This document shows positions 1 to 34,725 of a stretch of DNA of 34,725 nt, piece after piece. The notes beneath the pieces were generated by a model. The model searched no databases. It saw only the letters and a list, made by a program, of their open reading frames with translations, and was not told where the DNA came from. This stretch comes from an uncultured bacterium (GTDB taxonomy: Bacteria; Bacteroidota; Bacteroidia; Chitinophagales; Chitinophagaceae): contig CAIXQW010000256.1 in NCBI GenBank assembly GCA_903921675.1, positions 76,958-111,682 of the forward strand. Direction: 5' to 3'. Numbering within the stretch: position 1 is the stretch's first letter; each line of letters opens with the position of its first letter. Made by a program: the position numbers and the translations under genes.

Positions 1-1566
1 ATTTACCAATCTTCGCCAGATTATCAACACCTATTTCCGCAGCCCAATGGTGGCAGCGTAATTAAATACCCTGCAGGACAAGCATTATTGATGTCGCCAT
101 TTTTTGCAATTGCACATACTTACAATAAAGTATCTAAAAAATATCCCGCAGATGGTTACTCTTATCCCTATCAATTGGCAATTGGCTTAGGATATTTGTT
201 TTATGCATTTATTGGATTGTTTTTATTTCGTATAATTTTATTAAAATATTTTTCGGATGTTGTTGCTGGTATAACTATTTTATGTATTGGTATTGGTAGC
301 AATTATCTAAATTATGCTAGTGTAGATCAATGCATGTCGCACAATCCATTATTTACTTTGTACTCTGTTTTAATATTAATGGTAATTCGTTATTATCAAA
401 AACCAAATATTAGCAAAGCTTTTGGCATTGGCTTAATTACTGGATTAATGACGCTAATAAGGCCTACTGAAATTTTATCCCTACTTATTGTATTGCTTTG
501 GGGCATCAACAATTGGAAGCAGTTTAAAGATAGAATTGTATTTGCCTGGCAACAATGGCAACACATTATTGTAATGATTATCGGTTTCAGTATTTTTATT
601 AGTATTCAGCTAGCCTATTGGAAAACAGTGAGTGGTCATTTTGTAGTATATAGTTATAATGACCAAGGCTTTAATTGGTTGCATCCCTACTTCGAAGGGT
701 TTCTAACAAGTGTAAGATGTGGATGGTTGAGATATACACCCATCATGCTGCTTACTTTATTAGGCTTTGTTCCTTTTATTTTTAAAAAGCAAAACACGTG
801 GGCTGTAGTAGCTTTTTGTTTCATCAACCTTTATATAATTTGTTGTTGGGATATTTGGTGGTTTGGCGGCAGGGCAATGGTACAAAGCTATGTGGTAATG
901 AGTTTTGCATTAGCTGCCTTAATAGAGTGGTGCTGGAGCAAAAGGATTTTTAAATATATATTAGTGGTACTATTAATTAGCACTGCTTATATCAATATTT
1001 GGTGGACTATCAATGCGCATGGCGGTAAGGTGGCCATCATGGATGTAAGCAAAGCATATTCAAAAAAAACTTATGGAAAATGGTATGTAGATGATAACAT
1101 TAATAAACTGCAGGATAATGCAGATTGGTTTGAAGCAAATCCAAATAACATAGATACTTTACTGAACACAACTTGCTATTTACCTATTGATACCAATAAG
1201 AAAATAATAGATGGAAAAACATATTGTCTATTAAATAATACTATCCAATTTTCATCAGAAATACAAGTACCTACAACAGATAAGAAATGGATAAGAACAT
1301 TTGTAGCATGCAAAATCAATCAAAAAGAATGGAATTATTGGAGCATGACCCAACTTATCATCCGGTTTTATTATCAAGACAAAGAAGTAAAATCAAATAT
1401 GATTCGGGTGCAACGAATCTTGAATGATAATGAAACGAAAACAATTTCATTTGATGCAAAAACACCAAGCGAAAAATTTGACAAAATTGTATTTACTGTA
1501 TGGAATGCAAATGGTGAAAAAGAAATTTTCTTAGGCAATTTAAAAATTATTGCATTTAATGACTAA
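1..1566 (+). CDS. Polytopic membrane protein, GT-C glycosyltransferase-like (5' end outside window)
   Basis: The reading frame is open from base 1, so the gene begins upstream and only the last 521 codons are here; the TTG/ATG pair at 88-93 is internal. The visible part starts with a hydrophilic loop containing KYPAGQALLMSPFF, a pattern typical of dolichyl-phosphate-mannose mannosyltransferase-like (GT39/GT-C fold) proteins of Bacteroidota. About eight to ten hydrophobic segments follow, up to about codon 340 of the visible part. A C-terminal soluble domain of about 170 residues, probably beta-rich, comes last. The catalytic acidic loop of GT-C enzymes would lie in the missing N-terminus, so the enzymatic class is inferred from topology only. 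The gene ends 3 bp before the convergent UbiA-like gene. It could also be a non-enzymatic member of the superfamily. Confidence 0.7.
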   Translation: MYQSSPDYQHLFPQPNGGSVIKYPAGQALLMSPFFAIAHTYNKVSKKYPADGYSYPYQLAIGLGYLFYAFIGLFLFRIILLKYFSDVVAGITILCIGIGSNYLNYASVDQCMSHNPLFTLYSVLILMVIRYYQKPNISKAFGIGLITGLMTLIRPTEILSLLIVLLWGINNWKQFKDRIVFAWQQWQHIIVMIIGFSIFISIQLAYWKTVSGHFVVYSYNDQGFNWLHPYFEGFLTSVRCGWLRYTPIMLLTLLGFVPFIFKKQNTWAVVAFCFINLYIICCWDIWWFGGRAMVQSYVVMSFALAALIEWCWSKRIFKYILVVLLISTAYINIWWTINAHGGKVAIMDVSKAYSKKTYGKWYVDDNINKLQDNADWFEANPNNIDTLLNTTCYLPIDTNKKIIDGKTYCLLNNTIQFSSEIQVPTTDKKWIRTFVACKINQKEWNYWSMTQLIIRFYYQDKEVKSNMIRVQRILNDNETKTISFDAKTPSEKFDKIVFTVWNANGEKEIFLGNLKIIAFND

Positions 1567-1569
1567 CTA

Positions 1570-2400
1570 TTAAAAAATCTGCATAGCTAGATAAATTGCA
1601 CCATTAATAAAAATTAATCCATCCAATACAAAATAATAATACACTTCGTTTTTACTATCTAAATTTCTTTTATATAAAAGCATGATTAATAAAATTGGAA
1701 TAAAATTAAATGCAAGAAAAATAGGTTTTATTTCATCCGTTAATTTAATATTGCTTAGAATGCTCATGGCTATTAGCACTTGTACTATTATATGTACCAA
1801 GCCTACACTAGCCAAGGCTATAATAGATTTTATGCCGCCAAGTGCATCTTCTATTTTATCTCTATAATCAAACAAACCACATATTACTAAAAGCAATGCA
1901 AAACGATGAAGTGTGTATTGAAAGAATGTATCTGAAAAATTTTGCTGCGTAATAAATATTGGTAACAATACTGTGGCATAAGTCCATGCTGCTGCCAAAT
2001 AAATTGTTTTTGCAAAAATGTATTTTTTAAAATTAGCAAATGCAACATGCGGAATTTTAGGAGCTGTATAAATAAAAGACAGTACTACCAATGGCGATGC
2101 GAAAAATAAATAGGCTATTGGTAATTGCCATGCAAAATATGCTGCGCCAATTGCCGATAAAATTGCTAGTGCTGCAATAATCGTTTTATTTTTTACACTC
2201 CAGTTTTCGCGTTCTCTATCGTGCAAGGCATCAGGAGTAAAAAACCAATGAAAATTATAACTACATAAAGTTGCAAAAAACAAAAACGGATAAAATGCAT
2301 TAAGTATTTGCAAATGCAATATTTGGCAAGTGCCATAAACCGCTACAGCAGCGCCTGCAGCAATGTATAAATTAGTATATAAAAATAATTTTTTTAGCAA
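1570..2400 (-). CDS. UbiA-like membrane protein with degenerate first Asp motif
   Basis: A 276-residue, almost entirely hydrophobic protein with about eight to nine membrane segments. It resembles the UbiA prenyltransferase superfamily, which transfers isoprenoid chains to aromatic or polar acceptors in the membrane. The second Asp-rich loop is recognisable as DYRDKIED (about residues 178-185). The first loop, normally NDxxDxxxD, reads YNFHWFFTPDALHDRE (about 48-63) and lacks the usual metal-binding pattern, so activity is doubtful. The start is a TTG (2398-2400); no ATG lies upstream in frame, and the N-terminus LKKLFLYTNLYIAAGAA fits relatives. It follows the radical SAM gene on the same strand with a 62-nt gap and is probably co-transcribed. 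The function of this branch is unknown to me. Confidence 0.65.
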   Translation of the reverse strand: MLKKLFLYTNLYIAAGAAVAVYGTCQILHLQILNAFYPFLFFATLCSYNFHWFFTPDALHDRERENWSVKNKTIIAALAILSAIGAAYFAWQLPIAYLFFASPLVVLSFIYTAPKIPHVAFANFKKYIFAKTIYLAAAWTYATVLLPIFITQQNFSDTFFQYTLHRFALLLVICGLFDYRDKIEDALGGIKSIIALASVGLVHIIVQVLIAMSILSNIKLTDEIKPIFLAFNFIPILLIMLLYKRNLDSKNEVYYYFVLDGLIFINGAIYLAMQIF

Positions 2401-2462
2401 AGTAATAAAAAATGAACTGCAAAATAATGGAATGTATTGCGCACCTACAACTATTTTTATAG

Positions 2463-3539
2463 CTATGCAAACAAATCTAATTGACCTGGTTTGCGGCGTA
2501 CAAAGTGTTCTGTACTTAGCACAATATCTTCTGTATTATAATTATATTTTTTTTGATACAACTTAAATTGTTGATGGATGATATCTGCAAATGTGCCATC
2601 ACCAGTAATGCGCTTACCAGGCCTTGTATCGCCAAGCTGCCCACAATGCACTTCTCTTATTAAGTTTAAAATTTTACTAGCTTTATCCGGAAAAGTTTTT
2701 TGCAGCCAATCTATAAACAGTGGCTCTACAGATCCATTCAATCTTACAATGGTATAATCTGCCCATTGCGCACCAGCTTCTTTGGCACGCTTTAGCACAT
2801 CATGTATATCAGTATCGTTTAATCCAGGAATGATTGGTGCATTTAAAATGCCTGTAGGTATTTGGTGTTGGTTCAAAATTTCTAAAATTTTAAACCTGTC
2901 TGCATAAGTACTTGTTCTAGGTTCTAGCTGCAAACGTAATTTTTCATTCGTACTTGTAATGCTAGTAGTTACTTGTATTAAATTATATTTTTGTAATTCT
3001 TGCAAAATATCCAAATCGCGCAGCACCAATGCATTTTTAGTAACAATTGCCACCGGATTTTTAAACTCTAAACATACCTTCAATAATTCTCTGGTCAGTT
3101 TAAATTTTCTTTCTGCAGGCTGATAGCAGTCTGTATTGCCACTCAAACTGATGGTTTCTGGCTTCCAATTGGCATTTGTAAATGTTTGGCGCAATAATTC
3201 TGCGGCATTATGCTTTACCACAATTTTACTTTCAAAATCTGTTCCAGCACTATATCCCAAAAATTCGTGTGTAGGCCTCGCATAACAATAAATACAACCA
3301 TGCTCACAACCCTGATATGGATTTACACTCCACTGCATGGGCACATCAAAGCTAGGCACTTTGTTTGCTATGCCTTTGCTAGTTTCTTGCAAATAGGTAG
3401 TTTTGGGAGTATTTACTTCCCAATCATCTATGCCTTCTGCAAAATCGCGAATATAGCTTTGACTCGCAAATTTATTGGCAGGATTGTACTGTGCGCCTCT
3501 GCCTTTTGTGTACTCGTCGTTAGTGTCGTTTAATACCAT
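2463..3539 (-). CDS. Radical SAM protein, PA0069/SplB-like family
   Basis: A 358-residue protein with the radical SAM cluster motif CxxxCxxC at C78, C82 and C85 in the context NPYQGCEHGCIYCYARP. This spacing and context match the PA0069-family radical SAM proteins, distant relatives of spore photoproduct lyase, which bind a [4Fe-4S] cluster and cleave S-adenosylmethionine. SLSGNTDCYQPAE (about residues 154-166) and GILNAPIIPGLND (about 235-247) are further family blocks in the TIM-barrel half. The N-terminal GRGAQYNPANKF is also characteristic. No substrate is established for the family. The ATG at 3537-3539 is the first start in frame. No TAnnTTTG box was seen directly upstream. The UbiA-like gene follows 62 nt downstream. 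Confidence 0.9.
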   Translation of the reverse strand: MVLNDTNDEYTKGRGAQYNPANKFASQSYIRDFAEGIDDWEVNTPKTTYLQETSKGIANKVPSFDVPMQWSVNPYQGCEHGCIYCYARPTHEFLGYSAGTDFESKIVVKHNAAELLRQTFTNANWKPETISLSGNTDCYQPAERKFKLTRELLKVCLEFKNPVAIVTKNALVLRDLDILQELQKYNLIQVTTSITSTNEKLRLQLEPRTSTYADRFKILEILNQHQIPTGILNAPIIPGLNDTDIHDVLKRAKEAGAQWADYTIVRLNGSVEPLFIDWLQKTFPDKASKILNLIREVHCGQLGDTRPGKRITGDGTFADIIHQQFKLYQKKYNYNTEDIVLSTEHFVRRKPGQLDLFA

Positions 3540-3687
3540 TATTTATACAATGCTAAAGGTGCGGCACATAAAGTATTTATGCAGTTAAAACACTTATAAT
3601 TTTTTACACAATTTAGAAGCAATTACTGCTGCCAATTTTTACTGTAATGTTTACCAGCCAAACAAGTAATAATTGTAAAATCGGTAT

Positions 3688-3695
3688 TACCTTTG
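3688..3695 (+). promoter_or_regulatory. -7 promoter box of dnaX (TACCTTTG)
   Basis: A perfect match to the Bacteroidota -7 element TAnnTTTG, 11 nt before the dnaX ATG at 3707. The box lies inside the longer open frame that begins at 3647, so it argues for the 3707 start. No clear -33 TTTG was found at the usual distance. Confidence 0.6.
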
Positions 3696-3706
3696 AACAT
3701 TCTATT

Positions 3707-5503
3707 ATGGCAGAAAATTTTGTAGTATCCGCATTAAAATACAGACCACAAACCTTTGATACGGTGGTAGGGCAATCGCATATTACCACTACCCTAAAAA
3801 ATGCTATCAAAACCAATCAACTAGCGCATTCCTTTTTGTTTTGCGGTCCGCGTGGAGTGGGCAAAACTACATGTGCAAGAATTTTAGCCAAAACCATCAA
3901 CTGCCTTACGCCAACTGCCAATTTTGAAGCTTGCGACACCTGCGAAAACTGTGTATCGTTTAAAAATAATACTAGCTTTAATGTACACGAGTTAGATGCT
4001 GCTAGTAATAATAGTGTAGATGATATACGTGTGCTAACAGACCAAGTGCGCTTTGCCCCACAAGGCGGTAGCAAATACAAAGTGTATATTATAGATGAGG
4101 TACACATGCTAAGCCAACAAGCGTTTAATGCTTTTTTAAAAACATTAGAAGAGCCACCTAGCTATGCTATTTTTATTTTAGCTACTACGGAAAAGCATAA
4201 AATTTTACCAACTATTTTAAGCCGTTGTCAGATATTTGATTTTAAAAGAATTACTACAAAAGATACAGTAGACCATCTGCAACACATTTGCGAAATAGAA
4301 AAAGTAAGTGCAGAAATAGATGCCTTGCATTTTATTGCATTAAAAAGTGAAGGCTGCATGCGCGATTCGCTTAGCATCATGGACAAAATAATTAGTTTTG
4401 GCGGAGGGCAAATTACCTATACCAATACTATTGAAAATCTAAATATTTTAGATTACGATTATTTCTTTAAAATGACAGAAGCTGTGGCAACACAAAATCT
4501 AAGCAGCGCAATGCTAATGTACGATGATATATTGGCAAAGGGTTTTGAAGGCGATATGTTTATGAATGGATTTGCTGAGCATTTTAGAAATTTAATGATG
4601 TGCAAAGATGAAAGAATAGTGCGCTTGATGGATGTAGCAGAAGGTATTAAAAAAAGATATTTTGATCAAGCCAATTCTATCAGCAATAGTTTAATAATAA
4701 ATGCCATTAGTATTTTAAACAATAGCGAGTTGGATTATAAAATGGCGCGCAACAAAAGACTGCATGTAGAAATGGCTTTAATTAAACTTTGCCACTTAAT
4801 ACAAGCCATCCAAATTGTGAGCCATGCTGATGGTATTGCTAAAAAAAAAGTAACCACTAATTTTATATCGCCAATATTTAAAAAGGCTGCAGCTAGCTTG
4901 CAAATAGACGAAAGCCTCATTGCAAAAACTGCCGCAAATGCAAGTAGCATTGTAGCAGAACCACTTGTGCAGCCAATTGCTGTAGCGCACAAAAAAGAAG
5001 AAACTGTTGTAAAACCAATAGTAAGTAATACTAACACAAGTGCAGGCAATGGTGGTATTAAATTGGCTAACTTAAAAAGCATTGCAGATAAAGCCAAAGA
5101 AGCATTAGCAGAAAAAGCAGCCCAACAAAAAATTGCAATCACCGCCGAAAACTTAAAAGAAGTTTGGCAAAAAACAATTGTGCATTTTGCAGAAGGCAAA
5201 GAATTTTTTGCAACATCTATGAAAAACGCAAGAGTAAGTTTCGACAAGGAAACCATTTCTATCATAGCTGTAGATATGATGGGTGCAGAATTTATGATGA
5301 GCAACAAACTGCCTATTACCCAGTTTTTAATGGCGCAATTTGTAAACAATCACTTGCATGTAATAATGGATAAAGATATTCAAGCAAGCCAAGACACCAC
5401 CAAAACTACCAAAAGCATTAAAGAAAAATATGATGATTTTGTAAAAGAAAATCCATTAGTACAAAAAATGAAAGATGATTTGGGGTTGGAGATGGAGTAT
5501 TAA
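3707..5503 (+). CDS. dnaX: DNA polymerase III subunit gamma/tau
   Basis: Clamp-loader ATPase of 598 residues. The N-terminal AAA+ module begins with [16 protein letters not shown]. Walker A is GPRGVGKT (47-54). A zinc-binding cluster of four cysteines follows (NC, then ACDTCENC, about residues 66-83). Walker B is [10 protein letters not shown], and [17 protein letters not shown] carries sensor 1 and the arginine-finger SRC motif. The helical collar domain spans about 230-370. A low-complexity Ala/Lys-rich linker follows, then a C-terminal domain (about 470-598) that in tau contacts the polymerase. The frame is open back to 3647, but [17 protein letters not shown] is the standard N-terminus and the promoter box overlaps the extension. 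No slippery A-run and hairpin for gamma production was verified. The stop overlaps that of ruvB on the other strand. Confidence 0.97.
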
Positions 5504-6528
5504 AACAAACTCTGCATTCCACCTTTATTCATCCAGTTTTTACCAAGATGCTTATAAGCTTTTTCTGTAGCTTCTCTGCCACGAGGGGTGCGCACTATAA
5601 ATCCTTCTTGTATTAAAAAAGGTTCATATACTTCTTCTATTGTTCCGCTTTCTTCGCCTACGGCTGTGGCAATATTACTAATGCCCACTGGGCCACCTTT
5701 AAACTTTTCTATTAATGTAGTTAAGATTCTATTATCCATATCATCCAAACCGTTTTCATCTACATTCAATGCCTTTAAACCATGTTCTGCAATTGCCATA
5801 TCTATCACTCCATTGCCAAGCACTTGGGCAAAGTCGCGCATACGACGCAATAAACCATTGGCAATACGAGGTGTGCCTCTGCTGCGGCGCGCTACTTCTT
5901 TTGCTGCATCGCTAGTAATTTTTACATTTAGTACACCAGAACTACGCATAATAATAGCTTCCAACACTTCTTGCGGATAATACTCTAAGCGGCTTTTAAT
6001 ACCAAACCTAGAAAGGAGAGGTGCCGTAAGCAAACCACTTCTGGTAGTAGCTCCTACTAGTGTAAACGGATTTAAATTAATTTGAATACTGCGCGCATTT
6101 GGCCCGCTATCTATCATGATATCTATTTTAAAATCCTCCATAGCGCTGTACAGATACTCTTCTACTACAGTACTCAAACGATGGATTTCATCTATAAACA
6201 AAACGTCTCTTGGTTCCAAACTAGTTAGCAATCCTGCAAGGTCGGCAGGCTTTTCTATTACTGGACCACTTGTTTCTTTAATGCTAACACCTAACTCATT
6301 GGCTACTATTCTACTTAATGTAGTTTTTCCTAAACCCGGAGGGCCATGAAACAGCACATGATCCAAACTTTCACCACGCATATTAGCAGCCTTAATAAAT
6401 ATTTTTACATTTTCTATAGCCTGCGGTTGTCCAGCAAAATCTACTAAACTTTCTGGCCTTATACTATTTTCAAATTCTTTATCTACTGCGGGGTTTTCTG
6501 CACCTGGATCAAGGTTCGGATTACTCAT
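5500..6528 (-). CDS. ruvB: Holliday junction branch migration DNA helicase RuvB
   Basis: A 342-residue hexameric AAA+ motor that drives RuvAB branch migration at Holliday junctions. Walker A is GPPGLGKT (62-69), Walker B is FIDEIHRLS, sensor 1 is GATTRSG and the arginine finger lies in LLSRFG. The lid domain includes [16 protein letters not shown]. The C-terminal winged helix ends with [19 protein letters not shown]. Length and every motif match the family. The ATG (6526-6528) is supported by a perfect -7 box only 4 nt upstream. The gene is monocistronic and convergent with dnaX; the two stop codons share the palindrome TTAA at 5500-5503. ruvA and ruvC are not in the window. Confidence 0.98.
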
Positions 6529-6532
6529 AATG

Positions 6533-6540
6533 CAAATATA
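6533..6540 (-). promoter_or_regulatory. -7 promoter box of ruvB (TATATTTG)
   Basis: On the minus strand TATATTTG ends 4 nt before the ruvB ATG. With the usual box-to-start distance in Bacteroidota, transcription would begin at or next to the ATG, giving a leaderless or nearly leaderless mRNA. Confidence 0.55.
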
Positions 6541-6575
6541 TAATTTTAAGTAGCAAGATAAATAGAATATTTTCT

Positions 6576-8087
6576 TTATTGATCTTTCAACATTTTGGTA
6601 CTATATTTTTTACCATTATCATCTGAAAGTTGAATAAAATAAATACCTGCTTTCAAGGCACTAACATCTATATTATTCATTGCATTGTTTACATTTTTTG
6701 TTTCTACAATTTCTCCTAAATCATTAATAATTGTAACTGTAAAATTAATAGAAAAATTGTTTGGTCTATTAATGAAAGCCCTCTGATAGCAAGGATTTGG
6801 ATAGATTGCTTGGTTTGTTTGTAGCAATTCATCTATACCCAAATTCAAATACGTTTGCCTTCTTTTTTCTAAAAAAGGCTTGATGCCATAAGGCGTATGC
6901 GCATCTACTGTAGCTACAAAACCATTATTAAATGCAGCCATTGTATAGCCATAATCTAATGCACGAAAACTATCCAATGCAACATAAGGTGCTATCAATA
7001 ATTTGTATTTGTCTATTACAGGAAACAATGTGTCTGGATGCGCAATGTAAGTAAATACAGTGTCTAAATATTTTGTAAACAGTGCTTTGCCTTGTGCATT
7101 ATCTAAAATTCTTTTTGCCAATGGTCTTGCTTCTGTTTGATTGTACCAAAGATATGGGTCGCGCATTGTCCAGTCTATACCACTCCAATCTACGCCAAAA
7201 GTATTATCGGCATCTATTGTTACATATCTAAATTTTTTTGTGATAGAATCATGGTATAAAATATAGTTATTTTTATTGTAAGCATAGTCATCCCAATTGC
7301 CACTTGCTACATCTAAAGCTAAAGATTTTAAAAACGATTGATAATCGAATATAGTATCTAAATAAGTTAGGTAATTGGTGGTGCTACTATTATTGATGGT
7401 AGTAATAAAATTTACTAAATCACTATAGTCGTCTATAGTTTCATTGGTTTGCAAATCATAGGTTTTATCTCCGCTAGAGCTAGCAGTTTTATAGGCGGCT
7501 TGTCCTGGGCCAAGATAGCTTAAATCTGCACCCCAACTGCATTTGTACATATTACTATTATCCAATGCATTGGCATCTTGTAGCCACTCTGCATCTACTT
7601 CTTCTACATTGGTATACAAGCCAAAATATAAATTATTGATGTACACATTTACAAAACTCATTCTTCGTTTTGGCAATCCAAATTTTTTCCAACAATCATA
7701 AAACAATTTTTCACGAATCATAGTTGGGTCGTTGTGATTGCCAATTAAATTTAGCTTGCGTACTCCTTTGTATCTTTTAGTACTATCATAAGTATTAAAA
7801 GAAATTTTGATAGATTTTTTGAATGCAGCTAAAGATGTATTTCCTCTAAAACGAATAGCTACAGAGTCTATGGTATCTGTTACAAATGCATTCGTGTACT
7901 GCATATTGGCCATATAATATTTACCATCTAATGCATATAGTTTTGCAAAGCTATCCGCAGGTATTGTTATATAAACAGCATTCACAGTATCTTGCTCAAA
8001 CAAACTTAATTGTGCTTTACTCTCACTAAAACAACCTATCAAAAGGATAGTTAGCACAATATTGCAATAAAATACCTTTGTAAACAT
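6576..8087 (-). CDS. Secreted CotH-like protein with T9SS C-terminal sorting domain
   Basis: A 503-residue exported protein. The N-terminus is a signal peptide that ends either at a lipobox (LIGC, Cys19) or, more likely for a T9SS cargo, at SKA-Q (about 25). The body is a CotH-type protein-kinase-like domain: [39 protein letters not shown], and the YGLY-like loop [14 protein letters not shown] match family blocks, and [12 protein letters not shown] (about 292-303) would hold the metal-binding acidic residues. CotH proteins phosphorylate secreted proteins in spore formers and fungi; the role in Bacteroidota is not established. The last 75 residues (IYPNP...[10 protein letters not shown]...TKMLKDQ) form a type A T9SS sorting domain. 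A near-consensus -7 box (TACTTTCG, 8091-8098) lies 3 nt from the ATG. Confidence 0.88.
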
Positions 8088-8162
8088 ATCCGAAAGTAGT
8101 ATGAATAAAAAGTTTAAGGACTTTTGATGCCCAATTAATTGTTACTTAATTGACAAAATAGC

Positions 8163-8312
8163 AGGGTATGCACCCCAAGGTAAAACTTTGGAAACAAAAT
8201 AGGAATCTTACTTCTAATGCTATCGGTACGAGATATTAATCCACCTAATGGCTTCGTAACACAGTATCGGGATTAGAAAAGCTAACACTCTTTTCCTCCT
8301 GTTAATTTTCTT
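8163..8312 (+). repeat. Dispersed structured repeat, copy A (150 bp)
   Basis: First of three related plus-strand elements (also 11615-11751 and 28201-28390). It begins AGGGTATGCACCCC, carries GGAAACAAAATAGGAATC at 8190-8207, then TATCGGGATTAGAAAA and CTAACACTC at 8265-8290, and ends GTTAATTTTCTT at 8301-8312. The last two blocks can pair (AGAAAA with TTTTCT, TAAC with GTTA). It fills most of the gap between the divergent CotH-like and acyl-CoA dehydrogenase genes. The minus-strand open frame over it is spurious. Confidence 0.75.
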
Positions 8313-8387
8313 AATATTATTCATTTTAAAAAAACACAAAGAATACTTACAATTGCTTAATTTCGTAGAATTAATACTGATAGTTTT

Positions 8388-9530
8388 ATGATGGATTTTA
8401 AACAAACCGAATTACAGGGTCAAATAAAAGATGTAATTAAAGATTTTTGCGAAAAAGAAATTCGCCCAAAAATGATGGAATGGGATGAAGCGCAAATTTT
8501 TCCAGTAGAAGTATTTAAAAAATTGGGAGAATTAGGCTTTATGGGCTGTGTAATACCTACTGAATATGGTGGAAGTGGATTAAGTTATTTTGAATATGTA
8601 ACAGTAGTAAGCGAAATAGCAAAAGTATGTGGCAGCATAGGCTTAAGTGTAGCTGCGCATAATAGCCTTTGTACTAATCATATTTATAAGTTTGGCAATG
8701 AGGAGCAAAAGAAAAAATATTTACCAAAACTTGCTACTGGCCAGTGGATTGGCGCATGGGGACTAACAGAAGCAAACACTGGTAGCGATGCTGGTAACAT
8801 GCGTTGCACAGCTACTCGCGATGGCGATGGTTGGATAATTAATGGAACAAAAAACTGGATTACGCATGGTAAGACAGGAGATATTGCAGTAGTTCTTTGC
8901 CGCACTGGAGAGCCTCGTGCAAAAAATAATGTAACTGCATTTGCCATAGAAAGAGGAACTCCTGGTTTTTCTGCTGGTAAAAAAGAAAACAAATTAGGTA
9001 TGCGCGCTAGCGAAACTACTGAGTTGGTTTTTGATAATTGCAAAATTAGCGATGCACAGCGCCTTGGCGAAGTTGGTGATGGTTTTAAACAAGCCATGAA
9101 AATATTAGATGGTGGTAGAATTTCTATAGCTGCGCTAAGTTTAGGCATTGCAAAAGGTGCTTATGATGCGAGTATTAAATACAGCAAAGAGCGCCATCAA
9201 TTTGATCAACCAATATCTAGTTTCCAAGCAATACAATGGAAACTGGCTGATATGGCTACTAAAATACAAGCAAGTGAATTATTAATATTTAATGCTTGTG
9301 ATAAAATAATGCGCGGCGACTCTGTAACCAATGCTGGAGCAATGGCTAAATATTATGCAAGCGAATGTTGTGTATGGGCTAGTACAGAAGCTGTTCAAAT
9401 ATTTGGTGGCTATGGCTATACTAAAGATTTTCCAGTAGAAAAATATTATCGCGATAGCAAACTTTGCACTATTGGCGAAGGCACTAGCGAAATTCAAAAA
9501 CTAGTAATTGCTAGAGAAATTTTGGCGTAA
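8388..9530 (+). CDS. Acyl-CoA dehydrogenase (short/medium-chain, butyryl-CoA type)
   Basis: A 380-residue FAD enzyme that oxidises acyl-CoA to trans-2-enoyl-CoA and passes electrons to ETF in beta-oxidation or amino-acid breakdown. Family blocks in order: IPTEYGGSGLSYFEY; WGLTEANTGSDAGNM (FAD/acyl contact); WIINGTKNWITHG; LDGGRISIAALSLGIAKGAYDASIKY; ERHQFDQPISSFQAIQWKLADM; and AVQIFGGYGYTKDFPVEKYYRD. The catalytic base is Glu364 in IGEGTSEIQ, the position used by butyryl-CoA and other short-chain enzymes. Two ATGs stand side by side (8388, 8391); either may be used. Upstream lies repeat copy A and a near-consensus -7 box TAATTTCG, about 20 nt before the ATG. It is monocistronic, with a strong terminator just downstream. 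Confidence 0.95.
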   Translation: MMDFKQTELQGQIKDVIKDFCEKEIRPKMMEWDEAQIFPVEVFKKLGELGFMGCVIPTEYGGSGLSYFEYVTVVSEIAKVCGSIGLSVAAHNSLCTNHIYKFGNEEQKKKYLPKLATGQWIGAWGLTEANTGSDAGNMRCTATRDGDGWIINGTKNWITHGKTGDIAVVLCRTGEPRAKNNVTAFAIERGTPGFSAGKKENKLGMRASETTELVFDNCKISDAQRLGEVGDGFKQAMKILDGGRISIAALSLGIAKGAYDASIKYSKERHQFDQPISSFQAIQWKLADMATKIQASELLIFNACDKIMRGDSVTNAGAMAKYYASECCVWASTEAVQIFGGYGYTKDFPVEKYYRDSKLCTIGEGTSEIQKLVIAREILA

Positions 9531-9551
9531 TAAACTATAATACATTTTTAT

Positions 9552-9587
9552 AAAAATCCTGAATAAGTAATTGTTCAGGATTTTTTT
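9552..9587 (+). terminator. Rho-independent terminator of the acyl-CoA dehydrogenase gene
   Basis: AAATCCTGAA and TTCAGGATTT form a stem of about 12 bp around a 10-nt loop. The 3' arm runs into a T-tract (9581-9587), 22 nt after the stop codon. Confidence 0.85.
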
Positions 9588-9588
9588 A

Positions 9589-9617
9589 TTTGATATAATT
9601 TTCTTTCCTTAATTTTG
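9589..9617 (+). promoter_or_regulatory. Promoter of the toxin-antitoxin locus
   Basis: TTTG at 9589-9592 and TAATTTTG at 9610-9617 match the -33 and -7 elements of Bacteroidota with a 17-nt spacer, slightly shorter than usual. The -7 box ends 17 nt before the antitoxin ATG. Confidence 0.45.
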
Positions 9618-9634
9618 AAATAAATACAAAAGCA

Positions 9635-9868
9635 ATGACCATAAAGTATATTACAGATAAAGTAGGAAATACTACAGATGTAATGATTCCAATTGAAGAA
9701 TGGAATGAACTTTTATTGAATAATGCTGCTTTGAATGAAAGTTTAAAGGAAGAAAACGAAATTGAAATTCCTAAGTGGCAACAAGATATTGTGTTAAATA
9801 GAATTGCAAATGCAAAACCAGAAAATTACAATAACTGGGAAGATGTAAAGAAAAGAATTCGCTATTAG
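9635..9868 (+). CDS. Type II toxin-antitoxin system antitoxin (partner of ParE/RelE-like toxin)
   Basis: A 77-residue protein. KYITDKVGNTTDVMIPIEEWNELL at the N-terminus is a small DNA-binding or dimerisation half. It is followed by an acidic, extended C-terminal half (EIEIPKWQQDIVLNRI) that in relatives wraps the toxin. This layout matches the small antitoxins that precede ParE/RelE toxins in Bacteroidota genomes, although no named Pfam domain is obvious. The toxin gene begins 1 nt after this stop (ATG 9870) but carries an in-frame stop, so the antitoxin appears to be kept without an active full-length partner. It has its own promoter and presumably autoregulates, as the family does; that part is inference. 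Confidence 0.75.
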   Translation: MTIKYITDKVGNTTDVMIPIEEWNELLLNNAALNESLKEENEIEIPKWQQDIVLNRIANAKPENYNNWEDVKKRIRY

Positions 9869-9869
9869 T

Positions 9870-10169
9870 ATGCAAAGTTACAAAATAGTAATTTTAGATT
9901 TAGCAGAACAGGACCTAGAAGATGCAATCAGTTTCTATAATTGAAGAAGGGATAGTTTAGGTGAAAAGTCTTTTCATTATTTTGAATTTGAGATGCAAAC
10001 GCTTTCCATCAATCCATTTTATCAAATAAGATATGCAAATATTAGGTGTAAGAAAATTAAAAAATTTCCTTACATGATTCATTTTACTGTAAATAAAGAA
10101 GATGCTGTTGTGTATGTGCATGCTGTAATTTGTAACTATCGAAACCCAGAAGATGCTTGGTTGATTTAG
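9870..10169 (+). pseudogene. ParE/RelE-family toxin interrupted by in-frame TGA
   Basis: Reading from ATG 9870 gives MQSYKIVILDLAEQDLEDAI then SFYN, a TGA at 9942-9944 (codon 25), and in the same frame RRDSLGEKSFHYFEF and onwards to INPFYQIRYANIRCKKIKKF, PYMIHFTV and finally YRNPEDAWLI with TAG at 10167-10169. The whole 99-codon frame is otherwise intact and matches ParE/RelE toxins: an alpha-helical LAEQDLEDA start, the QIRY and KKFPYMIHF beta strands, and the terminal RNPxxW motif. The family usually has YNE(Q/R)RD at the interruption. It is therefore a recent nonsense mutation or a sequencing error. Restart at the internal ATG (codon 42) would lack the first helices and probably be inactive. 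The antitoxin sits 1 nt upstream. Confidence 0.85.
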
Positions 10170-10253
10170 AGATTTCTTTTAAAATTGGCGCACCATCTAT
10201 TCTCCTCCCACAATTTCCTCGTATCTTTAAGCCCTAATAATTTATACACACGA

Positions 10254-11129
10254 ATGTTATATTCCATGACCGGATATGGTCGCGCAGAAACAGCAGTAAA
10301 CGATTACTCCATTAGCATAGATATCAAAAGCCTAAATGGCAAACAGTTTGATCTTGGGGCGCGCTTGCCCATGAGTTTAAAACCATTTGAAATTCAGATA
10401 AAAAATATTTTGCAACAAAGCTTACAACGTGGCTCTGTAGAAATATATATAGCTATGAAGCAGCATGGCAGTAGCAAACCAATGCGTGTAAATACAGAAT
10501 TGGCTAAGTATTATTTTGATGCATTGAATCAAATTGGTGCAAGCATCCATCAAGAAGTAACCAACCCATTAAACATTGTAATGTCTATGCCAGAGGTAGT
10601 AAGCCAAAGCACAGATGATCTTACAGAAGCCGATTGGCAAAAAATAGAAGATGCCATTAAAGAAGCGGCAGAAAAGTTAATGAAACATCGCGCATTAGAA
10701 GGCGAAACTTTAGAGCTGCATTTACAAACTTGTGTAAATAATATCGAAAATTTAGCTACTCAAGTAACTCCTTACGAAGCAGGCAGAGCGCAAAAGCAAA
10801 AAGAAAAATTATTGGCTTTGCTAGCAGAACAAGTAGGTGAAGCTAACGTAGATAAAAATAGATTGGAGCAGGAAATTATTTTCTATTTAGAAAAATATGA
10901 TATAGCAGAAGAAAAAATTAGACTTGCGCATCATTGCCAATATTTTAAAGATGCATTAGCAGAAACCGCTGATCAAAAAGGAAAAAAACTTGGATTTATT
11001 ATGCAAGAAATAGGTAGAGAAATAAATACTATGGGTAGCAAAGCCAATGATGTAAATATTCAGAAATTGGTGGTGCAAATGAAAGATGAATTAGAAAAAG
11101 CAAAAGAACAAACCCTGAATGTATTATAG
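10254..11129 (+). CDS. yicC: YicC/YloC family endoribonuclease
   Basis: A 292-residue protein beginning LYSMTGYGRAE, the hallmark N-terminus of the YicC family. It also contains IDIKSLNGKQFDLGARLP (family: E.R.vNhR.ld...R.P), and the C-terminal DUF1732 block EEKIRLAHHCQYFKDAL / GKKLGFIMQEIGREINTMGSKANDVNIQ. YicC of E. coli and YloC of B. subtilis are metal-dependent endoribonucleases that take part in RNA turnover. The frame is open back to 10185, but the family's N-terminus begins at the ATG at 10254. A near-consensus -7 box TATCTTTA lies at about 10222-10229. gldH starts 4 nt after the stop, so the two are co-transcribed. Confidence 0.93.
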   Translation: MLYSMTGYGRAETAVNDYSISIDIKSLNGKQFDLGARLPMSLKPFEIQIKNILQQSLQRGSVEIYIAMKQHGSSKPMRVNTELAKYYFDALNQIGASIHQEVTNPLNIVMSMPEVVSQSTDDLTEADWQKIEDAIKEAAEKLMKHRALEGETLELHLQTCVNNIENLATQVTPYEAGRAQKQKEKLLALLAEQVGEANVDKNRLEQEIIFYLEKYDIAEEKIRLAHHCQYFKDALAETADQKGKKLGFIMQEIGREINTMGSKANDVNIQKLVVQMKDELEKAKEQTLNVL

Positions 11130-11133
11130 TACA

Positions 11134-11613
11134 ATGAAAAATAGCATCCTTTTTTTATTAATAATGATTGGGTTTGCAGCATGCTTGCCTAGCAATCAGT
11201 TTTTACAAAAATATTATTTGCCAAGCCATAATTGGAGCTATGCAGATGCTAAAGAGTTTCATTTTACTATTAAAGATACTGCAGATAAACATAAAATATT
11301 TTTTTTGATAGGGCATACAGAAACTTATTTAAATAGTAATATTTGGTTGCAAATTTTTTCTAAAAATCCTAGTGGCAAAGTAGATACTTTAGACCCTTTG
11401 GAAGTAGGCTTAGCTTTGGCTGATGGACATTGGCTTGGCAACAGAGCAAATAAAATAGTAGAACACACAATGGATATTACACCCAACGGTGGCACTTTTA
11501 GCTTTACAGAAAAAGGCGATTACACTTTTACTATTAAGCAATTAATGCGTGTAGATCCTTTGCCAAATATAGAATATGTTGGATTGCAAATAGATAAATT
11601 GACAAAGAAATAA
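11134..11613 (+). CDS. gldH: Gliding motility lipoprotein GldH
   Basis: A 160-residue lipoprotein with signal peptide MKNSILFLLIMIGFAAC and lipobox FAAC (Cys17). The body matches GldH: FHFTIKDTADKHKIFFLIGH, NIWLQIFSKNPSG, VGLALADGHWLGNRANKIVEH, and the closing MRVDPLPNIEYVGLQIDKL, which is the family signature. GldH is an outer-envelope lipoprotein needed for gliding in Flavobacterium johnsoniae and is widely kept in Bacteroidota, including non-gliders. A frame-start at 11119 overlaps the end of yicC, but the signal peptide begins at the ATG at 11134. It is translationally close to yicC (4 nt gap). Repeat copy B begins 1 nt after its stop codon. Confidence 0.9.
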   Translation: MKNSILFLLIMIGFAACLPSNQFLQKYYLPSHNWSYADAKEFHFTIKDTADKHKIFFLIGHTETYLNSNIWLQIFSKNPSGKVDTLDPLEVGLALADGHWLGNRANKIVEHTMDITPNGGTFSFTEKGDYTFTIKQLMRVDPLPNIEYVGLQIDKLTKK

Positions 11614-11614
11614 T

Positions 11615-11751
11615 AGGGCATGCACACAAAAGTAATCCTAATGTTTATACTCGTAATGGAAACAAAATAGGATTTGTGCCGATAATACTTTCGGTACAAA
11701 TCAGTACTGGGATTGGAAAATCTAACACTCGCTACTTGTGTTGATTTTCTT
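11615..11751 (+). repeat. Dispersed structured repeat, copy B (137 bp)
   Basis: Shortest of three related elements. It starts AGGGCATGCACAC just after the gldH stop. GGAAACAAAATAGGATTT lies at 11658-11675, followed at once by an 11-bp hairpin (ATTTGTGCCGA with TCGGTACAAAT, one G-T pair, 8-nt loop). Then come CTGGGATTGGAAAATCTAAC, ACTCG, and GTTGATTTTCTT to 11751. GAAAATC-T-AAC pairs with GTTGATTTTC across a loop of about 13 nt. It lacks the longer middle section present in copies A and C. Confidence 0.75.
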
Positions 11752-11787
11752 CATAAATTATATTTATAGAAAATAAGTCTGTAAAAC

Positions 11788-12013
11788 ATCGAACAAAAGT
11801 TACCATTGCCTCCATTTACAGTAGCAACAGCTATACAAAAAGTACAAATGGCAGAAGATGCTTGGAATAGCTATGGCCCACGAAAGAATTGCAAATGGAT
11901 CAATGCAAAAAAGATATACTAGCATCAATGATTTAGCCATTCAAGCATCCGATAGCAATTTTTATACAACTCCAAAGCTGTATATTTTTTTAAACTCTTT
12001 TTGCAAAAATTGA
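11788..12013 (+). pseudogene. Remnant of a DUF1348 (NTF2-like) gene with internal deletion
   Basis: The first part reads EQKLPLPPFTVATAIQKV then QMAEDAWNSYGP, a clear match to the N-terminus of DUF1348 proteins (about 150 residues, SnoaL/NTF2-like fold, function unknown). A +1 frame change near 11880 continues as ERIA (family DPERVA). The frame then jumps directly to NGSMQKRYTSINDLAIQASD and SNF, the family's C-terminal block (ENGLMRRRxASINDxPI). About 85-90 middle residues are missing. The codon before EQKL is ATC where an ATG would be expected, so the start is also lost. The three lesions together show an old, non-functional copy. It lies between repeat copy B and the kinase promoter. Confidence 0.8.
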
Positions 12014-12069
12014 ATTTTTTCTTTGAATTTTTTCTACTACTTTATCCTTTAAAAAAAGTATGACACAAC

Positions 12070-12093
12070 TTTTACAATTCTTTTGTTGTAAAA
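12070..12093 (+). promoter_or_regulatory. Inverted repeat upstream of the two-component operon
   Basis: TTTTACAA (12070-12077) and TTGTAAAA (12086-12093) are perfect 8-bp inverted arms around 8 nt. A near-consensus -7 box TATTTTTA follows at about 12097-12104, 4 nt before the kinase ATG. The position suits an operator, perhaps for autoregulation by the OmpR-type regulator; this is inference. Confidence 0.4.
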
Positions 12094-12108
12094 TTGTATT
12101 TTTAAGAA

Positions 12109-13083
12109 ATGCTTCGGTATACTAATATTTTATTTGTACTAATTTTTTGCTACACAGTAATGGCTTTGTTGTTTTGGCACAATAGCTTGCAGAAGCAAAA
12201 TAATATTTCTTTACAAAAAGATTTAAAGATATATCAGTTAACCATTGTTGGGCATCCAGAAGCTAAATTGATGTACGATAAAATGATAAAAAAACATGCC
12301 AGAAAACGCAAACAATATATTGGCGAAGGAGTAACGTTTTTAGTAGTTATATTAGCCGGTGGATTAATTGTATTATTATCTTTCAGAAAAAGATTGCAAC
12401 TAACCACGCAGCAAAATAATTTTATGCTTAGCGTAACACACGAATTAAAAACACCGCTAGCAGGAATTAAATTAAGCCTGGAAACCTTGCGCAGAAGGCG
12501 TTTGACAGATGAACAGTTTAATAAAATGATAGACAACTCTGTATATGAAACAGAGAGGCTGAATGAACTATGCAACAATATTTTGCTAAGCACACAATTA
12601 GATGGCAAACAATATTTAGCAAATGCAACCGTATTCGACATCAAAGATTTATTAAATATTTGCTTGCAAGATTTTAAAAATAGATACCCAAGTATTGAGT
12701 GGCAGCTAAATAATTATATTAAGGCAAACGAGTACAAAGGTGATACATTTTTGTGGCGCATGGTACTGAATAATTTGTTGGAAAACGCAAGAAAATATGC
12801 TGGCCAATTTGGACCAATCACCATAGATGCTTATGAAAGTAACCATGAAATTGTGATTCAAATATTAGATGAAGGAGCAGGAATACCCGACACAGAGAAA
12901 AGGAAAATATTTCAGAAATTTTACAGAAGCGGTGATGAGAATACCAGAATAAGTAAAGGAACAGGCCTAGGTTTGCATATAGTAAAACGTGCTATTGAAT
13001 GGCACGGTGGTACTATCAGAATGGAAGACAACAAACCAAAAGGCAATATTGCAATAATTCAAATACCAATGAGTAATGAGTAG
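12109..13083 (+). CDS. Sensor histidine kinase
   Basis: A 324-residue membrane kinase with two transmembrane helices (about 7-24 and 74-91) flanking a very short periplasmic loop of about 50 residues, and no HAMP or PAS domain. The HisKA dimerisation domain carries the phospho-acceptor His111 in SVTHELKTPLAGIK. The HATPase domain shows the N box (LNNLLENARKYA), G1 box (DEGAGIPD), F box (FQKFYRSGD) and G2 box (GTGLGLHIVKRAI). The tiny sensor loop suggests the signal is sensed in or near the membrane or through a partner. The stop overlaps the response regulator's start by 8 nt, so the two are translationally coupled. The ligand is not predictable. Confidence 0.95.
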   Translation: MLRYTNILFVLIFCYTVMALLFWHNSLQKQNNISLQKDLKIYQLTIVGHPEAKLMYDKMIKKHARKRKQYIGEGVTFLVVILAGGLIVLLSFRKRLQLTTQQNNFMLSVTHELKTPLAGIKLSLETLRRRRLTDEQFNKMIDNSVYETERLNELCNNILLSTQLDGKQYLANATVFDIKDLLNICLQDFKNRYPSIEWQLNNYIKANEYKGDTFLWRMVLNNLLENARKYAGQFGPITIDAYESNHEIVIQILDEGAGIPDTEKRKIFQKFYRSGDENTRISKGTGLGLHIVKRAIEWHGGTIRMEDNKPKGNIAIIQIPMSNE

Positions 13084-13780
13084 TCAACAAAAAATTTTAT
13101 TAGTAGAAGACGAACAAAGTCTTCGCGAGGCATTAAAGCTAAACTTAGAGTTAGAAGGTTATCAAGTAGAAACCGCAGATACAGGCACCAAAGCTGTGAT
13201 GACTTTTAGTAATGAATATTTCGATTTAATTATCTTAGACATTATGCTGCCAGAAATGGATGGCATAGCTGTATGCGAAAGTATCCGATTAAAAAATGAT
13301 ACCATACCTATTTTATTTTTGAGCGCCAAAAGTACTCCAGCAGATAGAGTAGCTGGATTGAAAAAAGGTGGTGATGATTATCTAACCAAGCCTTTTAATT
13401 TAGAAGAACTATTGCTACGCGTCAATAAGCTTTTAAAGAAAAGCGAAAAAATTTTGCACAAAGATGAAGTAGCTACTGTATATAGCTTTGGCGAAAATAA
13501 AATAAATTTTCAGAGCTATGTTGCTAGCTGCTGGAATGGAGATAATATTACTTTGACCAAAAAAGAAGTATTGCTATTAAAGCTATTGATAGAAAACAAA
13601 GGCGAAGTAGTAACTCGCGAGCATATATTACAAACAGCATGGGGTTACGATGTGTATCCAAATACTAGAACCATAGATAATTTTATTCTAAACTTTAGAA
13701 AATATTTTGAAAAAGATAATAAAGCGCCAATACATTTTTTTAGTGTAAGAGGCGTTGGTTACAAGTTTGAAGAAAAGTAA
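13076..13780 (+). CDS. OmpR/PhoB-family response regulator
   Basis: A 234-residue cognate regulator. The receiver domain (about 1-120) has the acidic pair E11/D12, phospho-acceptor Asp55 (DLIILDIMLPEMDG), Ser83 and Lys105 (LTKPFN). The C-terminal winged helix-turn-helix (about 140-232) carries LTKKEVLLLKLLIENKGEVVTREHIL, a recognition-helix region around NTRTIDNFILNFRKYF, and the wing FFSVRGVGYKF. The gene overlaps the kinase by 8 nt and ends 66 bp before a strong bidirectional terminator. Targets are unknown; an inverted repeat upstream of the operon is a candidate binding site. Confidence 0.96.
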   Translation: MSSQQKILLVEDEQSLREALKLNLELEGYQVETADTGTKAVMTFSNEYFDLIILDIMLPEMDGIAVCESIRLKNDTIPILFLSAKSTPADRVAGLKKGGDDYLTKPFNLEELLLRVNKLLKKSEKILHKDEVATVYSFGENKINFQSYVASCWNGDNITLTKKEVLLLKLLIENKGEVVTREHILQTAWGYDVYPNTRTIDNFILNFRKYFEKDNKAPIHFFSVRGVGYKFEEK

Positions 13781-13845
13781 CTATTAGCTGCTTCATAATT
13801 GCAGTAAGGACATTACAAAAAGCAAGTGATAAACAAGCTATTATA

Positions 13846-13882
13846 AATAGAAAAGGTGCTCGAATCGAGCACCTTTTCTATT
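13846..13882. terminator. Bidirectional terminator between response regulator and DUF4920 gene
   Basis: A perfect 17-bp stem (AATAGAAAAGGTGCTCG with its complement) closes a 3-nt loop AAT. Both arms end in A/T-rich runs. The hairpin lies between two convergent genes (stops at 13780 and 13900), so it can serve both. Confidence 0.9.
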
Positions 13883-13899
13883 ACTTATTTATAAAAGTA

Positions 13900-14364
13900 T
13901 TAAGCATTTAAAATTACACCATCCGCTTCAAAACGTATTTCTTCTTTAGGTGCTTTAATTTTTTTAATTTCTTTTTTAGTTTTACCTGCGTCTTCTGCAA
14001 GGTGTTTCAATTCTGCTACGCTTGTAGTTTTTTTGAAAGTTTTACCATGCGCTATAACTGATTTGCCAGAACAATCTTTAGGCATAAAAAAACCATAGTC
14101 TTTAAACTTTATAGTCATTTGCTCGCCATTAGGGAGGTCAATAGTCATCCAGCAACCTTTTGCTTGGCATACGCTATTTACCTTGCCAATAATAGTTACA
14201 TCTTGCACTTCTGTTTGGGCATTTAATAAATCTATTACTACAGCTGCTTCTTTAGCTATTGTTGGATCTACTTTGTAATCGCCAAAATTTTGCATTTTGC
14301 TATCTTGTGCAAAAGCCATTGCGCTAAATGCACAAATCATTACTATTGAAATTATTTTTTTCAT
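13900..14364 (-). CDS. Exported DUF4920 domain protein
   Basis: A 154-residue protein with a cleavable signal peptide (MKKIISIVMICAFSAMAFA, then QD). The mature domain matches DUF4920: VQDVTIIGKVNSVCQAKGCWMTI, MTIKFKDYGFFMPKDCSGKSVIAHGKTFKK. The two cysteines of CQAKGC and the third at KDCSG are conserved features that suggest metal or redox chemistry, but no function is established. It lies 73 nt downstream of the GGGPS gene on the same strand; a near-consensus -7 box (TAATTTTA) in that gap could give it its own transcript. It shares the bidirectional terminator with the response regulator. Confidence 0.85.
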   Translation of the reverse strand: MKKIISIVMICAFSAMAFAQDSKMQNFGDYKVDPTIAKEAAVVIDLLNAQTEVQDVTIIGKVNSVCQAKGCWMTIDLPNGEQMTIKFKDYGFFMPKDCSGKSVIAHGKTFKKTTSVAELKHLAEDAGKTKKEIKKIKAPKEEIRFEADGVILNA

Positions 14365-14437
14365 CTTTTTTGTTTTTTAAGAATATAAAATTAAAATATT
14401 GTTTACTAGATTTTGTTATTGAAATAATAAGTAACTA

Positions 14438-15196
14438 TCAAATAGCCACTTTTACAGCATGAATTGCATTTGCCATTTCTTTAATCAAATTGTCATCCTT
14501 TTCTATGGCATTACCAATTACAATAATATCTGCACCTGCCTTACAATTCAAATATGCTTTTTCTGGGTCTTTTATACCGCCGCCAACAATTAACGGCACT
14601 GTAATATTTTTTGCTACCAACTGTATCATGCTTTCAGAAATTGGTTGTTTTGCTCCACTTCCTGCATCCATATAAATCAATTTTTTACCAAGCATTTCTC
14701 CAGCCATAGCGGTTACCATAGCTATATCCGCTTTATCTGCAGGTATGGAAGCGCTACCGCTCATATAGCTAACGGTAGTTGGCGCACCACCATCTACAAC
14801 AATATATCCAGTACTCATAATTTCTAAACCGCTTGCACGCACTAATGGAGCGCTTGTTACATGTTGGCCTATTAACATTTCTGCATTTCGGCCACTTATC
14901 AAACTTAAATATAGCAATGCATCTGCAAAACAACTTACCTGCGATGGACTACCAGGGAAAAGTACAACTGGAATATTGGTGTGGTTTTTAATCGCTTTAA
15001 TGCATTCATCTACATGATTGCTCACCATTAAACTGCCACCAAAAAAAATATAATCTACTTTTGCATCATTGCATAAATTAGCTAATTGAATTGCTTTAGC
15101 AGAATTTATTTTATCGGGATCTATCAATACCGCAAAGCCTTTTTGTTGGCTCTGCTTTAGTTGCAAAATACTTGTATAGATAGCATTAGATGGCAT
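14438..15196 (-). CDS. Geranylgeranylglyceryl phosphate synthase family protein (GGGPS/PcrB-like)
   Basis: A 252-residue TIM-barrel prenyltransferase that joins a polyprenyl diphosphate to glycerol-1-phosphate through an ether bond. Blocks: GFAVLIDPDK, DYIFFGGSL, VVLFPGSPSQ, YLSLISGRNAEMLIGQHV, STGYIVVDGGAPTTVSYMS, KLIYMDAGSGA, and phosphate-binding VPLIVGGGIKDPEKA. Bacteroidota carry a GGGPS group distinct from Bacillus PcrB; the physiological product there is poorly understood. The frame is open back to 15259, which would add a hydrophobic tail MVCNIYPIGLKLFF. The ATG at 15194-15196 is preferred because a perfect -7 box sits 11 nt upstream of it, inside the extension. DUF4920 follows on the same strand. 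Confidence 0.92.
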   Translation of the reverse strand: MPSNAIYTSILQLKQSQQKGFAVLIDPDKINSAKAIQLANLCNDAKVDYIFFGGSLMVSNHVDECIKAIKNHTNIPVVLFPGSPSQVSCFADALLYLSLISGRNAEMLIGQHVTSAPLVRASGLEIMSTGYIVVDGGAPTTVSYMSGSASIPADKADIAMVTAMAGEMLGKKLIYMDAGSGAKQPISESMIQLVAKNITVPLIVGGGIKDPEKAYLNCKAGADIIVIGNAIEKDDNLIKEMANAIHAVKVAI

Positions 15197-15207
15197 AAAT
15201 AATATGG

Positions 15208-15215
15208 CAAATGTA
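15208..15215 (-). promoter_or_regulatory. -7 promoter box of the GGGPS gene (TACATTTG)
   Basis: A perfect TAnnTTTG on the minus strand, 11 nt before the ATG at 15196. It lies within the upstream open frame and so argues against the longer start at 15259. Confidence 0.55.
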
Positions 15216-15250
15216 AGGAAAAATAATTTTAAACCGATTGGATAAATGTT

Positions 15251-15317
15251 ACAGACCAATAATTTGGTCTGTAAACCAAATCATATTGGTATTAGATGTT
15301 AGATTGGTATTGGTTTA
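15251..15317. repeat. Nested CCAA/TTGG inverted and direct repeats
   Basis: ACAGACCAA and TTGGTCTGT (15251-15272) form a perfect 9-bp hairpin with loop TAAT. Next to it TAAACCAA (15272-15279) and TTGGTTTA (15310-15317) are inverted arms. Between them ATTGGTATT occurs twice (15285-15293 and 15303-15311). The cluster lies between the amidohydrolase stop and the GGGPS promoter. It has no T-tract on the minus strand, so an operator is at least as likely as a terminator. Confidence 0.5.
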
Positions 15318-15328
15318 GCTTTTAGAAA

Positions 15329-16519
15329 TTAAATTACCCTTTTTATTATTGGCTGTATTGGCATTTCTTCTTTTAAAACCCAATTACATATATGCAGAAT
15401 ACCTGGTGTAAAACCTTTAGAAATTTGTCCAAGATGTGGCATTTGCAAAGCTGCAGCACCATTGCTTGTGGCAAACTGCAGCAACTCTTCTGTACTAAAA
15501 ACTGCATACTGTTGCTGCATGCATAAAATTTCATGATACACACTTAAACAATTATTACTAGCCAAACTATCTGTGCCAATGCAAATGGTTTGATTTTCAA
15601 TAGCTAAACAATTATAAATTTCAGGTAACTTACCTTCAATATACAAATTGGCTTTTGGGCATGTTACCCAAAATAATTGCTGATGATTTCCATTTGCTAT
15701 TGCAAATGCTATATTCTTTTTTGCATTAATTACATCTGCCTTTTGTGTAAATGTATTATGTACTAGTAGCACAGATTGTTTATTGTGTAACTGAGGCAAT
15801 GTATAATCTAAACTACTTTTGTTGTGCGCAATTGCTTTAAATTGTTGCTTAGTAATGTTTTCTAAAAATGGAATAAACTCTCCTACGCCATTGCGAATTA
15901 AATCATCTTCGGCTTGGCATTCTTGATTATGCATGCTAATTGGGAAATTGGTACTAGTATTATTAACGTGCTGCATTAATTGCTTGCTTACACTATAAGG
16001 TGCATGCGGCACAATGCTGCTATTGTGTAATGCTGCAAACTGCTGTAATAATTGTTGTGCATCAGCAAAGCGATTAGCGGCAATGCTGTCCAATACTCCT
16101 GCAACTTCTACAAAAGTATGATATTGCAAATTGCGTTTTTGTTTTTGTGCAATGGTATAATTGGTATTACTAATATCGCCAACAGCTACGATGCCATTGT
16201 CTATCATTTGTTGCTCCGCAGTAATAATTTTTTCGTGAATAAATTCTTCGGTGAATAAATTGCGCTTTGTGTTAATGTGATTAATAAATTCTACCAAACC
16301 TGTTTTTTGTGGTATCACATCTTGCAAATAACTTAACTCTAAGTGGCAATGCGCATTTATAAAACCAGGGCACAATAAGCCATCCACAATTTGTGCATCA
16401 GCTAATTGTTGACCGGCCAATACATCTATAATTGTACCATTATTGGCATAAATAATAGTACCTCCATTGTTTAAGAATCGAGTGCCATTATGGAGGAGTT
16501 GAGAATATATTTTATGCAT
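15329..16519 (-). CDS. Amidohydrolase-family deaminase/hydrolase, possibly aminodeoxyfutalosine deaminase-like
   Basis: A 396-residue metal-dependent hydrolase of the amidohydrolase superfamily (TIM barrel with a flanking beta-sandwich). The metal HxH is His57/His59 in GFINAHCHLELSYL. Further ligands lie in VPHAPYSVSK, in ISMHNQECQAED and in GTDSLASNN, the catalytic Asp strand. HCHLE followed by GTDxLxSNN is the pattern of the ATZ/TRZ-SAH deaminase branch that includes aminodeoxyfutalosine deaminase of the futalosine menaquinone pathway. No other menaquinone gene is nearby except a distant UbiA-like one, so the substrate is uncertain. The ATG (16517-16519) is supported by a -7 box 5 nt upstream. 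The interrupted gene at 16535-17383 lies just upstream on the same strand. Confidence 0.85.
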   Translation of the reverse strand: MHKIYSQLLHNGTRFLNNGGTIIYANNGTIIDVLAGQQLADAQIVDGLLCPGFINAHCHLELSYLQDVIPQKTGLVEFINHINTKRNLFTEEFIHEKIITAEQQMIDNGIVAVGDISNTNYTIAQKQKRNLQYHTFVEVAGVLDSIAANRFADAQQLLQQFAALHNSSIVPHAPYSVSKQLMQHVNNTSTNFPISMHNQECQAEDDLIRNGVGEFIPFLENITKQQFKAIAHNKSSLDYTLPQLHNKQSVLLVHNTFTQKADVINAKKNIAFAIANGNHQQLFWVTCPKANLYIEGKLPEIYNCLAIENQTICIGTDSLASNNCLSVYHEILCMQQQYAVFSTEELLQFATSNGAAALQMPHLGQISKGFTPGILHICNWVLKEEMPIQPIIKRVI

Positions 16520-16524
16520 GAATA

Positions 16525-16532
16525 CAAATTTA
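16525..16532 (-). promoter_or_regulatory. -7 promoter box of the amidohydrolase gene (TAAATTTG)
   Basis: A perfect TAnnTTTG, 5 nt before the ATG at 16519. It predicts a transcript that starts at or beside the start codon. It sits in the 15-nt gap after the stop of the upstream gene. Confidence 0.55.
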
Positions 16533-16534
16533 AA

Positions 16535-17383
16535 TTATGGGTAAAATATATAAGCATATTCTACCACAGTGCTTTGTTCGCCAGCTGTAGAAGTAGTTTC
16601 TTTGGCACAAAGCCCATTTTGATATTCATATTCTATCAAATCGTAGGTAGTGGTTTTGCCTTGTAAATTTTTTGTAGTTTCTGCTAGCAAATGCCAATCT
16701 GCATCATAAGCATAGCTAGTAATAGATTTTGGTTTACCTCCTACCAACACTTTCCATTCTTTTATTTTACCATTAGAGTTATAAGTGTATTTTTCAACCC
16801 TTGCAATTTTTTTAGTTTCCGATTTTAATTTTTTTTCTACCAATCTATTCTGCTTATCTAGCTTGTATGCATAGCGCGGATAAATTTTTATACCGTTTGC
16901 ATCTTCTATAAATTCTTGCTTTGCTATTTGGTTACCATTATCCAATGTGGTTTTTATTACTATGTTTTTAGATAAATATTGGTAGGTAATAATAGAAATA
17001 CTAGAGTCCATTTTCTGATTTTCTATTTTATAATTGACTACTGTGTTGCGGTTAATTTTTTTATTAGCATTATATTCCATCATAGCATATGTACCAATTT
17101 TAGAATAATCCAAATTAGCTCTGCGAGTAACAATCATAGAATCGGGACCTTGCATATTACTAATAATCATGGTATCTGTTTTTTCAACTTCATTATTTTC
17201 CATCCCAAACACCTCCAATCTTTCTACTAATCCATTTGTATTATAATATTCTATTTGGTCAATCCTAGTTTTGTTTAATTTTTCTGTAGTTGCATAAGCC
17301 TGATAGGTAGTTTTTATTTTTAACTATTGGGCAAAAATAATTTGTGGCAAACACCAAAGTAGGACAAAACCAATTGCTTTCAT
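16535..17383 (-). pseudogene. Exported hypothetical protein interrupted by TAG after the signal peptide
   Basis: ATG 17381-17383 begins a textbook signal peptide, MKAIGFVLLWCLPQIIFAQ. The next codon is TAG (17324-17326). The same frame then continues without a break for 262 codons: LKIKTTYQAYATTEKLNKTR, then IDQIEYYNTNGLVERLEVFG, and on to YAYIFYP with the stop at 16535. A -7 box lies 4 nt before the ATG, so the promoter and secretion signal are intact and a single nonsense codon separates them from the mature protein. The mature part is rich in repeated Y.Y....L.E....G K motifs (for example KYTYNSNGKIKEWKV, SYAYDADWHLLAE, EYEYQNGLCAKE), like YD-type beta-strand repeats of Bacteroidota surface proteins. 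A remnant starting at TTG 17218 would lack the signal. Function unknown. Confidence 0.75.
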
Positions 17384-17387
17384 GATA

Positions 17388-17395
17388 CAAATTTA
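17388..17395 (-). promoter_or_regulatory. -7 promoter box of the interrupted exported-protein gene (TAAATTTG)
   Basis: A perfect TAnnTTTG, 4 nt before ATG 17383, identical in sequence to the box of the downstream amidohydrolase. It marks 17383 as the ancestral start. Confidence 0.5.
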
Positions 17396-17539
17396 AAGAA
17401 TAATATAGTGCGAAATAGGTAATTAAAATGTTTACATGTTTTTTATACAATATACTTTATTGATAACCTTTTTTATGCAATTTACCTGCAAACTGCGAAT
17501 TGGCAACATCCAAGAGACACAGGAATTGGCATTTGTAAA

Positions 17540-17592
17540 GCACAACTATACATGTATTTGCACAACTATACACGATATTACCTAATTATACA
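17540..17592. repeat. Three direct repeats with an exact 20-bp period
   Basis: GCACAACTATACA occurs at 17540-17552 and again, identical, at 17560-17572. ACCTAATTATACA at 17580-17592 matches at 9 of 13 positions. The starts are exactly 20 bp apart, about two helical turns, which is what proteins bound on one face of DNA produce. The array lies within the 457-bp gene-free stretch 17384-17840, 157 bp upstream of the interrupted exported-protein gene's start. Confidence 0.6.
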
Positions 17593-17705
17593 TTTCTTTT
17601 TTACTGCATTCATAAATTAAATATGTTTGTATTGCAATTGCTAGCACACGAACATCTCTTTATTTATAGCTTTCGGTTGAATTAATTAGCTACTCTCTAA
17701 AAGCA

Positions 17706-17731
17706 TCATTTGAACCACTGTTTTCAAATGA
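17706..17731. repeat. Inverted repeat TCATTTGAA / TTCAAATGA
   Basis: Perfect 9-bp arms around an 8-nt spacer. A further half-copy (TCAAATGAA) follows at about 17745. There is no gene on either side within 100 bp, so its role is unknown. The rest of the gene-free stretch 17384-17840 shows nothing else I can support. Confidence 0.4.
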
Positions 17732-17796
17732 ATAATTAACTCTCTCAAATGAAACAGTTAATTCCTTCTTCTCGGCTGAATTATAAAATCCCAAAT

Positions 17797-17827
17797 AAGG
17801 TAGTATACTATTACTGCCTTTTTTTAT
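17797..17827. terminator. Terminator-like hairpin downstream of kbl
   Basis: AAGGTAGTA and TACTGCCTT form a 9-bp stem (one G-T pair) around 6 nt, followed on the plus strand by TTTTTATTT. It lies 14 bp beyond the kbl stop. The T-tract is on the plus strand, so it works best for leftover plus-strand transcription; for kbl only the hairpin is present. Confidence 0.4.
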
Positions 17828-17840
17828 TTGATAGAAAAGT

Positions 17841-19037
17841 CTACTTAATCACACCCAATTCCTTACCTACTTTTGTAAAGGCTGCAATGGCTTTATCTAA
17901 ATGCGCTACATTATGTGCTGCACTTAATTGCACACGAATACGCGCCAAGCCTTTTGCAACCACTGGAAAGAAAAATCCAATTACATAAATTCCTTCTTCT
18001 AATAATTTAGCAGCCATGGTTTGTGCAAGCACTGCATCGTATAACATAATTGGTACTATCGGATGGTCGCCTGGTTTAATATCAAAACCTGCCTCTGTCA
18101 TTTTAGTTCGGAAGTACTTTGTATTAAATTCTAGTTTATCGCGCAACTCTGTAGTTTCGCTAAGCATATCCAATACAGCTATGCTAGCACCTACAATACT
18201 TGGCGCTAATGCATTGCTAAACAAATATGGTCTGCTACGCTGGCGAAGCATTTCTATAATTTCTTTTTTGCCAGATGTAAAACCTCCAAGTGCGCCGCCT
18301 AAGGCTTTGCCCAATGTGCCAGTAATAATATCTATGCGGCCCATTACATTTCTGTACTCGTGAGTGCCTCTACCTGTTTTTCCCAAAAATCCACTGCTGT
18401 GGCATTCGTCTATCATTACTATAGCATCATATTTATCGGCCAAATCGCAGATGACATCTAGCTGTGCAATAGTGCCATCCATGCTAAAGCTACCATCTGT
18501 TACAATTATTCTGCTACGCAAATGTGCAGCATCTTGTAGTTGTTTTTCTAGGTCTTGCATATTATTATGCTCGTATCTATAACGCTGTGCTTTGCATAAT
18601 CTCACACCATCTATAATGCTTGCATGGTTTAGCGCATCCGATATAATTGCATCTTGCTCATTGAACAATGGCTCAAACACACCACCATTTGCATCAAATG
18701 CTGCTGCATATAAAATAGTATCTTCTGTACCTAAAAACGTAGCTATTTTTTCCTCTAACTCTTTATGTAAATCTTGCGTGCCACAGATAAAGCGCACACT
18801 ACTCATACCATATCCTCTATCGTCTATGGCTTTATGGGCAGCTGCTATTACTTTGGGGTGACTACTTAATCCTAAATAATTATTGGCACAAAAATTTACA
18901 ACAATTTTGCCATTTACAGTAATTTCTGCGCCTTGCGCGCTAGCAATAATTCTTTCTGTTTTTAATAAGCCATTTTCTTTTATTTCTACTAATTCTGCGC
19001 CAATGCGTTCTACAAATTTATTATTCATTGTAACCAT
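17841..19037 (-). CDS. kbl: Glycine C-acetyltransferase (2-amino-3-ketobutyrate CoA ligase)
   Basis: A 398-residue PLP enzyme of the alpha-oxoamine synthase family; with threonine dehydrogenase it splits threonine into glycine and acetyl-CoA. Length equals that of E. coli Kbl. The PLP Schiff-base lysine is Lys244 in [13 protein letters not shown]. Other blocks: [68 protein letters not shown] (Kbl-specific compared with BioF or serine palmitoyltransferase), [21 protein letters not shown]. Either ATG 19037 or the one three codons later could be the start. A -7-like box TACTTTCG lies 15 nt upstream at 19053-19060. No tdh neighbour is visible, so threonine dehydrogenase must be encoded elsewhere if the pathway runs. 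Confidence 0.93.
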
Positions 19038-19440
19038 ATTTTATTTAGAAAACGAAAGTAAGAAAAAGGAACGAAGGATGGAAGGAAAGTATTTATTTTT
19101 GATTGGAAATAATTACTTTAAAGGCAATATAAGGGCGCATTGTGGCTACTACCTCAAAGCCCTCCCGCCATTTTTTATTAAACTTGATTTTGTATAATTT
19201 ATTTTCGATGTCAACCAAAAATAATGGCATTTGGAAACCAAATAAAAAAGTAAATTTTTATAATCTTATTATTTTCTTAGTATAATCTCTTTATTGTTCA
19301 AATTTGAAAATTAGTTATTTGGCATTTATTAGTTTATAAAATTGGAAAATTCTTAGATGATTTTGCATTTCAATTTTTTTTATGTTGCATTTGCAAGCAA
19401 TATTTGTTTGTTGAAAAAATGAAGTTGAAAATCTTTTGAT
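19038..19440. other. Gene-free A/T-rich region between kbl and dnaB
   Basis: 403 bp with no coding signal. It holds the kbl -7-like box (19053-19060) and otherwise long A/T-rich runs. I found no convincing terminator for dnaB and no RNA gene. Confidence 0.6.
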
Positions 19441-21075
19441 TTAAAACGGCGCATCTTCTCCGCTACTTGGTGTTGCTTCATCATCGCCACCAAATGGATT
19501 TTCATTCATTTTGCTACCACGTGTAATGGCCCCAAAACTATCATCTATTTTTAGACTTGGGGCATCGTAGCTACCACTAATACCTGCACTTGCATTATTG
19601 CCATCGAAGCCGGCAGTTGCAAAACTACGCAACTCTTCTTCTGGCTTATTTACAAATTTTTGGTATTGCAATTCTGCAATTATTTTTACCATCCCTGTTT
19701 GACCATTCCGATGCTTGGCAATGTTTATCCAAGTTTCTCCAGGCACTGTGGCTACTTCTTCGGGCACTACAGATTGCTGTTTTTGTCCTGGAGGGCCTCC
19801 AGCAGTTTGGTAATAATCTGGTCTGAACAAAAACATGACCATATCCGCATCTTGCTCAATAGCACCAGACTCACGCAAATCACTCAACTGAGGTACTTTA
19901 CTGCCGCCACCGCGGGTTTCTACACTTCTATTCAACTGCGATAAGGCAATAATTGGCACGCTTAATTCTTTTGCCAAGGCTTTTAACTCTCGAGAAATTT
20001 TACTAATCTCTTGCTCTCTGTTGCCACCTTTATCTATACTTGCAGTCATCAACTGCAAATAGTCAATCACAATAAATCCTAAATTATGTCTTTGCTTTAA
20101 ACGGCGACATTTGGCACGCAATTCAAAAATGTTCAATGCTGCTTGATCATCAATAAAAATTTCTGCTTCCGATAATTTAGTCATGCGTTGTTGCAACTGC
20201 ACAATTTCATGATCTGCTAAATTGCCCTTTGTAATTTTTTCCAACAACACTTCTGTTACTGCACTCAACATCCGTTTTACCAATTGCCCTGCACTCATCT
20301 CTAAGCTAAAAAAGGCTACTGCTGTAGGCTTTGTTTTATTCATGGCAGCATTCATTACTAGGTTTAAGGCAAATGCCGTTTTACCTACTGCGGGTCTTGC
20401 AGCCAAAATAATTAAATCCGTTTTTTGCCATCCACCAGTTATAGCATCTAAATCTCTAAAGCCGCTTGGGATACCAGTTAGGTCTTCTTTGCTTTCTCGC
20501 TGCTCTTGAATTTCTTTTAGCGTATCCATTACAATAGTGCTAATACTATTGAAATTTTTACGCAAGTGATTATCTGTAATTTCGTACAAATTACTTTCTG
20601 CTTTATCTAGCAAATCAAACACATCTGTATTTTCTTCGTAGGCTTCGCTAATAATATCTCCACTTTGCCTAATCAACTCGCGCATGATGAACTTTTGCAT
20701 TACAATTCTTGCATGTGTTTCTATGCTGCTGCTGCTTACCACGTCTTTTGTAAGGCTAGTAATGTAATAATAACCGCCAGCCATTTCCAACTCGCCTTCG
20801 CGTTTTAGCTCGTCGCTTACAGTCATAAAATCTATGGGGCTACCTTTGTCAAACAACCTACGGATAGCGGCATAAATTCTTTTGTTAGCATCTGCATAAA
20901 AGCACTCTGGGCTTTGAATAATATCTAATACATCTGCCAATTTATTACTTTCTACCATTATTGCGCCTAGCACAGCTGCTTCCATTTCTGGGGCTTGCGG
21001 TGGTAGTTTTCCATAGATTAGCGGATTCATGCTAGGCTTGGAAGTAGCTCTAGTATTGGTTTTGGTAACTGCCAT
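19441..21075 (-). CDS. dnaB: Replicative DNA helicase DnaB
   Basis: A 544-residue hexameric 5'-3' helicase of the replication fork. The N-terminal DnaB domain (about 25-130) starts PPQAPEMEAAVLGAIMVE and contains FYADANKRIYAAI. The RecA-like domain begins at GIPSGFRDLDAITGGWQKTDLI. Walker A is ARPAVGKT (226-233), FFSLEMSAGQLVKRML is the H1a region, Walker B is FIVIDYLQLM, and LSQLNRSVETR and DLRESGAIEQDADMV are helicase motifs H3 and H4. The C-terminal tail is Gly/Ser-rich and acidic. No intein is present. Promoter candidates TACATTCG (-7) and TTTG (-33) lie about 50 nt upstream, next to a DnaA-box-like array. It is divergent from pheT. Confidence 0.97.
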   Translation of the reverse strand: MAVTKTNTRATSKPSMNPLIYGKLPPQAPEMEAAVLGAIMVESNKLADVLDIIQSPECFYADANKRIYAAIRRLFDKGSPIDFMTVSDELKREGELEMAGGYYYITSLTKDVVSSSSIETHARIVMQKFIMRELIRQSGDIISEAYEENTDVFDLLDKAESNLYEITDNHLRKNFNSISTIVMDTLKEIQEQRESKEDLTGIPSGFRDLDAITGGWQKTDLIILAARPAVGKTAFALNLVMNAAMNKTKPTAVAFFSLEMSAGQLVKRMLSAVTEVLLEKITKGNLADHEIVQLQQRMTKLSEAEIFIDDQAALNIFELRAKCRRLKQRHNLGFIVIDYLQLMTASIDKGGNREQEISKISRELKALAKELSVPIIALSQLNRSVETRGGGSKVPQLSDLRESGAIEQDADMVMFLFRPDYYQTAGGPPGQKQQSVVPEEVATVPGETWINIAKHRNGQTGMVKIIAELQYQKFVNKPEEELRSFATAGFDGNNASAGISGSYDAPSLKIDDSFGAITRGSKMNENPFGGDDEATPSSGEDAPF

Positions 21076-21183
21076 GTGTATATATCAAGTAAATATTGTT
21101 GTAAAAAAATTGATTAGGAATGCGAATGTAGAGTAGAATATTTGCGCAAAAAAATATTGTCTATAAGTTTTTTCTTTCCACCT

Positions 21184-21297
21184 ATATCCACTAGTATCCA
21201 CATCTATTCACAAAGTTATACCACAAATTATTTTAATTTAATAAGAGTTATGCAGATGATGGCGATAGTTGTTTGCTGTATAAGTTAGTTATGCACA
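21184..21297 (+). promoter_or_regulatory. Array of DnaA-box-like sequences between dnaB and pheT (candidate oriC or DnaA-controlled promoter)
   Basis: Compared with the DnaA box TTATNCACA: ATATCCACT (21184-21192), GTATCCACA (21194-21202) and CTATTCACA (21204-21212) start exactly 10 bp apart in the same orientation. A fourth, TTATACCACA with one extra base, starts at 21216. An A/T-only stretch (about 21226-21244) follows. Then come TTATGCAGA (21248-21256) and a perfect TTATGCACA (21289-21297). The phasing and the unwinding-element-like A/T stretch are typical of replication origins; proximity to dnaB also suits DnaA control of that gene. The intergenic region is 346 bp. Confidence 0.55.
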
Positions 21298-21386
21298 TTG
21301 TTGGATTTTTGAGAAAGGGAGGTAATCATTTTTTAATACCAAAAGGATGGAAAATGAATGCATATCTATTAAAGCACAATTTATCT

Positions 21387-21394
21387 TACTTTTG
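21387..21394 (+). promoter_or_regulatory. -7 promoter box of pheT (TACTTTTG)
   Basis: A perfect TAnnTTTG, 27 nt before the pheT ATG at 21422. It lies inside the open frame that extends back to 21347 and so rules against that longer start. Confidence 0.55.
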
Positions 21395-21421
21395 CGGCAC
21401 AATTATTTTAAGCATTATACA

Positions 21422-23827
21422 ATGACAATATCATACAACTGGCTGAATGAATTATTACCAACTCCACTTTCTGTAGATGAACTTTCTACAATACTTACAA
21501 GTGTAGGATTGGAAGTAGAGAGTGTAGAAGAATTTAGCAAAATAAAAGGTGGCTTGCAAGGCTTGGTAGTAGGTAAAATATTATCTGCCGAAAAACACCC
21601 AAATGCCGATAAGCTGCAAGTGTGTATGGTAGATATTGGTGCAGAAGCGCCTAGCCAAATAGTATGTGGCGCGCCAAATGCAAGACCAGGTTTAACTGTA
21701 ATAGTTGCCACGCCAGACACTACTATTTATCCAACAAATGGAGAGCCATTTACCATTAAAAAAAGTAAAATTCGTGGCGAAGAAAGTATGGGAATGATTT
21801 GTGGCGAAGATGAAATAGGGCTTGGTACTAGCCATGATGGTATTGTAGAATTAAATAATGATTGGGTAGCTGGTAAATTGGTAAGCGAATATTACAATAT
21901 ACCAAAAGCAGATTATGCAATAGAAATAGGCTTGACGCCAAACCGCATGGATGCCATGAGCCACATGGGTGTAGCCAAAGATGTGTGCGCTTATTTGAGC
22001 AATAGAGATAATAAACCTTACACACAAGTAGTGCCTGATGCTACAATAACTATCCCTACCTCTAATGCTATGCAAATAGAGGTAGCAATACATGATACGG
22101 AAAAATGCAAACGCTATGCAGGTATTTGCATTAGCAATGTGCAAGTAGCAGAAAGCCCAGAGTGGTTGCAACAAAAGTTAAAAGCAATAGGTGCTAAACC
22201 AATTAATAATGTAGTAGATATTACCAATTATATTTTACACGAATGTGGGCAACCATTGCATGCATTTGATGCAGATAAAATAGATGGCAATAAAATAAAT
22301 GTGCAATGCCTTGCAGAAGGAACAGATTTTTTGTGCCTAGATGATAAAGCAAGAAAACTACAAGCTACAGATGTAATGATATGCAATGCTGCAGCACCAA
22401 TGTGCATAGCAGGTGTGTATGGTGGATTGCAAAGTGGCGTTAGCGCTAGTACTACATCTATTTTTTTAGAGAGCGCATGGTTTGCACCAAATAATATTCG
22501 CACTACAAGTATGCATCATGGCTTGCGCACAGATGCTGCTATACGTTTTGAAAAAGGTGTAGATGTCAGCCAAACAATTTATGCATTGCAACGCGCTGCA
22601 AAATTGATTTGCGAAATAGCTGGTGGTACTATTGCATCTTCAATTACAGATGTGTATCCTACACCATTGCCAATGCAAACCATAGAAATTACGTATGAGT
22701 ATATCAACAGATTGAGTGGTGCAAATTATAGCAATGAAAAAATAAAAAATATATTATTGCATTTGTGTTTTGGCATACAGCAAGAAACGGATAGCGCATT
22801 GACGCTAACTGTGCCTTATGCAAAACCAGACATTACATTGCCTGCAGATATTGTAGAAGAAATTATGCGCATAGATGGATTAGATAATGTGCCGTTTACT
22901 GGTAAAATATCTTTTTCGCTAGGTAATACACAAGACACCACTAGCCAACAATGCAAAGATAAAGTAGCGCAAACGCTTGTAGCTAAAGGTTATTACGAAT
23001 TGTTTACTAATAGCATTACCAATAGTGCACATTATGCAGCCGATGATGAAAGCCTTGTAAAAATGCTAAATAATTTAAGTGCCGAGCTAGATGTAATGCG
23101 ACCAAGCATGCTAGAAACAGGCCTTGCAGCTATTAGCCACAATGTAAATCGTAAGAATACAGATATTGCATTTTTTGAATTTGGAAAAATTTACAAACAA
23201 GCCAATGGAAAGTTTTTTGAAGATGAACAACTAAGTATTTATTGCAGTGGATATGCTAGCGCAGAGCATTGGCAAGCCAAACAAAAACTAGTAGATATTT
23301 ATACTGCAAAAGGTATTGCGCAAAGTGTATTACATAGCCTTGGCATTTATGTAAATATAGAAAGTACAGAAAATGGTCTGGTGATTGGTAAAAAGAAAAA
23401 ATCTTTTGGTAGCATACTGCAAGTGCCTGCAGATAAATTAAAGAAATTTGATTTAAAGCAGGATGTATATCATATAGTATTGGACTGGGCAAAAATTGTA
23501 GCAGAAGTAAAAACACAAAAAATTATTTTTAAAGGCATTCCTAAATTTCCGAGTGTGCGCCGCGATTTAGCTTTGGTGATAGACAAAAACATTGCTTATC
23601 AGGATTTGCAAAAATGCATTACGCAAGCCAATGCACAATTGCTACAAGCGCACAATGTGTTTGATGTATTTGAAAGCGAAAAACTTGGTGCAGATAAAAA
23701 GAGTTATGCAATAAGCCTTACGCTAAGCGATGCTGAAAAAACATTAACAGACGAAGAAATAGAAGCAGATGTAAATAAAATAATTGCTAGCTTAGAAAAA
23801 GGAGTTGGTGCTGTAGTGAGGAAATAG
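21422..23827 (+). CDS. pheT: Phenylalanine-tRNA ligase subunit beta
   Basis: An 801-residue beta chain of the alpha2-beta2 enzyme that charges tRNA-Phe. MTISYNWLNELLPTPLSVDEL is the standard N-terminus. The EMAP/tRNA-binding domain follows (about 40-150: VGKILSAEKHPNADKLQVCMVDIG, IVCGAPNARPGLTVIVATPD). The B3/B4 editing region includes NNVVDITNYILHECGQPLHAFD and HHGLRTDAAIRFEKGVD. B5 contains YANKPDITLPADIVEEI-like sequence around 480. The C-terminal ferredoxin-fold anticodon-binding domain is FPSVRRDLALVIDKNI and beyond. Length matches bacterial PheT. The pheS gene is not adjacent, as is common in this phylum. A terminator follows 30 nt after the stop. Confidence 0.97.
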   Translation: MTISYNWLNELLPTPLSVDELSTILTSVGLEVESVEEFSKIKGGLQGLVVGKILSAEKHPNADKLQVCMVDIGAEAPSQIVCGAPNARPGLTVIVATPDTTIYPTNGEPFTIKKSKIRGEESMGMICGEDEIGLGTSHDGIVELNNDWVAGKLVSEYYNIPKADYAIEIGLTPNRMDAMSHMGVAKDVCAYLSNRDNKPYTQVVPDATITIPTSNAMQIEVAIHDTEKCKRYAGICISNVQVAESPEWLQQKLKAIGAKPINNVVDITNYILHECGQPLHAFDADKIDGNKINVQCLAEGTDFLCLDDKARKLQATDVMICNAAAPMCIAGVYGGLQSGVSASTTSIFLESAWFAPNNIRTTSMHHGLRTDAAIRFEKGVDVSQTIYALQRAAKLICEIAGGTIASSITDVYPTPLPMQTIEITYEYINRLSGANYSNEKIKNILLHLCFGIQQETDSALTLTVPYAKPDITLPADIVEEIMRIDGLDNVPFTGKISFSLGNTQDTTSQQCKDKVAQTLVAKGYYELFTNSITNSAHYAADDESLVKMLNNLSAELDVMRPSMLETGLAAISHNVNRKNTDIAFFEFGKIYKQANGKFFEDEQLSIYCSGYASAEHWQAKQKLVDIYTAKGIAQSVLHSLGIYVNIESTENGLVIGKKKKSFGSILQVPADKLKKFDLKQDVYHIVLDWAKIVAEVKTQKIIFKGIPKFPSVRRDLALVIDKNIAYQDLQKCITQANAQLLQAHNVFDVFESEKLGADKKSYAISLTLSDAEKTLTDEEIEADVNKIIASLEKGVGAVVRK

Positions 23828-23857
23828 TTATCTATTAATAATACACTATCAACAAAG

Positions 23858-23896
23858 CCGAAACAATTTATTGCTCCGGTTTTCTTTTACTTTTTT
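23858..23896 (+). terminator. Rho-independent terminator of pheT
   Basis: CCGAAACAAT (23858-23867) pairs with ATTGCTCCGG (23870-23879), including two G-T pairs. It is followed by a T-rich tract to 23896. It lies between the convergent pheT and prfA stops. Confidence 0.65.
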
Positions 23897-23904
23897 CTAA
23901 TTCT

Positions 23905-24978
23905 TTAAATCGTTTCTCCAGCTTTCATTTTTTCTGCATTTTCTGCAAATTGTAAACTGTCTAACATATCTTGAATATCACCATTTACAAAAGCATCCAA
24001 ATTGTAAATTGTTTTATTAATACGATGATCTGTAATGCGTCCTTGTGGCCAGTTATAGGTTCTAATTTTAGCACTTCTATCGCCAGTACTTACTAATGTT
24101 TTCCTGTTCTTGCTTACCATTTCTTCTTGCTTGCGCACTTCCTCGTCGTACAATTTTGTACGCATCATTTGCATTGCTTGCTCTCTATTACCTAACTGTG
24201 TTCTTTGCGTTTGGCATATTACCACCAAGCCAGTTTTGATATGCGTTAATTGTACTTTGGTTTCTACCTTGTTTACATTCTGCCCACCAGCACCACCACT
24301 GCGCGATGTTTCCATTTTTACATCGCTATCTTTCAATTCAAATTCTACATCCTCTATCTCTGGCATAACTACAACTGTAGCCGCAGAGGTATGTACTCTG
24401 CCACTACCTTCTGTAGCTGGAACACGTTGCACACGGTGTACACCACTTTCGTATTTTAATGTGCCATATACATCATCTCCAGTTATTTCTAAAATTACTT
24501 CTTTGTAGCCACCTGCTGTACCTTCGTTTTCATCGGCTACTGCTACTTTCCAACCTTTGGTTTCACAATAGCGCGTGTACATGCGCAATAAATCGCCACA
24601 AAATAAACTAGCTTCATCTCCACCAGTGCCTGCTCGTAATTCCAATACTACATTTTTATCATCTAATGGATCTTTTGGTATTAGCAGTAATCGAATTTTT
24701 TCTTCTAGCTCTAATTTTTTTTCTTCCAGTTGCGTTAATTCTTCCTTTGCCATGCTACGCAAATCTTCGTCGCTTTCGGCATTTAATACTTCTTTGCCAA
24801 ATTCTATACCTTCTAGCGTTTGCTTATATTCCTTACTAGCATTGATGATTGGCTCTAGTTTGCGGTATTCTTTACTAGTTTGGCTAAACAACTTTTGGTT
24901 TGCCACAACCTCTGGATTGGTAAGTGACACCCCTAGCTGCTCAAATCGGGCATGTATCGGTTCTAATTTATCTAACAT
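23905..24978 (-). CDS. prfA: Peptide chain release factor 1
   Basis: A 357-residue class I release factor reading UAA and UAG. The peptidyl-tRNA hydrolysis motif GGQ is at 231-233 ([20 protein letters not shown]). The stop-codon recognition tripeptide is PAT (187-189, in [23 protein letters not shown]), which is the RF1 rather than RF2 (SPF) signature. The acidic N-terminal coiled domain spans about 1-100, and [14 protein letters not shown] is the usual start of domain 2. The ATG at 24976-24978 is preceded by a perfect -7 box. prmC is not adjacent. Since RF1 reads UAG, the presence of a normal RF1 speaks against UAG reassignment as the explanation for the TAG at 17324. Confidence 0.97.
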
Positions 24979-25001
24979 AGTGCTGCGTATAAAAATGCTG
25001 G

Positions 25002-25009
25002 CAAAGGTA
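25002..25009 (-). promoter_or_regulatory. -7 promoter box of prfA (TACCTTTG)
   Basis: A perfect TAnnTTTG on the minus strand, 23 nt before the prfA ATG. It allows prfA to be transcribed apart from the HTH gene upstream. Confidence 0.55.
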
Positions 25010-25071
25010 AGAAAATTAGTCTAGTTATGGAAACATGCAGAAATAGGCGTTTTTAAGGAGAATAATTTGAA

Positions 25072-25272
25072 TCAATCATTTTCCTCTAATAAAAAAATTG
25101 CTTCTACAGTTGTATTAAAAATCTTTGCAATTTTCAATGCTAATAAAGTAGAAGGAACATATTTATTTAATTCCATAGCATTAATAGTTTGCCTACTTAC
25201 GGAAATTCTTTTTGCTAATTCGTCTTGCGTGATATTTAAAATTGCTCTTTCTATTTTTATTCTATTTTTCAC
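25072..25272 (-). CDS. Small HTH transcriptional regulator (Cro/CI, XRE family)
   Basis: A 66-residue single-domain helix-turn-helix protein: MKNRIKIERAILNITQDELA then KRISVSRQTINAMELNKY, followed by VPSTLLALKIAKIF. ISVSRQTINAMEL is the turn and recognition helix, of the type SRQTI(N/S)xxE found in YozG-like regulators that pair with small membrane proteins. The start overlaps the end of the upstream membrane-protein gene by 11 nt, so the pair is co-transcribed and coupled. It probably regulates its own operon through the palindrome at 25746-25789; that is inference. Confidence 0.9.
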   Translation of the reverse strand: MKNRIKIERAILNITQDELAKRISVSRQTINAMELNKYVPSTLLALKIAKIFNTTVEAIFLLEEND

Positions 25273-25738
25273 TTACTAAATTTTTAGAATTTTTATACAA
25301 TAAAAAATGAAAGCGAATAATGAAGATAATTAATATGGTGAACATATTGAATATCATCACACTAATAAATGCAAGATTATAAACAAATACAAAAGCTACG
25401 ATAAGCAAACTGTAATTAATTAAAACTGCCCACAACAATGATGTTAAGCGAATTTTTGTAATATATTCATCTTCTATTTTTTCTTTTGAAAACATAATTA
25501 ACAAGCCGCCAATAATAAATAGTACACCAATTAATGTTTGTGTAATGTTTATTTCTTGCATTTTAAAAAATCCTTTTTCTCCCATTAAATTATTTGGAAA
25601 AATAGATAGCACTTTAGCATTTGCCCAATTAGGTTCAAACCCAAAAAATAATAAATATAAACCAAGGAGAAAAGATGGAATTAGCAAACTCCATCCAATT
25701 ACTTTATATCTATTGGGTAATAATATCGATTGTATCAT
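25262..25738 (-). CDS. Small membrane protein paired with HTH regulator
   Basis: A 158-residue protein with four predicted transmembrane helices (about 13-33, 66-84, 98-120 and 123-147) and short basic loops (FSKEKIEDEYITKIRLTS). This architecture, directly upstream of and overlapping a 66-residue HTH gene, recurs in Bacteroidota and Firmicutes (DUF2178-like/YozG-type pairs). The biological role is unknown; such pairs may sense membrane state. The ATG (25736-25738) is followed by MIQSILLPNRYKVIGW. Its promoter region is a 44-bp perfect palindrome that also touches the stop codon of the preceding oxidoreductase gene. Confidence 0.8.
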   Translation of the reverse strand: MIQSILLPNRYKVIGWSLLIPSFLLGLYLLFFGFEPNWANAKVLSIFPNNLMGEKGFFKMQEINITQTLIGVLFIIGGLLIMFSKEKIEDEYITKIRLTSLLWAVLINYSLLIVAFVFVYNLAFISVMIFNMFTILIIFIIRFHFLLYKNSKNLVSEK

Positions 25739-25745
25739 TGTATTG

Positions 25746-25789
25746 AAATTTGTCTAAATGTAAAGTATATTTTACATTTAGACAAATTT
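25746..25789. promoter_or_regulatory. Perfect 19-bp-arm palindrome (probable operator of the HTH/membrane-protein operon)
   Basis: AAATTTGTCTAAATGTAAA (25746-25764) is repeated inverted at 25771-25789 around GTATAT. It lies 7 bp upstream of the membrane-protein ATG and overlaps the oxidoreductase stop codon (25788-25790). A TAAATTTG box on the minus strand is formed by its outer edge (25783-25790). No T-tract follows the hairpin in the direction of the oxidoreductase transcript, so an operator is favoured over a terminator. Confidence 0.55.
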
Positions 25790-28091
25790 ATTTTACTTTT
25801 TTAATTTCTACAACAACGCTTTTGCTAGTTGGCGTATTACTTTTATCTGCAGTACTATTTATTGGCACCAGCACATTTGTTTCCGGAAAATAAGTGGCTA
25901 CACATTGCTCTGGAATATTAAATTCAATTACAATAAATTGGTGCGCTACTCTTTTTACACCATTGTGATAATTATATATATCTACAATTTGCTTTTGCTG
26001 CAAGCCAGCTTTTTCCATATCCTTTTTATTCATCAATATTACACGCCTTTCGTTGTAAATGCCTCTGTATCTATCATCAAGCCCATAAATAGTGGTGTTA
26101 AACTGATCATGACTTCTAATGGTCATCATTAAGTATTCATGCGGCTGTAAAGGGATTGATGACACATGACTGACAGTAAAATTTGCTTTGCCACTTTTAG
26201 TTTTATATTCATTTATTCTAGCTCTATTAGGCAAATAAAATCCTTCAGGTTTGCGAACTCTAATATTATAAGCATCAAAGCCTGGAATTATTTTTTCAAT
26301 ATCTTCTCTAATATTATCATTGTGTTGCAAATACAAATCCCAATTTACTTTGCTTTTATTTTGCAAAGTAGCTTTTGCCAAATGGCAAACAATTGCAGCT
26401 TCACTCATTAAATTATTACTGATTGGCTTTAGTGTTCCTTTGCTCATACTTACTACACCCATACTATTTTCTACACTTATAAATTGTCGCTCTCCATTTA
26501 TTTCTTCTATATCTGTGCGCGCCAAGCAAGGCAAAATTAACGCTTCTTCACCTGTAATTAAATGACTGCGATTTAGTTTAGTAGAAACATGAACTGTAAG
26601 AGCACAATTACGCAAAGCCTGTGCAGTAAATTCTGTATCTGGTGTAGCACTTAAAAAATTACCACCCATAGCAATAAATACTTTTGCAGTTTTGTTATGC
26701 ATAGCCTGTATACATTCTACTACATCCAATCCGTGTTCTTGTGGTGGAGTAAAATCAAAAACTCTTTTTATGTTCTCCAAAAATTGTGTTGAAGGTTTTT
26801 CATAAATGCCCATGGTTCTATCGCCTTGCACATTGCTATGACCTCTTACAGGGCAGGTTCCCGCACCAGGCTTACCAATACTTCCTTTTAGCAATAAAAT
26901 ATTTACAACATCTTGTATAGTTTCTACAGCATTTTTGTGTTGGGTTAAACCCATTGCCCAGCATGCAATAATTTTTTTCTTAGTTATTAGAATATTTGCA
27001 ACGGATATTATTTGTTGCAATGGAACACCACTTTCTTTTACAAGCATTTCAAAATTTTGCGCTTTTATATTTGCAATAAATGCATCAAAATTTGCTGTGC
27101 TATTTTTAATAAAATCTAAATCAAAAACATTCCCTTTGCTTTTTTCTTCGGCTTCCAACATTAAATACATCAATGCTTTTAGCAAAGCCATATCTCCATT
27201 TATTTTTACTTGCAAATAAATATCTGTCAGTTTACTTTTTATGCCTAATGCACCTTTTATTTCTTGCGGATTTGCAAAATTCAATAAGCCAGTTTCTACA
27301 ATTGGGTTAATACTAATAATAGTTGCTCCTGTTTCTTTTGCTTTTTTTAATGCACTCAACATACGCGGATGATTGGTGCCAGGGTTTTGCCCTAATATTA
27401 AAATTACTTCTGTATTATAAAAATCTTCTAGCTTTACAGATCCTTTTCCAATACCTACGGTTTCGCTTAAGGCAACACCACTACTTTCGTGACACATATT
27501 GCTACAGTCTGGTAAATTATTGGTGCCATATTCGCGCACAAATAATTGATATAAAAAAGCAGCTTCATTACTTGTTCTGCCACTTGTATAAAATACTGCT
27601 TCATTTGGCGATGCTAGTACATTTAAATGAGTGGCAATTTTTGCAAAAGCATCTTCCCAGCTAATTTGTGTATAATGTGTTGCATCTTTTGCCAAATACA
27701 TTGGTTGCGCAACTCTACCTTTTTTCCCAATTCTATAATCATCTAATTGGCTTAAATTATAAACAGAATTTTCGGCGAAAAATTTAGCATCCAATTTTTT
27801 AGTTGTAGCTTCTTCAGCTATGGCTTTTGCTCCATTTTCGCAATATTCTGCTATGCCACTTCTATCATCATCAGGGTCGGGCCATGCACAACCGGGACAA
27901 TCTATTCCTCCTTTTTGATTAAGACTAGACAACGCTTTTAATCCTCTACCAATACCCATTTCGCTAAAAATATGCTTAGCACTAGATATTACTGCGGGAA
28001 TACCTGCAGCTGTTTCTTTGGGTTCGCCTAATTCTAATCCTGTAAAAGCCTCCGGATTTTCCGAATTTGGTATTTTGGTATTTTTATTCAT
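25788..28091 (-). CDS. FdhF/YdeP-family molybdopterin oxidoreductase (formate dehydrogenase alpha-like)
   Basis: A 767-residue protein of the DMSO reductase superfamily. The N-terminus has GGIDCPGCAWPDPDDDRSGIAEYCENGAKA, with C65, C68 and C84 in the reduced iron-sulfur-like motif of the YdeP branch. The probable Mo ligand is Cys200 in NNLPDCSNMCHESSGVAL, replacing selenocysteine of FdhF. MGD-binding blocks include ILGQNPGTNHPRMLSALKKA, WAMGLTQHKNAVETIQ, GKPGAGTCPVRGHSNVQGDRTMG, and the C-terminal RSHDQFNTTIYGLDDRYRGI. No Tat or Sec signal is seen, so it is cytoplasmic. E. coli YdeP is linked to acid resistance; substrate unknown. ATG 28091 is chosen; a GTG at 28103 is also in frame. A near-consensus -7 box TAACTTTA lies upstream. 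Confidence 0.92.
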   Translation of the reverse strand: MNKNTKIPNSENPEAFTGLELGEPKETAAGIPAVISSAKHIFSEMGIGRGLKALSSLNQKGGIDCPGCAWPDPDDDRSGIAEYCENGAKAIAEEATTKKLDAKFFAENSVYNLSQLDDYRIGKKGRVAQPMYLAKDATHYTQISWEDAFAKIATHLNVLASPNEAVFYTSGRTSNEAAFLYQLFVREYGTNNLPDCSNMCHESSGVALSETVGIGKGSVKLEDFYNTEVILILGQNPGTNHPRMLSALKKAKETGATIISINPIVETGLLNFANPQEIKGALGIKSKLTDIYLQVKINGDMALLKALMYLMLEAEEKSKGNVFDLDFIKNSTANFDAFIANIKAQNFEMLVKESGVPLQQIISVANILITKKKIIACWAMGLTQHKNAVETIQDVVNILLLKGSIGKPGAGTCPVRGHSNVQGDRTMGIYEKPSTQFLENIKRVFDFTPPQEHGLDVVECIQAMHNKTAKVFIAMGGNFLSATPDTEFTAQALRNCALTVHVSTKLNRSHLITGEEALILPCLARTDIEEINGERQFISVENSMGVVSMSKGTLKPISNNLMSEAAIVCHLAKATLQNKSKVNWDLYLQHNDNIREDIEKIIPGFDAYNIRVRKPEGFYLPNRARINEYKTKSGKANFTVSHVSSIPLQPHEYLMMTIRSHDQFNTTIYGLDDRYRGIYNERRVILMNKKDMEKAGLQQKQIVDIYNYHNGVKRVAHQFIVIEFNIPEQCVATYFPETNVLVPINSTADKSNTPTSKSVVVEIKKVK

Positions 28092-28200
28092 ACTTAGATG
28101 CACTTACTTGTGTAAAGTTACATAGATATCTTTACAACTTAATACAGCAATTATATATAATATAATCAGGATATTAAGATAAATATATATAGTAAATCAC

Positions 28201-28390
28201 AGGGTATTCTCCCCTAAGTAGTCCTGACATTTTTAGTCGAGATGGAAACTAAATAGGAATCGTACTGATACAATATCAGTACAAGGCATTAACCCTTCCG
28301 ATGGCTTCTCCGAAGTTATTAATCGGGGCAGGCTGTGCCTCTTCATCGGGATTAGAAAATCTAACACTCGTTCCTCATGTTGATTTTCTT
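28201..28390 (+). repeat. Dispersed structured repeat, copy C (190 bp, longest)
   Basis: Third copy of the element. It begins AGGGTATTCTCCCCTAAGTA, has GGAAACTAAATAGGAATC at 28244-28261, then a perfect 9-bp hairpin with a 3-nt loop (GTACTGATA with TATCAGTAC). A middle section follows with smaller stems (CTTC with GAAG; GGC with GCC), then CATCGGGATTAGAAAA and TCTAACACTCG. It ends GTTGATTTTCTT. AGAAAATC-T-AAC pairs with GTTGATTTTCT. It occupies the gap between the divergent oxidoreductase and tetR genes. The small plus-strand open frame over it is not a gene. Confidence 0.78.
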
Positions 28391-28513
28391 AATAAATTGC
28401 CAAAAGCAAAATATAAGGCTATGTTGAAAAATATTAAATTAGCCTTTACTTACCTATTTATTAATCAAATTTTATCTATAACATAAATCACCTATTTAGG
28501 CACTTGATTGATA

Positions 28514-28538
28514 TACCTTTGCAGAGTGAATGTTCACT
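28514..28538 (+). promoter_or_regulatory. Promoter and TetR operator of the efflux operon
   Basis: A perfect -7 box TACCTTTG (28514-28521) is followed 3 bp later by the palindrome AGTGAATGTTCACT (28525-28538; 6-bp arms, 2-bp centre). The palindrome covers the expected transcription start and ends 5 bp before the tetR ATG. This is the classic arrangement for an autorepressing TetR-family protein. Confidence 0.75.
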
Positions 28539-28543
28539 AACTT

Positions 28544-29140
28544 ATGGAAACAAAAAATAATATATTTTCTGCAAGGCAATTAGAAATAATAGAAGCTGCG
28601 GGAAAACTATTGAGTCATGATGGCATTGCAAGCTTAACCACCAAAAACTTAGCAAAGGAAATGGGGTTTTCGGAAAGCGCTATTTACAGGCATTTTAAAG
28701 GAAAAGAAGATATAATTGTAGCACTGCTGAATTACTTAGCCATTAATATGGATGAAAGATTAACAGCTACAATCAACAAAGACGTAAGCCCTTTAGACAA
28801 TTTTACGGCCATTTTTAAAAACCAATTTAACTTTTTTAAAAAGAATAAACATTTTATAATTGTAACTTTTTCTGAAGGGTTGTTGGAACATAGTGCCGAA
28901 ATAAACGAAGCTATGCAACATGTAATAACTATAAAAATAAAACATCTGTTGGCAATATTTAAACAAGCACAACAACAAAATTTATTTACAGATAAAGTAA
29001 AACCAGAAGATTTAATCCACATAGTAATGGGCTCCTTTAGATTATTGATGTTTAAATGGCGCATGGATAATTTTAAATTTGATATTGTAAAAAAAGGGGA
29101 CCAATTAATTCATACTATTTTATTACTAATAAAAAAATAA
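28544..29140 (+). CDS. TetR/AcrR family transcriptional repressor
   Basis: A 198-residue regulator. The N-terminal TetR_N domain (about 10-60) reads ARQLEIIEAAGKLL, then GIASLTTKNLAKEMGFSESA and IYRHFKGKEDIIVALL, with the helix-turn-helix at about residues 31-50. The C-terminal all-helical ligand-binding domain (about 70-198) resembles those of repressors that sense fatty acids or hydrophobic compounds, but ligand identity cannot be read from sequence. It is the first gene of a five-gene operon; the TolC-like gene starts 2 nt after its stop. The palindrome at 28525-28538 is the likely operator, so the regulator would control itself and the exporter together. Confidence 0.95.
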   Translation: METKNNIFSARQLEIIEAAGKLLSHDGIASLTTKNLAKEMGFSESAIYRHFKGKEDIIVALLNYLAINMDERLTATINKDVSPLDNFTAIFKNQFNFFKKNKHFIIVTFSEGLLEHSAEINEAMQHVITIKIKHLLAIFKQAQQQNLFTDKVKPEDLIHIVMGSFRLLMFKWRMDNFKFDIVKKGDQLIHTILLLIKK

Positions 29141-29142
29141 AA

Positions 29143-30468
29143 ATGCTTAGCCATACTAAACCATACAAGTTTTTATTAATATTTTTCTCGATTATATTGC
29201 CATTAAAATTAGTAGCCCAAGAGGTAAAACAATTTGCATCTGTGCAAGAAATATTTACTTATGCCAAGCAAAATAATTTAATTTTTAAAACCAACTTGTT
29301 GCAATCCCAACTAGCAGACCTTACTGCTAAAGCAGCTATTGGAAATGTGTTCAACCCTAAAATACCAGTTAGCTATCAAGCCATAGATAATACAAAAATG
29401 CAAGTAAGTTTTTTACCTGCAGAAATTTTTGGAGGGCCAAGTGGCAGTTTTAAAGAAGTGCAGTTTGGGCAACAATACAATGCTACATTAAGTATTCAGC
29501 CGCAATTTGAAATTTTAAATGTAGCTGCATGGCAACAAATAAAAAGTGCAAAAATTAATCAGGCGCTTACAGAAAATAATAATAAGCTAAACGAACAAAA
29601 GTTGTTTGAAAACATCAATGCAGTGTACTATAATATTTTATCCTTGCAGGCACAAGCAGAGGTGTTGCAAGAAAATTTAAAAATTGCTACAGACATTAAA
29701 ACTATTGTACAAAATAGATTGCAAGAAGGCATTGCTAGAAAACAAGAGTTAAACGAAGCAAAAGTAAATGAAATAAATATTCAAGATAAAATTGCACAAC
29801 TACAATATGTGTTGCAACAACAGCAATTGGCTTTATCTGTTTTTTTTGAAAACAAACTAAGCCCCAAGCTATTAGAATCTATATGGAATTATAATATGGA
29901 TACAGAAGTGCCAGAAGCCAATAATAATTTACAAGTAAAAAATTTAGACTTACAAGCAGATTTATTGCAACAAGATATTAAAGTATCTAAATATCAAAAT
30001 CTACCAACAGCTAGTTTTATTAGCATGCTTAATTATCAGAATGTGAGCAATAACTTTTTTTATCATTCTGATTCTCGCAATGTTTCTAACAACTATATTG
30101 GATTGAAACTAAATTGGGATTTGCCAACTACTGTAAGCAAACTAGTTAATACAGAAAATAAAAAACTACAATTACAAGTATTGCAAAACACAAAAACGCA
30201 AACACAATTAGAAAACGAAGCCAAGAATAAACAATTAGATATAGACTATCAAAAAGCAAATAGCCAATTAAAAAATTATCAAAAAATATTTGCATTAAAA
30301 GAAGATACTTATACTAAAATGCGCAATCAGTATCAGGAAAATATTTTAGCATTAGATAAATTATTAATTGCACAAAACGATATGCTAGTAAGCAAGCTAA
30401 ATATTATTACAGCATTAAGCAATATTGGCTTTACAAAAAATAAAATAATCATCAATAATCAATTTTAA
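29143..30468 (+). CDS. TolC family outer-membrane efflux protein
   Basis: A 441-residue exported protein with signal peptide ending LKLVA-QEV (about 26). Two outer-membrane-efflux-protein repeats rich in Gln/Asn coiled-coil helices are visible. The first contains FTYAKQNNLIFKTNLLQSQL and FENINAVYYNILSLQAQAEV; the second contains NYIGLKLNWDLPTTVSKLVN and DKLLIAQNDMLVSKLNIITA. These form the trimeric channel-tunnel of type I and RND/MacAB exporters. It follows tetR by 2 nt and precedes the adaptor by 8 nt. The gene order points to an ABC-driven tripartite system rather than RND. Confidence 0.93.
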   Translation: MLSHTKPYKFLLIFFSIILPLKLVAQEVKQFASVQEIFTYAKQNNLIFKTNLLQSQLADLTAKAAIGNVFNPKIPVSYQAIDNTKMQVSFLPAEIFGGPSGSFKEVQFGQQYNATLSIQPQFEILNVAAWQQIKSAKINQALTENNNKLNEQKLFENINAVYYNILSLQAQAEVLQENLKIATDIKTIVQNRLQEGIARKQELNEAKVNEINIQDKIAQLQYVLQQQQLALSVFFENKLSPKLLESIWNYNMDTEVPEANNNLQVKNLDLQADLLQQDIKVSKYQNLPTASFISMLNYQNVSNNFFYHSDSRNVSNNYIGLKLNWDLPTTVSKLVNTENKKLQLQVLQNTKTQTQLENEAKNKQLDIDYQKANSQLKNYQKIFALKEDTYTKMRNQYQENILALDKLLIAQNDMLVSKLNIITALSNIGFTKNKIIINNQF

Positions 30469-30476
30469 AAAACACT

Positions 30477-31565
30477 ATGAAACATTCACATATAATATTT
30501 ATAGCCTTGTTGTTTTTATTTTCGTGCAAAGGCAATGAAGGTGTAAAACCAGTAATAAAAGATATAGATGAATTGGTATTTGCTTCAGGCGAATTGCAGT
30601 GGGAGTCTGCTTATAACATCATTGCCCAAACAGATGGCATTTTGCAATCGCTAAATATAGAAGAAGGAAATTTGATAAGTAAAAACCAAATGCTTGGCAA
30701 AATAGATAACCCTACAAATACAAATAATACTAGTACAGCAGTAGACCAATTGCAAATAGCTAATACAAACATATCTAGCAGTGCACCTGCATTGCAACAA
30801 TTACAAGCCAATATACAGTTTGCCGAAAATAAATACCAACAGGATAAGTTGCAGGCCGATAGGTATCAGCGATTGTATCAAACCCAAAGCATTGCAAAAG
30901 TAGAAGTAGAAAATATGCAATTGAATGCAAAAAATTCTTTATCGCAATTGAATGCACTAAAGCAGCAATACCAAAGCTTATTATTACAAGCCAAAACACA
31001 ACAAATAAATTCTGCCAATCAAGTAAAAAATACACAAGTACAATCTTACTACAACAATATTATAGCACCACAAAAAGGCATAGTGCTAAAGAAAAATAAA
31101 GTAGCTGGCGACTATGTAAAAAAAGGAGAAGTGCTAGCAACCGTTGGCAATAATACTGTAATGGAAGCCGTATTGAGCATTGACGAAAATAGCATGGGAA
31201 AAATAGCAGTTGGGCAAGCAGTAACTATTCAACTAAATGCACAAAAAAATAAAAATTGCAAAGCTATCATCACAGAAATTTATCCTACGTTTAATACGCA
31301 AACACAATCATTTACCTGCATTGCACATTTTACAGAGCCAATTAATTTTACAATACAAGGCACGCAACTAGAAGCAAATATTTTGATAGGTAATAAAAAA
31401 AATGTGCTATTAATACCACGCACTGCAATGGGCTTTGGCAACAAGGTAAATGTAAAAGGAAAAAAATTGCCAGTGGTTATTCAAGCAGGTATAGTATCTA
31501 CAGAATATGTAGAAGTGCTTTCTGGAATTACTAAAGACGATATTTTATTGCCATTAAAACCATAA
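30477..31565 (+). CDS. HlyD/MacA-family periplasmic adaptor (lipoprotein)
   Basis: A 362-residue membrane-fusion protein with a lipoprotein signal (FLFSC, Cys17). The first half of the biotinyl-lipoyl domain is NIIAQTDGILQSLNIEEGNLIS (about 45-66). A long helical hairpin, rich in Gln and Leu, spans about 80-180. The second lipoyl half is QSYYNNIIAPQKGIVLKKNKVAGDYVKKGEVLATVG (about 185-220), followed by beta-barrel and membrane-proximal domains. It connects the TolC-like channel to the permease across the periplasm. It lies 8 nt after the TolC-like gene and 7 nt before the permease gene. Confidence 0.92.
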   Translation: MKHSHIIFIALLFLFSCKGNEGVKPVIKDIDELVFASGELQWESAYNIIAQTDGILQSLNIEEGNLISKNQMLGKIDNPTNTNNTSTAVDQLQIANTNISSSAPALQQLQANIQFAENKYQQDKLQADRYQRLYQTQSIAKVEVENMQLNAKNSLSQLNALKQQYQSLLLQAKTQQINSANQVKNTQVQSYYNNIIAPQKGIVLKKNKVAGDYVKKGEVLATVGNNTVMEAVLSIDENSMGKIAVGQAVTIQLNAQKNKNCKAIITEIYPTFNTQTQSFTCIAHFTEPINFTIQGTQLEANILIGNKKNVLLIPRTAMGFGNKVNVKGKKLPVVIQAGIVSTEYVEVLSGITKDDILLPLKP

Positions 31566-31572
31566 CTATAGA

Positions 31573-32796
31573 ATGAATATTAATTTAGATATTGCAAAAA
31601 CATATATTTTTTCAAATAAAAAACTAACAGCAGTTGCTGCCATGGGTGTGGTATTGGGCATGTCTATTTATATATTTATGAATTGCATGATGGTAGGCTT
31701 TGATAAAAGTTCTAGCGCTAGCATGTTTAAATCTATTCCGCATATCAGAGTTTATAATGATGATGTGATAAGTGCGCCATTAATAAAAGACAGCGGTAAA
31801 CAATTTGTAATTATCAACCCAAAAGTAGTTCCACGCACCAATACTATCACCAATCCAAAATTAGTAGCCGCTACAATTTTAAAACAAAATAATATAAGCA
31901 TTGTTACGCCTCAAGTAAATGCAAGTGTGTTTTACAATAATGGTAAATCGCAAATTGCAGGCATTGCCAATGGTGTATTACCCGATGAAGCCAATCAGAT
32001 GTACAACATCAAATCGTTTATGGCAGATGGTGATTTTGATTTGCTAAAAACAAATATTAATGGGATAGTAATAGGAAGTGGGATTGCCACCAAAATGAAT
32101 GCAACAATTGGCGACAATTTGAATCTAACATCTTCTAAAGGAATTAATAAAACATTTAAAGTTGTTGGTATTTCTAAAACCAATAATTCTAAAGTAGATA
32201 ATATAAGCTCTTATATTAATTTGGCAGTAGCTCAGCAATTATTAAAAGAAAGTGCATCTTATGTAACAGATATGAATGTAAATGTAACAGACCCCGAAGA
32301 TGCAGAAAAAATTGCTAAACAATTAAGCACGCTTACTGGCTACAAAGCAGAAGGCTGGAAGCAAGCCAATGAAAGTTTAATGGCTGCATTTAAGATGCGA
32401 AAAATAGTAATCACTTTTGTATCGTTTACGATATTAATTGTTGCAGGTTTTGGTATTTATAATATTTTAAACATGACAGTTTCTCAAAAAATAAATGATA
32501 TAGCCATACTAAAAGCCATGGGCTTTAAAGGCAAAGATGTAATTAAAATATTTGTAACCCAAGCTATATCTATTGGTATACTTGGTGTGATAGGTGGTGT
32601 AATTATGGCTACTGGCTTAATAACGATTTTAAAAAATATTTATATTGGTGGAGATATAGGTTATTTTCCAATAGACTACGAACCTACAAAATATTTACTT
32701 GGCATTGTAATAGGTATGGTGATTACTTTTTTTGCTGGATATATGCCTGCAAAAAAAGCTTCCAAAGTAGACCCTGTAAGTATTTTCAGAAAATAA
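31573..32796 (+). CDS. ABC transporter permease, FtsX/MacB/LolCE-like
   Basis: A 407-residue permease. One transmembrane helix is near the N-terminus (about 17-40: AVAAMGVVLGMSIYIF). A large periplasmic MacB-type core follows (about 45-270). Three C-terminal helices belong to the FtsX domain (about 275-300, 330-357, 372-395), with the conserved NDIAILKAMGFKGKDVIKIF coupling region between them and the ending MPAKKASKVDPVSIFRK. This is the one-plus-three topology of MacB and LolC/E, which do not move substrate through the membrane but act mechanically on periplasmic or lipoprotein cargo. The ATPase is a separate gene 6 nt downstream. With the adaptor and TolC it forms a MacAB-TolC-like exporter; the substrate is unknown. 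Confidence 0.92.
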   Translation: MNINLDIAKTYIFSNKKLTAVAAMGVVLGMSIYIFMNCMMVGFDKSSSASMFKSIPHIRVYNDDVISAPLIKDSGKQFVIINPKVVPRTNTITNPKLVAATILKQNNISIVTPQVNASVFYNNGKSQIAGIANGVLPDEANQMYNIKSFMADGDFDLLKTNINGIVIGSGIATKMNATIGDNLNLTSSKGINKTFKVVGISKTNNSKVDNISSYINLAVAQQLLKESASYVTDMNVNVTDPEDAEKIAKQLSTLTGYKAEGWKQANESLMAAFKMRKIVITFVSFTILIVAGFGIYNILNMTVSQKINDIAILKAMGFKGKDVIKIFVTQAISIGILGVIGGVIMATGLITILKNIYIGGDIGYFPIDYEPTKYLLGIVIGMVITFFAGYMPAKKASKVDPVSIFRK

Positions 32797-32802
32797 TAGC
32801 AA

Positions 32803-33477
32803 ATGAAAACAATTTTAAAAACAGAAAATATCAACAAATTTTTTCATGATCCTGTAGAGTTTCAGGTGTTGAAAAATATTTCTTTTGAAGTACAACAAGG
32901 CGAATTTTTAAGCATGGTTGGCAAAAGCGGCAGTGGCAAATCTACATTGCTATATATTTTATCTACCATGGATACAGATTTTAAAGGACAATTATTTATT
33001 GATCAAGAAAATGTAACTGGCTACGACCAAGATAAATTGGCACGCATCAGAAACGAAAAAATTGGTTTTGTTTTTCAGTTTCATTATTTATTAGCAGAAT
33101 TTACATGCTTAAAGAATGTAATGATTCCTGCATTGAAATTGGGAAAATATTCTGAAAAAGAAATTGAAGAACGCGCTTACGAAAAATTAAAAATATTAGG
33201 ATTAGCAGATCAAGCATTAAAACTTGCCAGTAAATTATCTGGTGGGCAGCAGCAACGCGTAGCAATTGCAAGAGCTTTAATCAACGACCCATTGCTAATA
33301 ATGGGAGACGAACCTACAGGCAATTTAGATAGCAAAAATTCCAATATCGTTTTTGATACTTTTCAAGAACTTACAAGAAATTATCATCAAACTATTATAG
33401 CTGTAACGCATGATGAAGATTTTGCAAAACGCAGTGATAGAATTATAGAAATGAAGGATGGCGAGATAATTGTGTAA
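32803..33477 (+). CDS. ABC transporter ATP-binding protein, MacB/LolD-like
   Basis: A 224-residue ATPase. Walker A is GKSGSGKST (40-48), the Q-loop is [10 protein letters not shown], the signature is [15 protein letters not shown], Walker B is [14 protein letters not shown] and the switch histidine is in [15 protein letters not shown]. The combination EPTGNLDS and the length place it in the LolD/MacB/FtsE group, which pairs with FtsX-type permeases. It is the last gene of the tetR operon; its stop is 6 bp from the convergent small conserved gene, and no clear hairpin terminator lies between them. Confidence 0.96.
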
Positions 33478-33483
33478 TTATTT

Positions 33484-33852
33484 CTAACAAGTTTTATTCG
33501 GGTTTTCGTAATTATCACTTTGGTCTTCGTGGGTATGATCTAGGCAAATAAAATCTTTTTCCAATAGCAATTTTAAACTATTGCCAGAATTTAGTATAAC
33601 AGTATTTTCGTAAGTAATTCTATCGCTATCATTCCACACAGCAGCTTCTGCGCTAGGAAACAGTAATGTAATTTTATTATTTACAAAATCGGCATTTAGG
33701 CTTTGCATATTTTCTTGCACTTGTATAGCATAAGTAAGCGTTGCAGTATTCAGTTCTGTAGTAGATTGCAAATAACCTTCTGTACATAATTTTTTCACTT
33801 CGCTTTTTGTTAGGCGGAAGCGGATAGAATTATCTTTGATGCGAATTTTCAT
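33484..33852 (-). CDS. Conserved hypothetical protein (possibly DUF7009)
   Basis: A 122-residue cytoplasmic protein starting MKIRIKDNSIRFRLTKSEVK and ending in an acidic, His/Cys-containing tail (DFICLDHTHEDQSDNYENPN). I recall similar small proteins in many Bacteroidota genomes, probably the DUF7009 family, but I am not certain of the number. The predicted fold is beta-rich, with no signal or membrane segment. The frame is open 9 codons further up, yet ATG 33850-33852 gives the conserved N-terminus. A near-consensus -7 box TATCTTTA (33858-33865) lies 5 nt upstream, so the mRNA may be leaderless. The tail motif HTHEDQ could bind metal; this is conjecture. Confidence 0.75.
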   Translation of the reverse strand: MKIRIKDNSIRFRLTKSEVKKLCTEGYLQSTTELNTATLTYAIQVQENMQSLNADFVNNKITLLFPSAEAAVWNDSDRITYENTVILNSGNSLKLLLEKDFICLDHTHEDQSDNYENPNKTC

Positions 33853-33868
33853 TTTGGTAAAGATAAAA

Positions 33869-33895
33869 AAAACCGCCAATAGAATTGACGGTTTT
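33869..33895 (-). terminator. Terminator of the T9SS-sorted CXXCH protein gene
   Basis: On the minus strand AAAACCG, one mismatch, CAAT, loop TCT, ATTG and CGGTTTT form a stem of 12 positions, followed by a run of eight T. It lies 28 nt after the stop at 33923 and directly upstream of the next minus-strand gene's -7 box. Confidence 0.8.
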
Positions 33896-33922
33896 GTTTT
33901 TATAAAATTTATTCAAAAAAAA

Positions 33923-34690
33923 TTATTGCTTAGCAAATACAGCATGGAAATTTTCTTTCTCGACTTTTACCAAAAGCAAATAATTACCTGAGGTTAAATT
34001 GCTTGTATTAATGCTGTAAGCTTCTGCACCATTTGCATTGTATTGCAAAGCAGTATATTTACCAAGCATATCTACAGCGTAAACTGTATTAATTTTTTCT
34101 GTAGTAGAAATAATAATATTATTGCTCGTAGGGTTTGGATAAACATTTAGCTTTGTGCCAATCGTATTTGCAACAGATGCTGGAATAGCCTTATTGAAAA
34201 CCTTTGTTGCTATTGCCCACTCATCTCCGTTATCAGATCCATTGTCATTTACAGCGTTGCCTGCCATCTTTAAAGTAACTGCTGCTGCCGTTGGTGCAGT
34301 CCAATTAAAATTAATGGAAGTAACACCAGATACCGCACTAAATTTTTGTGTATGATGTAATTCTGTACCCATTAGCATAGTACCTGTCGGATTGCCAGAA
34401 ATAGAGCCTGAAGAAAAAACTAAATCAAACCCTGCCTTTGTTTTTGTGCTATTTGTAATTTTTAATGTTACCGGGTAAACAGTACCAGAAACGTAACCAG
34501 TAGCAGGAATTCCTTCTAAAGTAACTGTGGTATTTGCAGAAGCAGAGCCATGACAAGAACCGCACCCTGCGCCACTATTGGCAGAACCCATTACGCCTTG
34601 ACTTGCATTAGACGAAGAAGAAAATATAATGTAAGTTGCTATGCCTAAAAGGCCAACTACTGTAGATAAAAGTAACTTTTTTGATTTCAT
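33923..34690 (-). CDS. Secreted CXXCH-containing protein with choice-of-anchor V-like domain and T9SS sorting domain
   Basis: A 255-residue exported protein. The signal peptide or anchor (about 5-29, ending SNA) is followed by NSGAGCGSCHGSASANTT, whose CGSCH is a CXXCH c-type heme motif. The middle domain (about 52-165: VTLEGIPATGYVSGTVYPVTLKIT, AGFDLVFSSGSISGNPTGTM, WTAPTAAAVTLKMAGNAVND) resembles the Reeler/choice-of-anchor V domain often found behind such a motif in Bacteroidota. The last 75 residues (LNVYPNPTSNNIIIST, LTSGNYLLLVKVEKE) are a type A T9SS sorting domain. Heme attachment outside the cell is plausible but unproven, since the distal Met/His ligand is not evident. A near-consensus -7 box TAAATTTA lies at 34717-34724. 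Confidence 0.85.
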   Translation of the reverse strand: MKSKKLLLSTVVGLLGIATYIIFSSSSNASQGVMGSANSGAGCGSCHGSASANTTVTLEGIPATGYVSGTVYPVTLKITNSTKTKAGFDLVFSSGSISGNPTGTMLMGTELHHTQKFSAVSGVTSINFNWTAPTAAAVTLKMAGNAVNDNGSDNGDEWAIATKVFNKAIPASVANTIGTKLNVYPNPTSNNIIISTTEKINTVYAVDMLGKYTALQYNANGAEAYSINTSNLTSGNYLLLVKVEKENFHAVFAKQ

Positions 34691-34725
34691 AAATATTTTA
34701 TTTTTTAATATAGATGTAAATTTAA

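Follow-up and report, generated by a model that had tools for sequence, protein, structure and literature searches.

A family of dispersed, probably mobile palindromic elements in a Chitinophagaceae genome

The TnpA transposase of IS608 binds an unpaired T in the stem, the palindromes have guide tetranucleotides on their 5' side, and TnpAREP cleaves at a CT beside its palindrome (PMC8266576). In Bacteroidetes, the TnpAREP genes of subclass 2.6 are flanked by atypical secondary structures, copies of which occur elsewhere (PMC6006769). A further group, the Rickettsia palindromic elements (RPE), consists of several families of palindromic sequences of about 150 bp (PMC10969869). The DNA analyzed here, which we call the window, is a stretch of 34,725 nucleotides from an uncultured member of the Chitinophagaceae. 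An earlier inspection of its letters (the sequence-only reading) had picked out three related intergenic sequences and taken them for either a mobile element of the MITE/REP kind or a repeated structured RNA.

The sequence blocks said to be common to three places in the window are all present, but the family is not the three-copy one that had been described. A covariance model built from 15 seed copies, with loop inserts removed from the seeds, found 44 places at E<0.01 (15 of them the seeds, which match by construction) and 48 at E<=1 in the organism's own draft genome (2.57 Mb, 306 contigs). The repeat family is present about 45 times in this genome and, given these 44 places, is about fifteen times what the three window copies suggested. 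When copy C was used as query against the same genome, further copies were found (59 matching stretches; best non-self E 1e-31), and an unguided repeat search of the window ranked the family first (D1, three copies of 51 nt, 63-100%). Copies occur on both strands without orientation bias, in convergent, divergent and tandem gene arrangements, and their neighbors are functionally unrelated. Nearly all of them are intergenic, as is expected of a REP, that is, a high-copy intergenic palindrome, while two (C147 and C279) provide the last codons and the stop of the adjoining genes. The elements range in length from about 80 to 245 nt; they have diverged (about 70-91% to the consensus), and many are truncated.

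As can be seen in Table 1, the three window copies are where they had been placed, although their exact limits, now set by comparing 31 copies, have shifted slightly. All three lie between genes. Their common orientation holds within the window, but not on the contig as a whole, since another copy lies on its opposite strand (C256:54387-54478). The neighbors previously assigned to copy B needed correction on one side: the kinase gene was confirmed, as that of a histidine kinase, whereas the other neighbor is gldH, whose stop codon (11611-11613) lies directly 5' of the copy.

Table 1. Positions in the window of the three copies and of the parts of copy C.
Feature	Position	Strand	Remarks
Copy A	8160..8315	+	Flanked by genes for a CotH-domain protein and an acyl-CoA dehydrogenase; covariance match C256:85114-85274, E 4.5e-16
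Copy B	11615..11754	+	Without H4; covariance match C256:88566-88713, E 2.5e-13
Copy C	28198..28393	+	Begins with CAC, ends with the terminal TAAT; covariance match C256:105152-105352, E 3.9e-25
AAT directly 5' of copy C	28195..28197	+	Probable target triplet; A, A and T in 29, 30 and 29 of 31 copies
H2 hairpin of copy C	28222..28242	+	TCCTGAC...GTCGAGA; 4/7 pairs changed on both sides across copies
H3 hairpin of copy C	28262..28282	+	GTACTGATACAATATCAGTAC; 5/6 pairs changed on both sides
H4 of copy C	28298..28349	+	CCGATG...CATCGG; loop holds inserted hairpin TCCGAAGTTATTAATCGGGGCAGGC
GGGATT, 5' foot of H5, copy C	28348..28353	+	Invariant in the cross-genus alignment
H5 terminal hairpin, copy C	28354..28389	+	AGAAAATC-T-AACA...TGTT-GATTTTCT; 5' arm with a single unpaired T
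Terminal TAAT, copy C	28390..28393	+	AA usually next; probable right cleavage site

The element is made up of successive hairpins. An outer pairing, P1, in which GGG near the 5' end is able to pair with the CCC preceding H4, surrounds the variable hairpins H2 and H3, and is followed by H4, GGGATT, H5 and TAATAA. With a slash marking a boundary, the left part of the consensus runs AAT/CACAGGG, H2, GGAAACAAAATAGGAA, H3 and ATTAACCC TT, and the right part continues with CCGATGGC-loop-GCATCGG (H4), GATT G AAAAATC T AACA-loop-TGTT GATTTTTC (H5) and TAATAA. What distinguishes the copies is small hairpins gained or lost at fixed positions. H2 is either full or shrunk to AAAG...CTTT, H3 has 6 or 10 pairs, a CCCGAA...TTCGGGGCAGGC hairpin may sit in the loop of H4 or in that of H5, and a TCCCG...CGGGA hairpin stands in place of the left arm of H5 in C44, C113b, C211 and a copy from a relative (L169). 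Mosaics of this sort are usual in palindromic repeats. The C211 copy is a head-to-tail dimer with the junction ...GATTTTTCTAAT/CACAGG..., in which a single TAAT is common to both units.

A scan of 399 genomes of the family under strict filters returned matches in genus g83 only, apart from a single fragment from a second genus; most of the family is without the element. With a second model, diverged copies were found in 5 of the 14 g83 species, one to five in each, with four in genome G321, and one contig of g83 is publicly available under the name Chitinophagaceae bacterium MAG-370. No GTDB contig matched the exact pattern, and a looser one returned the G321 contig only, from a set in which our own genome is possibly absent; plasmids, phages and viral contigs gave no match to the element. 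The alignment across genera retains CAC-GG at the left end and, at the right end, CCGA..GC..TCGGGATTG as well as H5 with TAATAA. Two other loci in relatives may be recorded here. In L108 (G185:C4:221219-224254), the element's right-end module is found at about 1420-1700, immediately after a duplicated tRNA promoter and first tRNA part, module and partial duplicate together being upstream of the intact tRNA gene. Positions 240-344 of L105 (G384:C276) hold a Bacteroidales small SRP RNA (RF04183, 84.2 bits).

Within g83, an occupied site could be compared with empty ones. The start region of a lipoprotein gene in G321 (L104) reads ATGAAC/CACGGG...GGTTTTTCTAAT/AAAGTGGCC, with an insert, CACGGG...CTAAT, of 138 nt or 46 codons, in frame and stop-free, between ATGAAC and AAAGTGG. 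Syntenic orthologs in G384 and G453 are without this insert and begin directly with the lipoprotein leader; when the 138 nt are subtracted, the leader of G321, counted as far as the lipobox cysteine, has 18 residues, the same number as in G384. At least one insertion of the element has therefore taken place in evolution. A second G321 copy, L109 (G321:C6, 1471-1520), which at only about 80 nt is the smallest, adjoins a TonB-receptor gene directly at its final sense codon, and TAG, the stop codon of this gene, appears to come from the element; the ortholog in G221 is free of the element and ends in a TAA stop of its own.

Folding of the element is conserved. In 15 copies, counted with loop inserts cut out, 83.9% of helix cells were paired compared with 77.5% in shuffles and 34-45% in slid controls, a percentage that is biased upward because the structure was drawn by hand from the same sequences. 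Double-sided changes are stronger evidence for the fold. The compensatory changes between copies that the sequence-only reading had named as a criterion are present in 16 of 36 pairs, compared with 9.6 in shuffles (0/500 reaching the observed count), and the largest share falls to H2, H3 and H5, each of which shows them. In the two genera together, 10 of the 24 pairs of P1, H4 and H5 are double-changed, against 3.7 in shuffles (0/500). As for P1, a local GGGTATG.ACCC hairpin competes with the long-range GGG/ACCC pairing, and neither covaries within our own genome; across genera three P1 pairs are double-changed, each resting on one sequence. RNAalifold returned no structure for the full-length alignment, which is probably a result of misalignment between the long and short forms of H2 and H3. 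Copy C itself folds with a z of -4.1 as DNA and of -2.6 as RNA.

Compensatory changes in H2, H3 and H5, which are found between genera too, would also be produced by a repeated structured RNA, whether a trans-acting sRNA or a cis-regulatory one, that spread as gene copies with its RNA fold under selection, and the semi-conserved unpaired blocks GGAAACaaaaTAGGAA and ATTAACCC, partly retained in the L104 copy, fit this as well. We nevertheless consider such an RNA unlikely. Rfam holds no known family for it: at gathering thresholds there was no match in the window, five own-genome loci and three loci of relatives, and at relaxed thresholds the element gave chance matches only. Selection on one RNA strand should favor G.U, yet the helices contain 16 G.T and 24 A.C mispairs and thus show no strand-specific RNA selection, in a test whose power is weakened by neutral decay after insertion, which would blur any G.U excess. 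Moreover, neither neighboring genes nor orientation are common to the copies, most of the family does without the element, and one copy is an in-frame insertion in a gene. Of the two original proposals it is the mobile one that has held up, on the strength of tens of copies that lie on either strand and in contexts without relation to one another, a site both occupied and empty, a head-to-tail dimer and a patchy distribution, and we regard it as very probable that the element is mobile palindromic DNA.

The ends of the element are sharp on both sides. Nothing is conserved upstream of the AAT that precedes CAC, and in the 31 copies H5 is followed by T/A, A (30), A (29), T (26), A (25) and A (29); several copies end in CAAA instead of CTAA. 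There are no terminal inverted repeats, the left end reading AATCACAGGG and the right end, reverse-complemented, TTATTAGAAAAATCAAC, and a hairpin of the H5 type is found at the right end only. None of 30 left/right comparisons in the 31 copies reached P<0.05 against re-paired copies, and this lack of association means that no variable target-site duplication is visible. The AAT on either side would fit an AAT target or a constant 3-bp AAT duplication alike.

Helitrons follow the rule 5'-TC...hairpin...CTRR-3' at an AT site. The consensus ends, AA/TCAC...hairpin-CTAA/T, would agree with this rule and, together with the lack of inverted repeats and of a visible duplication, could point to a non-autonomous rolling-circle element (IS91- or Helitron-like, HUH Y2) that starts with TC, ends with hairpin-CTAA and sits between A and T. 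The CAAA copies depart from the rule, however, and a rolling-circle origin seems improbable to us. We likewise give little credence to the idea that these non-autonomous bacterial HUH elements form a family not described before, with Helitron-like ends (AA/TC...hairpin-CTAA/T) and, inside, a domain of two hairpins whose conservation serves a separate function. The divergence and frequent truncation of the copies, and hairpin cassettes that recur at differing positions (C44, C113b, C211 and L169), might instead suggest a repeat that is old and no longer active, that has no enzyme dedicated to it and that was spread by recombination or by errors templated on hairpins; precise, recurrent ends and a clean single insertion speak for an enzyme at least in the past, and make this account rather implausible. 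It is also hard to favor cut-and-paste movement of a MITE belonging to an IS with a DDE transposase, AAT being the 3 bp duplicated. The AAT flanking most copies on both sides would suit such a MITE, and the 138-nt event agrees with it equally well (as a 3-bp AAY duplication), but it is at odds with the missing inverted repeats and with departures from AAT on one side that are not mirrored on the other; we judge it very doubtful. Integron attC sites were dropped as candidates, there being no cassette arrays and a right-arm box unlike GTTRRRY.

The search for an IS200/IS605- or RAYT-type transposase with matching ends, which the sequence-only reading had suggested, yielded no partner. Our genome has a single PF01797 match, L031 (G000:C216, 1167-1925), a REP-associated tyrosine transposase (NF047646, 91.3 bits vs. 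a cut-off of 80) with NHVH and YIHMNP motifs. Upstream of this gene are palindromes unlike those of the element (GCAAGGCG...CGCCTTG; two copies of a GCAAGGCGTCCCCGCCTTG palindrome); this comparison concerns the 5' side, the 3' flank ending with the contig. No copy of the element adjoins a transposase gene, and there is no H5 motif near the Y1 genes of five relatives. The multi-hairpin flanks of Y1 genes in relatives are unlike the element in sequence, and the one Y1 gene of G321 is of a different type and has its own dissimilar repeats. At that locus (L111, G321:C15:321112-324456), long multi-hairpin repeats GGATTAAAATCCACTG...GCCTACGGCATTACGTAATGCC...GGAATTTATTCCGTCGGATTAGCC lie on both sides (1060-1350 and 1960-2100) of a transposase gene of the Y---Q--HH type. 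A TnpB-type RNA-guided nuclease (PF07282) had no match in our own genome, and the reverse transcriptase profile (PF00078) gave no match.

We favor, with a probability of roughly 0.55, a non-autonomous palindromic element that is moved as single-stranded DNA by a Y1 HUH transposase, of the IS200/IS605 or REP type, acting in trans. By analogy, the features of H5, namely the invariant GATT at its 5' foot, the unpaired T, and CT/AAT at its 3' foot, appear to be placed as in IS608 and TnpAREP, and the GGGATT at the foot of H5 is a possible guide sequence. A Y1 HUH transposase from elsewhere would use the GATT at the 5' foot of H5 and the T left unpaired in its stem to recognize H5 on one strand, the folded molecule being DNA. 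This strand would be cut at two points, behind the terminal TAAT and behind the AAT of the left end; once excised, it would be joined 3' of another AAT triplet, leaving the target unduplicated. P1 may draw the two ends together, and H2, H3 and the loop hairpins would be variable filling.

This is apparently an unnamed palindromic mobile family in Chitinophagaceae, whose phylum has REP-type repeats that are described as atypical and are little studied. Sharp ends, a P1-H4-GATT-H5-TAAT order kept across genera and an in-frame insertion offer concrete sequences for testing which HUH enzyme is involved, and such repeats can alter the N terminus of a host gene or provide its stop codon. Compared with known systems, the element differs from a classical MITE in having no terminal inverted repeats; no target-site duplication is seen beyond a constant AAT. 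RPE are marked by in-frame insertion in genes and a conserved peptide. Set beside them by description, the element is likewise palindromic and of comparable length, and one copy (L104) sits in frame in a gene, but nearly all its copies are intergenic and contain stop codons. In contrast to REPs, it is much longer (about 80-245 nt) and has sharp ends on both sides, there is no GTAG/GTGG 5' of the palindrome, the base of H5 being preceded by an invariant GGGATT, and it is not found beside the REP-type gene of its own genome. Since the GTAG and flanking gene of a REP and the inverted repeats of a classical MITE are missing, we have assigned the element to neither. It nonetheless shares with REP/BIME and TnpAREP the dispersed palindromes, the mosaic of several hairpins with an irregular stem, a candidate guide at the 5' foot, a CT beside the 3' foot in most copies, and the presence of a TnpAREP gene in the genome. 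As for IS200/IS605, no autonomous IS with these ends was found, the genome is without a TnpB gene, and the left end, unlike that of IS608, has no matching subterminal hairpin. Like miniatures derived from IS200/IS605, however, the element has no inverted repeats and no visible duplication, is probably inserted 3' of a fixed short sequence, carries a hairpin with an unpaired T near its right end, and forms a head-to-tail junction with a common cleavage sequence.
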